NCBI RefSeq assembly: GCF_007830115.1
Contig: NZ_VLKP01000007.1
Coordinates: 62,001 to 126,000, forward strand
Length of the DNA: 64,000 nucleotides
Reading direction: 5' to 3'
Source: Aerolutibacter ruishenii
GTDB taxonomy: Bacteria > Pseudomonadota > Gammaproteobacteria > Xanthomonadales > Xanthomonadaceae
The notes under the pieces are model-generated. The model was given only the letters and a program-made list of their open reading frames with translations, searched no databases and was not told the origin of the DNA. The translations under genes were made by a program, and so were the position numbers. Below, piece by piece: positions 1 to 64,000 of the stretch. Position 1 is the first letter of the stretch; each line of letters begins with the position of its first letter.

Positions 1-61
1 GCGCCAGGCGGCGATCACCCAGGAAATCTCGGAAATCGTCAGCGGCGCCGCGGCGGTCTGA
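1..61 (+). CDS. atpG: ATP synthase F1 subunit gamma, C-terminal end (partial)
   Basis: Only the last 19 codons and a TGA stop (59-61) are inside the window; they read ...RQAAITQEISEIVSGAAAV. This is the C-terminal helix typical of AtpG, which forms part of the central rotor stalk inside the F1 head. The identity is supported by position, directly upstream of atpD in the conserved atpG-atpD-atpC order. The gap to atpD is 75 bases, with no terminator visible, so the genes are probably co-transcribed. Confidence 0.85.
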   Translation, partial: RQAAITQEISEIVSGAAAV

Positions 62-73
62 GCCCGGGTCTGA

Positions 74-1540
<1,467 letters not shown>

Positions 1541-1584
1541 GCGCCCACCCTGTCTTCCACGCCTGACCAACCAAGGACATCCTG

Positions 1585-2010
1585 ATGAGCACCACCTTCC
1601 GTTGCGACATCGTCAGCGCCGAGAACGAGATCTTCCACGGTGACGCCGAGCTGCTGGTCGCCACCGGCGAGATGGGCGAACTCGGCATCGCGCCGCGCCA
1701 CGCGCCGCTGATCACCCGCCTCAAGCCGGGCAAGGTCGTGGTGACCCTGCCGGGCGGCGAGCAGGTCGACATCGCCATTTCCGGCGGCATCCTCGAGGTG
1801 CAGCCGCAGGTGGTGACCGTGCTGGCCGACACCGCGATCCGCGCCGAGGACATCGACGAGGCGGCGGTGCGCGCGGCGAAGGAAGAAGCCGAGCGCATCC
1901 TCGCCAAGAAGGATCCGAAGATGAGCCTGGAGGAAGCCCAGGCGCAGCTGGCGATGAGCGTCGCCCAGCTGAGCGCGCTGGAGCGCCTGCGCAAGAACCT
2001 CAAGCACTGA
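1585..2010 (+). CDS. atpC: ATP synthase F1 subunit epsilon
   Basis: Epsilon subunit of the central stalk; it couples rotation to the F1 head and restrains ATP hydrolysis. The 141-residue protein has the N-terminal beta-sandwich ([21 protein letters not shown], where the turn HAPLI is typical) and a C-terminal helical hairpin rich in Ala and Glu (residues about 90-138). The start ATG at 1585 is preceded by an AAGGA ribosome site. It is the last gene of the atp operon and is followed within 25 bases by a strong hairpin-plus-T-run terminator. Confidence 0.96.
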
Positions 2011-2033
2011 GCATCGCGCGACGTGTTTGCGAG

Positions 2034-2059
2034 AACGCCGGCCCTGGGCCGGCGTTTTT
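2034..2059 (+). terminator. Rho-independent terminator of the atp operon
   Basis: A perfect inverted repeat, AACGCCGGCCC / GGGCCGGCGTT, is separated by a single T and followed by TTTTG. In RNA the innermost bases open to form the loop. It sits 24 bases after the atpC stop. The opposite strand has no T-run after the stem, so it probably serves only the atp operon. Confidence 0.85.
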
Positions 2060-2091
2060 GTTTGCTTTGGTGTGATCCAGAGGGCGCGGTC

Positions 2092-2475
2092 CTACTTGCG
2101 GTACACCCAGTGCCGCGACATGAAGAACCCCAGCGCCCCCAGCGCCAGTTCCACCACTGGCTTGGCCAGCCACGCCCACTGCAGGCCCAGCACATCGTCG
2201 ATGGTGCCCATGGCCCAGGTGCTGGCCGCGGTGGTGCCCAGCCACATCACCAGGAAGCGGGCCAGCTGGTGCCGGCCCACGGCGGTATTGGCGCCGGCAA
2301 AGGTGAAGCGGCCGTTGGCCCAGAAGCCCAGCGAGGCCCCGCACACGCGCCCGCTGATGTTGGCCCACTCGACGGGAAGACCCAGGTGGCTCAGGCCCAC
2401 CATCACCCCCCAGTCCAGCAGCCATTGGACGATGCCGATGGCGAGGTAGTGCCCGCCCTGGCGGCCGAGTGACAT
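2092..2475 (-). CDS. GtrA-like small membrane protein
   Basis: A 127-residue protein with four predicted hydrophobic segments (about residues 8-28, 38-57, 69-90 and 98-118) and the GtrA-family pattern: GxxxFxANGRFTF-type loop after the second segment ([12 protein letters not shown]) and a basic end (SRHWVYRK). GtrA proteins are thought to move polyprenyl-linked sugars across the inner membrane for surface glycan decoration. No glycosyltransferase partner is adjacent, so the substrate cannot be inferred. It lies convergent to the atp operon and divergent from glmU, whose promoter region it shares. The assignment is by fold and motif memory only. Confidence 0.75.
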
Positions 2476-2529
2476 GCGCGGGGTTGCTCCGTGGGAAGAA
2501 TGGGGAAATCGTAGCAGTGCGCGCCACGA

Positions 2530-2535
2530 TAGAAT
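2530..2535 (+). promoter_or_regulatory. Putative -10 element upstream of glmU
   Basis: TAGAAT 38 bases before the chosen glmU start, matching the TAGAAT found 38 bases before glmS and 40 bases before ampE. No convincing -35 hexamer is seen at 17 bases, so this is a pattern-based call only. Confidence 0.35.
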
Positions 2536-2567
2536 TCGTGGCGAAACCCGCCGATCCCGGAGCCCGC

Positions 2568-3938
2568 ATGAGCCTTCCCCTGCACGTAGTCGTCCTCGCC
2601 GCCGGCGAAGGCAAGCGCATGAAGTCCGCGGTCCCGAAGGTGCTGCAGAAGGTGGCGGGCAAGCCGATGCTCAGGCACGTGATCGATACCGCGCGCGCCT
2701 TGCAGCCGGCCGGGATCCACGTCGTCTACGGCCACGGCGGCGAACAGGTGCGCGACGCATTCGCCGCCGATCCCGACCTGCGCTGGAGCGAGCAGGCGCA
2801 GCGACTGGGCACCGGGCACGCGGTACAGCAGGCCATGCCCGGCGTGCCGCAGGACGCGCGCGTGCTGGTGCTGTACGGCGACGTGCCGCTGATCGCCGCC
2901 CATACCCTCGAGCGCCTGCTGGCAGCGCCGGGGCGGCTTGCGGTGCTGGTTGCCGACCTGGACGACCCCACCGGCTACGGCCGCATCGTGCGCGATGCCG
3001 AAGGGCGCGTGGGGGCCATCGTCGAGCACAAGGACGCCAGCGACGAGCAGCGCGAGATCCGCACGGTCAACACCGGGATCCTGGTCGCCGACGGCGAGCC
3101 GCTCAGGCGTTGGATCACGGGCCTGGGCAACGACAACACCCAGGGCGAGTACTACCTGACCGACATCTTCTCCGCGGCCGCCGCGGAATTCAGCGCCGCC
3201 GAGATGGTGCACGTGGCCGAACCGATCGAGGTGGAAGGCGCCAACGACCCGTGGCAGCTCGCGCAGCTGGAGCGCGCCTACCAGCTGCGCCAGGCCCGCG
3301 CGTTGTGCGTGGCCGGTGCGCGCCTGGCCGACCCGGCGCGGCTGGACGTGCGCGGCATGGTCAGCGTTGGCAGCGACGTCGAGATCGATGCCAACGTAGT
3401 GCTGGAAGGCCGGGTCGAACTTGCCGATGGCGTGCGCGTCGGACCGTTCTGCCGGCTCAAGGACGTCAAGCTCGGTCCCGGCACCGAGGTGCGCGCGCAC
3501 TGCGACCTGGACGGCGTGGTGGTGGAGGGGGCGGCCACCATCGGTCCTTTCGCGCGGTTGCGCCCGGGCACGGTGCTGGCCGACGGTGTGCACATCGGGA
3601 ACTTCGTCGAGACCAAGAACGCGCGGCTGGGCGTGGCCAGCAAGGCCAACCACCTCACCTATCTGGGCGATGCGGTCATCGGCAGCCGGGTCAACGTCGG
3701 CGCCGGCACCATCACCTGCAACTACGACGGGGTGAACAAGTCCACGACCACCATCGAGGATGGCGCGTTCATCGGCTCCAACAGCTCGCTGGTGGCGCCG
3801 GTCACCGTGGAGCGCGACGCCACCCTGGCCGCGGGCACCGTGCTGACCCGCAACGCCCCAGCGGGGCAGCTGACCGTGGCCCGCGCACGCCAGTCCACGG
3901 TGGAGGGCTGGAAACGACCCGTGAAAAAACCGCGCTGA
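2568..3938 (+). CDS. glmU: Bifunctional N-acetylglucosamine-1-phosphate uridyltransferase / glucosamine-1-phosphate acetyltransferase
   Basis: Makes UDP-N-acetylglucosamine for peptidoglycan and lipopolysaccharide: the C-terminal domain acetylates glucosamine-1-phosphate and the N-terminal domain transfers UMP from UTP. The protein is 456 residues, the same as the E. coli enzyme. The nucleotidyltransferase signature LAAGEGKRM is at residues 10-18, followed by a lysine in [11 protein letters not shown]. The C-terminal half is a left-handed beta-helix of hexapeptide repeats (from about residue 260), with the conserved [11 protein letters not shown] and NYDGVNK segments. A longer open frame extends upstream to 2469, but the start at 2568 gives the correct N-terminus [13 protein letters not shown]. 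Its pathway partner glmS follows. Confidence 0.97.
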
Positions 3939-3969
3939 TGGCGTCCGGGGTTGCAGTGGCGCGGCGCGC

Positions 3970-3975
3970 TAGAAT
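3970..3975 (+). promoter_or_regulatory. Putative -10 element upstream of glmS
   Basis: TAGAAT within GCGCTAGAATGGCG, 38 bases before the glmS start. This is the same element and spacing as before glmU. It suggests that glmS can be transcribed from its own promoter in addition to read-through from glmU. The -35 region is unclear. Confidence 0.4.
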
Positions 3976-4007
3976 GGCGCCACCCCTACCCTGGAAACAG
4001 TCCCTCC

Positions 4008-5840
<1,833 letters not shown>

Positions 5841-5926
5841 TTTTCACATCGCGCTCAAGCGTGGCGACATCCTGGCCAGCGGCAAGCTCCGCGCCTCGAC
5901 CCTGGAGACGATGCACGCGGCCGTGA

Positions 5927-6301
5927 TCAGTCGTCGCCGTCCGGCGCGCCGGGCTCCGTCGCCATTTCAGGCACGTCCACGCCATCGCCGCTGTGTACGG
6001 TGGTGGTCACCGGTGCGGCCGCCGGACGGTAGCGCGGTGGCGGCAGCAGCGCGATGGCGGCCTCCGCTTCCGCGGCCAGTTGCTGGCGGCGTGGCTCGGG
6101 CACCTCCTGCCAATGGCACTCCAGCAGCGCGCCCTCGAGGGCATACAGCAGGTTCAGCGTGGGTTTGAAGCCCGCCCGTTTGACCCGTACGAAGGCCTCC
6201 ACCGTGCCGATGGCCGCGATGTCGTCCTGCGTGCGCAGGCCCACCTGGCGCAGCCAGGCGGCCGACTTGGGTCCGATGTTGCGCAGCTTCCCGGTGCTCA
6301 A
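5927..6301 (-). CDS. TfoX C-terminal-domain (helix-hairpin-helix-like) protein
   Basis: A 124-residue protein whose first ~85 residues match the TfoX/Sxy C-terminal domain (MSTGKLRNIGPKSAAWLRQVGL, then a VKRAGFKPTLNLLYALEGAL stretch). This domain occurs alone or as the second half of the competence regulator TfoX/Sxy; the TfoX N-terminal domain is absent here. The C-terminal ~40 residues are low-complexity (Pro/Ala/Asp). The start is a TTG at 6301 that overlaps the TGA stop of the upstream methionine-sulfoxide reductase gene by two bases, so the two are probably translationally coupled. Function beyond probable protein or DNA binding is not known from sequence. Confidence 0.8.
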   Translation of the reverse strand: MSTGKLRNIGPKSAAWLRQVGLRTQDDIAAIGTVEAFVRVKRAGFKPTLNLLYALEGALLECHWQEVPEPRRQQLAAEAEAAIALLPPPRYRPAAAPVTTTVHSGDGVDVPEMATEPGAPDGDD

Positions 6302-6783
6302 GCGATCGACTCCACGAATACCTTCGCAATGGCCTCCAGGCCGGTCTGGTCGTCCGTGGTAAAGCGGTTGAGCTCCGGACTGTCCAGGTCGAACACGCCA
6401 ATCAGCGCGCCGTCGGCGGCCACCAGCGGTACCACGAGTTCCGAGCGCGACGCCGAGTCGCAGGCAATGTGGCCGGGGAATGCGTCCACGTCGTCAACGC
6501 GCTGCGTCAGCCGGGCCTGTGCCGCCGTGCCGCACACGCCCTTGCCAAGCGGGATGCGCACGCATGCGGGAAGGCCCTGGAACGGGCCGACGACCAGTTC
6601 GGCGCCGTCGAAGAAATAGAAACCCACCCAGTTCAGCCCCGGCAAGGCCTGGTACACCAGCGCCGACAGGTTGGCGGCATTGGCGACGCGGTCGCGCTCG
6701 CCATGCACCAGCGCACGGGCCTGTTCGGCCAACTGCGCATACTGCTCGGGTTTGGTGCCGCTTAAACTGCTGGTGGTGAACAT
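6298..6783 (-). CDS. msrC: Free methionine-(R)-sulfoxide reductase (GAF domain)
   Basis: A single GAF-domain enzyme of 161 residues that reduces free L-methionine-(R)-sulfoxide, a cytoplasmic oxidative-damage repair step. The three family cysteines are present: one in GPFQGLPAC, one in LGKGVCGTA and one in HIACD, with the conserved SRSELVVPL after it. The start ATG at 6783 yields MFTTSSLSG; a much longer upstream open frame on this strand is a shadow of bioD. It is followed by the overlapping TfoX-C gene. It faces away from bioD, so the short stretch 6784-6843 should hold both promoters. Confidence 0.93.
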   Translation of the reverse strand: MFTTSSLSGTKPEQYAQLAEQARALVHGERDRVANAANLSALVYQALPGLNWVGFYFFDGAELVVGPFQGLPACVRIPLGKGVCGTAAQARLTQRVDDVDAFPGHIACDSASRSELVVPLVAADGALIGVFDLDSPELNRFTTDDQTGLEAIAKVFVESIA

Positions 6784-6843
6784 CGCGATGGCTACCCCCG
6801 CCTTGGAGTCTATCAGTCCCCTGCCGCTGGCCGGGGGCCGTCG

Positions 6844-7521
6844 ATGATGCCCGTGAAACGCCTGTTCGTCACCGGTACCGACACCGGCATCGGCAAGTCG
6901 GTGGCCAGCGCGGCGCTGCTGCATGCGTTGCGCCGCGAAGGTGGCACGGCCGTGGGCATGAAGCCGGTGGCCAGTGGCTGCGAGCCGCATGCCGACGGCT
7001 GGCGCAACGAGGATGCACTGCTGCTGCAGGCCGCCAGTGTGCCGCGGCCGGAGTACGCCGATGTGAACCCGTTTGCCCTGCCGGAGCCGCTGGCGCCGGA
7101 GCTGGCCGCGGCCAGCGCGGGCGTGACGCTCGCGCTGGACCCCATCCGCACGGCGTTTGCGCGGCTGCAGGCGCAAGCGGAATGTGTGGTGGTGGAGGGC
7201 GTGGGCGGCTGGTCGGCGCCGTTGTCGGCCACCTTGGACCAGGTTGACCTGGTGCGCGCGCTGGGGTTGCCGGTGGTGCTGGTGGTGGGGCTGCGCCTGG
7301 GCTGCATCAACCACGCGCGTCTGACGCAGCAGGCCATCGAGGCCAGCGGGACGCGGCTGGTGGGCTGGATCGCCAACGGCATCGATCCGGCGATGGCTTG
7401 CGCCGACGAGAACTTCGCGATCCTCCACCGCTACATGAATGCGCCGTGCTGGGGGCGCCTGCCGCATGCGGCGGTGCTGGAACCGGCGCTTCTGGGCGGA
7501 TTCCTGCGCATTCCCGGTTGA
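6844..7521 (+). CDS. bioD: ATP-dependent dethiobiotin synthetase
   Basis: Cytoplasmic enzyme that closes the ureido ring of 7,8-diaminononanoate with CO2 and ATP to give dethiobiotin, the penultimate biotin step. The 225-residue protein has the P-loop GTDTGIGKS at residues 11-19 and the substrate-lysine motif MKPVASGCE shortly after. VVVEGVGGWSAPL, the second nucleotide-binding element, lies in mid-sequence. Two adjacent ATG codons (6844 and 6847) could each be the start. It stands alone here, without bioF/bioC neighbours. Biotin is the cofactor of AccB encoded later in the window. Confidence 0.94.
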   Translation: MMPVKRLFVTGTDTGIGKSVASAALLHALRREGGTAVGMKPVASGCEPHADGWRNEDALLLQAASVPRPEYADVNPFALPEPLAPELAAASAGVTLALDPIRTAFARLQAQAECVVVEGVGGWSAPLSATLDQVDLVRALGLPVVLVVGLRLGCINHARLTQQAIEASGTRLVGWIANGIDPAMACADENFAILHRYMNAPCWGRLPHAAVLEPALLGGFLRIPG

Positions 7522-7593
7522 CGCGCGTACGACCGGGTGTCGTCGTTCGAGGGAGGGACTAATGGCACGGGCGTGACCAGGTGGGCGTCAAGC

Positions 7594-7599
7594 TAAACT
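7594..7599 (+). promoter_or_regulatory. Putative -10 element upstream of the RND efflux pair
   Basis: TAAACT in AAGCTAAACTGGG, 42 bases before the membrane fusion protein start. It resembles the GCTA(G/A)A-type -10 elements before other genes in the window. GTGACC 15 bases upstream is a weak -35 candidate. Confidence 0.35.
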
Positions 7600-7635
7600 G
7601 GGTAGTACAAGAAATCGTCCCCCGCGAGGCCCAGG

Positions 7636-8811
7636 ATGCGCCGCTCCATTCTCATTGCCGCAGTATTGACCGCCGTGCTGTCAGTCGCCGCCTGCGGCGG
7701 CAAGCAGGAGCAGGGTGGTGGTGGCGCCGGTGGCCCGCCGGGGGGCATGCAACTGCCGGTGGAGACCGTGACGGTGCAACCGCAGGCGCTGCAGGGTGGC
7801 CTGCAGACCGTGGGCAGCCTGCGGGCGGACGAGTCGGTGGTGGTGCGGCCGGAAGTCGGCGGGCGCGTCACCCGCATCCACTTCACCGAAGGCGGCCGCG
7901 TCGCCGCCGGGCAACCGCTGTTCACGCTGGATGGCAGCCTGGCGCAGGCCAGCCTCAACGAGGCCACGGCCAACCTCGAGAACAGCCGCCGCGCCCTGGC
8001 GCGCGCCGCGGAACTCAGCGCCCAGAAGCTGATCTCCCAGTCCGACCTGGACAAGGCCCGTGCCCAGTTCGGCGTGGACCAGGCGCGCGTGGCGTCGGCG
8101 CGAACCGCGTTGTCGAAGATGACGTTGCGTGCGCCATTCTCCGGGCAGGTGGGCCTGCGCGGCATCAGCGTCGGCGAATTCGTCAACGTCGGCCAGGACC
8201 TGGTCACGCTGGTCAAGCTGGATCCGATCGAGGTCGATTTCAGCGTGCCCGAGACCGCGCTGACCCAGTTGCGCAATGGACAGAAGATCGCGATCACCGT
8301 TGACGCGTTTCCCGGCGATGCGTTTGACGGGCAGGTGGTGGCCATCGACCCGGTGATCGACCCCAACAGCCGCAGCGCCAAATTGCGCGCACGGATCCCC
8401 AACCCGGATTTCCGCCTGCGCCCCGGACAGTTCGCCATGCTGAAGCTCGATACCGGCACTGGCGACGCCAACGCGCTGATGGTGCCCGAGCAGGCATTGA
8501 TGCAGGACGGCGACACCCGTTTCGTCTACGTCGTGGTGGATGGCAAGGCGAAAAAGACCACGGTCAGGACCGGAACGCGCACGCCGGGGCTGGTGCAGGT
8601 GGTGGAAGGACTGAAGGCCGGTGACGTGGTGATCACCGCGGGCCAGGCCAAACCGATGATGCACGACGGCATGGCAGTGATGTCGCTGCCGCCCCAAAGT
8701 GCGGGCGAGGGTGCGGTCGGTGGCAAGCCTGGTGCAAGCGGGACGAAGGCACCTGCCGCCAAGGACGGGCCTGCCAAGGCCGACGCGACCCAACCCGCCA
8801 GCGGCGGTTGA
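7636..8811 (+). CDS. RND efflux system periplasmic membrane fusion lipoprotein
   Basis: Adaptor protein linking an inner-membrane RND pump to an outer-membrane channel. The 391-residue product begins with a lipoprotein signal peptide (MRRSILIAAVLTAVLSVAAC, lipobox VAAC, Cys20). A lipoyl/barrel-sandwich half, an alpha-helical hairpin (residues about 100-150, LNEATANLENSRRALARAAE), the second lipoyl half (LRAPFSGQVGLRGISVGEFV) and beta-barrel domains follow. The C-terminal ~35 residues are low-complexity Gly/Ala/Lys. It is followed 13 bases later by the pump gene behind an AGGGAGG ribosome site. No TolC-like gene is adjacent, so the pair probably shares a channel encoded elsewhere. Confidence 0.92.
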   Translation: MRRSILIAAVLTAVLSVAACGGKQEQGGGGAGGPPGGMQLPVETVTVQPQALQGGLQTVGSLRADESVVVRPEVGGRVTRIHFTEGGRVAAGQPLFTLDGSLAQASLNEATANLENSRRALARAAELSAQKLISQSDLDKARAQFGVDQARVASARTALSKMTLRAPFSGQVGLRGISVGEFVNVGQDLVTLVKLDPIEVDFSVPETALTQLRNGQKIAITVDAFPGDAFDGQVVAIDPVIDPNSRSAKLRARIPNPDFRLRPGQFAMLKLDTGTGDANALMVPEQALMQDGDTRFVYVVVDGKAKKTTVRTGTRTPGLVQVVEGLKAGDVVITAGQAKPMMHDGMAVMSLPPQSAGEGAVGGKPGASGTKAPAAKDGPAKADATQPASGG

Positions 8812-8824
8812 GGGAGGCGAGCCC

Positions 8825-11800
8825 ATGGTCCTCTCCGACCTCTCCATCCGTCGTCCGGTCTTCGCGACGGTGATCAACCTGGTGGTGCTGCTGGTCGGCA
8901 TCATCGCCTACGATCGCCTGGCGGTGCGGTTGATCCCCAACGTCGACACGCCGGTCGTCACCGTCAACACCTCCTACCCGGGCGCGAGCGCGCAGGTGAT
9001 CGAATCGCAGATCACCCAGCCGATCGAGGACGCGCTCTCCGGCGTGGAAGGCGTCGAATACATCAGCTCGGTCAGCCGCGAGCAGTCCAGCCAGGTCACC
9101 ATCCGCTTCCGCCTGGACCGCGACCCCGACGGTGCCGCCAGCGACGTGCGCGATCGCGTCGGCCAGGCGCGCGACTTCCTGCCCGAGGAAGCCGATGAGC
9201 CGATCGTGCAGAAGCAGGAAGCCGATGCGCAACCCATCATCTGGATGGCGTTCTCGTCCGACCGGCACAGCAAGACCGAGTTGGCCGACCTGGCCGACCG
9301 CCTGGTCAAGGACCGGGTGCAGACCATTCCGGGCGTGGCCCAGGCGCAGGTGTTCGGCGTGCGCTATGCGATGCGCGTGTGGTTGAACCCGCAGCGGCTG
9401 GCCGGCTTCGGGCTGACCCCGCAGGACGTGGAAAATGCCCTGCGCGCGCAGAACGCGGAGATTCCCGCCGGCCGCGTGGAGGGCAATACCCGCGAGTTCA
9501 CCGTGCTGTCGGAAACCGACCTGCGCACTGCCGCGCAGTTCGGCCAGGTGATCCTGGGCAACAGCAACGGCTACCTGGTGCGGCTGAAGGACGTGGCCAA
9601 GGTCGAGCTGGGCTCGCAGGACGACCGCTTCCGCGCGCGCTTCAACGGCGTGGACGCGGTGCCGCTGGGCGTGGTCAAGCAGGCGGTGGCCAACCCGCTG
9701 CAGATTTCCGAAGCGCTGAAGGCCATGCTGCCGCAGATCCAGCGCACGTTGCCGCAGGGTGTCAAGGTCAACATCGCCTACGACTCCACCATCTTCATCG
9801 AGAAATCGATCGAGGAGGTCTACAAGACCGTCGGCGAGGCGGTGCTGCTGGTGGTCATCGTCATCTTCCTGTTCCTGCGCAGCTGGCGCGCCACGCTGAT
9901 CCCGCTGGTGACGATCCCGGTGTCGCTGGTGGGCGCGTTCGCGCTGATGTACGCCTTCGGGTTCACCATCAACACGCTGACCCTGCTGGCCATGGTGCTC
10001 GCCATCGGCCTGGTGGTGGACGACGCGATCGTGATGCTGGAGAACATCTTCCGCCATGTCGAAGAGGGCATGCCGCCATTCGAGGCCGCGCTCAAGGGCA
10101 GCAAGGAAATTGGCTTCGCGATCATCGCCATGACCCTGACGCTGGTGGCGGTGTACGTGCCGTTGGCGTTCTCGACCGGGCGTACCGGCAAGTTGTTCGT
10201 GGAATTCGCTTTGACGCTGGCCGGGGCGGTGCTGGTGTCGGGCTTCACCGCGCTGACCCTGTCGCCGATGATGGCGTCCAAGCTGCTGCGTCATGAAAAG
10301 AAGCATGGCCGCTTCTACGCCATCGGCGAGAAGGCGCTGCGCCGACTGGACGACGCCTACAAGGCGGTGCTCCAGCGTGCGTTGTCATTCAAGGTGATCG
10401 TCGCCGGCCTTGGCTTGGCGATCCTCGCGGTGGCCATCGGCCTGTTCATGCTGTTGCCGCGCGAGCTGGCGCCGCAGGAAGACCAGGGGCTGGTGATCGG
10501 CTTCGGCATTGCGCCCGAAGGCTCGACGGTGGAGTACACCGACAAGTACGCGCGGGTGATGGAAGGCATGTTCGCGCAGGTGCCCGAGGTGGATCGTTAC
10601 TTCCAGATCGTCGGATTCCCGTCAATCACCCAGACGATCGGTTTTGTCGGCCTGGTGGACTGGGACAAGCGCGCCCGTACCTCGGCCGAGATCCAGGGCC
10701 AGCTGTTCCCGCAGTTCATGGGCATCCCCGGGGTGATGGCATTCCCGGTGCTGCCGCCGCCGCTGGGCCAGCAGGGCCTGGGCCAGCCGGTGAGCTTCGT
10801 GGTGCAGAGCACCGGCACCTGGGATGAACTGGGCGGGACGGTGCAGAAGCTGATGGCCAGGATGGCGGAAAACCCCAGGCTGACCAACCCCGACACCGAC
10901 CTCAAGCTGGACAAGCCGCAGCTCAAGATCGACGTGAACCGCGACAAGGTGGCGGCGGTGGGCAGCAACGTGGTCACGGTGGGACGTACGCTGGAAACCC
11001 TGCTTGGAGGACGCAACGTCACCCGCTTCAAGATGGGCAGCGAGCAGTACGACGTGATCGTGCAGACCGACGATGCCAACCGCCGCGTACCGGGTGACCT
11101 GAGCAACATCTTCGTGCGTGCCGGCGACGGGCAGATGGTGCAGTTGTCCAACCTGGTGGACGTGCGCGAGACCATCGCCGCGAAGGAGCTCAACCACTTC
11201 AACAAGCTGCGATCAGCCACGATCAGCGCGGGCTTGGCGCCCGGCTATTCGATGGGCGAGGCATTGGCGTGGATGGAGGACACGCTGCGCGAAGTCGCGC
11301 CGAATGCGCAGTACGACTTGTCCGGGCAGAGCCGCGAGTTCCGCGAGTCCTCCAGCGATTTCGCGATGATCTTCGGACTGGCGCTGGCCTTCATCTTCCT
11401 GGTGCTGGCGGCGCAGTTCGAGAGCTGGGTGGATCCGCTGGTGATCCTGCTGGCGGTACCGCTGGCGGCGTTTGGCGCCTTCCTTGCGCTCAAGCTCTCC
11501 GGCGGCAGTTGGAACATCTATTCGCAGATCGGCATCGTCACCCTCGTCGGCCTGATCGCCAAGCACGGCATCCTGATCGTGGAATTCTCCAACCAGTTGC
11601 AGGAGCAGGGGCGGAGCAAGCGGGATGCGGTGGTCGAAGCCGCCGCGCTGCGCCTGCGCCCGATCCTGATGACCACCGGGGCGATGGTGCTGGGTTCGCT
11701 GCCGCTGGCCATTGCCACCGGCGCGGGTGCCGAGGCGCGCAACCAGATCGGCTGGGTGATCGTGGGCGGCATGGGCATCGGCACGTTCTTCACCCTGTTC

Positions 11801-11872
11801 GTGGTGCCGGTGATGTACCTGCTGATCGGACGCGACCACCAGAAGCGGGCGGTGAGCGCGCCACGCCTTTAA
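8825..11872 (+). CDS. RND multidrug efflux permease (HAE1/AcrB type)
   Basis: Inner-membrane proton-driven pump of 1015 residues, slightly short of AcrB (1049). It begins MVLSDLSIRRPVFATVINLVV, the usual first transmembrane helix. The proton-relay aspartate pair of TM4 is intact (AIGLVVDDAIVMLENI), as is the TM10-12 region (LIAKHGILIVEFSNQLQ). Two large periplasmic porter loops lie between TM1-2 and TM7-8. The open frame reaches back to 8699 but overlaps the adaptor gene; the ATG at 8825 has an AGGGAGG site and the correct N-terminus. Drug or metabolite range cannot be predicted from sequence; homologues often export detergents, dyes or antibiotics. Confidence 0.95.
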   Translation: MVLSDLSIRRPVFATVINLVVLLVGIIAYDRLAVRLIPNVDTPVVTVNTSYPGASAQVIESQITQPIEDALSGVEGVEYISSVSREQSSQVTIRFRLDRDPDGAASDVRDRVGQARDFLPEEADEPIVQKQEADAQPIIWMAFSSDRHSKTELADLADRLVKDRVQTIPGVAQAQVFGVRYAMRVWLNPQRLAGFGLTPQDVENALRAQNAEIPAGRVEGNTREFTVLSETDLRTAAQFGQVILGNSNGYLVRLKDVAKVELGSQDDRFRARFNGVDAVPLGVVKQAVANPLQISEALKAMLPQIQRTLPQGVKVNIAYDSTIFIEKSIEEVYKTVGEAVLLVVIVIFLFLRSWRATLIPLVTIPVSLVGAFALMYAFGFTINTLTLLAMVLAIGLVVDDAIVMLENIFRHVEEGMPPFEAALKGSKEIGFAIIAMTLTLVAVYVPLAFSTGRTGKLFVEFALTLAGAVLVSGFTALTLSPMMASKLLRHEKKHGRFYAIGEKALRRLDDAYKAVLQRALSFKVIVAGLGLAILAVAIGLFMLLPRELAPQEDQGLVIGFGIAPEGSTVEYTDKYARVMEGMFAQVPEVDRYFQIVGFPSITQTIGFVGLVDWDKRARTSAEIQGQLFPQFMGIPGVMAFPVLPPPLGQQGLGQPVSFVVQSTGTWDELGGTVQKLMARMAENPRLTNPDTDLKLDKPQLKIDVNRDKVAAVGSNVVTVGRTLETLLGGRNVTRFKMGSEQYDVIVQTDDANRRVPGDLSNIFVRAGDGQMVQLSNLVDVRETIAAKELNHFNKLRSATISAGLAPGYSMGEALAWMEDTLREVAPNAQYDLSGQSREFRESSSDFAMIFGLALAFIFLVLAAQFESWVDPLVILLAVPLAAFGAFLALKLSGGSWNIYSQIGIVTLVGLIAKHGILIVEFSNQLQEQGRSKRDAVVEAAALRLRPILMTTGAMVLGSLPLAIATGAGAEARNQIGWVIVGGMGIGTFFTLFVVPVMYLLIGRDHQKRAVSAPRL

Positions 11873-11887
11873 CAGCTGGCGCCCGAC

Positions 11888-14437
11888 TCAGGTCGGCGTC
11901 GGCAGCGGCGCCGGCTGGTCGATCAGGAAAGCGCCCACTTCGCCGGCCTCCAGTGGCCGCGCGAACAGGTAGCCTTGGCCTTGGTCGCAGCCATGCTCGC
12001 GCAGCCAGTCGTGTTGCAGCGACGTTTCCACCCCTTCGGCCACGGTGACCTTGTCCAGGCTTCGGGCCATCGCCAGGATCGCGCGCACCAGCGCGTCGCC
12101 GGATGGGGTGCCCAGCCGGCGTACGAACGCGATGTCGATCTTCAGCGTCGAACAGGGCAGTGCCTGCAGGTAGGCGAGCGACGAATAGCCGGTACCAAAG
12201 TCGTCCAGCGCCAAGGCCACGCCGATCTCGTCGAACTGGACCAGGCGAGGCAGTGCCCAGTCAAGGTTTTCCATGGCGGCGGTTTCGGTGATTTCCAGCT
12301 CGATCCGGTTCGCCGACAGCCTGTGCACCGCCAGGCAATCGCGCAGGAAATCGGGGAGCGAGGCGTCGGCCAACTGACGAACCGACAGGTTCACCGCGAC
12401 CTGGCTGACGCTCATGCTTTGGCTGTCCCACCGTGCCATCTGGTCGATAGCCTGGCGCAGGGCCCAGCGACCGAGCTCGACAATGAAGCCGGTGTCTTCC
12501 GCCACCGGGATGAACTCGGCCGGGCCGATGTTGCCGTCGGCCGACTGCCAACGCAGCAGGGCTTCGAACCCTGCCGTGCGCCCGTCCGCCAGGTTCATCC
12601 GCGGCTGGTAAACCAGCCGGAACTCCCCCTGCTCCAGTGCTTTTGGCATGCGTGAGGCCAACTCGAGCCAGCGCTGGCTGCGGGTGTGGAGGGCCGGATT
12701 GAACTCGACGACGATGCGCTGTCCCAAGCCCTTGGCGGCCGCGACCGCGATCTCGCAGTGCTGCAGCACCTGCGAGCCGTTCTCCGCGGGTTCCCCAAGG
12801 CGGCAGTAGCCACCGGTTGCGGACACCTGCACCTGGAGGTCCGGCTGCAGCACGAACGGCTCCCGGAACAGCGCCAGCAGTTCCCGGCAACGCTCCAGAC
12901 CCGCATCCACCTGCTGGAGGATGAGCACGAACCGGTCGCCGGCGTAGCGCGCGACATACTCTCCGGGCCGGGCGTTGTCGCGCAGGCGTTCGGAGGTGGC
13001 GCACAGCAACCGGTCGCCCATCTCGCGCCCGAGGGCATTGTTGATCCGGGTGAGCTTGTCCAGGTCCAACATGAACACCGCGCCGGGTTGCGCAGCGGCC
13101 AGCCGCGCCTCGATTTCGCGCCGCAGCGCGCCACGGTTGGGCAGCCGGGTCAGCTCGTCGTGCGAGGCCAGCCAGTCCGTGTGCAGCATGTGCTCGACGC
13201 GCGGGCTGACGTCGCGGATGAACGCCGCCGTGCACCGCTCGCCATCCCAGACCATCGGCGAGAGGGAGATGTCGGCGTAGAAACGGCTGCCGTTGCGGCG
13301 CACGGCCTGCAGGGTTGGCACCGGACTCATCTTGCGCGTCCGGTGCGAGGCCCGTTGTGACGCGCGGTGGTGCGCGTGGCTGGAACGGTGCTCGCTGGGC
13401 ACCAGGTCTTCGATGGCGAGCGCGGACAACTCGTGTGGCGCCGCACGGAACAACTGGTCGGCCGCGTTGTTGTGGGCGAGGATGCGGCCGTCGCCGTCCA
13501 CGATCAGGATGCCATCGGGAGCACCGAGTACCAGCGCGGCAAGCCGCCCGGCGGTGTCGGCGTGCGCGCGGGTTGCGGACTGGAGTTGGCGGTAGGGCCG
13601 GACGAGCTGGGTGAACAGGATGCCGAACGCGAAGAAGGCCGTGCCCAGCACCTTGTAGGCGTGGATCACGGTGTTGTGCATGTTGCCCGGGGCGCTGTAC
13701 AGGACGATCAGCGCTTCGCCGGCGGCGAGCACCAGCAGGCCGCAGGCCACGACGTCCGGGCGCACCGGCTGCGGAGGGTGGCGCAGCACGGCCAGCGCAA
13801 GACCGACATAGCTTGCGCTGATCGCCAGATCGCTGGCCCGCTTGATCCAGGTGAGCCCTTGCCCCGGGACATACAGCGCCGGCACGAGGTCCAGCAGCCA
13901 GAGGCCTGTCGCGGCGACGGCGGCGGCGTAAGGGAGGAAGAACCACGTCGCGAATGAATGCCAGCGCTTGGGCAGCAGCATGGCCAGGAACGTCAGCGCC
14001 ACGCCGCCGCGCGCACCGAACCAGAACAGCAAGGCGCGATCCAGTTCGCGTGGGTGCGGCCACTCCGAGAGCCCCGGATAGGTGACGAGATGCAGCAGGT
14101 CGAGGACTGCCACCGACAGGAAGCCAGCCGCGGCCAGCTTGAGGCCGGTGCTGCCGCCGGTGCGGAGCCAGGCGGCCACCGCCACCAGCAGGGTCATTGA
14201 GATCGAAAGGGTTTCCGCCAGGATGTGCCAGCCGGCGTAGCGCGGCACTGGTACGTTGAAGGCGGCGGTTTCGCCCAGCGCGAGCAGTGTCCCCGCCGTG
14301 AGCAGCAGCAGGACGGTGATGGCGTATGGCCATCGGCTTGAGTAAGGCGGCAGGGGGGCTGGGACGGAGACCCAGCGCCCGGATTCATGCGTGGGCTTCA
14401 TCGCGTCAACGAGCGTCGGCGAGGCGAAGGTGTTCAA
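11888..14437 (-). CDS. MASE3 membrane sensor - PAS - degenerate GGDEF - EAL protein (probable c-di-GMP phosphodiesterase)
   Basis: An 849-residue inner-membrane signalling protein. Residues about 35-285 hold seven to eight hydrophobic helices with the HILAETLSISM pattern of MASE3 sensors. A PAS domain follows (about 300-415), then a GGDEF domain (420-580) whose catalytic signature reads AGDRF at 499-503, so cyclase activity is unlikely. The EAL domain (about 595-840) keeps EALLRW (from residue 625), DDFGTGYSS, KIDIAFV, AEGVET and QGYLFARP, expected of an active phosphodiesterase that degrades cyclic di-GMP. The degenerate GGDEF may act as a GTP-binding regulator. The gene is single, convergent with the RND pump gene 15 bases away. 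Confidence 0.9.
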   Translation of the reverse strand: MNTFASPTLVDAMKPTHESGRWVSVPAPLPPYSSRWPYAITVLLLLTAGTLLALGETAAFNVPVPRYAGWHILAETLSISMTLLVAVAAWLRTGGSTGLKLAAAGFLSVAVLDLLHLVTYPGLSEWPHPRELDRALLFWFGARGGVALTFLAMLLPKRWHSFATWFFLPYAAAVAATGLWLLDLVPALYVPGQGLTWIKRASDLAISASYVGLALAVLRHPPQPVRPDVVACGLLVLAAGEALIVLYSAPGNMHNTVIHAYKVLGTAFFAFGILFTQLVRPYRQLQSATRAHADTAGRLAALVLGAPDGILIVDGDGRILAHNNAADQLFRAAPHELSALAIEDLVPSEHRSSHAHHRASQRASHRTRKMSPVPTLQAVRRNGSRFYADISLSPMVWDGERCTAAFIRDVSPRVEHMLHTDWLASHDELTRLPNRGALRREIEARLAAAQPGAVFMLDLDKLTRINNALGREMGDRLLCATSERLRDNARPGEYVARYAGDRFVLILQQVDAGLERCRELLALFREPFVLQPDLQVQVSATGGYCRLGEPAENGSQVLQHCEIAVAAAKGLGQRIVVEFNPALHTRSQRWLELASRMPKALEQGEFRLVYQPRMNLADGRTAGFEALLRWQSADGNIGPAEFIPVAEDTGFIVELGRWALRQAIDQMARWDSQSMSVSQVAVNLSVRQLADASLPDFLRDCLAVHRLSANRIELEITETAAMENLDWALPRLVQFDEIGVALALDDFGTGYSSLAYLQALPCSTLKIDIAFVRRLGTPSGDALVRAILAMARSLDKVTVAEGVETSLQHDWLREHGCDQGQGYLFARPLEAGEVGAFLIDQPAPLPTPT

Positions 14438-14570
14438 GGTGCAGGGATCATGCCGCGGCAGTAGAAGCGAAACAGGGGCATCCGGCGGGGATTGCGCCGC
14501 AGTGAGGCCGCCCGCGACAGCGAAGGATACGGGGCCCGGGCCGTCTCCGGTACGTCGACCAACGTAGTAG

Positions 14571-14603
14571 AAAAAACACCCGGTCGCAGGCGCGGCCGGG
14601 TGT
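14571..14603 (-). terminator. Rho-independent terminator of the phasin gene
   Basis: On the minus strand the repeat ACACCCGG ... CCGGGTGT (eight pairs, 12-base interior) is followed by a run of six T. It starts about 40 bases after the phasin stop codon. Confidence 0.8.
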
Positions 14604-14641
14604 GGGGTTTCCAGCGGGAACTGGAGAGAGAGCTGGGGGTG

Positions 14642-15040
14642 TTACTTGGCCTTCGGCGCGGCGGACTTGACCGCCTTCTCGACGTTGGCCTCGGCCTTCT
14701 TCGCCGCGGCTTCGAACTGCGACTTGGCGATCTGGCTGATGGCCTCGTTGGCCTTCACGGTGCGGTCGACCACTTCCTGCGAAGCGGACACGGCGCGCTC
14801 CACGTTCTCGCGGGCAATCTGCACGCCCTTCGGAAACAGGGTCTTGGCGGCGTCCAGGTCGCGGGCCTCGGACACTTCGCCGAAGAAGGCGAAGGTGGCG
14901 TTGGCGCGCTCTTCCAGCGCCGAGAGCTGCAGGCCGAACACGGCCTCGGCGTTCTCGAGGGCAATGCGGTTGATCTGGGCTGCCGTGTCCGCGAACTGGC
15001 GCGTGGCGGCGGCAAACTGTTCGTTGAACTGCTGGTACAT
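14642..15040 (-). CDS. Phasin family protein
   Basis: A 132-residue, almost wholly helical protein (MYQQFNEQFAAATRQFADTA...) with the amphipathic pattern of the phasin domain from about residue 10 to 110 and a Lys/Ala-rich tail (KKAEANVEKAVKSAAPKAK). Phasins coat polyhydroxyalkanoate granules and limit their size; many Xanthomonadaceae also have phasin-like proteins of unknown role. No PHA synthase is nearby, so granule association is an inference from family. The start has a GGAG ribosome site seven bases upstream. It is a single-gene unit ending in a clear terminator. Confidence 0.85.
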   Translation of the reverse strand: MYQQFNEQFAAATRQFADTAAQINRIALENAEAVFGLQLSALEERANATFAFFGEVSEARDLDAAKTLFPKGVQIARENVERAVSASQEVVDRTVKANEAISQIAKSQFEAAAKKAEANVEKAVKSAAPKAK

Positions 15041-15267
15041 GGCAGGGCTCCGGTCTCGCCGGCAGGGATTGCCGGTTTGTGCGGTGCAGCATAACGCGGG
15101 CTATTGTGCAATGCAACAAGAAAATTATGAACGGGCACCTTGGGTTATGAGCCGGCTCACCCCCGCGAGGCCGGCACGCCAGGGTCGGGCGGGGCCCACG
15201 CCGGCCCGTACCAGGGTTCTGCGGGCCCACCGGTGGCTTAGCATGGCCGGGTGAAACCGGAGTGGCG

Positions 15268-16503
15268 ATGGACTGGAACGAAGTGCTGAGGGGCTTGCTG
15301 ACCGCCTTGGGCGTGGGCCTGCTGATCGGCGTGGTGCGCGAGCGGCACTACGGGCTGGACGTGAGCAAGGCGGGCGTGCGCACGCATGCACTGGTGGCGC
15401 TGCTGGGCGCGGTGGCCATGGGCTTTGGCGCGCCGACGTTCATCGCCCTGTTGTCGATCGTGGGGGCGTATGGCATTGCGGGCTACTGGAACAGCCGCCG
15501 CGAAGACCCGGGCCTCACCGGCGAAGTGGCGTTGCTGGTGTCGGCCATGCTGGGCGCACTGGCGCGGCAGGAGCCCGCGCTGTCGGCCGGGCTGGGCGTG
15601 GTGGCGGCGATCCTGCTGCAGGCCAAGCAGCCGCTGCAACGCCTTACCCGCGAACTGATCAGCGAACGCGAGGTGCAGGACGCGCTGTTGCTGGCGGCCG
15701 CGGCGCTGGTGGTGATGCCGCTGCTGCCGGATCGCCCCATCGACCCCTGGGGCGTGCTGCAGCCGCGGATGCTGTGGCGCATCGTGGTGCTGGTCATGGC
15801 GGTCGGCATGCTGGGGCACATCGCGCTGCGGGCGGTGGGCGCGCGCTGGGGTTTACCGGTCGCCGGCTTCTTTTCAGGCTTTGCCTCGTCGACGGCGGCT
15901 GTCGCCGGGTTCGGTCGGCGCGCGGCGGACAACCCCGGGCTGGTCGCGCCCGCGGGTGCCGCTGCATTGCTCGCCAACCTGGCGTCGTTGCTGCTGTTCG
16001 CTGCGGTGATCGGCACGGTGTCACCGAAGCTGTTTGCCGCCACCGCATGGCCCTTGGCGGCGTCGGCGTCGGGCCTGCTGCTGTTCGCCGCGCTGGGGCT
16101 GCATCGGACCAGCGGTACTGACGCGCTGCCGGACGAACCTTCGCCGCGTGCCTTCCACCTGTCCCATGCGTTGATGATTGCCGCGATCATTGCCGTCGTG
16201 TTGCTGCTCTCGGCGTGGTTGCAGCAGATTTTTGGTGATGCGGGCGCGCTGGTGGCCGCCACCTTGGTGGCGCTGGTGGAAATCCACGCCGCGGCGGCCA
16301 GCGTGGCCCAGTTGACGGTCGCCGGCGGTTTGCCGGTCGAGCATGCGCGTTGGGGCGTGGTGGCCCTGCTCGCCGCCGGTTCGTTGGCGAAGCTGGTGCT
16401 GGCGCTGGTCAGCGGTGGCTGGCGATACGGCCGCTACGTCGGCGCCGGGCTGGTGGCGATGGCCGGTGCGGCGGCCATGGTGACGGCCTTCACGCCGGTG
16501 TAA
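15268..16503 (+). CDS. MgtC/SapB-like membrane protein with DUF4010 domain
   Basis: A 411-residue integral membrane protein with about eleven or twelve hydrophobic helices. The N-terminal ~135 residues follow the MgtC pattern (LLTALGVGLLIGVVRERHYG, then GVRTHALVALLGAVAMGFG), and the rest corresponds to DUF4010 (GFFSGFASSTAAVAGFGRRA is characteristic). This long form is common in proteobacteria, and a transporter or regulator of an ion process is suspected; substrate unknown. A GTG at 15262 is an alternative in-frame start, but the ATG at 15268 has GGAG six bases upstream. It is convergent with queD, seven bases from its stop. Confidence 0.85.
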   Translation: MDWNEVLRGLLTALGVGLLIGVVRERHYGLDVSKAGVRTHALVALLGAVAMGFGAPTFIALLSIVGAYGIAGYWNSRREDPGLTGEVALLVSAMLGALARQEPALSAGLGVVAAILLQAKQPLQRLTRELISEREVQDALLLAAAALVVMPLLPDRPIDPWGVLQPRMLWRIVVLVMAVGMLGHIALRAVGARWGLPVAGFFSGFASSTAAVAGFGRRAADNPGLVAPAGAAALLANLASLLLFAAVIGTVSPKLFAATAWPLAASASGLLLFAALGLHRTSGTDALPDEPSPRAFHLSHALMIAAIIAVVLLLSAWLQQIFGDAGALVAATLVALVEIHAAAASVAQLTVAGGLPVEHARWGVVALLAAGSLAKLVLALVSGGWRYGRYVGAGLVAMAGAAAMVTAFTPV

Positions 16504-16509
16504 GCGCCT

Positions 16510-16866
16510 TCAGGGCCCGCGATAGCGGCAGCCGGAGGTGCAGGTTTCGTGCACCACCACTTCGCTCAGCAGCGGCAGCGACGGCTTGAGCTGGTCCCAG
16601 ATCCACATCGCCAGGCGTTCGCTGGTGGGGTTCTCCAGGCCGGCGATGTCGTTGAGGTAATGGTGGTCCAACTGGTCGTACAGCGGCTGGAAGGCCTGCT
16701 TCACATCGCCGAAATCCATCACCCAGCCGGTGTCCGCGCCCACTTCGCCGCTGACATGCAGCTCGACGCGGAACGAATGGCCGTGCAGCCGTGCGCACTT
16801 GTGGCCCGGCGGCACGTTGGGCAGCCGGTGCGCGGCTTCGAGGGTGAAGGCCTTGAAGATGTCCAT
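16510..16866 (-). CDS. queD: 6-carboxy-5,6,7,8-tetrahydropterin synthase (queuosine pathway)
   Basis: Second enzyme of queuosine biosynthesis: converts 7,8-dihydroneopterin triphosphate to 6-carboxytetrahydropterin. The 118-residue protein has the zinc histidines in EAAHRLP and [13 protein letters not shown], the catalytic Cys in [19 protein letters not shown], and LDHHYLND. The C-terminal [11 protein letters not shown] matches QueD rather than eukaryotic PTPS. The length is normal. It is divergent from the lytic transglycosylase gene, with 85 bases between the two starts. No other queuosine gene is in the window. Confidence 0.93.
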
Positions 16867-16951
16867 GGACGCATTGTCTCACGCGCTTGCGCCGCCGGTC
16901 CCGTTCCCCGCTGTGACGGTCCGTTAACCATTGTTTCGTACACTCGGCCGC

Positions 16952-17767
16952 ATGGTCCGGATGGTGCCCGCAATCGCGCTCGTGATGGTGTGCGGCATGG
17001 CCCTGCCCACACAGGCCCGCACCGTGTACCGCTGCATGCGCGATGGCACGGTCAGCCTCGCCACGGCGCCCGAGCCAGGTTCGGGCTGCGAGGCCCACTA
17101 CCTTGACGATAACGCGGCCAAGGTGCCCAATCTGTGGGGCGAGCTTGGCACGGTGTCGGGTGCCCTCTACCAACGCGTGCAGGGCGGCAAGGTGGTGTAC
17201 AGCACCCGCAACCTGCCCGGCTCGACCCGCGTGTTCGGCTTCACCTACACCGTTGAGCCCTCTCCCGCATCGGCGACACCCCAGGCCTCGGAGACCCTCG
17301 GGGCGTCACTTGCGCATGCGGGGCTGGGCAGGGCTGGCAAAGCTCGGCTGGACCGCTATCCCGTCGAGTTCCGCAAGGCCGCCAAGGCTTCGAAGCTGGA
17401 CGAGGCCTGGCTGCGCGCCATCGCGCATGCCGAAAGTGGCTACGACGCCCGTGCGGAGTCGGCCAAGGGAGCGCAGGGCGTGATGCAGTTGATGCCGGAG
17501 GTCGCGCGCGAGCAGGGTGTCCGTGACCCGTTTTCGGCATCGGACTCGATCAATGCCGGCGCGCGACACCTGCGACAGCTGCTGCAGCGCTATGGCGGCG
17601 ATTACACGCGCGCCGCCGCGGCGTACAACGCGGGCGTGGGCGCGGTCGCCAAGTACCGCGGCGTACCGCCCTATCGGGAAACCTTGGACTATGTGCGGAA
17701 GGTTGCCCAGCTGCACGCCCACTACCGCGCAGCCATGGGCCTTGCACCGCTGGGTGGGGCGCACTGA
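16952..17767 (+). CDS. Secreted lytic transglycosylase (SLT domain)
   Basis: A 271-residue exported protein that probably cleaves the MurNAc-GlcNAc bond of peptidoglycan. The signal peptide is MVRMVPAIALVMVCGMALPTQA. A short N-terminal region (about 23-110) has four Cys and aromatic residues of a DUF4124-like kind (TVYRCMRDGTVSLA). The SLT domain covers about 130-245, with the catalytic Glu in AIAHAESGYDARAES, the family GVMQLMP, and AAAAYNAGVGAVAKYRGVPPY. An upstream TTG at 16931 could extend it by seven residues, but the ATG gives the better signal peptide. It ends 16 bases before the convergent prpF stop. Confidence 0.9.
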   Translation: MVRMVPAIALVMVCGMALPTQARTVYRCMRDGTVSLATAPEPGSGCEAHYLDDNAAKVPNLWGELGTVSGALYQRVQGGKVVYSTRNLPGSTRVFGFTYTVEPSPASATPQASETLGASLAHAGLGRAGKARLDRYPVEFRKAAKASKLDEAWLRAIAHAESGYDARAESAKGAQGVMQLMPEVAREQGVRDPFSASDSINAGARHLRQLLQRYGGDYTRAAAAYNAGVGAVAKYRGVPPYRETLDYVRKVAQLHAHYRAAMGLAPLGGAH

Positions 17768-17783
17768 CCGACGCCTCAGCCGG

Positions 17784-18977
17784 TCAGACGGTCCCGGCCG
17801 GTACCCGCACCTGGCCTTCCATCAGCACCCGCGCGCTGCGGCTCATCACCGCCTTGGTGACCGTCCACTGGCCGTTGACCTGCTGCACGTCGGCGCCCAC
17901 GCGCAGGGTGCCGGAGGGATGGCCGAAGGTGACCACCTTGCGGGTGCCGCCCCCTGCCGCGGCGTTGACCAGCGTGCCCGGCACCGCGGCGGCAGTGGCA
18001 ATCGCGACCGAGGCGGTGCCCATCATGGCGTGGTGTAGCCTGCCCATCGACAGCGCACGCACGCGCAGGTCGATGTCGCTGGCATGAACGTGCTTGCCGC
18101 TGGAGGCGACGTAGTCGGCGGCAGGCGCGACAAAGGCTACCTTGGGTGTGTGCTGGCGCTTGGCCGCTTCGGAGACGTCCTGGATCAGGCCCATGCGCAC
18201 CGCACCGTGCGCGCGGATGGCCTCGAACATGGCCAGCGCCTTGGCATCGCCGTTGATCGCGTCCTGCAGCTCGCTGCCGGTGTAGCCGATGTCGGCGGCG
18301 TTGACGAACACGGTCGGGATGCCGGCGTTGATCATCGTCGCCTTCAGCGTGCCCACGCCGGGCACGTCCAGGTCGTCGATGAGGTGGCCGGTGGGGAACA
18401 TCGCGCCACCACCGTCGCGTTCGCCTTCGTCGGCGGGGTCGATGAATTCCAGCACGATCTCGGCGGCGGGGAAGGTCACGCCGTCCAGGACGAAATCGCC
18501 GGTTTCCTGCACTTCGCCGTTGCTGACGGGCACGTGCGCCACGATGGTCTTGCCGATGTTGGCCTGCCAGATGCGCACGGTGCAGGTGCCGTCGCGTGGC
18601 ACGCGCGAAGGGTCGATGAGGCCATTGGCAATCGCGAACGGGCCCACCGCCGAGGACAGGTTGCCGCAGTTGCCGCTCCAGTCGACGAACGCGGTGTCGA
18701 TGGACACCTGGCCGTAGAGGTAGTCGACGTCGTGGTCGGGCACGCTGGCCTTGGCGATGATCACGCACTTGCTGGTGCTGGAGGTGGCGCCGCCCATGCC
18801 GTCGGTGTGCTTGGCGTACGGATCGGGCGAGCCGATCACGCGCAGCAGCAGCGCATCGCGCGCGGCGCCCGGTGCCTGTGCCGCTTCCGGCAGATCCTGC
18901 AGGCGGAAGAACACGCCCTTGGACGTGCCGCCGCGCATGTAGGTGGCGGGGATGCGGAGCTGCGGTGCGTGGGTCAT
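17784..18977 (-). CDS. prpF: 2-methylaconitate cis-trans isomerase PrpF
   Basis: Works with AcnD in the 2-methylcitrate cycle for propionyl-CoA breakdown: AcnD forms 2-methyl-trans-aconitate and PrpF isomerises it so that a hydratase can complete the step. The 397-residue protein starts with the family pattern IPATYMRGGTSKGVFF, carries the DWSGNCGNLSSAVGPFAI stretch with the active-site Cys, and ends with a VTFGHPSGTLRVGADV-type segment. It belongs to the diaminopimelate-epimerase-fold family. It is downstream of acnD on the same strand, with one small gene in between. Confidence 0.95.
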   Translation of the reverse strand: MTHAPQLRIPATYMRGGTSKGVFFRLQDLPEAAQAPGAARDALLLRVIGSPDPYAKHTDGMGGATSSTSKCVIIAKASVPDHDVDYLYGQVSIDTAFVDWSGNCGNLSSAVGPFAIANGLIDPSRVPRDGTCTVRIWQANIGKTIVAHVPVSNGEVQETGDFVLDGVTFPAAEIVLEFIDPADEGERDGGGAMFPTGHLIDDLDVPGVGTLKATMINAGIPTVFVNAADIGYTGSELQDAINGDAKALAMFEAIRAHGAVRMGLIQDVSEAAKRQHTPKVAFVAPAADYVASSGKHVHASDIDLRVRALSMGRLHHAMMGTASVAIATAAAVPGTLVNAAAGGGTRKVVTFGHPSGTLRVGADVQQVNGQWTVTKAVMSRSARVLMEGQVRVPAGTV

Positions 18978-19104
18978 GTTCTGAGTTCCGGTGTGCTACG
19001 TCCGCTCCGGTGGTGGGAGCGCGCTGGAGTGGGGTGGAGGGACACGAACGCAGCCGCATCCGCCCGTTTGGGGCGTCCTTTTCCCGTTGGTGGGAGAAGG
19101 CGCA

Positions 19105-19554
19105 TCAGGCATTGTCGGGGATGTCGGGCTCGACCAGTTGCGCCAGCAGCGCCAGCGACTCCTGCCATCCCAGGTAGCAGAACTCGACCGGGATCGCGTC
19201 GGGAATGCCCTGCTGGGCGATGTGCACCTCGGTGCCGCACAGCACCGGCTTCAATGTCACCGTCACCTCCATCTCGCCGGCCAGGTTGGGGTTGTCGAAG
19301 CGATCGTTGTAGCGGATGCGTTCGCCCGGCACGAGTTCGAGGTAGGTGCCGCCAAACGCATGGCTGCTGCCGGTACCGAAGTTGGTGAATGACATGCGGT
19401 AGCCGCCACCCACGCGCGCGTCCATCTCGTGGACCTTGCCGGTGAAGCCGTGCGGCGGCAGCCACTTCACCATCGCATCCGGATCGAGGAAAGCGCGGTA
19501 GACACGGTCGGCCGGGGCCTTGAGCACGCGGTGCAGGGTGACGGTGCCGGGCAT
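19105..19554 (-). CDS. SRPBCC-domain (AHSA1-like) protein
   Basis: A 149-residue protein of the START/Bet v1-like fold: MPGTVTLHRVLKAPADRVYRAFLDPDAMVKWLPPHG is the typical opening of AHSA1 (Hsp90-activator-like) members, with the hydrophobic cavity strands (GTYLELVPGERIRYNDRF, GEMEVTVTLKPV) and the C-terminal helix (GWQESLALLAQLVE). Such proteins bind small hydrophobic ligands; no ligand can be named. The ATG at 19554 was chosen over a longer frame that overlaps acnD. It sits between acnD and prpF on the same strand (37 and 127 bases away), an unusual insertion in this pair. Confidence 0.82.
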   Translation of the reverse strand: MPGTVTLHRVLKAPADRVYRAFLDPDAMVKWLPPHGFTGKVHEMDARVGGGYRMSFTNFGTGSSHAFGGTYLELVPGERIRYNDRFDNPNLAGEMEVTVTLKPVLCGTEVHIAQQGIPDAIPVEFCYLGWQESLALLAQLVEPDIPDNA

Positions 19555-19591
19555 GACGCTGCTCCTTGCTGGTGGCGGTCCGTCGAAGGTA

Positions 19592-22210
19592 TCAAGCCGC
19601 CCGTGACGATTCGAGAAAGTCGTTGGCAAAGCGCTGCAGCACGCCACCGGCTTCGTAGATCGATACCTCCTCGGCGGTATCAAGGCGACAGGTCACCGGC
19701 ACCTCCACGCGCTCGCCGTTCCGGCGGTGGATCACCAGCGTCAGCGTCGCGCGCGGGGTGCGCTCGCCGATCACGTCGTAGGTCTCGGTGCCGTCGATGG
19801 CCAGCGTGTTGCGGTTGGCGCCCGGCTGGAACTCCAGCGGCAGCACGCCCATGCCGATCAGGTTGGTGCGGTGGATGCGTTCGAAGCCTTCGGCCACGAT
19901 CGCCTCCACGCCCGCCAGGCGCACGCCCTTGGCCGCCCAGTCGCGGCTGGAGCCTTGGCCGTAGTCGGCGCCGGCGATGATGATCAGCGGCTGCTTGCGC
20001 TCCATGTAGGTCTCGATCGCTTCCCACATGCGCATGACCTGGCCTTCCGGCTCGACCCGCGCCAGCGAACCCTGCTTCACGCTGCCGTCGTCCTTGCGCA
20101 CCATCTCGTTGAACAGCTTCGGGTTGGCGAAGGTGGCGCGCTGCGCGGTCAGGTGGTCGCCGCGGTGGGTGGCGTAGGAATTGAAGTCCTCTTCCGGCAG
20201 GCCCATCTTCGCCAGGTACGCACCCGCGGCGCTGTCGAGCAGGATCGCGTTGCTGGGCGAGAGGTGGTCGGTGGTGATGTTGTCGCCCAGCACCGCCAGC
20301 GGACGCATGCCGCGCAGCGTGCGCTCCCCGGCCAGCGCACCTTCCCAGTACGGCGGGCGGCGGATGTAGGTGCTCTGCGGGCGCCAGTCGTACAGCGGGC
20401 TCACCGCGCCGCCGTGCTCCACGCGCACGTTGAACATCGGCTCGTACACCTTGCGGAACTGCTCGGGCTTCACCGATGCCTTCACCACGGCGTCGATCTC
20501 GGCGTCGGTTGGCCACAGGTCCTTGAGGCGGATCTCGCGGCCATCGACCACGCCCAGCACGTCCTTCTCGATGTCAAAGCGCACGGTGCCGGCAATGGCG
20601 TAGGCGACCACGAGCGGCGGCGAGGCGAGGAACGCCTGCTTGGCATACGGGTGGATGCGGCCGTCGAAGTTGCGGTTGCCGCTGAGTACCGCCGTTGCGT
20701 ACAGGTCGCGCTCGACCACTTCCTGCTGGATCTTCGGGTCCAGCGCGCCGCTCATGCCGTTGCAGGTGGTGCAGGCGAAGCCGACGATGCCGAAGCCGAG
20801 CTTTTCCAGGTCATCGTCCAGGCGGGCTTCCTGCAGGTACAGGGCCACCGCCTTGGAGCCGGGCGCCAGCGACGACTTCACCCACGGCTTGCGGGTCAGG
20901 CCGAGGCGGTTGGCGTTGCGCGCCAGCAGGCCAGCGGCGATCACGTTGCGCGGGTTGCTGGTGTTGGTGCACGAGGTGATGGCGGCGATGATCACCGCGC
21001 CATCGGGCAGCAGGCCCTGCGCCTCCTGCGCGCGTGCGGCTTCCAGGTTCCCGGCGATGCCGCGCTCGGCCAACTGCGCCACCGGCAGCTTGGCGTGCGG
21101 GTTGGACGGGCCGGCCATGGTGCGCTCGACGCTGGACAGGTCGAAGGTGAGCGTGCGCTCGTACTGCGCGCCGAGCAGGTCGTCGGCCCACAGACCGGCG
21201 GCCTTGGCGTAGGTCTCCACCAGCGCGACCTGCTCGTCGGTGCGGCCGGTCAGGCGCAGGTAGTCGAGGGTGTTGCCGTCGATGAAGAACATCGCCGCGG
21301 TCGCGCCGTACTCGGGCGCCATGTTGGAGATGGTGGCGCGGTCGCCAATGGTCAGCGCCGCCGCGCCTTCGCCACGGAACTCCAGGTACGCACCCACCAC
21401 CTTCTGCTTGCGCAGGAATTCGGTCAGCGACAGCACGATATCGGTGGCGGTGATGCCGGGCTGCGGCTTGCCGGTCAGCTCCACGCCGACGATGTCCGGC
21501 AGGCGCATCCACGAGGCGCGGCCGAGCATCACGTTCTCGGCTTCCAGGCCGCCGACGCCGACGGCGATCACGCCGAGCGCATCGACGTGCGGGGTGTGGC
21601 TGTCGGTGCCCACGCAGGTGTCGGGGAAGGCGACGCCGTCCTGCACGTAGATCACCGGGCTCATCTTCTCCAGGTTGATCTGGTGCATGATCCCGTTGCC
21701 CGGCGGGATCACATCGACGTTGCGGAACGCGAGCTTGGTCCAGTCGATGAAGTGGAAGCGGTCCTCGTTGCGACGGTCCTCGATGGCGCGGTTCTTCGCG
21801 AACGCATCCGGATCAAAGCCGCCGCATTCCACCGCCAGCGAGTGGTCGACGATCAGCTGCACCGGCACCACCGGGTTGACCTGCGCCGGGTCGCCGCCCT
21901 TGTCGGCGATGGCGTCGCGCAGGCCGGCCAAGTCGACCAGCGCGGTCTGGCCGAGGATGTCGTGACACACCACGCGCGCCGGGAACCACGGGAAGTCGAG
22001 GTCGCGGCGGCGCTCCACCAGCTGGCGCAGGTAGTCGTCGCGCAGTGCCGGATCGGCCTTGCGCACGATGTTCTCGGCGTGCACGCGGGCGGTGTAGGGC
22101 AGGGTGGCCCAGGCACCGGGCTGCAGCGCGTCGACGGCCTCACGCGCGTCGAACCAGTCGAGTTTCGTTCCGGGGAGCGGCTTGCGGAAGGCGGTGTTCA
22201 TGGCGGGCAT
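19592..22210 (-). CDS. acnD: Fe/S-dependent 2-methylisocitrate dehydratase AcnD
   Basis: Aconitase-family enzyme of 872 residues that dehydrates 2-methylcitrate. The 4Fe-4S cysteines are in the SCTNTSNP motif and in FACTTCNGMSG (CxxC). The swivel domain contains GADYGQGSSRDWAAKG with the substrate-binding Ser/Arg. Co-occurrence with prpF distinguishes it from AcnA, because the AcnD/PrpF pair replaces PrpD. Two ATG codons are possible (22210 and 22201); the second gives the usual MNTAFRKPLPGTKLDWFDAR. prpB and prpC are not adjacent: upstream lies divergent recC. Confidence 0.93.
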   Translation of the reverse strand: MPAMNTAFRKPLPGTKLDWFDAREAVDALQPGAWATLPYTARVHAENIVRKADPALRDDYLRQLVERRRDLDFPWFPARVVCHDILGQTALVDLAGLRDAIADKGGDPAQVNPVVPVQLIVDHSLAVECGGFDPDAFAKNRAIEDRRNEDRFHFIDWTKLAFRNVDVIPPGNGIMHQINLEKMSPVIYVQDGVAFPDTCVGTDSHTPHVDALGVIAVGVGGLEAENVMLGRASWMRLPDIVGVELTGKPQPGITATDIVLSLTEFLRKQKVVGAYLEFRGEGAAALTIGDRATISNMAPEYGATAAMFFIDGNTLDYLRLTGRTDEQVALVETYAKAAGLWADDLLGAQYERTLTFDLSSVERTMAGPSNPHAKLPVAQLAERGIAGNLEAARAQEAQGLLPDGAVIIAAITSCTNTSNPRNVIAAGLLARNANRLGLTRKPWVKSSLAPGSKAVALYLQEARLDDDLEKLGFGIVGFACTTCNGMSGALDPKIQQEVVERDLYATAVLSGNRNFDGRIHPYAKQAFLASPPLVVAYAIAGTVRFDIEKDVLGVVDGREIRLKDLWPTDAEIDAVVKASVKPEQFRKVYEPMFNVRVEHGGAVSPLYDWRPQSTYIRRPPYWEGALAGERTLRGMRPLAVLGDNITTDHLSPSNAILLDSAAGAYLAKMGLPEEDFNSYATHRGDHLTAQRATFANPKLFNEMVRKDDGSVKQGSLARVEPEGQVMRMWEAIETYMERKQPLIIIAGADYGQGSSRDWAAKGVRLAGVEAIVAEGFERIHRTNLIGMGVLPLEFQPGANRNTLAIDGTETYDVIGERTPRATLTLVIHRRNGERVEVPVTCRLDTAEEVSIYEAGGVLQRFANDFLESSRAA

Positions 22211-22441
22211 GGACTCTGGGGGAGGCCGAAACGGGCGGCGAAGCCGTCATTTTACCCCCGGGGTTTCGTGGGCGTCGTCCGCCGATGGTGGAATCACCCC
22301 GTCCGACCGCCGGCACCCCCCCGACGCGAAACCTGTCCGCGGGCGACGCCACGCACCGTCGCCGCTGCCGTGCGAGCCACGCCGTCTCATCCGGTGAGTC
22401 GCCCTGTGGCTATCCTAGGCGCCACCCTGGATGGCGGACGC

Positions 22442-25400
22442 ATGGCACCCGACGTGACGGCAAACAGCAGCGACAACGACGCCGGGCTGGTGATCTTCCG
22501 CGCCAGCCGGCTGGAAGCGCTGGTGTCCCCGTTGCGGGAAATGCTGCGCCAGACCTGTCCCGACTCGGTGCTGGCGCCGCAGACGGTGGTGGCCGCGCAC
22601 CCCGGCATGAAGCAGTGGCTGACCGGTGCGCTGGCACGCGAGGCCGGTCCGGGCGGCATCGTCGCCAACCTGGAGGTGATCCTGCCCAGCACCTGGCTGG
22701 ACCGGGTGGCGGGCGAGCGATTGGGTGCGCAGGCGGTGAAGCTGCCGGCCTGGCAGCGCGCGCACCTGCGCTGGACGGTGCACGACCTGCTGCGTCCGGG
22801 GCATGCCGTGCCAGGCGTGACCGACACGCGCATCGAACGCTACCTCGCGCCGGCGGCAGGCACCGGGAATGCCGAAGCGGCCCATGCATCCAGTGCCGCC
22901 GATGCGGCCCGTCGCCGCTTCCAACTGGCCGACCGCCTGGCGGGCCTGTACTCGCAGTACCTGATCTACCGCTCCGATTGGCTGCGCGCCTGGGAGCGCG
23001 GCAAGCTCGATGAGGCCACCGCGCGCACGGCCGACACCGACGCCCGGCGACTGGAATCCGAGTTGCTGGCCCCGCTGTGGCGCGCCCTCAAGGCGCGGCT
23101 CGGCGCGCACCGCGCCGATGCCGTGGATGCGCTGGTCACCGCGCTGGAGCACGATGCGGCCCGCGAGCCGTTGCACGTGTTCGGCCTGAGCCACCTGGCG
23201 CCGCGAGAGCTGGAGGTGTTGCGTGCGTGGGCGCGCCGCGCACCCGTGTGCCTGTACGTGCCCGACCCCTGCCGCGAGTACTGGGGCGGGCTGGTGCGCC
23301 CCGGTCACGTCGATGAACTGCGCGCGTGGACGGCGCAGGAGCAGGCCCGCATCGACAATGCTGGCGTGGGCGACTGGTGCGAGACGCAGGGCCATCCGCT
23401 GCTTGCCCGTTGGGGCCGGCTGGGCCAGCACTTCTTCGCCTCCCTGGTCGAAGGCGAGGTTCGCGAGGACATGCGCCACTGGCAGGACGAAGGCGACGAC
23501 GCGCCCACTCACCGGTTGCAGCGCCTGCAGGCGGGTATCCGCCGCCTGCAACCGTCGCTGCTGGACGAATCCGTGCCGGAGGAGCCACAAGCACGCAAGG
23601 CGTGGCAGCAGCACGGCCGCAGTGACGCCAGTCTGCGCCTGCACGCCTGCCATACCCGCCTGCGCGAACTGGAAGTGCTGCGCGACGCGCTGCTCGACGC
23701 CGTGGAGCACGAAGGCGTGCGCGCCGGCGGCATCGTGGTCATGGCCCCGGACATCACCGCCTATGCCCCGCTGATCCCCGCCGTATTCGGCGAACCCGGC
23801 AGTCCACGCGAACGCGTGTTGCCCTACCACCTCAGCGATGTGCCCATCGCCCGTGCGCACCGGTTGTTCAGCACCTTCACCCGCCTGCTGGACCTGGGCA
23901 GCAGCCGCGCCACCACCCCCGAGATCGCCGACCTGCTGGCGGTACCGGAAGTGGCGCTTCGCCTTGGCCTGGGCGGTGATGCGCGCGATGGACTGCTCGG
24001 CTGGCTGGAACGCAGCCGCGTGGCCTGGGCGCTGGATGGCACCCACCGCGCCGCCTTCGCCGCGCCGGCCATCGCCGACCATACCTTTGCGTGGGCCATG
24101 GACCGCCTGCTTGCCGGCTACGTCATGGCCGACGCGCCCGACGATGCGCGCACCGCCGCGCTCGACCTGCCCGATGGCACCCGCCTGCTGCCGCTGGCCG
24201 GCGTGCAGGGCCCGGCCACTTCAAGCCTCGGCGCACTCGACCGGCTGCTGTGCGAACTGCAGCGCTGGCGGGATCTGGCCGGCCGCACGTTGCCCGCATC
24301 GGCCTGGGCGGAAGAATTGCAGCAACGCATCGACGCCCTGCTGCGCGCGGATGCGGACGATGGCGATGCCGTCGAGGCGCTCAAGACCATCGGCCGCATC
24401 ATCGCCCAGCTTGCCGCGGAACCGGCAAAGGCCGACCTCGACCCGCCACTGCATTTCGCCGTGGTGCGCGAACTGCTGCTGGATGCACTCGGCAGCGTGC
24501 CCGAGCGCCAGCGCTTCCTGATGGGCGGCATCACCTTCTGCGGCATGGTGCCGCAGCGCGCGATCCCGTTCGACATGGTCTGCGTGCTCGGCCTCAACGA
24601 CGGCGAATTCCCGCGCAGCCACCGCGACGGCGGCCTGGACCTGATGGCCCGCGTGCGCCGCCTGGGCGACCGCGACGTGCGCAGCGACGACCGCTACCTG
24701 TTCCTGGAAACAGTGATGTCCGCGCGCAAGCGCCTGCACCTGAGCTGGATCGGCCAGGACGTGCGCGATGGCAGCGCGCGCAACCCCGCGCCCCCGCTGG
24801 CCGAACTGATCACTGCGCTCGATCACGCCGCCGGCACCCAGCAACTTTCGCTGGAACGGGCACACCCGGACCGTCCCTGGTGGGTGTGGCACCCGCTGCA
24901 GCCGTTCGACGATCGCTATTTCGATGGCACCGATGCAGCGCTGTACTCCTATTCGCAGCCGTTCGCGCGCCAGGACGGCGGCGGCCACCGCGCCCCGCGC
25001 GCCTTCGTTGACGGCGCCGCTGGCGCTCCCGATCCGCTGCCGATGCCGCTGTCGTTGCCGGCGTTCGCGCGCTTCTTCAAGCGCCCGGCCGACGACCTGC
25101 TGGCGCGCCGTCTGCAGCTCGACCTTGAAGCACTGGATGGCGAACACCTGCCGGCCAGCGAGCCGCTGGACGAACGCCTGGACCGCCTGGAAACCATCGC
25201 CCGCCGCGTGTTCTTCGCCGAAGCGCTGCCCACGGGCTTCGCCGACGACGGCAGCGTGCGCTGGGATGCGGCCTCGCTGCCCGACTGGGTGGCGCATGCC
25301 GGCCTGCTGCCGCCGGGCGAACTGGGCCGCATCGCGTGGCGCAACGAGGCCAACGCGGTGCTGGCGCTGCTCGCCGCCGCCGCGGCGCAGGGCGTGGATG

Positions 25401-26275
25401 GCGGCGCGGCGCGCGCCGGCGGTTCGGTTGAAGTCGATCTTGCGCTGGCGATGGCCAATGGCGACACCGCGCGCGTGCATGGGGTGGTGGAGCACGTGTT
25501 TCCGGATCCAGCCAGCGGTGGCCAGGTGTTGTTGCGCGCCTTCCCCAAAGCTGGCCCCGACGCGAAGAAAGCGCTCAAGTCTGTCGATGACCTCGACTAT
25601 GGCGACCTGGTCCGGATCTTCATCGAGTGGGCCGCATTGCGCCTGCACACCGCGGCGCAGCCTGCACCGCCGCCGATCCGCCTGGCCATGCTCGCGATGA
25701 AGGGCGAAGGCTGGGACGGGTTCGGCTGGCAGGCCTGGGACCAGCGCTTCATCGCGCAGCCGCTGGCCCGCGCCGGGATGCTCGATGGCCTGCGTAGTCG
25801 CCTCGCTGTGCTGCTGGGCCTGTGGCAACACGCCGCTGCCGAGCCGCCGGTGTACCTGCCGGGCGTGGCGTGGAAAGCGCGGCGTGCGTGGCGCAAGGCG
25901 CTGGATGGAGCGAGCGCCGCAGGTGCAGAGCCCGATGCTGCCGTCGCATTGACGGCCGGCGTGCACGGAACGGCCGTTGCCCATACGGACACGAGTCCGG
26001 ATGCGCAGGCGACTGCAACGCAGGCCGCATGGGTGGCCGCCGCCAAGGTGGCCCACGAGGCCATGGATGGTGGCGGCTGGGGCGGGCAGGGCGGCGGTGT
26101 CCGCACCCACGCGCCCGGCTACAACCGCCTGTTGGCACGCGGCACCGAATTCCGGCTGGACGATGACGGGGCGCCTACACCCGAGCTGCAGCGGTTGTTG
26201 GCCTACGCCGGGCAACTGCACGATTTGATCCGCCTCGACACGCCGACCACCCCACCGGGACGCATCGATGACTGA
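22442..26275 (+). CDS. recC: Exodeoxyribonuclease V subunit gamma (RecC)
   Basis: Subunit of the RecBCD helicase-nuclease that processes double-strand ends; RecC scans for the recombination hotspot sequence. The 1277-residue product is longer than E. coli RecC (1122). It has the N-terminal pattern LVIFRASRLEALVSPL ... HPGMKQWLTGALARE, the middle motif LYVPDPCREYWGG, and the dead-helicase stretch GGITFCGMVPQRAIPFDMVCVLGLNDGEFPR. An uninterrupted frame runs back to 19727 as a shadow of acnD; the start at 22442 (MAPDVTANSS) is the sensible one, with a TATCCT -10-like hexamer about 30 bases before it. It overlaps recB by eight bases. Confidence 0.93.
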   Translation: MAPDVTANSSDNDAGLVIFRASRLEALVSPLREMLRQTCPDSVLAPQTVVAAHPGMKQWLTGALAREAGPGGIVANLEVILPSTWLDRVAGERLGAQAVKLPAWQRAHLRWTVHDLLRPGHAVPGVTDTRIERYLAPAAGTGNAEAAHASSAADAARRRFQLADRLAGLYSQYLIYRSDWLRAWERGKLDEATARTADTDARRLESELLAPLWRALKARLGAHRADAVDALVTALEHDAAREPLHVFGLSHLAPRELEVLRAWARRAPVCLYVPDPCREYWGGLVRPGHVDELRAWTAQEQARIDNAGVGDWCETQGHPLLARWGRLGQHFFASLVEGEVREDMRHWQDEGDDAPTHRLQRLQAGIRRLQPSLLDESVPEEPQARKAWQQHGRSDASLRLHACHTRLRELEVLRDALLDAVEHEGVRAGGIVVMAPDITAYAPLIPAVFGEPGSPRERVLPYHLSDVPIARAHRLFSTFTRLLDLGSSRATTPEIADLLAVPEVALRLGLGGDARDGLLGWLERSRVAWALDGTHRAAFAAPAIADHTFAWAMDRLLAGYVMADAPDDARTAALDLPDGTRLLPLAGVQGPATSSLGALDRLLCELQRWRDLAGRTLPASAWAEELQQRIDALLRADADDGDAVEALKTIGRIIAQLAAEPAKADLDPPLHFAVVRELLLDALGSVPERQRFLMGGITFCGMVPQRAIPFDMVCVLGLNDGEFPRSHRDGGLDLMARVRRLGDRDVRSDDRYLFLETVMSARKRLHLSWIGQDVRDGSARNPAPPLAELITALDHAAGTQQLSLERAHPDRPWWVWHPLQPFDDRYFDGTDAALYSYSQPFARQDGGGHRAPRAFVDGAAGAPDPLPMPLSLPAFARFFKRPADDLLARRLQLDLEALDGEHLPASEPLDERLDRLETIARRVFFAEALPTGFADDGSVRWDAASLPDWVAHAGLLPPGELGRIAWRNEANAVLALLAAAAAQGVDGGAARAGGSVEVDLALAMANGDTARVHGVVEHVFPDPASGGQVLLRAFPKAGPDAKKALKSVDDLDYGDLVRIFIEWAALRLHTAAQPAPPPIRLAMLAMKGEGWDGFGWQAWDQRFIAQPLARAGMLDGLRSRLAVLLGLWQHAAAEPPVYLPGVAWKARRAWRKALDGASAAGAEPDAAVALTAGVHGTAVAHTDTSPDAQATATQAAWVAAAKVAHEAMDGGGWGGQGGGVRTHAPGYNRLLARGTEFRLDDDGAPTPELQRLLAYAGQLHDLIRLDTPTTPPGRIDD

Positions 26276-29200
26276 AGCACGCGACTGGCGGCAGCTGACG
26301 CTACGTGGCAATGGGCGCGCGCTCGTCGAGGCGAGCGCCGGCACCGGCAAGACCTGGACCATCGGCGCGCTGTACCTGCGCCTGCTGCTGGAAACGCGCG
26401 ACGGCGAACCACCGCTGTCGCCGCGACAGATCGTGGTCGCCACCTACACCAACGCCGCCGCCGACGAACTGCGCCGCCGTCTGCGCACGCGGCTGCTCGA
26501 CACGCTGGACCTAGCGCTGCGTGGCTTCGATGCCGCCCCCGACCCCCACCACACCGACCTCGACTGGCTGCACGCGCGCTGGCTCGACCGGAAAGCCCGC
26601 ATCGACGACACCGCGCGCCTGCAACTGGCGTTGGCCGAACTGGACCTGGCGCCGGTCAGCACCCTGCATCGCCTGTGCGCGCGCATCCTTGCCGACCACC
26701 CGTTCGCGGCGGGCGCGGCCTTCCGGATGCCGGAGATGGTGGACAGCCGGCAACTGGTCGACGCCCTCGCCGACGACCTGTGGCGGGTGGTCCAGTCGCC
26801 AACGCCGCTTCCGCCGGATACCGAACGCGTCCGCGCCGCCGCGCACGCCCTGGCCAAGCCGTTGGTGCGAAAGGACCTGAGCGCGTTGTTGCAGGGCCTC
26901 GTCGCGCCGGGCGTCCACGTTCCCGTGCCGGAGGTCGAAGAGGACCACTGGCCCAGCGAGCAGGTGGCACCGCTTCGCCTGCTGGCCCAGGACGATGCCG
27001 TGTTGAACAAGAAGGCGGTCCTGCGCCGCCTGCTTGCCCAACTCGCGGAACTGATCGAAACCAAGGGCGATCCGGGTGCCTGGATGGCATCCGAGGACCG
27101 CGGCAAACTGGCCGACAACGCGCGGAACCGGACCGGCGTGCTCAAAGCCGCCGTCGACCGCCCCGACGTCATCGCCACACTGGATTTCGCCGCTGCATTC
27201 GCCGAACGGCTGCAGGCCTTCCAGACCCACCGCCACGCCCGCTTCCTGTCCGCCGTACAGGCCTGGGCCCGCACCGAACTCGACCGCCGCCTGGCCACCG
27301 CGGGCCAGCTGGGCTTCGATGACCTGCTGACCACCGTGCACGCTGCGTTGCAGCCCGCGCCCGACGGCAGCCGCGCGCTGGCCGATGCGTTGTTCGCCAC
27401 GTGGCCGGTGGCGCTGATCGACGAGTTCCAGGACACCGACCCGGTGCAGTACGGCATCCTCGATGCCATCTACCGCGACAACAACGGCGCGCCCCGCGGC
27501 CGCCTTGTGGTGATCGGCGACCCCAAGCAGGCCATCTACCGCTTCCGTGGCGGCGACATCCACACCTACGAGCGCGCGAAGGCCTACGTTGCCGAACAGG
27601 ACCGGCTCACGCTCGACGTCAACCATCGCTCCTCCGCCGACTATGTCGAAGCGGTCAACCAGTTCTACAACGCCGTGGGCGCGCAGCTGGGCGCGCCTGC
27701 GTCGCGCACCTCCATCGCCTTCGAACCGGTGAAGGCCAGCGGACGCCGCGACGCCACGCCCTACCGCGGCCCGGAATCGGCCGGCGAGCACTGTCTGGTG
27801 CTGCATCGCGCCGATCCCGACGAGGACGAAGGCGGCGACCTCGACGCCCTGCGCTCGTGCGCCAACCGCATCGCCATCCTGCTCGACCCGGTCGGCGGCC
27901 ACGCCATCGCCGACGAGGCGCTGCAGGCTTCCGACCTGTGCGTGCTGGTGCCCAACAACTGGCACGCGCGCCGCATGCTCGAACTGCTGCGCGAACGCGG
28001 CGTGCCTTGCGTGCAGCGCGGTCGCCACGGTGTGTTCGACGACAACGACGTCGCCACCGACCTGCTGGTGGTGCTGCACGCTGTCATCCATTGCCGCGAA
28101 CCTGCGCCGCTGCGTGCCGCACTCGCGACCGGGCTGTGGGGTACCGGCTACCAGGCCTTGCGCGCGCTGCGCGATGACACCGCCCGCTGGCAGCAGGAGG
28201 TCGTGCGCTTCCACCGCTGGCAGCGCCTGTGGCGCGAGCGCGGCGTGCTGGCGGTGGTCACCGCGTTGATCGACGAAGTCGCGCGCGCGCACCTGGACAC
28301 CCGCGACGGCCATCGCGTGCTCACCGACCTGCGCCACCTGGGCGAACTGCTGCAGGCGCAGGAAGAGCAGGCCGATGGCCCGGAGTCGGTGCTCAAGTGG
28401 ATGCAGCAACGCCTCGACGGCGCGAAGAACGGCGACGAGGACGAGGCCGACGCGACGGCCCTGCGCATCGAATCCGACGCGCGCTGCGTGCAGGTCATGA
28501 CCCTGCACGGTAGCAAGGGCCTGGAGTTCAACCTGGTGATGCTGCCGTTGATGTGGGCGCACCGCGGCAAGCAGAAGCACAACGCCAAGGGCGTGCGCAC
28601 CCTGTCCGCCGCCGACGGCACCCGTCGCGTGGTGCTGGACGAATCCGGCCGTGCCGAAGTCGAACGCGAGGAGCAGGACGAGCGCTACCGCGTGTTGTAC
28701 GTCGCCTTGACCCGCGCGGTGCATGCCTGCCACGTATGGCTGGATCCCGCGCTGGACGCGAACGCCAGCGACCCGCTCGCCTCGCCGCTGGCGCTGGCCA
28801 CGCCACAACTGGACACCTCCACCCTGCACGCACTCGCGGCAGACCGCATCGCCGTGGTGGAAGGCTGGAAAGCGCCGCGCACCACCGTGGCCACGCCGCC
28901 CACCCGCGTGCGCACCGGCGACGAAGCCCGCGCATGGCCCGTGCTGCCCGATACTCCGCTGCCGGCGCGCCACAGCTTCACCACGCTCACCGCGCGCCGC
29001 CGCGCGTTCGAAGCCGACCCCTGGGCCGCCGCCGGCGACGAACGCGACGTCGCCACCGTTGCCGACGACCTGCCCGTCACCGCCCGCACGCCACACCCCG
29101 ATCTCGACAGCCTGCTCGGCGTGGCTGGCGCCGACTTCGGCAACGCCGTGCACGGCATCCTCGAGTTACGCGCGCCTGGCCAACCGCTGGCCGCCCACCG

Positions 29201-29870
29201 CACGCTGATGCTGGAACAGCTGGCCAAGTACAACGTCCGCCACCGCGAGCTCGATGCCGACGCCTTGGCCGACCGGTTGCTGCCGCGCCTGCAGGCCGTC
29301 CTCGACACCCGCCTCGATGGCGCCGACCTGCGACTGGCCGCCTTGCCCGCACACGCCCTGCGCGCCGAACTGGAATTCAACTACGCCCTCGATGGCGCCT
29401 CGCTCGACCGCCTGCGCGCTGCGTGCGAGCAACTCGGCCATCCCGACCTGATCCCCGCGCGCACGCCCGTCCTCGCCGGCCTGATGAACGGCAAGATCGA
29501 CCTCGTGTTCGAACATGGCGGCCGTTTCCACGTGCTCGACTGGAAGGGCAACGACCTGGGCGATGGCAGCAGCGCGTGCCTGGAGGATTACGCCCCCGAT
29601 GCGCTGGAGCGGAAGATGGACGCCACCCGCTACCGCTTCCAGGCACTGCTCTACACCGTGGCCGTCGAGCGTTACCTGCGCGAGCGGTTGGGCGATGCCT
29701 ACCAGCGCGCCCGCCACCTCGGTGACTGCTGGTACCTGTTCGTGCGCGCCACCGGCCTGCACCTGCCCGATGGCCGCGCGTGCGGCATCTGGCACCATCG
29801 CTTCGACGACGCCCTGCTCGACGCCGTGCAAGCCGCGTTGTCCACCGTTGCCGCGCAGGAGGCCGCATGA
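26268..29870 (+). CDS. recB: Exodeoxyribonuclease V subunit beta (RecB)
   Basis: Superfamily 1A 3'-5' helicase and nuclease of RecBCD, 1200 residues. Walker A is ASAGTGKT at residues 22-29, and the DEFQDTDPVQ helicase motif II is near residue 384. Later helicase motifs include VMTLHGSKGLEFNLV and RYRVLYVALTRA. The C-terminal nuclease domain has FGNAVHGILE, GLMNGKIDLVFEHGG and the DWK motif at residues 1091-1093 (commonly DYK), so the metal-binding Asp and Lys are intact. The start overlaps the recC end (ATGACTGA), indicating coupled translation; the end overlaps recD by four bases. Confidence 0.95.
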   Translation: MTEARDWRQLTLRGNGRALVEASAGTGKTWTIGALYLRLLLETRDGEPPLSPRQIVVATYTNAAADELRRRLRTRLLDTLDLALRGFDAAPDPHHTDLDWLHARWLDRKARIDDTARLQLALAELDLAPVSTLHRLCARILADHPFAAGAAFRMPEMVDSRQLVDALADDLWRVVQSPTPLPPDTERVRAAAHALAKPLVRKDLSALLQGLVAPGVHVPVPEVEEDHWPSEQVAPLRLLAQDDAVLNKKAVLRRLLAQLAELIETKGDPGAWMASEDRGKLADNARNRTGVLKAAVDRPDVIATLDFAAAFAERLQAFQTHRHARFLSAVQAWARTELDRRLATAGQLGFDDLLTTVHAALQPAPDGSRALADALFATWPVALIDEFQDTDPVQYGILDAIYRDNNGAPRGRLVVIGDPKQAIYRFRGGDIHTYERAKAYVAEQDRLTLDVNHRSSADYVEAVNQFYNAVGAQLGAPASRTSIAFEPVKASGRRDATPYRGPESAGEHCLVLHRADPDEDEGGDLDALRSCANRIAILLDPVGGHAIADEALQASDLCVLVPNNWHARRMLELLRERGVPCVQRGRHGVFDDNDVATDLLVVLHAVIHCREPAPLRAALATGLWGTGYQALRALRDDTARWQQEVVRFHRWQRLWRERGVLAVVTALIDEVARAHLDTRDGHRVLTDLRHLGELLQAQEEQADGPESVLKWMQQRLDGAKNGDEDEADATALRIESDARCVQVMTLHGSKGLEFNLVMLPLMWAHRGKQKHNAKGVRTLSAADGTRRVVLDESGRAEVEREEQDERYRVLYVALTRAVHACHVWLDPALDANASDPLASPLALATPQLDTSTLHALAADRIAVVEGWKAPRTTVATPPTRVRTGDEARAWPVLPDTPLPARHSFTTLTARRRAFEADPWAAAGDERDVATVADDLPVTARTPHPDLDSLLGVAGADFGNAVHGILELRAPGQPLAAHRTLMLEQLAKYNVRHRELDADALADRLLPRLQAVLDTRLDGADLRLAALPAHALRAELEFNYALDGASLDRLRAACEQLGHPDLIPARTPVLAGLMNGKIDLVFEHGGRFHVLDWKGNDLGDGSSACLEDYAPDALERKMDATRYRFQALLYTVAVERYLRERLGDAYQRARHLGDCWYLFVRATGLHLPDGRACGIWHHRFDDALLDAVQAALSTVAAQEAA

Positions 29871-31795
29871 GCGCCACTGCTCCCCACCACCTTTCCTTCC
29901 GCGCCGCGCCCGGGCTGGAGCCGCCTGCCGCCTGGAGCAGCCTCGACCACGCCGTCGCGCGCTGGGTGATCGCCCACGGCGGACCCGTGCCGCTGGCGCA
30001 GCTCGCCGGTTGGACCAGCGTGGCCGAGGGGCAGGGCGACGCGGCACAGGTGCTCAGCGCCGAAGGCGCGCAGCGCCTTGGCATGCCCTGGAGCCCAGAC
30101 CTGCTGGCCCGTGTGCAGGCCTGGGCCGATGACGGCAGCAACGGCTGGGTGCGACATGCCGCCGAATCCGGCCGTCCGGACAGCCCATTTGTCCTTGATG
30201 GGGATGCGTTCTTCCTGCGCCGCAATTTCCTCCACGAAATCGCGGTTGCCGATCTGGTGCGCTCGCGTCGCACCCAACCGCAATCACCCTCGGCCCCCAT
30301 CACCGACGACGACCTGCGCGGCCTGTTCAACGGCAGCTGGCGCGACGAAGAGGTCCCGCAGCGCGCCGCGGTGTCCGCCGCTCCCGGCAAGCGCCTGTTC
30401 GTGCTGACCGGCGGCCCCGGCACCGGCAAGACCACCACCGTGCTGCGCATGTTGCTGGCACAGGTGCGCGACCATGGCGCCCGCCACGGGGCCCCGCCCG
30501 TGGTGCGCATCGCCGCACCCACCGGCAAGGCCGCGCAACGCCTCACCGAAGCGTTGCGCACCGGCAGCCGAGACCTGCACGAGCGCCCGCCCCACCGCCA
30601 GGACGATGTCTGGCAGCCCCTGCCCACTGCGTGGCGGCCACACCTGGCCGCGATCGAAACCGCCGAATCCGGCACGTTGCATCGACTGCTCGGCAGTCGC
30701 GGTGGGCAGGGGGGCTTCTCGCACCATCGCGGCCACCGCCTGCCGGCGGACATCGTGGTGGTGGACGAAGCGTCGATGATCGACCTGGCCCTGCTGCGCG
30801 CCCTGCTCGAAGCCCTGCGCGACGATGCCGCACTCGTCCTGGTGGGCGATGCCGACCAGCTGACCTCCGTCGGCACCGGTTCCGTGCTCGCCGACCTCGT
30901 GGCTGCATTGGAAACGCAAGGTGGCGATGACCTGGTGCGCCTACGCCACTGCTTTCGCGCCGACCGCGCGCTGGTGCCGATCAACGACGCCATACGCGAT
31001 GGCGATGCGCATGCCTTCGAGGCCGCGTGGAACGCTGCCGGCGGACAGGCGTCGCGCCACGCGCCGGTGGATCGCCGCACCCTGGATCCGTTGTTGTCCG
31101 ACTGGGCGACGCGGGTGGAGCGCGCACTTGTCGATGCAGGTGCCTTCGACGTCCTGCCCGCCGCTGACGGTGCCGCCGGCCTGCGCGCCATGAACGCGCT
31201 ACGCGCGCAGCAACTGCTGTGTGCGTTGCGCGAAGGACCTTTCGGCGCGGTGGACGTCAACGCGCGCATCGAACACCACCTGCGGCGCAACGATGCGCTC
31301 GTCGATTGGGTCGATGGCGCGTGGTATCCCGGCAGGGCGGTGATGATCACGCGCAACGACTACGCCAGCGGCCTGTTCAATGGCGACGTGGGCCTGTGCC
31401 TGCGAGTACGTACGGCCGATGGCCGGGACATGCTGCGCGTCGCCTTCGAGGCCGCTGCCAGCACGACCAGCGACGCTCCCGCATTGCGCTGGTTCGACCC
31501 GGACGTGTTGCCCGCCCACGAAGGCGCCTTCGCATTGACCGTGCACAAGAGCCAGGGCTCCGAGTATGCGCACGTGGCGCTGCTGCTGCCGCCGGTGGCG
31601 GAGCACCCGCTGCTGGTGCGGCAGATGCTGTACACCGGCCTGTCGCGCGCGCGGCACAGCGTCGCGCTGTGGAGCGGCGGCGACGCGGTTGCGGCATGCC
31701 TGGCCAACGCACTGGTGCGCGCGGGACGGTTGCGCCAGCGCTTGGCTGGCTGTCGCGATACAAATGGCGTCTGCATGCACACGGGAGATGACTGA
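29867..31795 (+). CDS. recD: Exodeoxyribonuclease V subunit alpha (RecD)
   Basis: 5'-3' helicase subunit of RecBCD, 642 residues, close to E. coli RecD (608). Walker A GGPGTGKT is at residues 182-189, followed by IAAPTGKAAQRL. Motif II reads VVVDEASMIDLALL, and the C-terminal motifs are ALTVHKSQGSEY and LLVRQMLYTGLSRAR. The ATG at 29867 overlaps the recB stop (ATGA), whereas a longer upstream frame is a shadow of recB. The stop overlaps the following hemerythrin-like gene by one base. The three rec genes therefore form one tightly coupled transcript. Confidence 0.95.
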   Translation: MSATAPHHLSFRAAPGLEPPAAWSSLDHAVARWVIAHGGPVPLAQLAGWTSVAEGQGDAAQVLSAEGAQRLGMPWSPDLLARVQAWADDGSNGWVRHAAESGRPDSPFVLDGDAFFLRRNFLHEIAVADLVRSRRTQPQSPSAPITDDDLRGLFNGSWRDEEVPQRAAVSAAPGKRLFVLTGGPGTGKTTTVLRMLLAQVRDHGARHGAPPVVRIAAPTGKAAQRLTEALRTGSRDLHERPPHRQDDVWQPLPTAWRPHLAAIETAESGTLHRLLGSRGGQGGFSHHRGHRLPADIVVVDEASMIDLALLRALLEALRDDAALVLVGDADQLTSVGTGSVLADLVAALETQGGDDLVRLRHCFRADRALVPINDAIRDGDAHAFEAAWNAAGGQASRHAPVDRRTLDPLLSDWATRVERALVDAGAFDVLPAADGAAGLRAMNALRAQQLLCALREGPFGAVDVNARIEHHLRRNDALVDWVDGAWYPGRAVMITRNDYASGLFNGDVGLCLRVRTADGRDMLRVAFEAAASTTSDAPALRWFDPDVLPAHEGAFALTVHKSQGSEYAHVALLLPPVAEHPLLVRQMLYTGLSRARHSVALWSGGDAVAACLANALVRAGRLRQRLAGCRDTNGVCMHTGDD

Positions 31796-32187
31796 TGCCC
31801 CGCCTGGGTCCATTCCTGCAGCTTTCGCGCGACCACCACAACGCACTGGTGCTCGCCCGTAGCGTGGCCGGCATGCCGTCGTCTGCCCCGGTGGACGTCC
31901 TGCAGGCGATGAACTTGCGCATCGCCCAGTACTGGCAAACGGAAATGCGGGCGCACTTCCAACAGGAGGAGGCGATCCTGGCGCAGTATCCCGACGCGTT
32001 GCCGCGGGTGCTGCAGCAACGCCTGCTCGACGATCACCTCGTGCTGGCCGAAGGCGCACGACGGGCCGAAGCCCTGTCCCTGGACGAACCCGCATTGCGC
32101 GCGTGGGGCGAGCGGCTTGCAACCCATGTCCGCATGGAGGAGCGCGAGTGTTTCCCGGTGATGCAGGCGGCGTTGGGGCTGGGTTGA
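31795..32187 (+). CDS. Hemerythrin-like HHE-domain protein
   Basis: A 130-residue helical protein. It has the spaced histidines and acids of a hemerythrin cation-binding domain: LSRDHHNALVLARS near the N-terminus, HFQQEEAILAQYPD in the middle, LDDHLVLAEGARR, and HVRMEERECFPVMQ near the end. These would bind a di-iron centre for oxygen, nitric-oxide or iron sensing. The ATG shares a base with the recD TGA (TGATG), so it is translated with the recCBD operon. Its role in that setting is unknown. It is followed by the terminator of a tRNA gene on the other strand. Confidence 0.85.
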   Translation: MPRLGPFLQLSRDHHNALVLARSVAGMPSSAPVDVLQAMNLRIAQYWQTEMRAHFQQEEAILAQYPDALPRVLQQRLLDDHLVLAEGARRAEALSLDEPALRAWGERLATHVRMEERECFPVMQAALGLG

Positions 32188-32210
32188 CGGCTGTCCCGCC
32201 TGGCAGGCAC

Positions 32211-32236
32211 AAAAAACCCCGCAAGTCCGCGGGGTT
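32211..32236 (-). terminator. Rho-independent terminator of tRNA-Met
   Basis: On the minus strand AACCCCGC / GCGGGGTT (eight pairs, six-base loop) is followed by a T-run. It lies about 27 bases after the CCA end of the tRNA. On the plus strand the same stem is 24 bases after the hemerythrin-like gene, though without a T-run there. Confidence 0.85.
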
Positions 32237-32262
32237 GAATGTTCGTCTGCGACTCGACCGAC

Positions 32263-32339
32263 TGGTGGCTATGGGTGGACTCGAACCACCGACCCCAGCA
32301 TTATGAGTGCTGTGCTCTAACCGGCTGAGCTACATAGCC
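32263..32339 (-). tRNA. tRNA-Met (CAT), elongator type
   Basis: A 77-base cloverleaf read on the minus strand. The acceptor stem is GGCTATG pairing with CATAGCC, the D-arm is GCTC...GAGC, and the anticodon stem CAGCA/TGCTG encloses CTCATAA with anticodon CAT. The T-arm contains GGTTCGAGTCC, and the CCA end is encoded. The sequence resembles the elongator rather than the initiator tRNA-Met, since the 5' G pairs with the acceptor C. A tRNA-Ile with modified CAT cannot be wholly excluded without comparison. Confidence 0.93.
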
Positions 32340-32379
32340 AGGGAGCCGCAGATCCCGCCGCAGTCGCGGCGAGCCGCAA

Positions 32380-32408
32380 ATTGTGCGGATCCTAGCGGGC
32401 AATGTCAA
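32380..32408 (-). promoter_or_regulatory. Sigma-70 promoter of tRNA-Met
   Basis: On the minus strand a perfect TTGACA -35 (32403-32408) and CACAAT -10 (32380-32385) are separated by exactly 17 bases. Transcription would begin about 34 bases before the mature 5' end. Confidence 0.8.
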
Positions 32409-32502
32409 TTCAAGGGCCCGCCGGGGCCGGCTTGTCCTGCGCCACCCCTCGTGGCAGAGTCGGGGACAGAGACGCAAGTCACCCATATCAGGAGTCCGCA
32501 TC

Positions 32503-33117
32503 GTGATCGATCCGGACGGCTACAGGCCCAATGTCGGCATCATCCTGATGCATCCGGACGGCCGTCTGTTCTGGGCGCGCCGCGTGCATCGCGACGGCTG
32601 GCAGTTCCCGCAGGGCGGGATGAACACCGACGAGACGCCGCTCGAGGCGATGTACCGCGAGTTGCGCGAGGAGACCGGGTTGCTGCCCGAGCACGTCGAA
32701 GTGCTGGGCGCTACCCCCGGCTGGCTGCGTTATCGGCTGCCGCAACGCTCCATCCGCCGCCACGACCGCCTGGTCTGCATTGGCCAGAAGCAGGTGTGGT
32801 TCCTGCTGCGGCTGATGGGGGCGGAGTCGGATCTGCGACTGGACCTGACCGACAAACCCGAGTTCGATCACTGGCGTTGGGTGGATTTCTGGTATCCGGT
32901 CGAGCATGTGGTCATGTTCAAGCGCGGGGTCTACGCCAGCGCGCTGCATCACCTGGCCCCGGTGGCGCGCCGCATCGCCGGCCCAGCGGCGGTGCCCGAT
33001 CCGTGCGGCCTGCCTGGCCTGGCCCGACCCGTGGGCCGTCCGCGCCCACACCCCCGGCCACAGACGGGGGGCGCGCCGGGTCGTGGCGGTGGCGCTGGTT
33101 CAGCTTCCAATAATTGA
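32503..33117 (+). CDS. rppH: RNA pyrophosphohydrolase
   Basis: Nudix enzyme that removes pyrophosphate from the 5' triphosphate of mRNA and so starts RNase E-dependent decay. The 204-residue product begins at a GTG ([16 protein letters not shown]) with GGAG eight bases upstream. The Nudix box [22 protein letters not shown] is complete, and the RppH-type WQFPQGG and [13 protein letters not shown] are present. The C-terminal ~45 residues are a Pro/Gly/Arg-rich extension seen in longer RppH forms. An upstream frame to 32383 lacks support. Its stop codon is the first triplet of a Fur-box-like sequence. Confidence 0.94.
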
Positions 33118-33129
33118 CAATCATTCTCA
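33115..33129 (+). promoter_or_regulatory. Fur box upstream of bfd
   Basis: TGACAAT-C-ATTCTCA matches the 7-1-7 Fur consensus TGATAAT-N-ATTATCA at 12 of 14 arm positions. Neighbouring bases extend the AT-rich symmetric core. It lies 56 bases before the bfd start and begins on the rppH TGA. It would make bfd, and possibly bfr, iron-responsive. Confidence 0.75.
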
Positions 33130-33184
33130 TTCGTGTTCCCCTGTGCACGCAGCCAATCGGGCTGTCTGCCAGCCGAATGCCACC

Positions 33185-33388
33185 GTGTACGTCTGCATCT
33201 GCAACGGGGTCACCGACCACGACATCCGCCAGGCCGCCGAGGCCGGCTGCCGCACGATGGCCGAGCTGACCATGCGCACCGGCGCCGGCTCCACCTGTGG
33301 CAGCTGCATCGAGATGGCCAGCGCGATCCTCGACGAGACCCACGCCCGGCTGGCGCTGCCGCTGCCGGTGCTCCGACAGGCGGCGTGA
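33185..33388 (+). CDS. bfd: Bacterioferritin-associated ferredoxin
   Basis: Small 67-residue [2Fe-2S] protein that donates electrons to bacterioferritin to release stored iron. It starts with a GTG (VYVCICNGVTDHDIRQAA), the canonical BFD N-terminus. Four cysteines in the BFD pattern (CxC near the N-terminus, then CGSC) ligate the cluster. The RBS is weak. A Fur box precedes it and bfr follows 124 bases later, so both are consistent with iron-storage control. A longer frame from 32906 is a shadow of rppH. Confidence 0.93.
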   Translation: MYVCICNGVTDHDIRQAAEAGCRTMAELTMRTGAGSTCGSCIEMASAILDETHARLALPLPVLRQAA

Positions 33389-33476
33389 CAGCCGCTCGGC
33401 GGCCCGTCGAGCGCCGCTGATCCGCGTCCGCGTCCGCACCCGGTTCGCGTTCCTGCCTGAAGGGCGCAAAACGGGC

Positions 33477-33482
33477 TAAAGT
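33477..33482 (+). promoter_or_regulatory. Putative -10 element upstream of bfr
   Basis: TAAAGT in GGGCTAAAGTGCC, 36 bases before the bfr start. It is of the GCTA(G/A)A kind found before other genes here. No clear -35 was found. Confidence 0.3.
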
Positions 33483-33512
33483 GCCCCATTGCCATGCAAA
33501 CGGAGCACCGCG

Positions 33513-33983
33513 ATGAAGGGTGACGCCAAGGTCATCGAGTTCCTCAACAAGGCGCTCTTCAACGAGCTGACCGCCATCAACCAGTACTTCCTGCACGCCA
33601 AGATGCTGAAGAACTGGGGCCTGAAGGAGCTCGCCGAGCACGAGTACCACGAATCCATCGACGAGATGAAGCACGCCGACAAGCTGTCGGATCGCATCCT
33701 GTTCCTCGATGGCCTGCCCAACTTCCAGGCGCTGGGCAAGCTGAAGATCGGCGAAACCCCGCGTGAAGTGCTCAGCTGCGACCTCGCGCTGGAGCTTGAG
33801 GGCGTGCCGCTGCTGCGCGAAGCCATCAAGTACTGCGAAACGGTCAGCGATTACGTCAGCCGCCAGTTGTTCGCCGACATCCTCGACTCCGAGGAAGAGC
33901 ACATCGACTGGATCGAGACCCAACTGTCGCTGATGGATCGCGTGGGCGACCAGAACTACCTGGCGATGAAGATGGAAAGCTGA
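33513..33983 (+). CDS. bfr: Bacterioferritin
   Basis: Haem-containing ferritin subunit of 156 residues; 24 copies form a shell that oxidises and stores iron. Ferroxidase ligands Glu18, Glu51 and His54 are in place, with haem ligand Met52 ([10 protein letters not shown]). The second pair lies in [11 protein letters not shown] and [11 protein letters not shown]. The ATG at 33513 has GGAG eight bases upstream and gives the usual [15 protein letters not shown]; eight extra residues from an upstream ATG are unlikely. It is paired with bfd and followed by a terminator. Confidence 0.96.
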
Positions 33984-34010
33984 TTTTCCCGGGTCAACGC
34001 CGTCCAGCGA

Positions 34011-34036
34011 AGCGCCACCTTGCGGTGGCGTTTTAG
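34011..34036 (+). terminator. Rho-independent terminator after bfr
   Basis: CGCCACC / GGTGGCG (seven pairs, four-base loop) followed by TTTTAGTTT, 30 bases after the bfr stop. Confidence 0.8.
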
Positions 34037-34124
34037 TTTGGTTCCGGGATTTGCCCGTTCGCGGGGCGTGGCGGGTCGCTCGCGCGCCAGCGCGCCAAGC
34101 CGGACCTCGAAGGCCAGTTGATTT

Positions 34125-34709
34125 TCAGCCCGTCCGTACCCTCGGCGCCCGCCGGAACAGCTTTCGCCACACCCACCACAGCACCAGCGCGAACGCGACG
34201 GTCAGCACCACCACGATCGACAGCGCCACCCACGGATAGGCGAACACCAGCCCCAGCCCGCTCACCACCGCCACGTCCTCGGTGACCGAGGCGGTCCAGT
34301 TGCTGACCGGCTCAGGGGAGGTGTTGAGCAGCGCGCGCGAGCCGGCCTTCAGCAGGTGGCTGGTCAGCGCCACGCCCGCGCCGGTGGCCAGGGCGCCGGC
34401 GCCCAGTTCGCCGCTGTCGCCGCCCAGCGTGGCGGCGGCCAGGAACGCGCCGGCCGGTACCCGCAGCAGGGTGTGCAGCAGGTCCCAGCCCGAGTCCACG
34501 CCGGGGATCTTGTCGGCGAAGAACTCGGCGGTGGCCAGTGCCCCCGAGACCCCGATCACCCACGGCGAGGCAGTCACTTCCAACGCCTGCGGCAGGTCCA
34601 GCCAGCCGAAAAAGCCGGCCAGGCCCACGCCAAACACGGTCAGGTACACGCGGATGCCGGCCAGCCAGGCCAGCACCACCCCAATTGCGAACAGGTGCGC
34701 ATCGGTCAT
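34125..34709 (-). CDS. DUF4126 family membrane protein
   Basis: A 194-residue integral membrane protein with about five hydrophobic helices. It opens LFAIGVVLAWLAGIRVYLTVFGVGLAG and contains ATAEFFADKIPGVDSGWDLLHTLLRVPAGAFLAA, the signature segment of DUF4126. Function unknown; the family is widespread and usually monocistronic. The C-terminus is basic (WRKLFRRAPRVRTG). It is divergent from the next gene, with about 70 bases between the starts. No specific role can be inferred from its neighbours. Confidence 0.82.
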   Translation of the reverse strand: MTDAHLFAIGVVLAWLAGIRVYLTVFGVGLAGFFGWLDLPQALEVTASPWVIGVSGALATAEFFADKIPGVDSGWDLLHTLLRVPAGAFLAAATLGGDSGELGAGALATGAGVALTSHLLKAGSRALLNTSPEPVSNWTASVTEDVAVVSGLGLVFAYPWVALSIVVVLTVAFALVLWWVWRKLFRRAPRVRTG

Positions 34710-34722
34710 GTCGTGATCCGGC

Positions 34723-34728
34723 TAGACT
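34723..34728 (+). promoter_or_regulatory. Putative -10 element before the coiled-coil/bactofilin cluster
   Basis: TAGACT in CGGCTAGACTGTT, 57 bases before the first gene of the cluster. It is of the same GCTA(G/A)A class as other elements here, but the spacing is longer. Confidence 0.3.
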
Positions 34729-34779
34729 GTTGGCTGCAGTATAGGAGTGCGGCGTTCGCAGCGCGCTCACGGGGATTCG

Positions 34780-35508
34780 ATGATCAGCAAGCCGCCACCG
34801 CCGCGTTACGTGGTCACCCAGCAGCGCCCGGGCCGGCGGGGCTGGGCGTGGGCGGGACTGGCGATGGCCTGGGTGGCGTCGCTGGGCGTTGCCTGGTGGT
34901 GGGCCTCCATGTCTGCCGCGCCGCGCCTGCCGGTGGTCAGCGCCGCGCTGGATGAGACCCGCAATCGGCTGGGCGTGGTGCAGGGCGAATTGGAGGACCT
35001 GCGCCAGCGCGAGGCCACGTTGTCACGCTCCGACCAGATCAGCCGCGCCGCCAACCAGGAGGTGCAGGTGGCCCTGGCCGAGCGCGATGAGCAGCTCGCG
35101 CAACTGCGCGCCGACCTGGCCTTCTACGAGCGGCTGGTCGGCCCCGGTGCCAAGGCGCAACCGCTGAACGTGCATTCGGTGGCCATTGGCCCCGAGGCCC
35201 CGGGCAGCTGGCAGTACGAGGTGGTGCTGACCCAGAGCCTCAACCGCGAAGGCGTGACCCAGGGCCAGTTGCAACTGCGCATCGAAGGCATGCGCGGCGG
35301 CCGGCCGGCCACGCTTGGCTGGTCGGAGCTGTCGCCGGGGCGCCAGCCGCAGGCCTTTTCCTTCCGCTATTTCCAGCGGCTCAAGGGCAGCGTGAGCCTG
35401 CCGCCTGGCTTCACCCCGCAGCGCGTCCGCGTGGACGTGCGCGGCGGCGGCGTGGCCCTGGAGCAGAGCTTTGGCTGGAACGATATTTCCTCTACCGGAA
35501 CCACCTGA
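34780..35508 (+). CDS. Membrane-anchored coiled-coil protein, DUF6776-like, copy 1
   Basis: A 242-residue protein: short cytoplasmic N-terminus (MISKPPPPRYVV), one transmembrane helix (about 22-42), a coiled coil (about 55-110, ETRNRLGVVQGELEDLRQRE... ending ADLAFYERLVG), and a C-terminal beta-rich domain. It is closely similar in layout and motif to the gene at 35948 (shared SDQISR.AN..., RAD.AFYERLVG, F.YF....G.V.LP.GFTP.RV), so the two are paralogues. The stop is immediately adjacent to the bactofilin start (TGAATG). Function unknown; an envelope role next to bactofilin is an inference. Confidence 0.8.
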   Translation: MISKPPPPRYVVTQQRPGRRGWAWAGLAMAWVASLGVAWWWASMSAAPRLPVVSAALDETRNRLGVVQGELEDLRQREATLSRSDQISRAANQEVQVALAERDEQLAQLRADLAFYERLVGPGAKAQPLNVHSVAIGPEAPGSWQYEVVLTQSLNREGVTQGQLQLRIEGMRGGRPATLGWSELSPGRQPQAFSFRYFQRLKGSVSLPPGFTPQRVRVDVRGGGVALEQSFGWNDISSTGTT

Positions 35509-35919
35509 ATGAAGTTCAAGAGCAAACCGGCGTCGGTGCCGGACGGCCAGGTCGACACACTGGTCGGCCCGCAGATGACCATTCGCGGTGACCTGCAGTT
35601 CAGTGGCGGGCTGTACGTGGAAGGCCGCATCTTCGGCAAGGTGGTGGCTGAGGAAGGCAAGCCCGCCATGCTGACTTTGGCCGAGAACGGCAGCATCGAG
35701 GGCGAGATCCGCGTCCCGGTGGTGGTGCTCAATGGTCGCTTTGATGGCGATGTCCATGCCGAGGAACGGGTGGAACTGGCGGCCAAGGCCCAGGTGCGTG
35801 GCAACGTGTACTACAAGGTGGTGGAGATGGCCGCCGGGGCGATGCTGACGGGTCGCTTGATCCACGCTGACTCCACGCTCGACGAGGCACGGCAGGAGGC
35901 TGCGGCCGTAGTAGGCTGA
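35509..35919 (+). CDS. Bactofilin (polymer-forming cytoskeletal protein)
   Basis: A 136-residue beta-helix protein of the bactofilin/DUF583 family: TLVGPQMTIRGDLQFSGGLYVEGRIFGKV is the typical first turns, followed by repeats ending in GSIEGEIRVPVVVLNGRFDGDVHAEERVEL. Short polar tails flank the core. Bactofilins polymerise without nucleotide into filaments beneath the membrane, and help to shape cells or position envelope enzymes. It starts directly after the first coiled-coil gene and lies between the two paralogues, which points to a shared process. Confidence 0.92.
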   Translation: MKFKSKPASVPDGQVDTLVGPQMTIRGDLQFSGGLYVEGRIFGKVVAEEGKPAMLTLAENGSIEGEIRVPVVVLNGRFDGDVHAEERVELAAKAQVRGNVYYKVVEMAAGAMLTGRLIHADSTLDEARQEAAAVVG

Positions 35920-35947
35920 CCGCTTCTCCGGACTTCCGGGAGCGGTC

Positions 35948-36694
35948 ATGGAAGCCAGCCCAACCCCCTCCAGCGCCGCTGGCAGCCCGATACCCCCCGC
36001 GCGCGGTCCCCGCGCGCGTTACGTGCTGGCGCTACTGGTCGCCATCGCCCTGCTGTTTGGTCTGTGGGGCGCTTGGCGCGTGTTCGCGCCCTCCAGCAGC
36101 GACACGCGGGGCCGGCTCGCCGCCACCGAGCGACAACTGGCCGTGGCCAAGGCGTACATCGAGGAGCGGGAGCAACAGATCGCGACCCTCAAACGCTCCG
36201 ACCAGATCAGCCGCGACGCCAACCGCGACCTGCAGGGCGCACTGGCCGAACGCGAAGAGGAGATCGCCGGCCTGCGTGCCGACGTGGCCTTCTACGAGCG
36301 CCTGGTGGGAGCCACCGGTCAGCGTCGTGGCCTCAGCGTGCATGCGCTGCGCCTGCAGGCGCAGGGCCCGGATGCGTGGCATTTCGCCACCACCCTGACC
36401 CAGAACCTCAACCGTGGCGCGGTCAGCACCGGGCAGATGACGCTGGCGGTGGAAGGCACCCAGGCCGGCAAGCTGCGCAAGCTGGCCTGGAGCGACCTGC
36501 GCCGGCAGCCGAAGGCCCCTGGCGTGGCCTACTCGTTCAAGTACTTCGAGCAGGTGGAAGGCGACGTGTTCCTGCCGGCCGGCTTCACCCCGGTCCGGGT
36601 GGAGGTGCGGTTGCAGCCGCGTTCGGGCGGCTCGGTCACCGAATCCTTCACGTGGGCCGATGCCACCCGCGACAGCACTGCCGCCGCGCCCTGA
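35948..36694 (+). CDS. Membrane-anchored coiled-coil protein, DUF6776-like, copy 2
   Basis: A 248-residue protein with the same plan as copy 1: Pro-rich N-terminus, one transmembrane helix (about 26-46, VLALLVAIALLFGLWGAW), a coiled coil (about 55-118) and a C-terminal beta-rich domain ending in VTESFTWADA. The block SDQISRDANRDLQGALAERE and ADVAFYERLVG is nearly identical in pattern to copy 1, whereas the N-terminus has diverged. It starts 29 bases after the bactofilin gene and ends 96 bases before erpA. Its role is unknown. Confidence 0.8.
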   Translation: MEASPTPSSAAGSPIPPARGPRARYVLALLVAIALLFGLWGAWRVFAPSSSDTRGRLAATERQLAVAKAYIEEREQQIATLKRSDQISRDANRDLQGALAEREEEIAGLRADVAFYERLVGATGQRRGLSVHALRLQAQGPDAWHFATTLTQNLNRGAVSTGQMTLAVEGTQAGKLRKLAWSDLRRQPKAPGVAYSFKYFEQVEGDVFLPAGFTPVRVEVRLQPRSGGSVTESFTWADATRDSTAAAP

Positions 36695-36790
36695 GCGGCA
36701 CGCGCTTCGCCCGCTTTCGACCCGCGGGCTGCGGCGCAGGATCAGCCCCCATGGGTTGAATGCGCGCTGCTCGCCCCCCACCATGGACAC

Positions 36791-37171
36791 ATGGACATCA
36801 TTTCCCCCGAGTCCCTCCTGGCGCCGGATTACCAGTCGCTGGATCGCCCGTTGCAGTTCAGCGCCGCCGCGGCCGCCAAGGTGCGTGAGCTGGTGGCCGA
36901 AGAGGGCAACCCCGACCTGAAGCTGCGCGTATACATCCAGGGTGGCGGTTGCTCGGGTTTCCAGTACGGCTTCGAGTTCGACGAGGCGCAGGCCGAGGAC
37001 GACCTGGCCGTGCGCACCGACGGCATGACCCTGCTGGTGGACCCGCTCAGCCTGCAGTACCTGATGGGTGCCGAAGTGGATTACACCGAGAGCCTGCACG
37101 GCGCGCAGTTCGTGATCCGCAACCCCAACGCCAAGACCACCTGCGGCTGCGGCTCGTCGTTCTCGACGTGA
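36791..37171 (+). CDS. erpA: Iron-sulfur cluster insertion protein ErpA
   Basis: A-type carrier that delivers [Fe-S] clusters to apoproteins, notably of isoprenoid synthesis. The 126-residue product has the A-type motif with one Cys in [16 protein letters not shown] and the CGC pair in [11 protein letters not shown] at the end. The N-terminal ~20 residues ([20 protein letters not shown]) precede the conserved [11 protein letters not shown]-like start. It overlaps nudC by four bases (GTGA), so the two are coupled. No iscSU genes are adjacent, which is usual for erpA. Confidence 0.94.
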
Positions 37172-38112
37172 CTGTGGCCGGCGCGCCGTTCGCGTTCATC
37201 GATGGCGGCGACCCCGCTGGCCGCGTGGCGCCAGCGGCGCTCGACCGTGCGGACCACCTGCGCGATGACGCCGATGCTTTGGCTGCGCTGTGGCCCCGCG
37301 CGCACGTGATCGTGCTGGATGAGCAGGGCCACGCCCTGGCCGATGCCGACCATGCGCCCCTGTTGCCGACCGGCGCCGAGATCACTGGTGGTCCCGGTGG
37401 CGTCGGCGCGGCCGCCTTCCTCGGCCTGGACCCCGAAGGCGTGGCCTGGTTTTCGCTGGACGCGGCGCTGACCGCGTGGGAAGCGCCGTCTCGCATCGAC
37501 CTGCGTGGCGCGGCCGCCACCTGGCCGCTGCGCGAGGCCGCGGTGTTCGCCGAGGCGCGCGCGTTGCAGCACTGGCGTGCGCGACACCGCTACTGCGGCG
37601 TCTGCGGCGGCGAGGTCAGCCGCTCGCGCGCCGGTTGGCTGGGGCGCTGCACCCAGTGCAACACCGAACACTACCCGCGCACCGATCCCGCGGTGATCGT
37701 CGCCGTGAGCGATGGCGAACGCCTGCTGCTCGGCCGGCAGGCCAGTTGGCCGCCGCGCCGCTACTCGCTGATCGCCGGCTTTGTCGAGCCGGGCGAATCG
37801 CTGGAGCAGACGGTGGTGCGCGAGGTGGCCGAAGAGACCGGCGTGCGCGTGCAGGCCTGCCACTATGCTGCGTCGCAGCCGTGGCCGTTCCCCTCGGCGC
37901 TGATGCTCGGGTTCACCGCGCTGGCCACTCCGGACGAGCCGCGCGTGAACGATGAACTGGAGGACGCGCGCTGGTTCAGCCTGGACGAAGTGCGCGCCGC
38001 GCAGCAGCGGCGCCACGACGACGCCGGTGATGGTCTGCTGCTGTCGCCGCGCATTTCGATTGCGCGCTGGTTGATCGATGCCTGGGTGGATTCGAAGTCG
38101 ACGCCCACCTGA
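37168..38112 (+). CDS. nudC: NAD(+)/NADH pyrophosphatase (NAD-decapping Nudix)
   Basis: Nudix enzyme that cleaves NAD(H) to NMN(H) and AMP, and removes NAD caps from RNA. The 314-residue product has a four-Cys zinc ribbon ([11 protein letters not shown]...RCTQC), the Nudix box [22 protein letters not shown], and the NudC signature [18 protein letters not shown] at 37168 overlapping the erpA stop is taken as start; a second GTG lies two codons later. The longer open frame from 36949 is a shadow of erpA. It is followed by ampE after 92 bases. Confidence 0.9.
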
Positions 38113-38164
38113 TGGACCGGTGGGGGGCATGACGGCGTTGCCGTCGCTGGCAATGCCACCGGGC

Positions 38165-38170
38165 TAGAAT
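38165..38170 (+). promoter_or_regulatory. Putative -10 element upstream of ampE
   Basis: TAGAAT in GGGCTAGAATCGG, 40 bases before the ampE start, matching those before glmU and glmS. Confidence 0.4.
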
Positions 38171-38204
38171 CGGACGGGGCCTCAGCCGGGCCGAAGGAGA
38201 CGCC

Positions 38205-39116
38205 ATGTCCGTCACCCTGATCGCCGTGGTCATCGCGTTGTTGCTGGGGCATCTGGCACAGCCATTCGTGGCCGCGCTGCGCCAGTACGACTGGTACAGC
38301 GACTGGCTGCGCTGGCTGTCCACCCGCTTTGGCGAAGGCAGTGCGTGGCGCGGGCGTTACGGCATCGCCATCGCACTGCTGCCGCCGTTGCTGGTGGTCG
38401 CGCTGTTCCAGTTGGCGCTGGATGCACCGCTGCTGGGCCTGGTCGGCCTGCTGTTCGCGGTGGCGGTGCTGGTGTACGCGTGGGGTCCGCGCGACCTGGA
38501 CGTGGACGTGGATGCGATCACCGCCGCGACGGACCCGGTGGCGCGGCGCGAAGCCGCGGCCCGTCTGTGGCCGGCCGGGCAGGAACCGTCGATGGACGGC
38601 GGATCGCTGGTCGAGGCGGTGTTCCGCAATGCCTTGCGGCGCTGGTTTGGCGTGTTGTTCTGGTTCCTGCTGCTGGGGCCGGTGGGCGCGCTGCTCTATC
38701 GCCTGGCGGTCCTGGCGGTGGAAGGCGAGGCGGCCGCGCAGGTGCCTGCGGCGACCGCGGACGGAGCGCGCCGCGTGCTGGCCCTGCTGGACTGGCCGGT
38801 GGCGCAGTTGATGACGCTGGCGCTGGCCCTGGTCGGCAACTTCGACACGGTGCTGGCGGCGTGGCGCGAGTCCGGGGGTGCATCGATGTCGCTGGACAAC
38901 CGCTTCCTGGGCGCGGTGGCGCGCGCGAGCGTGCGCAGCGAACTGGTCGAGGAAGCCAGTGATTACGCCGACGAGAATGGCGTGGTGCCGGCGCGCTACA
39001 TGGCGGTGGCGGCGGACCTGCCGGAGCTGCGCGATGCGATGAGCCTGGTGTGGCGCTGCCTGCTGGTGTGGTTGGCGGTGCTGGCGCTGTTTGTCATTGC
39101 GGGGTGGGTGAGCTAA
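38205..39116 (+). CDS. ampE: AmpE-like regulatory membrane protein
   Basis: A 303-residue inner-membrane protein with four or five hydrophobic helices and the AmpE pattern: an N-terminal helix, an amphipathic ...QYDWYSDWLRW region, WGPRDLDVDVDAI, FRNALRRWFGVLFWFLLLGPVGALLYRL, then a terminal helix. AmpE is encoded with the amidase AmpD in many gammaproteobacteria and has been linked to beta-lactamase induction and muropeptide sensing; its mechanism is unclear. No ampD is adjacent. The ATG has a strong AAGGAGA site. It overlaps the convergent transporter-acyltransferase gene by four bases at the tails. Confidence 0.85.
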   Translation: MSVTLIAVVIALLLGHLAQPFVAALRQYDWYSDWLRWLSTRFGEGSAWRGRYGIAIALLPPLLVVALFQLALDAPLLGLVGLLFAVAVLVYAWGPRDLDVDVDAITAATDPVARREAAARLWPAGQEPSMDGGSLVEAVFRNALRRWFGVLFWFLLLGPVGALLYRLAVLAVEGEAAAQVPAATADGARRVLALLDWPVAQLMTLALALVGNFDTVLAAWRESGGASMSLDNRFLGAVARASVRSELVEEASDYADENGVVPARYMAVAADLPELRDAMSLVWRCLLVWLAVLALFVIAGWVS

Positions 39117-41083
39117 GCGGCATCACCGCGTAGCTGACGCACTTTGGCTTCAAGCACCTCCGCCGAAGCAGCGGCGGGATCCAACGGCGGATCGGCCACC
39201 ACCTGCACGTGCGCACGGAAGCGGCGTGGCACGCGCATGCGGCCCAGGCGGCTGTCGCGGCGGCTCCACATGCTGGTCCACATGCCGCGCAGCGCCATGG
39301 GCACCACCGGCACCGGGCGGCGTTCGAGGATGCGCTCCACGCCCGACTTGAACGCGGCGATCTCGCCGTCGCGGGTCAGCGCACCTTCGGGGAAGATGCC
39401 TACGATCTGGCCGTCGGCCAGGGCCGCGTCGACCTCATCGAAAGCGCGCTGCATGATCGCCGGATCCTCGCGTGCGCCAGCGATGGGAATGGCCTTCGCA
39501 GTGCGGAAGATCCAGCGCATCACCGGGATGTTGAAGATCTTGTAATACATGACGAAGCGCACCGGTCGCGGGATGCTGGCGGCCAAAATCAGCGCGTCCA
39601 TGTAGCTGACGTGGTTGCACACGATCAGGGCCGGTCCTTCGTCGGGCACGTTGGCCTCGACCCCACGCACGCGCAGGCGGTACAGCGAGCGCACCAGCAC
39701 CCAGCTCAGGAACCGCATCAGGAACTCGGGCACGAGGGTGAAGATCCACAGCGCCACCAGCGTGTTGGCCACGGCCAACGCGAGGAACAGTTGCGGGATC
39801 GTCAGGCCGGGCATCGGAATGCGCACGCCGCCGAGTTGCAGCGCTGACATCTGCAGCAGCACGCCCAACACCGCGGCCAGCACCACGAAGCCGGAGTTCT
39901 GGATGTTGAGCCCGGCGATCACCCGCGCGATTTCACCGCGCGGGGTACGGCTCTGGATCAGCGCGAACAACGGCACCACGAAGAAGCCGGTGAACAGGCC
40001 CACGCCGGTCAGGTCCAGCACGATCCGCCAACTGCCGGACTGCTGCAGGAAGCCCGCCACGTCCAGCCCAGTAGCCGGCGGCGCGCCGGTGCGGGCGAAG
40101 TACAGGTCGAACAGGAACGCGCTCATGCCGAACGCGCCCAACGGCACCAGGCCGATTTCCACCGTGCGCGCCGACAGCTTCTCGCACAGCAGCGAGCCCA
40201 GTCCGGTGCCCACCGAGAACAGCGCCAGCACGAACAGGTACAGCGTTTCCGCACCGCCCAGGTTGACCTCGGCATAGGTGGGCAACTGCGCGGTGAGCAT
40301 GGTACCGACGAACCAGAACCATGACACGCCCAGCACCGCGTTGCGCACCGCCGGTTGCTTCTTCGCCAGGCGCAGTACCGCGCGTGATTCGGGAATGGGG
40401 TTGAGGTTGATCTTCAGGTCCGGCGCGCCGGCCTCAGCGCGCGGGATCAGGCGACTGACCAGGTTGCCGGTGATCGCCAGCGCGACGATGGCGGTGGCCG
40501 CAACGACGGGCCCCTGGTCGCCGGCCAGCTTGAAGATCAGGCCACCGGCGATCATGCCGGTGAGGATGGAGATGGACGTGCCCATCTCCACCAGGCCGTT
40601 GCCACCGGTGAGCTCCTCGGGCTTGAGCACCGACGGCAGCAGCGAATACTTCACCGGCCCGAACAGCGTGGACTGCACGCCGGTGAGGAACAGCGCGACC
40701 AGCAGCAGCGCCATGTTCTGGGTCAGGAAGCCGATCGCCGCCAGCGACATTATCCCGATCTCCATCGCCGTGGTGATGCGGATCAGCCGCGACTTCTCCA
40801 GCTTCTCGGCGATCTGTCCGGCGGTGGCGGAGAACAGGAAATACGGCAGGATGAACAGCGCCGGGGCCAGGTTGGTGTACAGCGTGCGCTGCTCGGGCGA
40901 CACGCCCAGCCAGAACAGCAGGCCGATGATGGCCTGGCGGTAGACATTGTCGTTGAAGGCACCCAGCGACTGCACCACGAAGAACGGCAGGAAGCGCCGC
41001 TGGCGCAGCAGGCCGAACTGGCTGTGGGTGACGGCTCCATCCGGAGCGGTGTGCGATTGCGGCTTCGACTCGTCCTGCGTCAT
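39113..41083 (-). CDS. LplT-type MFS transporter fused to a PlsC-type acyltransferase
   Basis: A 656-residue inner-membrane fusion. Residues about 20-430 hold twelve transmembrane helices of the lysophospholipid transporter (LplT) kind (FFVVQSLGAFNDNVYRQAI is the family start). Residues about 450-640 form a 1-acylglycerol-3-phosphate acyltransferase domain with NHVSYMDAL (HX4D), FPEGALTRDGEI and PVVPMALRGMW. The predicted role is to import lysophospholipids across the inner membrane and reacylate them. The acyl-ACP synthetase domain found in E. coli Aas and in three-domain fusions is missing, so the acyl donor would be acyl-ACP or acyl-CoA. The C-terminus overlaps ampE by four bases. Confidence 0.9.
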   Translation of the reverse strand: MTQDESKPQSHTAPDGAVTHSQFGLLRQRRFLPFFVVQSLGAFNDNVYRQAIIGLLFWLGVSPEQRTLYTNLAPALFILPYFLFSATAGQIAEKLEKSRLIRITTAMEIGIMSLAAIGFLTQNMALLLVALFLTGVQSTLFGPVKYSLLPSVLKPEELTGGNGLVEMGTSISILTGMIAGGLIFKLAGDQGPVVAATAIVALAITGNLVSRLIPRAEAGAPDLKINLNPIPESRAVLRLAKKQPAVRNAVLGVSWFWFVGTMLTAQLPTYAEVNLGGAETLYLFVLALFSVGTGLGSLLCEKLSARTVEIGLVPLGAFGMSAFLFDLYFARTGAPPATGLDVAGFLQQSGSWRIVLDLTGVGLFTGFFVVPLFALIQSRTPRGEIARVIAGLNIQNSGFVVLAAVLGVLLQMSALQLGGVRIPMPGLTIPQLFLALAVANTLVALWIFTLVPEFLMRFLSWVLVRSLYRLRVRGVEANVPDEGPALIVCNHVSYMDALILAASIPRPVRFVMYYKIFNIPVMRWIFRTAKAIPIAGAREDPAIMQRAFDEVDAALADGQIVGIFPEGALTRDGEIAAFKSGVERILERRPVPVVPMALRGMWTSMWSRRDSRLGRMRVPRRFRAHVQVVADPPLDPAAASAEVLEAKVRQLRGDAA

Positions 41084-41216
41084 GCATCCCCCGGGGTTTG
41101 GCGGGAGCCTAGCAGACGTCGGGCGCTGGATTGTCGGCTATCGCGACGCACCGGGCTTCCGTCAGCCGTTGGCCCCGCGATGGTGCCGTGCGGCGAGATG
41201 AAGCGGGACGGATTGG

Positions 41217-41645
41217 TCAACGTGTGCCGTACGAGATGGGGGGCTCATGTACCGCGCTTCCGGGCCCATGCAGGTGACGACGCAGCCATGCCGCGAATCC
41301 AACCTCATCCACGCTGCCTTCGGCCAGCGAGAGCATCGCGATGTATTTTTCTTCCTCGCTCGCCACCAGCTCCGCGCCATTGAGTGCCAAGAACGCGCGA
41401 TAGCAGACGTGCGCGGTGCGCTTGTTGCCATCCACGAACGGGTGGTTGCGGGCAATGCCGTACGCGAGGCTGGCGGCCAGCGCCGCGAGGTCGGGCGGCG
41501 GATCGCCGTAGGCCTGCAGTTGCTGCGGCCGCGCCAGCGCGGAGTCCAGCAGCGCCTCGTCACGCACTCCACCGCCGCCGCCGTGCTCGGCCAACTGCCG
41601 GTCGTGAATGGCCAGCGCCAGCGTCCTGCTGATCCAGACGATCAT
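41217..41645 (-). CDS. doc: Death-on-curing (Doc) family toxin, Fic fold
   Basis: A 142-residue toxin of a type II toxin-antitoxin pair. The Fic/Doc core motif HPFVDGNKRT is at residues 68-77, intact including His68, Asp72, Asn74 and Lys75. The N-terminus MIVWISRTLALAIHDRQLAEHGG matches chromosomal Doc proteins. By family, Doc phosphorylates elongation factor Tu and stops translation. It follows its antitoxin gene by ten bases. The unit lies at the left edge of the accessory islet that includes the type I restriction system. Confidence 0.9.
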   Translation of the reverse strand: MIVWISRTLALAIHDRQLAEHGGGGGVRDEALLDSALARPQQLQAYGDPPPDLAALAASLAYGIARNHPFVDGNKRTAHVCYRAFLALNGAELVASEEEKYIAMLSLAEGSVDEVGFAAWLRRHLHGPGSAVHEPPISYGTR

Positions 41646-41655
41646 GGCGCGCGCC

Positions 41656-41877
41656 TCACTGGGCCAGTTTGTGCAGCACGGCGCGGTCCTCGCGCATGAT
41701 GCGCTCGGCCACCTCCATCTGCGCCGCCAACTCCGGATCGAACGCGGTCAGCTTGATGCCGTCGGGCGTCTCCAGCACGTACAGCTCATCGCCCTTGTCC
41801 ACGCGCAGGCGGGCCAGCAGCTCCTTGGGCAGGATCAGGCCGGCGGAATTGCCGATGGTGGTGATCTTGAGCTTCAT
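41656..41877 (-). CDS. AbrB/MazE/SpoVT-type antitoxin of the Doc toxin
   Basis: A 73-residue protein with the swapped-hairpin AbrB DNA-binding domain (MKLKITTIGNSAGLILPKELLARLRVDKGDELYVLETPDGIKL). The C-terminal acidic helix (FDPELAAQMEVAERIMREDRAVLHKLA) probably binds the toxin. The start at 41877 was chosen over an upstream in-frame ATG because the AbrB domain begins with MKLKI. Imperfect direct repeats containing TATAAC lie about 25-45 bases upstream and are operator candidates. The Phd-type antitoxin usual in plasmid P1 is replaced by this fold. Confidence 0.88.
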   Translation of the reverse strand: MKLKITTIGNSAGLILPKELLARLRVDKGDELYVLETPDGIKLTAFDPELAAQMEVAERIMREDRAVLHKLAQ

Positions 41878-42188
41878 GGGGGCGTCAGGGAGGAGTCGCG
41901 TTATAACCAACGTTATACCTGTCATCGAGCGGACGCAAGTCGCCCGGCGCCGATGTGCGCGGCCTGATCGCGGCGCCTCTGGTCGTAGTCGAAGAGGTGG
42001 ACGTAGTTGCGCCTGCGCCCCATGGTCCCTGACAGGGCCCGCGTATGCGCTTGCGAGCGTAAAGCGTTCGCGAGCGAGCGCCCGAAATGCACCCCGTGCC
42101 GACGGTCGCTGAGGCTATTTCCGCTTCGGGCCCAGACGACCTAGCGGCTACACTGCCCGCTGCCGTCATTGCGGTAAGAGGGGGGACC
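41878..42188. promoter_or_regulatory. Divergent control region between the toxin-antitoxin pair and hsdR
   Basis: A 311-base gap. Read on the minus strand, it holds GGTATAACG and GGTTATAACG separated by two bases (41900-41920), an operator-like direct repeat overlapping a possible antitoxin -10. CCCTGACAGGG at about 42028 is a short palindrome, and GCGAGCG is repeated at about 42053 and 42072. A 33-codon open frame lies at 41922-42023 on the minus strand (see its own entry). TACACT at about 42148 could be an hsdR -10, without a clear -35. The hsdR ribosome site GAGGGGGG is at the right edge. Confidence 0.4.
41922..42023 (-). CDS. Small open frame upstream of the antitoxin, 33 codons (uncertain)
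   Basis: ATG at 42023 to TGA at 41922, encoding MGRRRNYVHLFDYDQRRRDQ and 13 further residues. The composition is Arg-rich with an aromatic NYVHLFDYD segment that looks protein-like rather than random, so it may be a small gene or a remnant of a longer one. There is no clear ribosome site and no recognised family. It ends 45 bases before the antitoxin start. Confidence 0.25.
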   Translation of the reverse strand: MGRRRNYVHLFDYDQRRRDQAAHIGAGRLASAR

Positions 42189-44999
42189 ATGACGCCGGAA
42201 GCCAAGGCACGCCTGCTCATCGACCAGAAGCTGGAAACCGCTGGCTGGGTCGTTCAGGACCAGAAGGACCTCAACCTCGGTGCCGGGCAAGGCGTCGCAG
42301 TCCGCGAATATCCCACCGACACCGGCCCCGCCGACTACCTGCTCTTCGTCGACCGCCAACCCGTCGGCGTGATCGAAGCCAAACGCGACGAAGCCGGCCA
42401 TAACCTCAGCGTCCACGAGACCCAGACCGAGCGCTACGCCAACGCCACCCTGAAGTGGCGCAAAGGCGGCACGCCGCTGCGCTTCCTCTACGAAGGCACC
42501 GGCCAGATCATCTACTTCACCGATGGCGCCGACCCAGCACCGCGCGCCCGCGAGTTGTTCCACTTCTTTCGCCCGCAGACACTGGCCGATTGGGCTGCGG
42601 AGCCCGACACCCTGCGCCGCCGCCTCACCCGGATGCCGCCGCTGCCCGAGCGCAACCTGCGCGACTGCCAGATCAACGCCGTCACCGGCCTGGAGCAGTC
42701 GCTGGCCAAGAACAAGCCGCGCGCCCTGATCCACATGGCCACCGGCGCCGGCAAGACCTTCACCGCCATCACCTCGGTCTACCGCCTGCTCAAGTTCGGC
42801 GGCGCCAAGCGCATCCTGTTCCTGGTCGACACCCGCAACCTCGGCAAGCAGGCGCAACAGGAATTCATGGCCTACACGCCGCCGGACGACGGCCGCAAGT
42901 TCACCGAGCTGTACAACGTCCAGCGCCTGGCCTCCAGCAACATCGACCCGCACGCGCAGGTCTGCATCAGCACCATCCAGCGCATGTACTCGATCCTGTC
43001 CGGCACCGAGCTGGCCGAAACCAGCGAGGACATCTCGCTTAACGAGGTAGGACAGTCCAACGCGCAGGCAAAGCTGGTGCAGTACAACCCCCGGGTGCCG
43101 ATCGAGGAGTTCGACTTCATCGTCATCGACGAGTGCCACCGCAGCATCTACAACCTGTGGAAGCAGGTGCTGGACTACTTCGACGCCTTCCTGATCGGCC
43201 TGACCGCCACACCGGACAAACGCACGTACGGCTTCTTCAACGAGAACGTAGTGGCCGAGTACAGCTACGAGCAATCCGTGGTGGACGGGGTCAACGTCGG
43301 CTATGACGTGTATGAGATCGAAACCGAGGTGACTAGGAAGGGCGCCACGTTGGTAGCCAAGGAGTGGGTCGACCACCGCGACCGCAAGACCCGCGCCAGG
43401 CGCTGGGCGCAGACCGAGGAGGACACCGCCTACGGCGCCACCGACCTGGACCGCTCGGTGGTCAACCCCAGCCAGATCCGTCAGGTCATCCAGGCGATGA
43501 AGACCGCGGTGGAAACCAGCATCTTCCCGCACCGCAAGGAAACGCCGAAGACCCTGATCTTTGCCAAGACCGACAGCCACGCCGACGACATCATCCGCAT
43601 GGTGCGCGAGGTCTACGACGAGGGCAACGCGTTCTGCAAGAAGGTCACCTACCGCGCCGGCGTGGATGCGGAGACCGGCCAGTCGGTGGCCGGCGATGAC
43701 GCCGACAGCGTGCTCGCCAACTTCCGCAACGACTACCACCCGCGCATCGCCGTCACCGTGGACATGATCGCCACCGGCACCGACGTGAAGCCGCTGGAAG
43801 TGCTGCTGTTCATGCGCGACGTGCGCAGCAAGGGCTACTACGAGCAGATGAAGGGCCGCGGCGTGCGCAGCCTCGATGCTGAAGCGCTGAAAAAGGTCAG
43901 CAACTCCGCCGACGGTGCCAAGACCCACTTCGTGCTGGTCGACGCCGTAGGCGTGGAGAAGTCGCTCAAGACCGAAAGCCGGCCGCTGGAGCGCACCCCC
44001 ACCCTAAGCCTGGACAACCTGCTCAAGGGCGTGGCGGTGGGCGCGCGCGACGCGGACACGGTGCAGAGCCTGGGCAACCGCCTGGTCCGCCTGGCCAAGC
44101 AGCTGGACGACAAGGCGCTGGCCCGGATCAAGCAGGCCAGCGGCGGCATCGGCCTGCAGGACCTCGCGCGCGGGCTGGTGCAGGCGCTCGACCCCGACCG
44201 CGTGCTGGCCGACGCGCTGGACGCTGCAAAGGCCGCCGGCATCACCCGTAGTCAGGACACGGTGACCGATGCCGAACTGGATGCCGCCGGGCGCCAGCGC
44301 GTGGACGCCGCCTGCCAGCCGTTCGACAACCCGGCGCTGCGCGACCTGGTCGAGTCGTCAAGGCGCGACCGCGAACAGCTGATCGACATCATCAACACCG
44401 ACTCGGTCACGCGCAGCGAGTTTGCCGCGCAGGCACAGGCCAACGCCGAGGCCGCGGTTGGCCGCTTCCGCGAATTCCTGGAGACGCACCGCGACGAGAT
44501 CGCCGCGCTGGGCTTCTTCTACGCCCAGCCGTACCGTCGGCGCGAACTGACCCTGGACATGATCGACGAACTGCACGACGCGCTGTCGCGCCCGCCGCTG
44601 ATGCTGACCACCGAGAAACTGTGGACCGCCTATGCGCGCGTGCAGGAGAGCCAGGTGCGCGGCAGTGGCGTGCGCCGGCAGCTGACCGATCTGGTGTCGC
44701 TGGTGCGCTTCGCGCTGGGAATGGACGAGGAGCTGCGACCGTTTGCCGACAGCGTGGACAAGCGCTTTCAGGACTGGGTGTTCCGCCACAATGCGCGGCG
44801 CGCCACGGCGTTCACCCCGGAGCAGATGGAGTGGCTGCGGCTGGTCAAGGACCACATCGCCAGCAGCTGCCGCATCGAGCGCGACGATTTCGACTACGCG
44901 CAGCTGGCGGGCAAGGGCGGGCTGCAGAGGGCTTGGCATGTTTTTGACGGACAGCTGGATGAGTTGCTGGCGGAGATGAATGAGGAGTTGGTGGCTTAA
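42189..44999 (+). CDS. hsdR: Type I restriction enzyme, restriction/translocase subunit
   Basis: Motor and nuclease subunit that translocates and cuts unmodified DNA. The 936-residue product has an N-terminal PD-(D/E)xK nuclease (Asp49, Glu63-Ala-Lys65), Walker A ATGAGKT (184-190), DECH (314-317), GLTATPDKR and the motif VI region MKGRGVRS. The C-terminal third resembles the EcoEI R-subunit tail. The ATG at 42189 has GAGGGGGG just upstream and gives MTPEAKARLLIDQKL, the usual HsdR start; a frame to 42087 lacks support. The stop shares one base with the hsdS start (TAATG). Confidence 0.95.
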   Translation: MTPEAKARLLIDQKLETAGWVVQDQKDLNLGAGQGVAVREYPTDTGPADYLLFVDRQPVGVIEAKRDEAGHNLSVHETQTERYANATLKWRKGGTPLRFLYEGTGQIIYFTDGADPAPRARELFHFFRPQTLADWAAEPDTLRRRLTRMPPLPERNLRDCQINAVTGLEQSLAKNKPRALIHMATGAGKTFTAITSVYRLLKFGGAKRILFLVDTRNLGKQAQQEFMAYTPPDDGRKFTELYNVQRLASSNIDPHAQVCISTIQRMYSILSGTELAETSEDISLNEVGQSNAQAKLVQYNPRVPIEEFDFIVIDECHRSIYNLWKQVLDYFDAFLIGLTATPDKRTYGFFNENVVAEYSYEQSVVDGVNVGYDVYEIETEVTRKGATLVAKEWVDHRDRKTRARRWAQTEEDTAYGATDLDRSVVNPSQIRQVIQAMKTAVETSIFPHRKETPKTLIFAKTDSHADDIIRMVREVYDEGNAFCKKVTYRAGVDAETGQSVAGDDADSVLANFRNDYHPRIAVTVDMIATGTDVKPLEVLLFMRDVRSKGYYEQMKGRGVRSLDAEALKKVSNSADGAKTHFVLVDAVGVEKSLKTESRPLERTPTLSLDNLLKGVAVGARDADTVQSLGNRLVRLAKQLDDKALARIKQASGGIGLQDLARGLVQALDPDRVLADALDAAKAAGITRSQDTVTDAELDAAGRQRVDAACQPFDNPALRDLVESSRRDREQLIDIINTDSVTRSEFAAQAQANAEAAVGRFREFLETHRDEIAALGFFYAQPYRRRELTLDMIDELHDALSRPPLMLTTEKLWTAYARVQESQVRGSGVRRQLTDLVSLVRFALGMDEELRPFADSVDKRFQDWVFRHNARRATAFTPEQMEWLRLVKDHIASSCRIERDDFDYAQLAGKGGLQRAWHVFDGQLDELLAEMNEELVA

Positions 45000-46609
45000 T
45001 GGCGTTTACCGCAAAGATCGCGGACCTGATCGCCGAAGACAGGACTGGTTTGTTGACCAAACACGAGTCTTGGGAGCGGGTTCCTCTGTCCGAAGTCGCG
45101 AGCATTCTGAACGGTGCTCCTTTTGACTCAGCAATGTTCAACTCTACTGGCGGACTTCCGCTGGCTCGCATCCGCGACGTAATGGCGGGCAGGACATCGA
45201 CGTACTACACGGGCGAGTACGAAGACGCCTATCTGCTTGGCCAAGGGGATTTGCTGGTCGGCATGGATGGCGACTTCAATACCGGCTACTGGGGAGCGCA
45301 GATTGCCCTGCTAAATCAGCGCGTCTGCAAGCTCACGCCGACTTCTGAGCTCTATGACAAGGCGCTTCTGGGTTATGTCCTGCCGGGATACCTGGCAGCC
45401 ATCAACGCCAATACACCATCGATTACGGTAAAGCATCTGTCGTCGAAGACGATTGGAGAAATCGAGTTGCCGCTTCCGCCACGCGCGGAGCAAACCCGCA
45501 TCGTCGAGAAGCTGGAAGAGCTGCTGTCCGACCTCGACGCCGGCGTGACAGAGCTGAAGTCCGCGCAGCGCAAGCTGGTGCAGTACCGCCAGTCACTGCT
45601 GAAGGCGGCGGTGGAAGGCGCGCTGACAGCCGACTGGCGCACGGCCCGCGACCAGTCGCAGGAAACCGGCGCCGAACTGCTGCAGCGCATCCTCACCGAA
45701 CGCCGCGCCCGCTGGGCGCAGATGCAACTCGCCAGATTTGCTGAGCAAGGCAAGACGCCGCCCAAGGACTGGCAGACCAAATATCCCGAGCCCGTTGCGC
45801 CGAACACCGCCGACCTACCGCCGCTGCCTGATGGATGGGTGTGGTCCACCATCGATCAGCTTTCCATTCATGTCCGAAATGGGCTATCACAAAAGCCAAC
45901 GCAGGAGCCGATTGGTTATCCGATTCTGCGGATTAATGCCGTCAGGCCAATGACGGTCAATCTAGACGAGGTTCGCTACCTGCATCTCCCCCGTGAAGAC
46001 GCCGCGCCGTATCTTTTAGCGAACGGTGATCTTCTTGCGACGAGATACAACGGAAGTGTTGATCTTCTGGGAGTCGTTGGCGTGGTTCGCGGCGTGTCTC
46101 GCGACATAGTGCATCCGGACAAGCTCATTCGAATCCGGCCAGTTCTAGGCGCACATTTGGCTGATTGGATTGAGATAGTCGCCTCAACCGGAGTCTCCCG
46201 AGCGCACATTGTATCGCGCGTAAAGACTACGGCTGGTCAGACGGGAATTTCGGGGAATGACTTGAAACGCATGCCAATTCCGCTTCCAGGTTTGGCAGAG
46301 CAAGCGGCGATAACTTCAATGGTGCGCGCTGCAATTGATGGAGTGAATGGGCAACAACAAGCGGTTGATATGTCGCTCGCTCAGTCTTCTGCCCAGCGCA
46401 AGAACCTTCTAACGACCGCCTTCGCCGGCCAACTGGTCCCGCAGGACTCCAACGACGAACCCGCCAGCGCGCTGCTGGCCCGCATTCGCGCTGAGCGCGA
46501 GGCGGCCCCCAACTCCCGCTCTCGGCGCGGAGCAGGTTCAAAGCCCAGCGCCGCTGACCGGACGCCCCGCCAAGGCAGGCGCAGCAGAAAGGCCAAGGAG
46601 GCCGAATGA
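44999..46609 (+). CDS. hsdS: Type I restriction enzyme, specificity subunit
   Basis: DNA recognition subunit for the type I complex, 536 residues. Two target-recognition domains (about 20-165 and 280-425) alternate with two conserved helical spacers: LPLPPRAEQTRIVEKLEELLSDLD... and IPLPGLAEQAAITSMVRAAIDG. The recognition sequence cannot be read from the protein. Base composition in both recognition domains is markedly less GC-rich than the flanking genes (for example 29 of 60 in 45841-45900), as expected of recombining, horizontally acquired specificity modules. It overlaps the next gene by four bases (ATGA). Confidence 0.93.
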   Translation: MAFTAKIADLIAEDRTGLLTKHESWERVPLSEVASILNGAPFDSAMFNSTGGLPLARIRDVMAGRTSTYYTGEYEDAYLLGQGDLLVGMDGDFNTGYWGAQIALLNQRVCKLTPTSELYDKALLGYVLPGYLAAINANTPSITVKHLSSKTIGEIELPLPPRAEQTRIVEKLEELLSDLDAGVTELKSAQRKLVQYRQSLLKAAVEGALTADWRTARDQSQETGAELLQRILTERRARWAQMQLARFAEQGKTPPKDWQTKYPEPVAPNTADLPPLPDGWVWSTIDQLSIHVRNGLSQKPTQEPIGYPILRINAVRPMTVNLDEVRYLHLPREDAAPYLLANGDLLATRYNGSVDLLGVVGVVRGVSRDIVHPDKLIRIRPVLGAHLADWIEIVASTGVSRAHIVSRVKTTAGQTGISGNDLKRMPIPLPGLAEQAAITSMVRAAIDGVNGQQQAVDMSLAQSSAQRKNLLTTAFAGQLVPQDSNDEPASALLARIRAEREAAPNSRSRRGAGSKPSAADRTPRQGRRSRKAKEAE

Positions 46610-47481
46610 GTTCTCCAACCAACGAAAGTCCGCAGTTCTCCCTCTTCGACCAGATCAATCCACCGCCAGAGCGGGCGGCTGGCGAGGATGCTGTCACGCC
46701 CGCAGGCAGGTTCAGCAATTTCATCGTGTACGTCGATGAGAGCGGCGACCATGGCATGGAAAAGCTGGACCCGAATTACCCGTTGTTCGTGCTGGCGTTC
46801 TGCGTCTTCTACAAGCGCCATTACGCCGAGAAGGTCGTCCCGGCGCTGGAGAAGTTCAAGTTCAACCATTTCGGCCATGACCTGGTCGTCTTGCATGAAA
46901 CCGACATCCGCAAGGAAACGGGTGCGTTCCGGTTCCAGAGCCGGCGGCACAAAGAGGACTTCCTCGGCCAACTTACCGACATCATCGAGGCAAGCAACTT
47001 CATCCTGATCGCCTGCGTGATCGACAAGGAACAGTTGCGTCAGCGCGGTTCAAGCGCACCTTCCAACCCTTATCACTTGGCATTGGGCTTCTGCCTTGAA
47101 ACGCTGCACGACCTGATGCAGGAAAAGAAGCAGGACGAAAAGCTCACCCACGTCGTCGTGGAATGTCGCGGCAAGAAGGAGGATGCGGAGCTTGAGCTGG
47201 AGTTCCGGCGGATCTGCGATGGTGCAAACCGCAAGGGCATTTCGCTGCCCTTCGACATCATTTTTGCGGACAAGCGCGTCAATTCGTCCGGCCTTCAGCT
47301 TGCGGATCTGGTGGCAAGGCCTGTCGGTCTCAACCGGTTGCGTCCCACGCAGGAAAACCGGGCGTTCGATGCGCTCAAGCGCAAGTTCTTCTGCAGCGGC
47401 GGCCGCGACAACGTGGGGGCGGGGTTCGAGAACTGGGGGCTGAAGGTTTACCCGGCCCCAGAAAGCGAAAAGCCCCGGTGA
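46606..47481 (+). CDS. DUF3800 domain protein within the restriction operon
   Basis: A 291-residue protein. The DUF3800 signature FIVYVDESGDHG (Asp44, Glu45, Asp48) starts the domain. VLHETDIRKETGAF and, near the end, FADKRVNSSGLQLADLVARP with a conserved Asp complete the acidic set expected of an RNase H-like fold. Biochemical function is unknown; DUF3800 genes are frequent beside restriction and other defence genes. The start overlaps the hsdS stop by four bases (ATGA), so it is co-translated with hsdS and upstream of hsdM. GC is below that of surrounding core genes. Confidence 0.85.
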   Translation: MSSPTNESPQFSLFDQINPPPERAAGEDAVTPAGRFSNFIVYVDESGDHGMEKLDPNYPLFVLAFCVFYKRHYAEKVVPALEKFKFNHFGHDLVVLHETDIRKETGAFRFQSRRHKEDFLGQLTDIIEASNFILIACVIDKEQLRQRGSSAPSNPYHLALGFCLETLHDLMQEKKQDEKLTHVVVECRGKKEDAELELEFRRICDGANRKGISLPFDIIFADKRVNSSGLQLADLVARPVGLNRLRPTQENRAFDALKRKFFCSGGRDNVGAGFENWGLKVYPAPESEKPR

Positions 47482-47495
47482 GGCTCACCGAGGCT
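47471..47495 (-). terminator. Terminator-like hairpin at the end of the DUF3800 gene (minus orientation)
   Basis: AGCCCCGGTG / CACCGAGGCT (ten positions, one mismatch, five-base loop) overlaps the DUF3800 stop. The T-rich stretch follows the stem only on the minus strand (TTTTCGCTTT), where no gene is recognised. On the plus strand there is no U-run, so its effect on hsdS-DUF3800 mRNA is unclear. Confidence 0.3.
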
Positions 47496-47539
47496 GGACG
47501 CCGACCGGGTTCTCCCAGTCCACTTGGCCGAATTATAGG

Positions 47540-47648
47540 CAGGTTGTCCGGTCTCAAGCAATGCGACGGGTGATGCGATTGTCACTCGCCAATCCTTAAT
47601 AAAGACATTTAAAAACAATGCGTTATTCAACCTTGCCGTGATCCGGAT
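47540..47648 (+). promoter_or_regulatory. AT-rich leader, probable separate promoter region of hsdM
   Basis: The 167 bases between DUF3800 and hsdM include an unusually AT-rich block for this genome (CCTTAATAAAGACATTTAAAA at 47594-47614 and neighbours). TTGTCA at 47579 with TAAAGA 15 bases later is a weak promoter candidate. An independent hsdM promoter would let the methylase be made before restriction. Confidence 0.4.
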
Positions 47649-49118
47649 ATGAACAGCACCGCCCTCGTCCAGAAGATCTGGAACTTCTGCCACACCCTGC
47701 GCGACGACGGCGTGGGCTACGGCGACTACCTGGAACAGCTGACCTACCTGCTGTTCCTCAAGCTGGCGCACGAGTACTCGCAGCCGCCCTACAACCGCGA
47801 CACCCACATCCCCAGGAGCTGCGACTGGACCAGCCTGCGCGGCAAGACCGGCGCGCCGCTGGAGGCCCACTACCTGAAGGTGCTGCACAAACTGGGGGAG
47901 GAGCCCGACATGCTCGGCGCGATCTTCTTCAAGGCGCAGAACAAGATCCAGGACCCGGCCAAGCTGGCGCGGCTGGTGCAGATGATCGACGCCGAGGACT
48001 GGGTCAGCCTGGACGCTGACACCAAGGGCGACCTGTACGAGGGCCTGCTGCAGAAGAACGCCGAGGACACCAAGAGCGGCGCCGGCCAATACTTCACCCC
48101 GCGCGTGCTGATCCAGGCGATGGTCGAGTGCGTGCAGCCCGAGCCCGGCAAGACCATCGCCGACCCGGCCTGCGGCACCGGCGGCTTCTTCCTCGGCGCG
48201 TACGAGTGGCTCACCCGCGACGGCGTGCAGTTGAATAGGAAGCAAAAGGAGTTCCTGCGCCGCCAGACCTTCTTCGGCAACGAGATCGTCGCCGCCACCC
48301 GCCGCCTGTGCCTGATGAACCTCTTTCTGCACAACGTTGGCGACCTGGACGGCGAGCCGACGGTGGACCGCGCGGACGCGCTGATCTCCGAGCTCCGGCA
48401 GAAGGTGGACTACGTGCTGGCCAATCCGCCCTTCGGCAAGAAGAGCAGCATGACCATCACCAATGCCGACGGCGAAGAAGACCGCGACGCGCTGACCTAT
48501 GAGCGCCAGGACTTCTGGCAGACCACGTCCAACAAGCAGCTGAACTTCCTCCAGCACATTGTCTCGATGCTCAAGACCACCGGCCAGGCCGCGGTGGTAC
48601 TGCCGGACAACGTGCTGTTCGAAGGCGGCGCCGGTGAGAAGATCCGCCGCAAGCTGCTGGAAACCTGCGACGTCCACACCCTGCTGCGATTGCCCACCGG
48701 CATCTTCTACGCGCAGGGCGTGAAGGCGAACGTGCTGTTCTTTGACGCCAAGCCCAAGGACGGCAAGGTCCACACCAAAGGCGTGTGGATCTATGACCTG
48801 CGCACCAACAAGCACTTCACGCTCAAAACCAAGCCGTTGCGCCGCGAGGACCTGCGGGAGTTCGTGGAGGCCTACAACCCGGCCAACCGCCACAAGCGCA
48901 AGGAATCGGAGCGGTTCCGTTACTTCGACTACGAAACGCTCGTCGCTCGCGACAAGGCCAGCCTGGACATCTTCTGGCTCAAGGACGACAGCCTGGATGA
49001 TCTGGACAACCTGCCGCCGCCGGATGTGCTGGCGCAGGAGATCATCGACCACCTTGAAGCGGCACTGGTCGCGTTCCGTGAGGTCGCGTCCGCGTTGCCG
49101 AGCAGCCGACAAGGCTGA
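47649..49118 (+). CDS. hsdM: Type I restriction enzyme, DNA methyltransferase subunit
   Basis: N6-adenine methyltransferase subunit that with HsdS protects the recognition sites. The 489-residue protein has the N-terminal HsdM domain, the SAM motif DPACGTGGF at residues 172-180 and the catalytic NPPF at 259-262. The KSGAGQYFTPR box precedes motif I. It is last in the operon order hsdR-hsdS-DUF3800-hsdM and separated from DUF3800 by 167 bases of AT-rich DNA. All expected motifs are intact, so the system looks functional. Confidence 0.95.
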   Translation: MNSTALVQKIWNFCHTLRDDGVGYGDYLEQLTYLLFLKLAHEYSQPPYNRDTHIPRSCDWTSLRGKTGAPLEAHYLKVLHKLGEEPDMLGAIFFKAQNKIQDPAKLARLVQMIDAEDWVSLDADTKGDLYEGLLQKNAEDTKSGAGQYFTPRVLIQAMVECVQPEPGKTIADPACGTGGFFLGAYEWLTRDGVQLNRKQKEFLRRQTFFGNEIVAATRRLCLMNLFLHNVGDLDGEPTVDRADALISELRQKVDYVLANPPFGKKSSMTITNADGEEDRDALTYERQDFWQTTSNKQLNFLQHIVSMLKTTGQAAVVLPDNVLFEGGAGEKIRRKLLETCDVHTLLRLPTGIFYAQGVKANVLFFDAKPKDGKVHTKGVWIYDLRTNKHFTLKTKPLRREDLREFVEAYNPANRHKRKESERFRYFDYETLVARDKASLDIFWLKDDSLDDLDNLPPPDVLAQEIIDHLEAALVAFREVASALPSSRQG

Positions 49119-49156
49119 TTCATCTTGTTGATGCACGCATTGCCAAAGGAAACCGT

Positions 49157-49510
49157 ATGAGCTGGCTGATCACCAAATACCTCCTCACCGCCGCGGTGGT
49201 GGTCCTGGTCTCCGAGGCCGCCAAGCGAAGCGACAAGCTCGGCGGTTTTGTCGCCGCGTTGCCACTGGTCACCGTGCTGGCCCTGATCTGGCTGTACGTG
49301 GAAAAGCAGCCGCAGGCCAAGATCGCCAACCACGCCTGGTACACGTTCTGGTACGTGGTGCCCACGCTGCCGATGTTCCTCGCATTCCCATTCCTGCTGG
49401 GGCGCATCGGGTTCTGGCCGACCATGGCGGCCAGCGTGGTGATCACGGTGGTCTGCTTTGGCCTGTTCGCGCTGGCGGTGCGGCCGTTCGGCATCGAGCT
49501 GCTGCCCTGA
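49157..49510 (+). CDS. DUF3147 family small membrane protein
   Basis: A 117-residue protein with four hydrophobic helices (about 4-22, 30-47, 60-82 and 90-110) and the motif KYLLTAAVVVLVSEAAKRSDKLGGFVAALPLVTVLALIWLYVE of DUF3147. Function unknown. AAAGGA seven bases before the ATG is a good ribosome site. It marks the return to the core genome after the restriction islet, and is convergent with the acyl-CoA dehydrogenase gene 18 bases away. Confidence 0.82.
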   Translation: MSWLITKYLLTAAVVVLVSEAAKRSDKLGGFVAALPLVTVLALIWLYVEKQPQAKIANHAWYTFWYVVPTLPMFLAFPFLLGRIGFWPTMAASVVITVVCFGLFALAVRPFGIELLP

Positions 49511-49528
49511 GCATCCCGGCCGCCGCCC

Positions 49529-51295
49529 TCAGATCACGTCCCACGCATAGCCGCCGCGCGCCAGCACGTCCGCCGCCAGGCCTTCGATCTGCTCGTCCTC
49601 GTTGCGTTCCAGGCCGCGCAGGTTGCGTGCCATGCGACGCCGGGCCTCCCGGGTGAACACACGGGCGATGTCCAACGCCTGCGCGGCGGCCGGGTGCTCC
49701 TGCTTGAGCAGGCTGTCCGCACGCGACAGCACGCACAGGCCCACGAACAGGTCGATGGTGATGTCGCCGATGCGCTTCTGCGCATGCTGCTGGTCGGCGA
49801 TGGCCTTGCCGTGCTTGCGCAGCAACTGGTCGGACGCCTTCGACAGTTCCACCGTGTACTTCTCGTACACCGGAGCCAGCTTGCGCAGCGGTTCGGCCAG
49901 CGGATGCACGATGCGGTCGGTGCCCACGCCGGTGGCTTCGCGCATGCGCCGCGCGGTGTAGTCGCCCAGCACGCCGAAGCCCTTGATCGGGTCGTTGAAG
50001 ATGTCGCCCACCGCGGCCTTCAGTTCGCCCAGCCCCGCGCCCACGCCCTTGAGTCCGGACAGCGCGATGTACAGGCGCAGGATCTCGTTGGTGCCTTCGA
50101 AGATGGACAGGATGCGGGTGTCGCGGGTGATCTGCTCGTACGGGAACTCGCGCATGAAGCCGTTGCCGGCGGCGATCTGCAGCGCTTCGTATGACGCGCG
50201 CTGCACCGCCTCGCTGGCGAACACCTTGCTGATCGCCGCCTCCACCGAGTAATCGGTGCAGCCGCTGTCGATCAGGTGCGCGACCATCCACACCGTGCTT
50301 TCCGCGGCGAAGCAGTCCACCGCCATGCGCGCCAGCTTCTCGCGCACCAGCCCGAACTCGGCGATGGGCTTGCCGAACTGCTGGCGGTCCTTGGCCTGCG
50401 CGGTGGCCAGCCGCAGCAGCGTGCGCATGCCGCCCACCGCGCCGCCGCCCAGGCCGGTGCGGCCGCTGTTGAGGATGCTCATCGCCACCTTGAAGCCCTT
50501 GCCGACCGGGCCGAGCACGTTCTCCGCCGGCACCCGCACATCAGCGAAGGCGACGGTGGTGGTGCTGGACGCGCGGATGCCCATCTTGTCCTCGTGCGGG
50601 CCGTGGCTGACGCCCGGCCAGCCGGCCTCGACCAGGAACGCCGTCATCTTGCCTTCGGGCGTGTCGGTGCGCGCGAACACGGTGTAGAAGCCGGCAATAC
50701 CGCCGTTGGTGATCCAGATCTTCTCGCCGCTCAGCGTCCAGCTGCCGTCGTCGTTGCGCGTGGCCTTGGTGCGGATCGAGGCGGCATCGGAGCCGGCGCC
50801 CGATTCGGTCAGGCAGAACGCGGCGATCAGTCCGCCGCTGGCCAGGCGCGGCAGGTAGCGCTGCTTCTGCTCGTCGGTACCGAACAGCAGCAGGCCCTTC
50901 ATGCCGATGGAACTGTGCGCGCCGATGGTCAGCGACACCGAACTGTCGTGGCTGCTGGTCTGCGCGAGCACGCGCGCGTAGGCGCCGTTGGACAGCTCGA
51001 GCCCACCGTGCTCCTCGGGAATGATCAGCCCGAACAGGCCAATGTCGCGCAAAGCCTGGATGAACTCGGCGGGCTGCTCCGCATCGCGGTCGTACCGCTT
51101 GAGGTCGCCGGCCTTGTCGTCGAGGAACTGGTCGATCGCATCGGTCATCGCGCCGAGCATCTCGCGATCGCGCGCGCGGATCTGCGGGTACGGGAACAAT
51201 TGTTCGTCCAGGATGTTGCCGAAGAACAGCTGCTTGGCGGCGCTTTCGTCGCGATGTGGAGCGGTGGTGGGCGATTCGGCAGCTACGGTCGACAT
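49529..51295 (-). CDS. Acyl-CoA dehydrogenase, long/very-long-chain type
   Basis: FAD enzyme for the first beta-oxidation step, 588 residues. Expected segments are present: AAFCLTESGAGSDAASIRTKA (FAD/substrate binding), WITNGG, and the catalytic Glu in SIFEGTNEILRLYIAL. The extra C-terminal domain (~190 residues after the catalytic Glu) resembles VLCAD/ACAD9-type enzymes. The frame extends upstream to 51382, but the ATG at 51295 (MSTVAAESPTT) is preferred. No other fad gene is adjacent. Chain-length preference cannot be decided from sequence. Confidence 0.9.
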   Translation of the reverse strand: MSTVAAESPTTAPHRDESAAKQLFFGNILDEQLFPYPQIRARDREMLGAMTDAIDQFLDDKAGDLKRYDRDAEQPAEFIQALRDIGLFGLIIPEEHGGLELSNGAYARVLAQTSSHDSSVSLTIGAHSSIGMKGLLLFGTDEQKQRYLPRLASGGLIAAFCLTESGAGSDAASIRTKATRNDDGSWTLSGEKIWITNGGIAGFYTVFARTDTPEGKMTAFLVEAGWPGVSHGPHEDKMGIRASSTTTVAFADVRVPAENVLGPVGKGFKVAMSILNSGRTGLGGGAVGGMRTLLRLATAQAKDRQQFGKPIAEFGLVREKLARMAVDCFAAESTVWMVAHLIDSGCTDYSVEAAISKVFASEAVQRASYEALQIAAGNGFMREFPYEQITRDTRILSIFEGTNEILRLYIALSGLKGVGAGLGELKAAVGDIFNDPIKGFGVLGDYTARRMREATGVGTDRIVHPLAEPLRKLAPVYEKYTVELSKASDQLLRKHGKAIADQQHAQKRIGDITIDLFVGLCVLSRADSLLKQEHPAAAQALDIARVFTREARRRMARNLRGLERNEDEQIEGLAADVLARGGYAWDVI

Positions 51296-51501
51296 GTTGG
51301 TGCTCCGCTGGACGTTGAATGCATTGTCCCTCTGGAACGTGGTCCGGGGCCAGCGCGCCGTTGGATTGCTGCGTTGCGCCAAGGGGGGGCGTACGCTACC
51401 TGTCGGGGAACAGGTACATGGCTGCGTCCGGCGGCATGGCCCTGGCGAGCGGTGCGCCGGACGCTTGCCGAACCGGCATCCCCCGCGAACAGGAGTCCGC
51501 C

Positions 51502-51918
51502 ATGACCCGCATGATCTTCGTCAACCTCCCCGTCACCGACCTTGCCGCGTCGATGGCGTTCTATGAAGCGTTGGGCTTCACCAACAATCCGCAGTTCACC
51601 GACGAGACCGCCGCCTGCATGGTCTGGAGTGAGGCGATCAGCGTCATGCTGCTCACGCATGACAAGTGGCGCACGTTCACCAGCCGGCCGATTCCACCGA
51701 AGACCTCCAGCGAGGTGCTGCTCGCGATTTCGCTGGACAGCCGGGACGCGGTCGATGCGATGAACAAGGCGGCGTCCGCCCATGGCGGCACTGCGGACAT
51801 CAATCCCAAGCAGGATCTGGGCTTCATGTACAACCGCAACCTCGCCGATCCCGACGGCCACGTCTGGGAGGCGTTCTGGATGGACGTGTCGGCCATGCCT
51901 ACGGCGGATGCCCACTGA
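51502..51918 (+). CDS. VOC family (glyoxalase-like) protein
   Basis: A 138-residue vicinal-oxygen-chelate protein: FVNLPVTDLAASMAFYEALGF opens the first beta-alpha-beta-beta-beta module, and NLADPDGHVWEAFWMD closes the second with a Glu metal ligand. Such proteins act as dioxygenases, isomerases or resistance proteins, and no specific substrate is evident. The start at 51502 has AGGAG eight bases before it. A longer frame from 51319 overlaps the dehydrogenase promoter region and is not supported. It is convergent to purD (63 bases between stops). Confidence 0.85.
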   Translation: MTRMIFVNLPVTDLAASMAFYEALGFTNNPQFTDETAACMVWSEAISVMLLTHDKWRTFTSRPIPPKTSSEVLLAISLDSRDAVDAMNKAASAHGGTADINPKQDLGFMYNRNLADPDGHVWEAFWMDVSAMPTADAH

Positions 51919-51981
51919 GGGATCTGCCAGGGCGCACCGAGCCTGGGCCCGTTGTCGCCGGTTGCCTGATTCAATCCGGTG

Positions 51982-53271
51982 TCAGCCCTGCTGTTCGCGC
52001 GCGATCGCCCGCCAACCGATGTCGTGGCGGTGGAACTCGCCGTGCCAGGAAATGCCCGACACCGTTTCGTACGCTTTGTGCTGCGCCGCGGCCACGGTGT
52101 CGCCCAGGCCGACCACGCACAGCACGCGGCCGCCTGCGGTGACCACGTCCTCGCCTTCCAGCCTGGTACCGGCGTGGAACACCTTGGTGTCCTCCACCTC
52201 CGGCACGTCCCAGGTGCTGATGGTGTCGCCCAGGCGCGGCGTGCCGGGGTAGTGCTCGGCCGCCATCACCACGCCCAGTGCGGGGCGCGGGTCCCACTGT
52301 GCCTGCACCCCATCCAGGTGGCCATCGATGGCCGTTTCGACCAGGTCAAGCAGGTCGGATTGCAGGCGCATCATCACCGGCTGGGTCTCCGGGTCACCGA
52401 AGCGCACGTTGAACTCGATCACCTTGGGCGCGCCGGTCTTGTCGATCATCAGGCCGGCGTAGAGGAAACCGGTGAACGGCACGCCGTCCTTGATCATGCC
52501 TTGCACGGTGGGGTTGACCACCTCGCGCATCACGCGTTCGTGCACCTCCGGCGTCACCACCGGCGCCGGCGAGTACGCACCCATGCCACCGGTGTTGGGG
52601 CCGGTGTCGCCGTCGCCCACGCGCTTGTGGTCCTGGCTGGTGGCCATCGGCAGCGCGGTGGTGCCGTCCACCATGGAGATGAAACTGGCCTCCTCGCCGT
52701 CGAGGAACTCCTCGATCACCACGCGCGCGCCGGCCGCGCCAAACGCGTAGTCAGCCAGCATGTCGGTGATGGCGGCCTCGGCCTCCTCCAGCGTCATCGC
52801 CACGATCACGCCCTTGCCGGCGGCCAGGCCGTCGGCCTTGATCACGATGGGCGCGCCCTTCTCGCGCACGTACTCCAGCGCTTCGTCCACGTGCGTGTGC
52901 ACCGCGTAGTGCGCGGTGGGAATACCGTGGCGGGCTAGGAAGTCCTTGGCGAACGCCTTGCTGCCTTCCAGCTGCGCGGCAGCTGCGCTGGGTCCGAAGA
53001 TGCGGTGGCCAGCGGCGCGGAAGCGGTCGACCACGCCCGCCACCAACGGACCCTCGGGGCCGACCACGGTGACCGTCACGCCTTCGCGTGCGACCAGCGC
53101 CAGCAGGCCGTCGATGTCGGTGGCGCCGACGTCCACGTTGCGGCACTTGGGCTCGCGCGCGGTGCCGGCGTTGCCGGGTGCGACCAGCACTTCGGTGACG
53201 CGCGGGGACTGGGCCAGCTTCCACGCCAGGGCATGTTCGCGGCCGCCGGAGCCGATGACGAGCAGTTTCAT
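51982..53271 (-). CDS. purD: Phosphoribosylamine--glycine ligase
   Basis: ATP-grasp enzyme for the second step of purine synthesis, forming GAR from phosphoribosylamine and glycine. The 429-residue protein starts MKLLVIGSGGREHALAWKLAQ and has the IKADGLAAGKGVIVA ATP-grasp loop, MGAYSPAPVV and NVRFGDPETQ metal/ATP motifs. The length matches E. coli PurD (429). It is downstream of purH on the same strand, but separated from it by 412 bases of structured DNA rather than the few bases seen in a tight operon. Confidence 0.97.
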   Translation of the reverse strand: MKLLVIGSGGREHALAWKLAQSPRVTEVLVAPGNAGTAREPKCRNVDVGATDIDGLLALVAREGVTVTVVGPEGPLVAGVVDRFRAAGHRIFGPSAAAAQLEGSKAFAKDFLARHGIPTAHYAVHTHVDEALEYVREKGAPIVIKADGLAAGKGVIVAMTLEEAEAAITDMLADYAFGAAGARVVIEEFLDGEEASFISMVDGTTALPMATSQDHKRVGDGDTGPNTGGMGAYSPAPVVTPEVHERVMREVVNPTVQGMIKDGVPFTGFLYAGLMIDKTGAPKVIEFNVRFGDPETQPVMMRLQSDLLDLVETAIDGHLDGVQAQWDPRPALGVVMAAEHYPGTPRLGDTISTWDVPEVEDTKVFHAGTRLEGEDVVTAGGRVLCVVGLGDTVAAAQHKAYETVSGISWHGEFHRHDIGWRAIAREQQG

Positions 53272-53339
53272 GTGGGTCTCGGAAGAGGGCGCAGGGTGCT
53301 GATTCTACGTGAGCGGGTGGTGGGGGGCGTTGGTCGCAC

Positions 53340-53452
53340 GGAGGCTGGCGATAGGGGTGTTGCTACAGCGCTCTGTCGCGGCATCCTGCCGCGAGTCGCG
53401 CCGCCGGCCATCCATGGCCGGCTTTTCCGCAAAACCCCTATCGCCAGCCTCC
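53340..53452 (+). repeat. Compound stem-loop repeat, copy 1
   Basis: A perfect 19-bp inverted repeat (GGAGGCTGGCGATAGGGGT at 53340-53358 and its complement at 53434-53452) encloses two hairpins: TCGCGGCA-TCC-TGCCGCGA (53376-53394) and GCCGGCCAT-CC-ATGGCCGGC (53403-53422). One mismatch inside the outer stem, the pairing resumes with TTGC/GCAA. The fold is a three-way junction. Copy 2 has the same layout reversed. Confidence 0.85.
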
Positions 53453-53477
53453 TGACCCAATGTGCCGGGGTGGAGAA

Positions 53478-53514
53478 AAGCAAAAGGCGCGTGCCAAGCA
53501 CGCGCCTTTTGCTT
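53478..53514. terminator. Perfect 16-bp hairpin between the two repeats, probable bidirectional terminator
   Basis: AAGCAAAAGGCGCGTG and its exact complement, with loop CCAAG. Each strand shows a short T-run within the distal stem (CCTTTTGCTT), giving a terminator-like form in both directions. It could limit purH read-through into purD. Confidence 0.6.
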
Positions 53515-53545
53515 GCCAAGCCCGCCGCAATGACTGGCCGGAGGG

Positions 53546-53654
53546 CGGTGGACTGAGGGGGTGTTGCGGAGAGCGGACCATGGATGGTCCGCGGCCCCGA
53601 CTCCGCGCAGGAAGCGCGGACGGAGGGGAGTAGCAACACCCCCTCAGTCCACCG
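53546..53654 (-). repeat. Compound stem-loop repeat, copy 2 (inverted)
   Basis: A perfect 22-bp inverted repeat (53546-53567 with 53633-53654, core CTGAGGGGGTGTTGC) encloses GCGGACCAT-GG-ATGGTCCGC (53573-53592) and TCCGCGC-AGGAA-GCGCGGA (53602-53620). Read on the minus strand it aligns with copy 1: both share GGGGTGTTGCTAC, a TCCTG-containing first hairpin, GTCG, and a CCATCCATGG second hairpin loop, while the distal stem sequences differ but still pair. Confidence 0.85.
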
Positions 53655-53683
53655 ACCCCATCCGGAGCCATTGCCGCAAAAAA

Positions 53684-55255
53684 TCAGTGACGGAAGTGCC
53701 GCACCCCGGTGAACACCATCGCGATGCCATGCTCATCCGCCGCCGCGATCACCTCGGCGTCGCGCATCGAACCGCCCGGTTGGATCACGGCCTTGATGCC
53801 CGCTTCCGCCGCCGCATCGATGCCATCGCGGAACGGGAAGAACGCATCGCTTGCCATCACCGAACCCGGCACCACCAGCCCCGCGTCGGTGGCCTTGATG
53901 CCGGCGATACGCGCCGAGTACACGCGGCTCATCTGGCCCGCGCCCACGCCGACGGTCTGCTTGTTCTTCGCATACACAATCGCGTTGGACTTGACGAACT
54001 TGGCCACGCGCCAGGCGAACAGCAGGTCGCCCAGCTGCTCCTCGGTCGGCGCCACCTTGGTCACCACCTTCAGCTCGTCGCGCGTCACTTCGCGGATGTC
54101 GGCGGTCTGCATCAGCAGGCCCGAGCCGACGCGCTTGACGTCCATGTTGTTCCGACCGTCGCCGTGCGGAATGCGCAGCACGCGCACGTTGGCCTTCTTG
54201 GTGCAGTAGTCCAGCGCACCCTGCTCGTAGTCCGGGGCGATCAGCACCTCGACGAACTGGCGGTCGAGGATGGTCTTGGCCGTGGCCGCGTCCAGCGTGC
54301 GGTTGAAGGCGATGATGCCGCCGAACGCGCTGGTCGGGTCGGTGGCGTACGCGGCTTCGTAGGTGTCCGCGCAGCTGGCGCCTTCGGCCACGCCGCACGG
54401 GTTGGCATGCTTGACGATCACGCACGCCGGCTGGTCGAACTGACGCACGCATTCCCACGCCGCATCGGCATCGGCGAGGTTGTTGTAGCTCAGCTCCTTG
54501 CCCTGCAGCTGGGTGAAGGTCGCCAGCGTGCCCGGCACCGGCCACAGGTCGCGGTAGAACGCGCCCTGCTGGTGCGGGTTCTCGCCGTAGCGCAGGTCCA
54601 TGACCTTGACGAAATTGCTGTTGTTCTGCGCCGGGAACAGCTGCTGCTTGCCGTCGGCGTCGAGCGAGGACAGGTAGTTGCTGATGCACGCGTCGTAGAA
54701 CGCGACGTTGTTGAACGCGGCCACCGACAGCGCGAAGCGCGTCTTGGCCGACAAAGTACCGTCATTGACGGCAAGCTCATCCACGATGCCGGCGTACTGC
54801 GCCGGATCAGTGGCCACCGCCACGCGCGCGAAGTTCTTCGCCGCCGAGCGCAGCATCGCCGGGCCGCCGATGTCGATGTTCTCGATGATGTCGTCGAAGC
54901 TGCTGTCCGGGTTCGCCGACACCTGCGCGAACGGATACAGGTTGAGCACCAGCAGGTCGATCTTCTCGATGCCGTGCTGCGCCATCACCGCATCATCGAT
55001 GCCGGCGCGGCCGAGCAGGCCGCCGTGCACGATCGGGTGCAGGGTCTTGACCCGGCCGTCCATCATTTCCGGGAAACCGGTGACATCGCTGACGTCCTTG
55101 ACCGGCAGGCCTGCGTCGCGGATCGCCTTGGCGGTGCCGCCGGTGGAGAGCAGTTCGACGCCGCGCGCGGACAGCGCCTTGGCAAGGTCGATCAGGCCGG
55201 TCTTGTCGGAAACGGACAGCAGCGCCCGGCGAACGGGCAGACGGTCGGTGGTCAT
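53684..55255 (-). CDS. purH: Bifunctional AICAR formyltransferase / IMP cyclohydrolase
   Basis: Catalyses the last two steps of IMP synthesis. The 523-residue product has the N-terminal MGS-like IMP cyclohydrolase domain ([38 protein letters not shown]) and the C-terminal formyltransferase with the catalytic [11 protein letters not shown] and RADGRxxM-type end ([28 protein letters not shown]). The length is normal. It follows fis (111 bases) and precedes purD across the structured region. The start ATG at 55255 is unambiguous. Confidence 0.97.
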
Positions 55256-55366
55256 GGCGAGCGTGAGTGGCGTGGGGAGCCCGCCATTATACGGACAGGC
55301 TCGGCAGGCTCCCGGCCTGCATGTTCGAGGCAGCCTGTTGCCAGGCTCGGCCGCGCTGGCAGGGCA

Positions 55367-55639
55367 TCACGCCAAGCCGTAATCCCGCAACTTCTTGCGC
55401 AGCGTGGCGCGGTGGATGCCCAGCAGGGTCGCGGCGCGGCTCTGGTTGCCCTCGCAATGGCGCAGCACTTCGATGAAGAGCGGGATCTCCAGCTCGCGCA
55501 GCGCGATGTTGTACAGATCGGCGCTGTCCTCGCAGCCGTCCAGGTCACCGAGGTAACGGCGGATGGACGTGGCGACATGGTCGCGCAGTGGCACGCGCGA
55601 GCCCATGCGGGCGTCGGAGCGATCGGCGGCAGCGTTCAA
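55367..55639 (-). CDS. fis: DNA-binding protein Fis
   Basis: Nucleoid-associated protein that bends DNA and modulates rRNA and many other promoters. The C-terminal helix-turn-helix [29 protein letters not shown] is the Fis signature, and the dimerisation helices precede it. A TTG at 55639 (90 residues) was chosen because AGGGGA lies five bases upstream; an ATG at 55720 would give a 117-residue form with a Pro/Arg-rich extension. It sits between the DUF3426 gene and purH in the order seen in related genomes. Confidence 0.9.
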
Positions 55640-55749
55640 GCGGATCCCCTGTGCAACAGTCTCGTCCCGCCGTGCCGGCTTTCGCGGAAGGAACGGGAAG
55701 GCGGATTCTAGCGCGGCCACGTCGCAGGCATCGCCGCGACATGCGACCG

Positions 55750-56592
55750 TCAGCGGAAATCGAAGCTGAAGGCGACGGTGTCCGGAGCCGGCTCCACCAC
55801 GTCGAGCAGCACGGTGGCGGTCTGTCCCGGCGCCAGTGTGTCGCCGGTCGTGTGCTGGTCGCGGTATTCATCGGGCCGGAAGGCGCGGGCGCCCACGATC
55901 TGCCCGTGGATGTCCGACAGGCTCAACAGCAGCACCGGCCAGGCCTGGTCGCGGGGTGCATCGTTACGGAACGTGGCGGTGATCTCCAGCACGCCCGGGC
56001 GGGCCGGGCTGGGACGAACGCTGCGGGTGACCATGGTGAAGGCGGCCGGGTCGCGCCACGCCGGCAGTGAGCAGCCGAGCACACCACAGACGCGCTCCAG
56101 GGTGGGGCGCCAGCGCGGTTGTGCGGCGAGTTCGTCACGCTGGGCCAGCAAGGTCTGCAACACCAGTGTGGCCAGCAGCAGCGCGATGATCGCCATGCCC
56201 GGCCAGCGCGGGCCGCTGTCCACCATGGACAACGTTTGCCGGGCGAACCGGGGAGCAGTCACCAGCCGCGGAGGATGCGACCTGGCGCGGCCACCGGCCG
56301 CCGCGGGAGCGCTCGTGGCCGTGGGGGCCTCCAGGGCAGCCGCATGTTCGGCGTGGTCCGGTGCCGGATCGGCTCGGGCACCGTCGCCCATCTCACCGTC
56401 GTGGCTTGCCGACGCGATGCCGGCGCTGTCCGGTTCGGCTGCTCGGCCCAGTTCCGCCACTGCGGGAGGCGCGTCGGCCGGTGGCGCCGCTCCACGCAGC
56501 GCACCCTGACACTGCGGACATTGTCCGTCCCTCCCCTCACGCGCGGTGACGAGGGCGACGAGGAAACCGCAGTGGGGACAGCGGAGGAACAT
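55750..56592 (-). CDS. Zinc-ribbon DUF3426 membrane protein
   Basis: A 280-residue protein with an N-terminal four-Cys ribbon ([15 protein letters not shown]...GQCPQCQG), an Ala/Pro-rich linker (about 35-120), one transmembrane helix (about 131-148, [18 protein letters not shown]) and a C-terminal periplasmic DUF3426 domain with [20 protein letters not shown]. The family has no firm function; the layout suggests a cytoplasmic metal or nucleic-acid sensor tied to an envelope domain. It is conserved between prmA and fis, and probably co-transcribed with them. Confidence 0.87.
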
Positions 56593-56674
56593 GGCCCGAG
56601 TTTACGCAACGCATGGTGGTGGCCGGGAGTCACCTCGACCCGGACCCGCCCGAAACCGGTAACCCGTCGCAGAA

Positions 56675-57637
56675 TCAGGCGCTGTCCGTGGTGCGACGCG
56701 TGCCGCTGATGCGGATCCAGTCCTCCAGTCGCTCGACCTGCAACGCATTGAAGTGCGGCGCATAGGCGGCGATCACCTCGTCCTCCTGCCCGGCGAGGAT
56801 GCCCGACAGCGCGATTCGGCCGCCGGGCGCGACGCGCGCGGCCAGCGTATCGACCAGCGCGATGAGCGCGACCGCCAGGATGTTGGCCACCACCACCGGA
56901 TAGGTGGCCGGCGGTTCGTCCTGCGGCAGGTACACGGCCATGCGCGCGGCGACGCCATTGCGTTCGGCATTGTCGTGCGTGGCGGTCAAAGCCTGCGGGT
57001 CGTTGTCCACGCCCACCGCCCGTGCGGCACCCAGCTTCAGCGCGGCCAGCGCGAGGATGCCGCTGCCGCAGCCGAAGTCGAGTACGCGCGCATCGCGCAG
57101 TGCGCCATCGTTGGCCAATCCGTCCAGCCACTGCAGGCACAGCGCGGTGGTCGGGTGCGTGCCCGAGCCGAACGCCAGTCCCGGGTCCAGGCGGACGATG
57201 GCGGGCGCGGGGACCGCATCGCCGGTGGCGGCATCCAGCTGCGCCTGCGCATCGGCAGGCAGGTCGGCATCCCAAGGCACGATCCAGGTGCGCTCGCCAA
57301 AGCGCAGTGGCTCGTACTGGTCCATCCATGCGCGTTCCCAGTCCTGGTCCTCGACTTCGCGGAAGCGGGCGCGCGACCAGTCCAGGCCTTCGTCGGCGGC
57401 CGACAGCGCGTACAACAACAACGTCTCCGACGTGCCGCCCTCGAACAGTGCGGTCAGCACCAGTTCGTTCCACAGCGGCTGCTCGCCCACGCCGGGCTCG
57501 AAGATGGCCTGCTCGTCCGGCGCATCCGCGTGCGCGTCGGCCAGGGTGACCGCCAGCGCGCCCACGTCCTCCAGCGCGCGCTCGTAGCGCGGCTGCTGGG
57601 TTTCGGTACAGGGCAGGGAGAGCTCGAGGAAGGGCAT
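56675..57637 (-). CDS. prmA: Ribosomal protein L11 methyltransferase
   Basis: SAM-dependent enzyme that trimethylates ribosomal protein L11. The 320-residue protein has the N-terminal substrate-recognition domain ([12 protein letters not shown]...), the linker [21 protein letters not shown] and the SAM motif [20 protein letters not shown], followed by the catalytic [10 protein letters not shown] (NxL) segment. The frame runs upstream to 57877, but the start at 57637 gives the family N-terminus. The DUF3426 gene follows after 82 bases. Confidence 0.94.
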
Positions 57638-57714
57638 GGGCGCGGACCGGGAGGGATGCGGCATTCTACCGGCCGCGCCGGCCATCCCGGCATGCGCCAC
57701 GCGGCGTGCCTGTC

Positions 57715-58925
57715 TCAGCCTCCGCCGATGAGGCCGCGCAGCAGGCGTTTCATCTGCTTCTTCTTGTCTTGTGGCTGCTCGGTCCGCTCGCGCTCGTCGT
57801 TGGTGGCGATGTCCATGCCCAAAGGTGCGTACGCAGTGGACTTGGTGCGCGCGCGCACGCTCCATTCCGGCGTCCACGGCGTCTTGCCGGCCGGCCGCGG
57901 CGGGTACGCCAGCGTGGTTTCCGGGCCGTAGGCGATCATCCGCAGCATGGCACCGGCATCGCGGCCTTCACCGAATATGCCCTTGGGCAGCGCGCACGAC
58001 GTGCGGTCGGTAGCCAGCAGCACCTTCTCGCGGATCCATTTGTCCACGGTCGCCTCGGGCAGGTAGTCGAACATGCCCATGCCGGCGTCGGCGGTCTCGG
58101 CGCTGCTCCACAGCACCATCGCGTCGCCCTTGTGCCCATCGCATGCAGGAAGTAGCCGCGCGCGCGGGCCACCGGCTGCCAGCCCAGGTTGAAGCCGGCC
58201 GCGAAGGAGCCGGTGCTGCTCAACGCGATGGCCGGCATGAAGTCCTGCGCCTGCTGCAGGTCGAAGCGCAATGATTCGGGCACCTGCGGGCCGACGATCT
58301 GGTGCTGGCCCACCAGCGATGCCCCCTGTGGAATCGACCGGTGGTCGCGATCATTGGGCCACAACGCATAGGTCGGGCCGATATCCGGGCTGCGGTCGGG
58401 CGCGTAGCGGCCTTGCAGCGAGCCGCTGACCTGGACCTGGCCGTTCTTGCTGCTGATGGTGATCACCCGTGGCTGTCCCGCGCGCACCTCGGCACCACAT
58501 CCCCAGTACACCAGGATGCGTTGCTGGTGGTCCTGGGGTTTGCCCTCCGGTTGGGTGGAGGCGCTCGGCGGCGTCGCCTTGGGCGGCAGCAGCGGTAGCC
58601 GTTCCCCGAGGCGCAGTCCGGCCGGGATCCGCTGTTCTGCTTCCTTGCCCGGTGCGGCGCCATTCCACAGGCTGATGTCGACATGGCGACCGGGCATCGC
58701 GCCGTGCCGCGCGGCACCGTAGTGGTTGCCCATGCCCTGGCCACCCAGCATGCCCATGGCCGCGCCGGCCAGTCCGTCCATCTCGGGCATGCCCGCCATG
58801 CTGTGGGTCGCGACGTCCATCCAGACCTGGGGCCTGGGTCCTTTCCCCGTCTGGCTGGCGGCCGGCAGGGCCAGCAGGCATGTGGTCGCCAGCAGGGCGG
58901 GCTTGAAGGGTATCGAACGGCGCAT
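57715..58925 (-). pseudogene. Secreted protein of unknown function, interrupted by a frameshift
   Basis: From ATG at 58925 the frame encodes a signal peptide (MRRSIPFKPALLATTCLLALPAASQ) and a domain with many short motifs (QRILVYWGCGAEVRAGQPRVI, GQVQVSGSLQGRYAPDRSP, GYFLHAMG). At about 58135-58137 the reading switches: one inserted G would give GYFLHAMGHKGDAMVLWSSAE, continuing in the second frame to the stop at 57715, about 403 residues in total. As sequenced, the first frame runs on with unrelated Arg/Pro-rich residues to 57936. Either this is a real one-base deletion in a G run or a sequencing error. No family is recognised. Confidence 0.75.
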
Positions 58926-59050
58926 GCGGGGCCTCGGTGCTCGGTTGGACGGGGTCGGCCAAGGGGGCCGGCTCGGCTCTGCCGGAAAAACGGAATCCGA
59001 AGATCGTGCAGGCCAGCGCCGTGCGCCGTGGACGCGCCGCGGGGTCCCGG

Positions 59051-59090
59051 AAACGCCGACGCCCGCGAGGTGGATCGCGGGCGTCGGCGT
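59051..59090 (-). terminator. Terminator-like hairpin after accC
   Basis: A 16-bp perfect stem, ACGCCGACGCCCGCGA with its complement (59053-59068 and 59075-59090), six-base loop. On the minus strand it is followed by TTTCC only, a short T-run. It begins about 20 bases after the accC stop, so it probably ends the aroQ-accB-accC transcript. Confidence 0.7.
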
Positions 59091-59110
59091 ATTGCTCGGC
59101 CGGGTATCGG

Positions 59111-60478
59111 TCAGACGATCGAGATCGTCTTCTCCTTCTGCTCCTTCAGCCGCTTCTCCAGATAGTGGATGTTCTGCCCACCCTGCTGGAAGCCGACGTC
59201 GGCCAGGATGCGCTGCTGCAGCGGGATGTTGGTCTTGATGCCGTCCACCACCATCTCGCTCAGCGCCACGCGCATGCGCGCGATCGCGGTCTCGCGGTCG
59301 GGGCCGTGCACGATCAGCTTGCCGATCATCGAGTCGTAGTTGGGCGGCACGCGGTAGCCTTCGTAGATATGGCTGTCCACGCGCACGCCCGGACCGCCCG
59401 GCGCGTGGAAGTGCTGGATCAGGCCGGGGCACGGCATGAACGTGTCCGGGTCCTCGGCATTGATGCGGCACTCGATGGCATGGCCTTCGAGCACGATGTC
59501 TTCCTGCTTCAACGACAGCGTGTGCCCCGCGGCGATGTTGAGCTGCTCGCGCACCAGGTCGATGCCGGTGACCAGCTCGGTGACCGGATGCTCGACCTGG
59601 ATGCGGGTGTTCATCTCGATGAAGTAGAAGCGGCCGTCCTCGAACAGGAACTCGAACGTGCCGGCGCCGCGGTAGCCGATGCGGATGCAGGCCTCCACGC
59701 ACACCTTGCCGATCTCCGCGCGCAGTTCCGGGGTGATGCCCGGCGCGGGTGCTTCCTCCACCACCTTCTGGTGGCGACGCTGCATCGAGCAGTCGCGTTC
59801 GCCCAGGTGGATGGCGTTGCCCTGGCCGTCGGCCAGCACCTGGATCTCCACGTGGCGCGGGTTCTCCAGGAACTTCTCCATGTACACCATGTCGTTGCCG
59901 AACGCGGCCTTGGCTTCCGACTTGGTGGTGGCGATGGCATTGCTCAGGTGGGCCTCGGTGTGCACCACGCGCATGCCGCGGCCGCCACCGCCGCCGGCGG
60001 CCTTGACGATCACCGGGTAGCCAATATCGCGCGCGATCGCGATGTTGGTCGCCGCGTCATCGCCCAGCGGGCCGCCGCTGCCCGGCACGCACGGCACGCC
60101 GGCGGCCTTCATGGCCTTGATCGCCTCGACCTTGTCGCCCATCAGGCGGATGGTGTCGGCCTTGGGCCCGATGAAGATGAAACCCGATTCCTCCACGCGC
60201 TCGGCGAAGTCGGCGTTCTCGGAAAGAAAGCCGTAGCCGGGGTGGATGGCCTGCGCGTCGGTGACTTCCGCCGCGGCGATCAGCGAGGCCATGTTGAGGT
60301 AGCTCTCGGACGATGCGGCCGGACCGATGCACACCGACTCGTCGGCCATGGCGACGTGCTTGAGGTTGCGGTCCACGGTGGAATGCACCGCGACGGTGCG
60401 GATGCCCAGGGCGTGGCACGCGCGCAGGATGCGCAGCGCGATCTCGCCGCGGTTGGCGATGACGACTTTATCCAGCAT
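59111..60478 (-). CDS. accC: Acetyl-CoA carboxylase, biotin carboxylase subunit
   Basis: Carboxylates the biotin of AccB with bicarbonate and ATP, the first step of fatty acid synthesis. The 455-residue product has the start [21 protein letters not shown], the ATP-grasp loop [27 protein letters not shown] and the [21 protein letters not shown] catalytic region. The length agrees with the family (449-455). It begins three bases after accB, forming the standard accBC operon. Confidence 0.97.
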
Positions 60479-60481
60479 GGA

Positions 60482-60955
60482 TCACCCGATCACGAACAGC
60501 GGCTGGTCGAACTCGATCGGCTGGCCGTTCTCGGCCATCACCTTCAGCACGGTGCCCGACACGTCGGCCTCGATCGGGTTGAACATCTTCATCGCTTCGA
60601 TGATCGCCAGGGTGTCACCGGCCTTGACCGTCTGGCCGACGGTGACGAACGGCGGCTTGTCCGGCGACGGACTGGCGTAGAAGGTGCCGACCATGGGGGC
60701 GCGCATCACGTGGCCGTCGGGCAGGTCGCTGCCGGGCTTGGGGTGGCCACCGGTGGCGGCCTCCACCGGCGAATGCATCGGCATGGCCGGTGCCGCCGCG
60801 ACCGGGGCATGCTGGATCATCGGCGCGGCCACCGCCGCGCTGCCCTTGGGCGTGCGGGCCAGGCGCACGGACTCCTCGCCTTCCTTGATCTCGATTTCGG
60901 CGAGGTTGGACTCTTCCAGCAGGTCGATCAGCTTCTTGATTTTGCGCAGGTCCAT
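60482..60955 (-). CDS. accB: Acetyl-CoA carboxylase, biotin carboxyl carrier protein
   Basis: Carrier subunit of 157 residues: helical N-terminus ([26 protein letters not shown]), an Ala/Pro-rich linker (about 50-80), and the biotinyl domain with the acceptor Lys in [14 protein letters not shown]. The start ATG at 60955 is the first in the AccB pattern; an open frame further upstream overlaps aroQ. It lies 98 bases after aroQ and three bases before accC. BioD in this window supplies the biotin precursor. Confidence 0.96.
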
Positions 60956-61053
60956 GGCGGGCCTCTTGGTCTCTATGGTCTGGCCCCGATGGCCGGGGCG
61001 TGGATGCGAAAGGGAAATCCCGGCGCGGCGCCGTGGGGGCGTCCGCGACCGGC

Positions 61054-61521
61054 TCAGGAAGGCTTGGTCTTGGAGACCGAATGGCTGTCCAGCCAGGCCA
61101 GCGCCGCATCGAGCGCGAAGCGGTAGCTGTTCTCGCCGAAGCCGGCGATCACGCCCAGCGCCAGGTCGCTGAAGTAGCTGTGGCGGCGGAACGGCTCGCG
61201 GGCGTGCGGGTTGGACAGGTGGACCTCGATGAAGGGAATGTCCACCGCGGCCAGCGCGTCGCGCAGGGCGACGCTGGTGTGAGTGAAGGCGGCCGGGTTG
61301 ATCAGTATCAGCGCGGTGCCGTCGTGGCGCGCGGTCTGTACCCGGTCGACCAGCACGTGCTCGGCATTGGACTGCAGGCTGTCGTACTGGTGCCCGGCAC
61401 GCTCGGTGCCGGCGCGCAGCGCACCGTCGATCTGGGCCAGCGTGGTGCGGCCGTAGATGCCCGGTTCGCGGTCGCCGAGCAGGTTGAGGTTGGGGCCGTT
61501 GAGTACCAGCAGCTTCGCCAT
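61054..61521 (-). CDS. aroQ: 3-dehydroquinate dehydratase, type II
   Basis: Third step of the shikimate pathway, catalysed by the dodecameric class II enzyme. The 155-residue product has [17 protein letters not shown] with the catalytic Tyr, [17 protein letters not shown], and [18 protein letters not shown] with the catalytic His region. The start at 61521 ([16 protein letters not shown]) is preferred over a 6-residue-longer ATG at 61539. The gene precedes accB, the arrangement usual in gammaproteobacteria. Confidence 0.96.
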
Positions 61522-61559
61522 GGCCGTCCATACGGGCATCGGGAAGGGCGCAGTGTGCG

Positions 61560-61640
61560 TGAAGGCGGGTCAGCTGTCCAGAAGTTCGCCGCTATTTCGC
61601 AGAAGATGTCGCGATTTAATCAGTTGTTTGAGTTTTGACT
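61560..61640 (-). promoter_or_regulatory. AT-rich probable promoter region of aroQ-accB-accC
   Basis: Between the TlpA stop and aroQ, the minus strand has AGTCAAAACTCAAACAACTG followed by ATTAAATCGCGAC and AAATAGC, conspicuously AT-rich for this genome. No single -35/-10 pair is compelling. Its position suggests a promoter for aroQ-accBC. Confidence 0.4.
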
Positions 61641-62237
61641 CTAACGCTGTGACCAGCCATCGATTTCGCCGTGCTGGAACGGCCCGATGCGTTGCTTGAG
61701 CAGTCGTCCGTCGGCCGAAAGCAGCACGGAGTAGGGCAGCACGCCTTGGGGATTGCCCAGTTGCACGCCGCTGTCGCGGGGGCCTGCGATGTCGACCAGG
61801 ATCGGATAAGCGACCGGGGTGCGCTGCAGGAACGCCCGCACCGCCTCCGTGTCGTCCAGCGCGATGCCGACCACTTGCGTGCCGTTGGCCCCCTGGACCT
61901 TGGCAAAGCGGTCGAGCTCGGGCATTTCCTCGATACAGGGGCCGCACCAGCTGGCCCAGAAGTTGACCAGCAGCGGACGCCCCGCATAGGTGGCGGGCAG
62001 CTCGACCATGCTGCCCGACAAGGACGGCAGCGAGAGGGTCGGGATGATGTCACCGCGGCGGGCCACGGCCAGGCCTTCGGGTGTGGCGGGGGCGTTGGCG
62101 CTTGCCACCGCCTGCAATGCGCGCTGGCCCACTTCCGAGCGCAGCAGCGGCCCCGGGCCATTGGTCCACAGCCCGGCGACGACGCCTGCAACGCCGGCAG
62201 CCACCGCCACCAGCACGATCTTCGTCGCCGATTTCAC
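61641..62237 (-). CDS. TlpA-like thioredoxin-fold disulfide reductase
   Basis: A 198-residue membrane-anchored periplasmic thioredoxin: one N-terminal transmembrane helix (about 6-24, IVLVAVAAGVAGVVAGLW), then the thioredoxin domain with FWASWCGPCIEEMPELDRF (CxxC) and a cis-Pro in LPYSVLLSADG. It resembles TlpA/ResA, which reduce cytochrome c apoproteins or similar targets. The start is GTG at 62237 overlapping the dsbD stop (GTGA), so DsbD is the likely reductant and the two are co-translated. Confidence 0.9.
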   Translation of the reverse strand: MKSATKIVLVAVAAGVAGVVAGLWTNGPGPLLRSEVGQRALQAVASANAPATPEGLAVARRGDIIPTLSLPSLSGSMVELPATYAGRPLLVNFWASWCGPCIEEMPELDRFAKVQGANGTQVVGIALDDTEAVRAFLQRTPVAYPILVDIAGPRDSGVQLGNPQGVLPYSVLLSADGRLLKQRIGPFQHGEIDGWSQR

Positions 62238-64000
62238 GAATGGCCGCCCGCGGCCTCGCGCAAGGCCCGGTCGACGATCGCCTCGGTCAGCACGGTCGGC
62301 AATACGCGGCCTTCGCCGCCGCCGCGCGGGAAGACCACGTACAACGGCACGCCCACCGCCTTGTATTGCTGCAGGAAGGTGGTCAGGGTCGGGTCGACGT
62401 CGGTCCAGTCACCGACCATGTACACCGCGTTGGCGGCCTCCATCGCGCTGCGGAAGCCTTCGCCCTTGAATACGGTCTTCTCGTTGGCCTTGCAGGTCAC
62501 GCACCAGTCGGCGGTGACGTTGACGAAGACCACCCGGTCGGCGGCGCGCAGGTCGGCCAGGCGCTGTTCGCCGTAAGGGACCGCGCTGATGCCGTCGATC
62601 GGACCGGCGGGCGCGACCTGTGCCGCGGGCCTGGGCAGGCCGTGGATGGTGTGCAGCGGCCACGCCAGGGCCAACATGCCGAGCAGCGCCGCGGCGGTCG
62701 CCCAGCGGTGGCCGGTGCGGCGGGACCGCGTCCAGGCCCATGCGGCGAAGGCCAGCAGCACGGCCGCCAGCAGCCACCAGCCCACCGCGTCGGCACCGCG
62801 CTGGCGTGCCAGCACCCACGCCAGCCAGGCGGCGGTGAGGTACATCGGAAAGGCCAGCGCCTGCTTGAACGTCTCCATCCATTCGCCGGGGCGAGGCAGG
62901 CGTTTTGCCAGCGCGGGAATGAAGCCGATCAGCAGGAACGGCAGGGCCAGGCCGAGCCCCAGCGCGAGGAACACCGCTAGGGCCGCTCCCGACGGCGCGG
63001 CAAAGGCCCAGGCCAGCGCCACGCCCATGAACGGAGCCGTGCACGGGGTTGCGACCACCACGGCCAGCACGCCGGTGAAGAAGTCGCCCATCGGCCCGCT
63101 GCGGGTGGTCAGCGCATGGCCGGCACCCGTCCAGCGGCCGCCCACGTGCCAGACCCCGGACATGCTCAACCCAAGGCCGAACATCACCAGCGCCAGCACC
63201 GCGATCACCAGCGGCTGCTGCAGCTGGAAGCCCCAGCCCAGCGCCAGGCCGGCCTGGCGCAGGGCCAGCGCGACCACGCCCAGCGCGGCGAAGCTGAGCA
63301 TCACCCCGGCGGTGTACCAGAGGGCATGCCGGCGCGCGCGCACCGGGTCCTGGCCGTTGCCGGCCAGCGAGAGTGCCTTCAGCGACAGCACCGGCAGCAC
63401 GCACGGCATCAGGTTGAGGATCAGGCCGCCCAGCAGCGCGAACACCAGTACCGTCCACAGGGAGCGCTCCGCGCCCGGGAGCGCGGCATCGGGGGTGCCG
63501 GCCGCGGGAGCCGAAGCGGTCTGCGGGGGTGCCGTCGCCGGCAGTGCTGCGTCAGTCCCAGCCGACAGGGAATCCCTCTCCCCGGTCGCTGAGGCCACGG
63601 CATCGGTGGCGTCGGCGACCGGCGGTTGGCCGCTGTCGCCGGGGGTGGGCTGCACGGCGACGGTCGCCGATGGCGGCGTCACGGTGCCGCGCGGCAATGA
63701 CACGGCCACGGTCCGCGTCATCGGCGGGTAGCAGATGCCGTCGTTCTGGCAACCCTGGAACGTGGCGGTCAGGCGCAGGTCCACCGCGTCGGCGCGGGTG
63801 CGGACCACCGGCACCGGGACGTCGATCTGGTTGAAGTACACGGTCGTGCGTCCGAAGTACCCGTCCTCGTGTGGGGTGCCCTGTGGCCAGCGCGGCGTGC
63901 CCAGGCGCAGGCCGGCCTGCGTGGCCCCGGCGTCCAGGGTGAGGCGGGTGTTGTCGCGGTACAGGTAATAGCCGCGCGCGGGTGTGAAACGCAGCAGCAG
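62234..64000 (-). CDS. dsbD: Thiol:disulfide interchange protein DsbD (5' end outside the window)
   Basis: Inner-membrane protein that carries electrons from thioredoxin to periplasmic targets. The visible ~588 codons include the tail of the N-terminal domain (QGCQNDGICYPPMTRTV, with the reactive Cys), a linker, the membrane domain of eight helices with LMPCVLPVLSLKAL and VVATPCTAPFMGVAL (the two Cys), and the C-terminal thioredoxin domain with ADWCVTCKANEK. The N-terminal part continues past 64000 on the minus strand. It is followed by a TlpA-like partner. Confidence 0.94.
   Translation of the reverse strand: MLLRFTPARGYYLYRDNTRLTLDAGATQAGLRLGTPRWPQGTPHEDGYFGRTTVYFNQIDVPVPVVRTRADAVDLRLTATFQGCQNDGICYPPMTRTVAVSLPRGTVTPPSATVAVQPTPGDSGQPPVADATDAVASATGERDSLSAGTDAALPATAPPQTASAPAAGTPDAALPGAERSLWTVLVFALLGGLILNLMPCVLPVLSLKALSLAGNGQDPVRARRHALWYTAGVMLSFAALGVVALALRQAGLALGWGFQLQQPLVIAVLALVMFGLGLSMSGVWHVGGRWTGAGHALTTRSGPMGDFFTGVLAVVVATPCTAPFMGVALAWAFAAPSGAALAVFLALGLGLALPFLLIGFIPALAKRLPRPGEWMETFKQALAFPMYLTAAWLAWVLARQRGADAVGWWLLAAVLLAFAAWAWTRSRRTGHRWATAAALLGMLALAWPLHTIHGLPRPAAQVAPAGPIDGISAVPYGEQRLADLRAADRVVFVNVTADWCVTCKANEKTVFKGEGFRSAMEAANAVYMVGDWTDVDPTLTTFLQQYKAVGVPLYVVFPRGGGEGRVLPTVLTEAIVDRALREAAGGHS

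Follow-up and report, generated by a model that had tools for sequence, protein, structure and literature searches.

A dispersed repeat with two GGA-loop hairpins, best explained as an RNA and a candidate CsrA/RsmA ligand

Introduction

Two inverted copies of a long palindromic element occupy the gap between purH and purD in the Aerolutibacter ruishenii genome, which raises the questions of whether this structure is read as RNA or as DNA and what it might do. An earlier note on the window, i.e. the whole stretch of 64,000 nucleotides analyzed here, described a three-way-junction fold with shared sequence blocks and took paired differences between the two copies as a sign that the structure is selected, either as RNA or as single-stranded DNA. 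It offered three roles: a REP/BIME-like mobile element, an mRNA 3′-end protector, or a protein-binding site. Here, we describe the repeat family to which both copies belong and weigh the possible explanations for it.

Results

Two copies of a three-way-junction element between purH and purD

Both genes are encoded on the minus strand and both copies lie in the gap between them, inverted relative to each other (Table 1); copy 2 ends 3 nt past position 53654, where the earlier note had placed its end. The outer arms, 24 nt long in copy 1 and 25 nt in copy 2, are 96% complementary in either case, and the copies are 72–73% reverse complements of one another over 54 and 40 nt. For either strand of both copies, the predicted fold is an outer stem enclosing two inner hairpins, with better-strand folding energies of −85.9 and −89.7 kcal/mol; the three-way junction and the shared blocks described before are thus present in the sequence and its predicted fold. 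Read on the strand that carries GGA in its hairpin loops (GGA strand, the RNA strand of Table 1), each copy consists of an outer 5′ arm ending in TTGC, a joint of 5–6 nt, a 7-bp hairpin with the loop AUGGAU, a joint of 1–2 nt, a second hairpin domain made up of a 4-bp stem, the internal loop GACU/AC(G/A)GA, and a 6-bp hairpin whose loop is AGGAU or AGGAA, and, past a joint of 4 nt, an outer 3′ arm beginning with GCAA. Both window matches of GTTGCTAC fall within the copies, although two or more matches were also obtained in 17 of 100 shuffles and the motif alone is not unusual; CCATCCATGG has two of its three window matches within the copies, and three or more occurred in none of 100 shuffles. 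The third CCATCCATGG is located at 26061–26070, outside every match of the covariance model introduced below. Judged by its sequence, the inverted repeat between the two copies is probably a bidirectional intrinsic terminator, which belongs to the surroundings here and not to the element.

Table 1 Features of the two copies and of the sequence between them. Positions refer to the window; R1 is the covariance model described in the text.
Feature	Position	Strand	Evidence	Remarks
Copy 1, whole element	53340–53452	-	Inverted arms, fold, R1 match G000:C7:115346-115446:- (111.9 bits)	purH–purD gap, upstream of purD; RNA strand minus, sense of purH and purD
Copy 1, outer stem, 5′ arm	53429–53452	-	Inverted arms, fold	
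Copy 1, first hairpin	53403–53422	-	Alignment, fold	Loop AUGGAU at 53410–53415
Copy 1, second hairpin domain	53368–53401	-	Alignment, fold	4-bp stem, GACU/ACAGA internal loop (possible tandem G.A), 6-bp stem, loop AGGAU at 53383–53387
Copy 1, outer stem, 3′ arm	53340–53363	-	Inverted arms, fold	
Inverted repeat between copies	53478–53514	.	Inverted-repeat search	Perfect, 17 bp, T-run on both strands
Copy 2, whole element	53543–53657	+	Inverted arms, fold, R1 match G000:C7:115550-115650:+ (105.1 bits)	Adjoins purH stop codon; RNA strand plus, antisense to purH and purD
Copy 2, outer stem, 5′ arm	53543–53567	+	Inverted arms, fold	
Copy 2, first hairpin	53573–53592	+	Alignment, fold	Loop AUGGAU at 53580–53585
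Copy 2, second hairpin domain	53595–53628	+	Alignment, fold	4-bp stem, GACU/ACGGA internal loop, 6-bp stem, loop AGGAA at 53609–53613
Copy 2, outer stem, 3′ arm	53633–53657	+	Inverted arms, fold	

The element is a dispersed repeat whose stems change in pairs

With the element as query, BLAST against this genome, which comprises 3.36 Mb in 28 contigs, returned a family of matches. A covariance model built from 22 aligned copies of this genome (R1) gave 30 matches at E 1e-4, while full copies scoring at least 77 bits number 26. The element is indeed a dispersed intergenic repeat. The outer arms of these copies have largely unrelated sequences and keep their pairing. Across the 22 aligned copies, 97.7% of cells pair compared with 71.2% in shuffles, none of 500 shuffles being as high; double changes are seen at 28 of 35 pairs, and the pairing falls far short in every slid register. 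The outer stem is poorly conserved in sequence, yet 99.2% paired, with double changes at 17 of its 18 pairs, and the short inner stems covary as well. An alignment of 101 distinct rows from seven genomes, which was fitted to the model and hence leans towards the structure, is 95.9% paired with 34 of 35 pairs changed on both sides. The covariation initially claimed from two copies therefore holds with 22, and covariance-model searches of this genome and its relatives yield further copies, the stem changes of which preserve pairing. Within the second hairpin domain, the internal loop carries GACU in all 22 aligned copies and GA opposite in 21, compatible with tandem G.A pairs. A kink-turn was rejected upon inspection of the aligned copies, where no 3-nt bulge is found beside the GA pairs.

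Wobble pairs distinguish the two strands

Outer-stem mismatches flanked by Watson–Crick pairs were located without favoring G.T and read on the GGA strand. Among 128 distinct stems, 149 G.T mismatches were counted versus 25 A.C and 69 others (p = 1e-22), and this excess has the same direction in convergent, sense-tandem, antisense-tandem, and divergent gene settings, in single copies and pairs alike. In addition, of 129 copies, 118 have their more stable fold on the GGA strand and 10 on the other. Counts of 129 copies derive from 149 hits, 20 of which were left out by hand (copies that were partial, variant, or near-identical, palindromic matches at one and the same site, and one member of a pair); restoring these except for three same-site double matches gives 146 copies, and 156 G.T, 26 A.C, and 87 other mismatches in 140 stems. 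As G.T on one strand equals A.C on the other, selection is strand-specific, a pattern best explained by selection that acts on RNA. Of the two options initially left open, the data lean clearly to RNA of one strand and disfavor the DNA reading.

Copies in different genomes that share at least 600 bp of flank were compared as orthologs, and 12 of 18 such pairs are more than 72% identical. In these 12 comparisons, 36 outer-stem base pairs differ at both positions and are Watson–Crick in either copy; single changes led to G.U (19), to A.C (6), and to other mismatches (18), the latter being partly misalignment and decay. All 18 pairs, poorly aligned ones included, comprise 71 double changes, 27 changes to G.U, 12 to A.C, and 50 to other mismatches; for L019/L075 and L018/L068 the compensatory change is readable by eye. 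Because orthologous copies change in pairs, resident copies appear to remain under selection once in place. Selection on the structure, as originally proposed, is thus borne out by paired changes across copies as well as between orthologs.

The repeat is widespread in the family and present beyond it

At E 1e-4, R1 matched 7 of 40 genomes, this one (G000) counted: 30 matches in G000, 20 in G001, 9 in G004, 10 in G009, and 6 in G010, as well as 8 in G029 and 12 in G039, two genomes of another family of the same order. A broader model (R2), built from 102 hits from seven genomes, matched 78 of 198 genomes of the family, spread over 26 of 54 genera, and at E 1e-5 it matched 11 of 369 genomes drawn from the class, two of which belong to the family; with up to 20 candidates scored per genome in the family survey and up to 11 in the class survey, the copy numbers there are minimum values. 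Fourteen distant loci were folded, and all of them, including each of six found with the Rfam model RF01731, form two GGA hairpins. A clear enclosing stem is present in 12, whereas the stem of L162 holds an extra hairpin inside and L161 has none. A blastn search with copy 1 as query found no plasmid or phage copies. No description of this repeat was found in the literature searched, beyond which one could exist.

The hairpin loops resemble CsrA/RsmA sites

GGA in hairpin loops, particularly as ANGGA, is a mark of CsrA/RsmA-binding RNA and is present in this repeat. Both loops carry GGA in 119 of 129 copies (130 of 146 with the dropped copies restored), a conservation inflated by the seeding of the models with GGA-loop copies. 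The first loop reads CA-N-GGA in 127 of 129 copies, with U, G, A, or C at N. The second is mostly C-AGGA-N, with ANGGA in 27 of 117 listed copies; both window copies have the AGGA form, as a pentaloop versus the canonical hexaloop. The CsrA SELEX consensus is given as RUACARGGAUGU with loops mostly of six bases, RsmE as binding an ANGGAN hexaloop, and most SELEX hairpins as having four or fewer contiguous pairs (PMC7652899). The first loop, typically ANGGA, would correspond to a CsrA/RsmA recognition loop, and by analogy with the selected hairpins, stems as stable as those found here may bind CsrA less well. A single CsrA match was found in this genome, and CsrA occurs in 37 of 40 genomes irrespective of whether they carry the repeat; co-occurrence therefore says nothing.

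At gathering scores, Rfam identified only a tRNA in the whole window. With relaxed scores, TwoAYGGAY (RF01731) is the best match for copy 1, on the same strand (36.3 bits versus a gathering score of 43, E 0.00029; 33.7 bits in a shorter stretch), while copy 2 has no TwoAYGGAY match among the matches listed. RF01731 yielded three matches in this genome, the best at 37.0 bits and none of them listed under stricter filters. In the family, 23 of 99 genomes match at E 0.01. The repeat was not filed as TwoAYGGAY, because RF01731 passes its cut-off in 2 of these 99 genomes and not in the present one. When 20 loci were searched with E-values up to 1, only two matched TwoAYGGAY or RsmZ, both below threshold, namely TwoAYGGAY at L004 and PrrB_RsmZ at L009 (26.3 bits versus a cut-off of 44); both models belong to clan CL00106. 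MicroRNA families reach E-values near that of TwoAYGGAY (MIR1858 with copy 2, E 0.00038, 34 bits versus a cut-off of 137) and were taken as chance fits to long hairpins.

TwoAYGGAY is reported to match the CsrA motif independently and to combine tandem GAs with a poorly conserved external stem (PMC4333381). Its discoverers considered it probably an RNA and probably not cis-regulatory (Weinberg et al. 2010, PMC2864571); its Rfam type is cis-regulatory (RF01731 entry). Like TwoAYGGAY, the nearest named RNA, the repeat has two GGA-loop hairpins, broadly of the (A)NGGA(Y) type, within a poorly conserved external stem; its internal loop is GA/GA-compatible, and tandem GAs are reported for that motif. 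Compared with the AYGGAY loops of that motif, the window copies have AUGGAU in the first and AGGAU/AGGAA in the second loop, and the repeat as a whole differs in its mostly AGGAN second loop, its long near-perfect outer stem, its many copies per genome, and its outward-facing pairs. It seems to work like TwoAYGGAY and to grade into it.

CsrB and RsmX/Y/Z each contain many sites and come from dedicated sRNA genes, of which there are one or a few. The repeat resembles these CsrA/RsmA-sequestering sRNAs in its GGA hairpin loops, and RsmZ also falls into clan CL00106; it differs in that each of its many copies holds two sites and that no promoter was found. In 126 upstream stretches there was no clear excess of sigma-70-like sites over shuffles: a score of 9 or more was reached in 4 of 126 upstream stretches versus 0 shuffled ones, but also in 6 of 126 downstream stretches. 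Xanthomonas campestris is a relative in the wider group. Its RsmU (sRX061) is described as an RsmA-binding RNA with GGA motifs from a 3′ UTR, the GGA mutant of which still bound RsmA (PMC7694677). Likened by description, the repeat has GGA motifs as well, with many loci compared with the one reported for RsmU.

The reading that we favor, with our confidence evenly divided for and against it, is that the repeat is a mobile, dispersed RNA ligand of CsrA/RsmA and a variant of the TwoAYGGAY type, with putative transcription and binding. An RsmA-docking RNA is proposed because the loops are conserved in their letters and match the CsrA site, and because the Rfam relatives are CsrA-linked. The structured RNA of ~110–125 nt, its function tied to one strand, would use the long outer stem to present two GGA-loop hairpins, the first an ANGGA hexaloop, and the two loops could dock one CsrA/RsmA dimer. 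Many copies would jointly serve as scattered RsmA ligands, i.e. decoys that soften RsmA activity, and/or as local RsmA-dependent marks on the RNAs carrying them. We infer that the GGA strand is transcribed, probably by read-through from neighboring genes since no promoter signal was found, and that RsmA binds the RNA with consequences for the cell. The repeat family spreads in genomes as well.

Old loci, new loci, and a possible replication bias

Some copies are shared at the same locus by genomes of several genera. The tgt-yajC copy is found in G000, in G108 (1418 bp shared flank), and in G039 of the other family (1059 bp), the copy at the end of miaB in G000 and G097, and the one at the end of sucD in G000 and G010; G001 harbors a single copy where G000 has the purH-purD pair. 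Conversely, near-identical copies reside at different loci in G009 and G004, and copies in G144 are 88–98% identical to L125. The flanks of nine G144 loci were sought in the congeners G061 and G093; both flanks were present in both congeners at eight loci, and on one side only at L126. For these eight loci, R2 finds no element at 15 of 16 congener sites, the sixteenth giving one weak match (L230, 19.2 bits, E 0.038), and seven G144 loci were also read as sequence in the congeners, where the sites have diverged too far to reveal a target-site duplication. Since similar G144 copies stand at sites that are empty in congeners, the repeat moves, and these comparisons indicate a family that is both old and mobile. 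Between copies, the outer arms differ over their whole length around a core that remains similar.

The leading strand of G144 and G138 was estimated coarsely from GC skew in 20 sampled 20-kb windows per genome. By this measure, the GGA strand lies opposite the leading strand in 19 of 22 G144 copies (p = 0.0009), in a test conceived after seeing the list and with copy 590374 near the inferred terminus and a sampled stretch of opposite skew sign, at position 1.8 Mb, near several copies; we regard this bias as a lead. In G138 the corresponding count is 6 of 13, i.e. no replication bias.

A selfish mobile element lacking a host function, its paired changes stemming from template switching with one arm as the template for the other, would fit the similar dispersed copies in G009, G004, and G144, the empty congener sites, the wholesale change of arms around a constant core, and the strand bias of G144. 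Arm copying, however, gives no reason why one strand should be richer in G.T than in A.C whatever the context, nor does this explanation suit the covarying short inner stems, the same-locus copies across genera and in a second family, or the unbiased G138, and we consider it unlikely.

At the G004 loci L041, L048, L055, L084, and L085, the shared unit extends at least ~170 nt upstream of the outer stem, and the moving unit there therefore exceeds the RNA fold. A second short palindromic repeat (GGATTCCCGCCTTCGCGGGAATGACGG-like) was observed near G144 copies, upstream at L126, L128, L129, L130, L132, L136, and L138, and downstream at L135.

Gene setting and orientation

Gene contexts rest on our own codon-position gene finder and not on annotation. 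With 3 of the 129 copies inside a called ORF and 13 without a called gene on one side, 113 copies could be placed: 39 in convergent, 34 in sense-tandem, 32 in antisense-tandem, and 8 in divergent settings. An opposite-strand gene ends on the downstream side of the element in 71 of 113 placed copies, at a median distance of 62 nt. Both neighbors lie on the other strand in 32 of 113, where no gene therefore obviously transcribes the GGA strand. The centers of neighboring pairs have nothing obvious in common, with no consistent terminator at centers other than that of the window pair.

This arrangement brings up a same-strand structured RNA with a local, CsrA-free job, which would block, trim, or end read-through before it runs antisense into a neighbor. 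A long near-perfect stem suits RNase III; in convergent gaps, 38 of 39 RNA strands have their 3′ side closer to the convergent stop codon (median 49 versus 178 nt), while divergent gaps account for only 8 of 113; and pairs within 700 bp face outward in 25 of 28 cases (28 of 31 with dropped copies restored). Such a guard nevertheless leaves the two conserved GGA loops unexplained, a terminator is no fixed neighbor (upstream in only 9 of 126 copies, despite the one in the window), and the polarity could stem from insertion preference. We thus view this role as quite doubtful.

Discussion

Besides an RNA-level role, three further explanations deserve mention. A hairpin of single-stranded DNA that serves a recombinase or transposase draws on the possible replication-strand bias in G144 and on the fact that G.T pairs better than A.C in DNA, too. 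It is very unlikely, as the lagging-strand template left single in G144 would be the other strand, on which the wobbles are A.C, and as orthologous resident copies still change in pairs. The opposite-strand genes ending close downstream of most placed copies would suit a 3′-end protector of the adjacent mRNA, one of the three roles initially offered, but that mRNA carries the strand with A.C instead of G.U in its stems, which renders this role highly improbable.

REP/BIME and GTAG repeats are described as palindromes of 20–40 bp with a terminal tetramer and a RAYT link, often in opposite-facing pairs (PMC3733652; PMC2817692). RAYT-driven movement of such a palindrome has next to no probability here, although the repeat is likewise intergenic, palindromic, and found in oppositely oriented pairs and seven other carriers (G010, G029, G039, G108, G112, G123, and G138) have one or more PF01797 (RAYT) matches: at E 1e-5 there is none in G000, G001, G004, G009, G144, and G097, which carry 9 to 30 copies, and the tetramer at the single place where GTAG occurs varies (GTAG, GGAG, GCAG, GAAG, and others). 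Among the roles first envisaged, a protein-binding site thus fares best.

Returning to the CsrA/RsmA-ligand RNA, a wider version of this reading is tentative, and we lean against it: a mobile RNA repeat, its RAYT-free spread perhaps coupled to replication, might be retained by hosts across the family as a distributed RsmA-titrating network, with tens of single-dimer decoys instead of one CsrB/RsmZ-type sRNA and selection at each site. TwoAYGGAY has so far been an orphan motif for which a link to CsrA is predicted; a dispersed family of its architecture with a selected strand provides a concrete test system. Should RsmA bind the repeat, RsmA regulation in this family would extend to distributed, evolvable decoys or 3′-region marks, and a mobile repeat would be kept for an RNA function. 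Outward-facing pairs, together with the possible replication bias, would make the mode of spread testable.

Finally, several loci depart from the regular layout. At L023 (1505–1577), L064 (1501–1596), and L065 (1501–1566) of this genome, the first hairpin is swapped for a larger, very G+C-rich insert that is itself repeated. At L016 (1796–1907), an unrelated stretch replaces the second hairpin domain, with the outer arms and first hairpin recognizable, as if the element were modular, and L022 (1505–1622) consists of two half-elements joined head to head, probably a recombination product. At L004 (1050–1460), one copy adjoins a cspA-thermoregulator-like region (74.1 bits versus an Rfam cut-off of 78), the gene there encoding a cold-shock protein.
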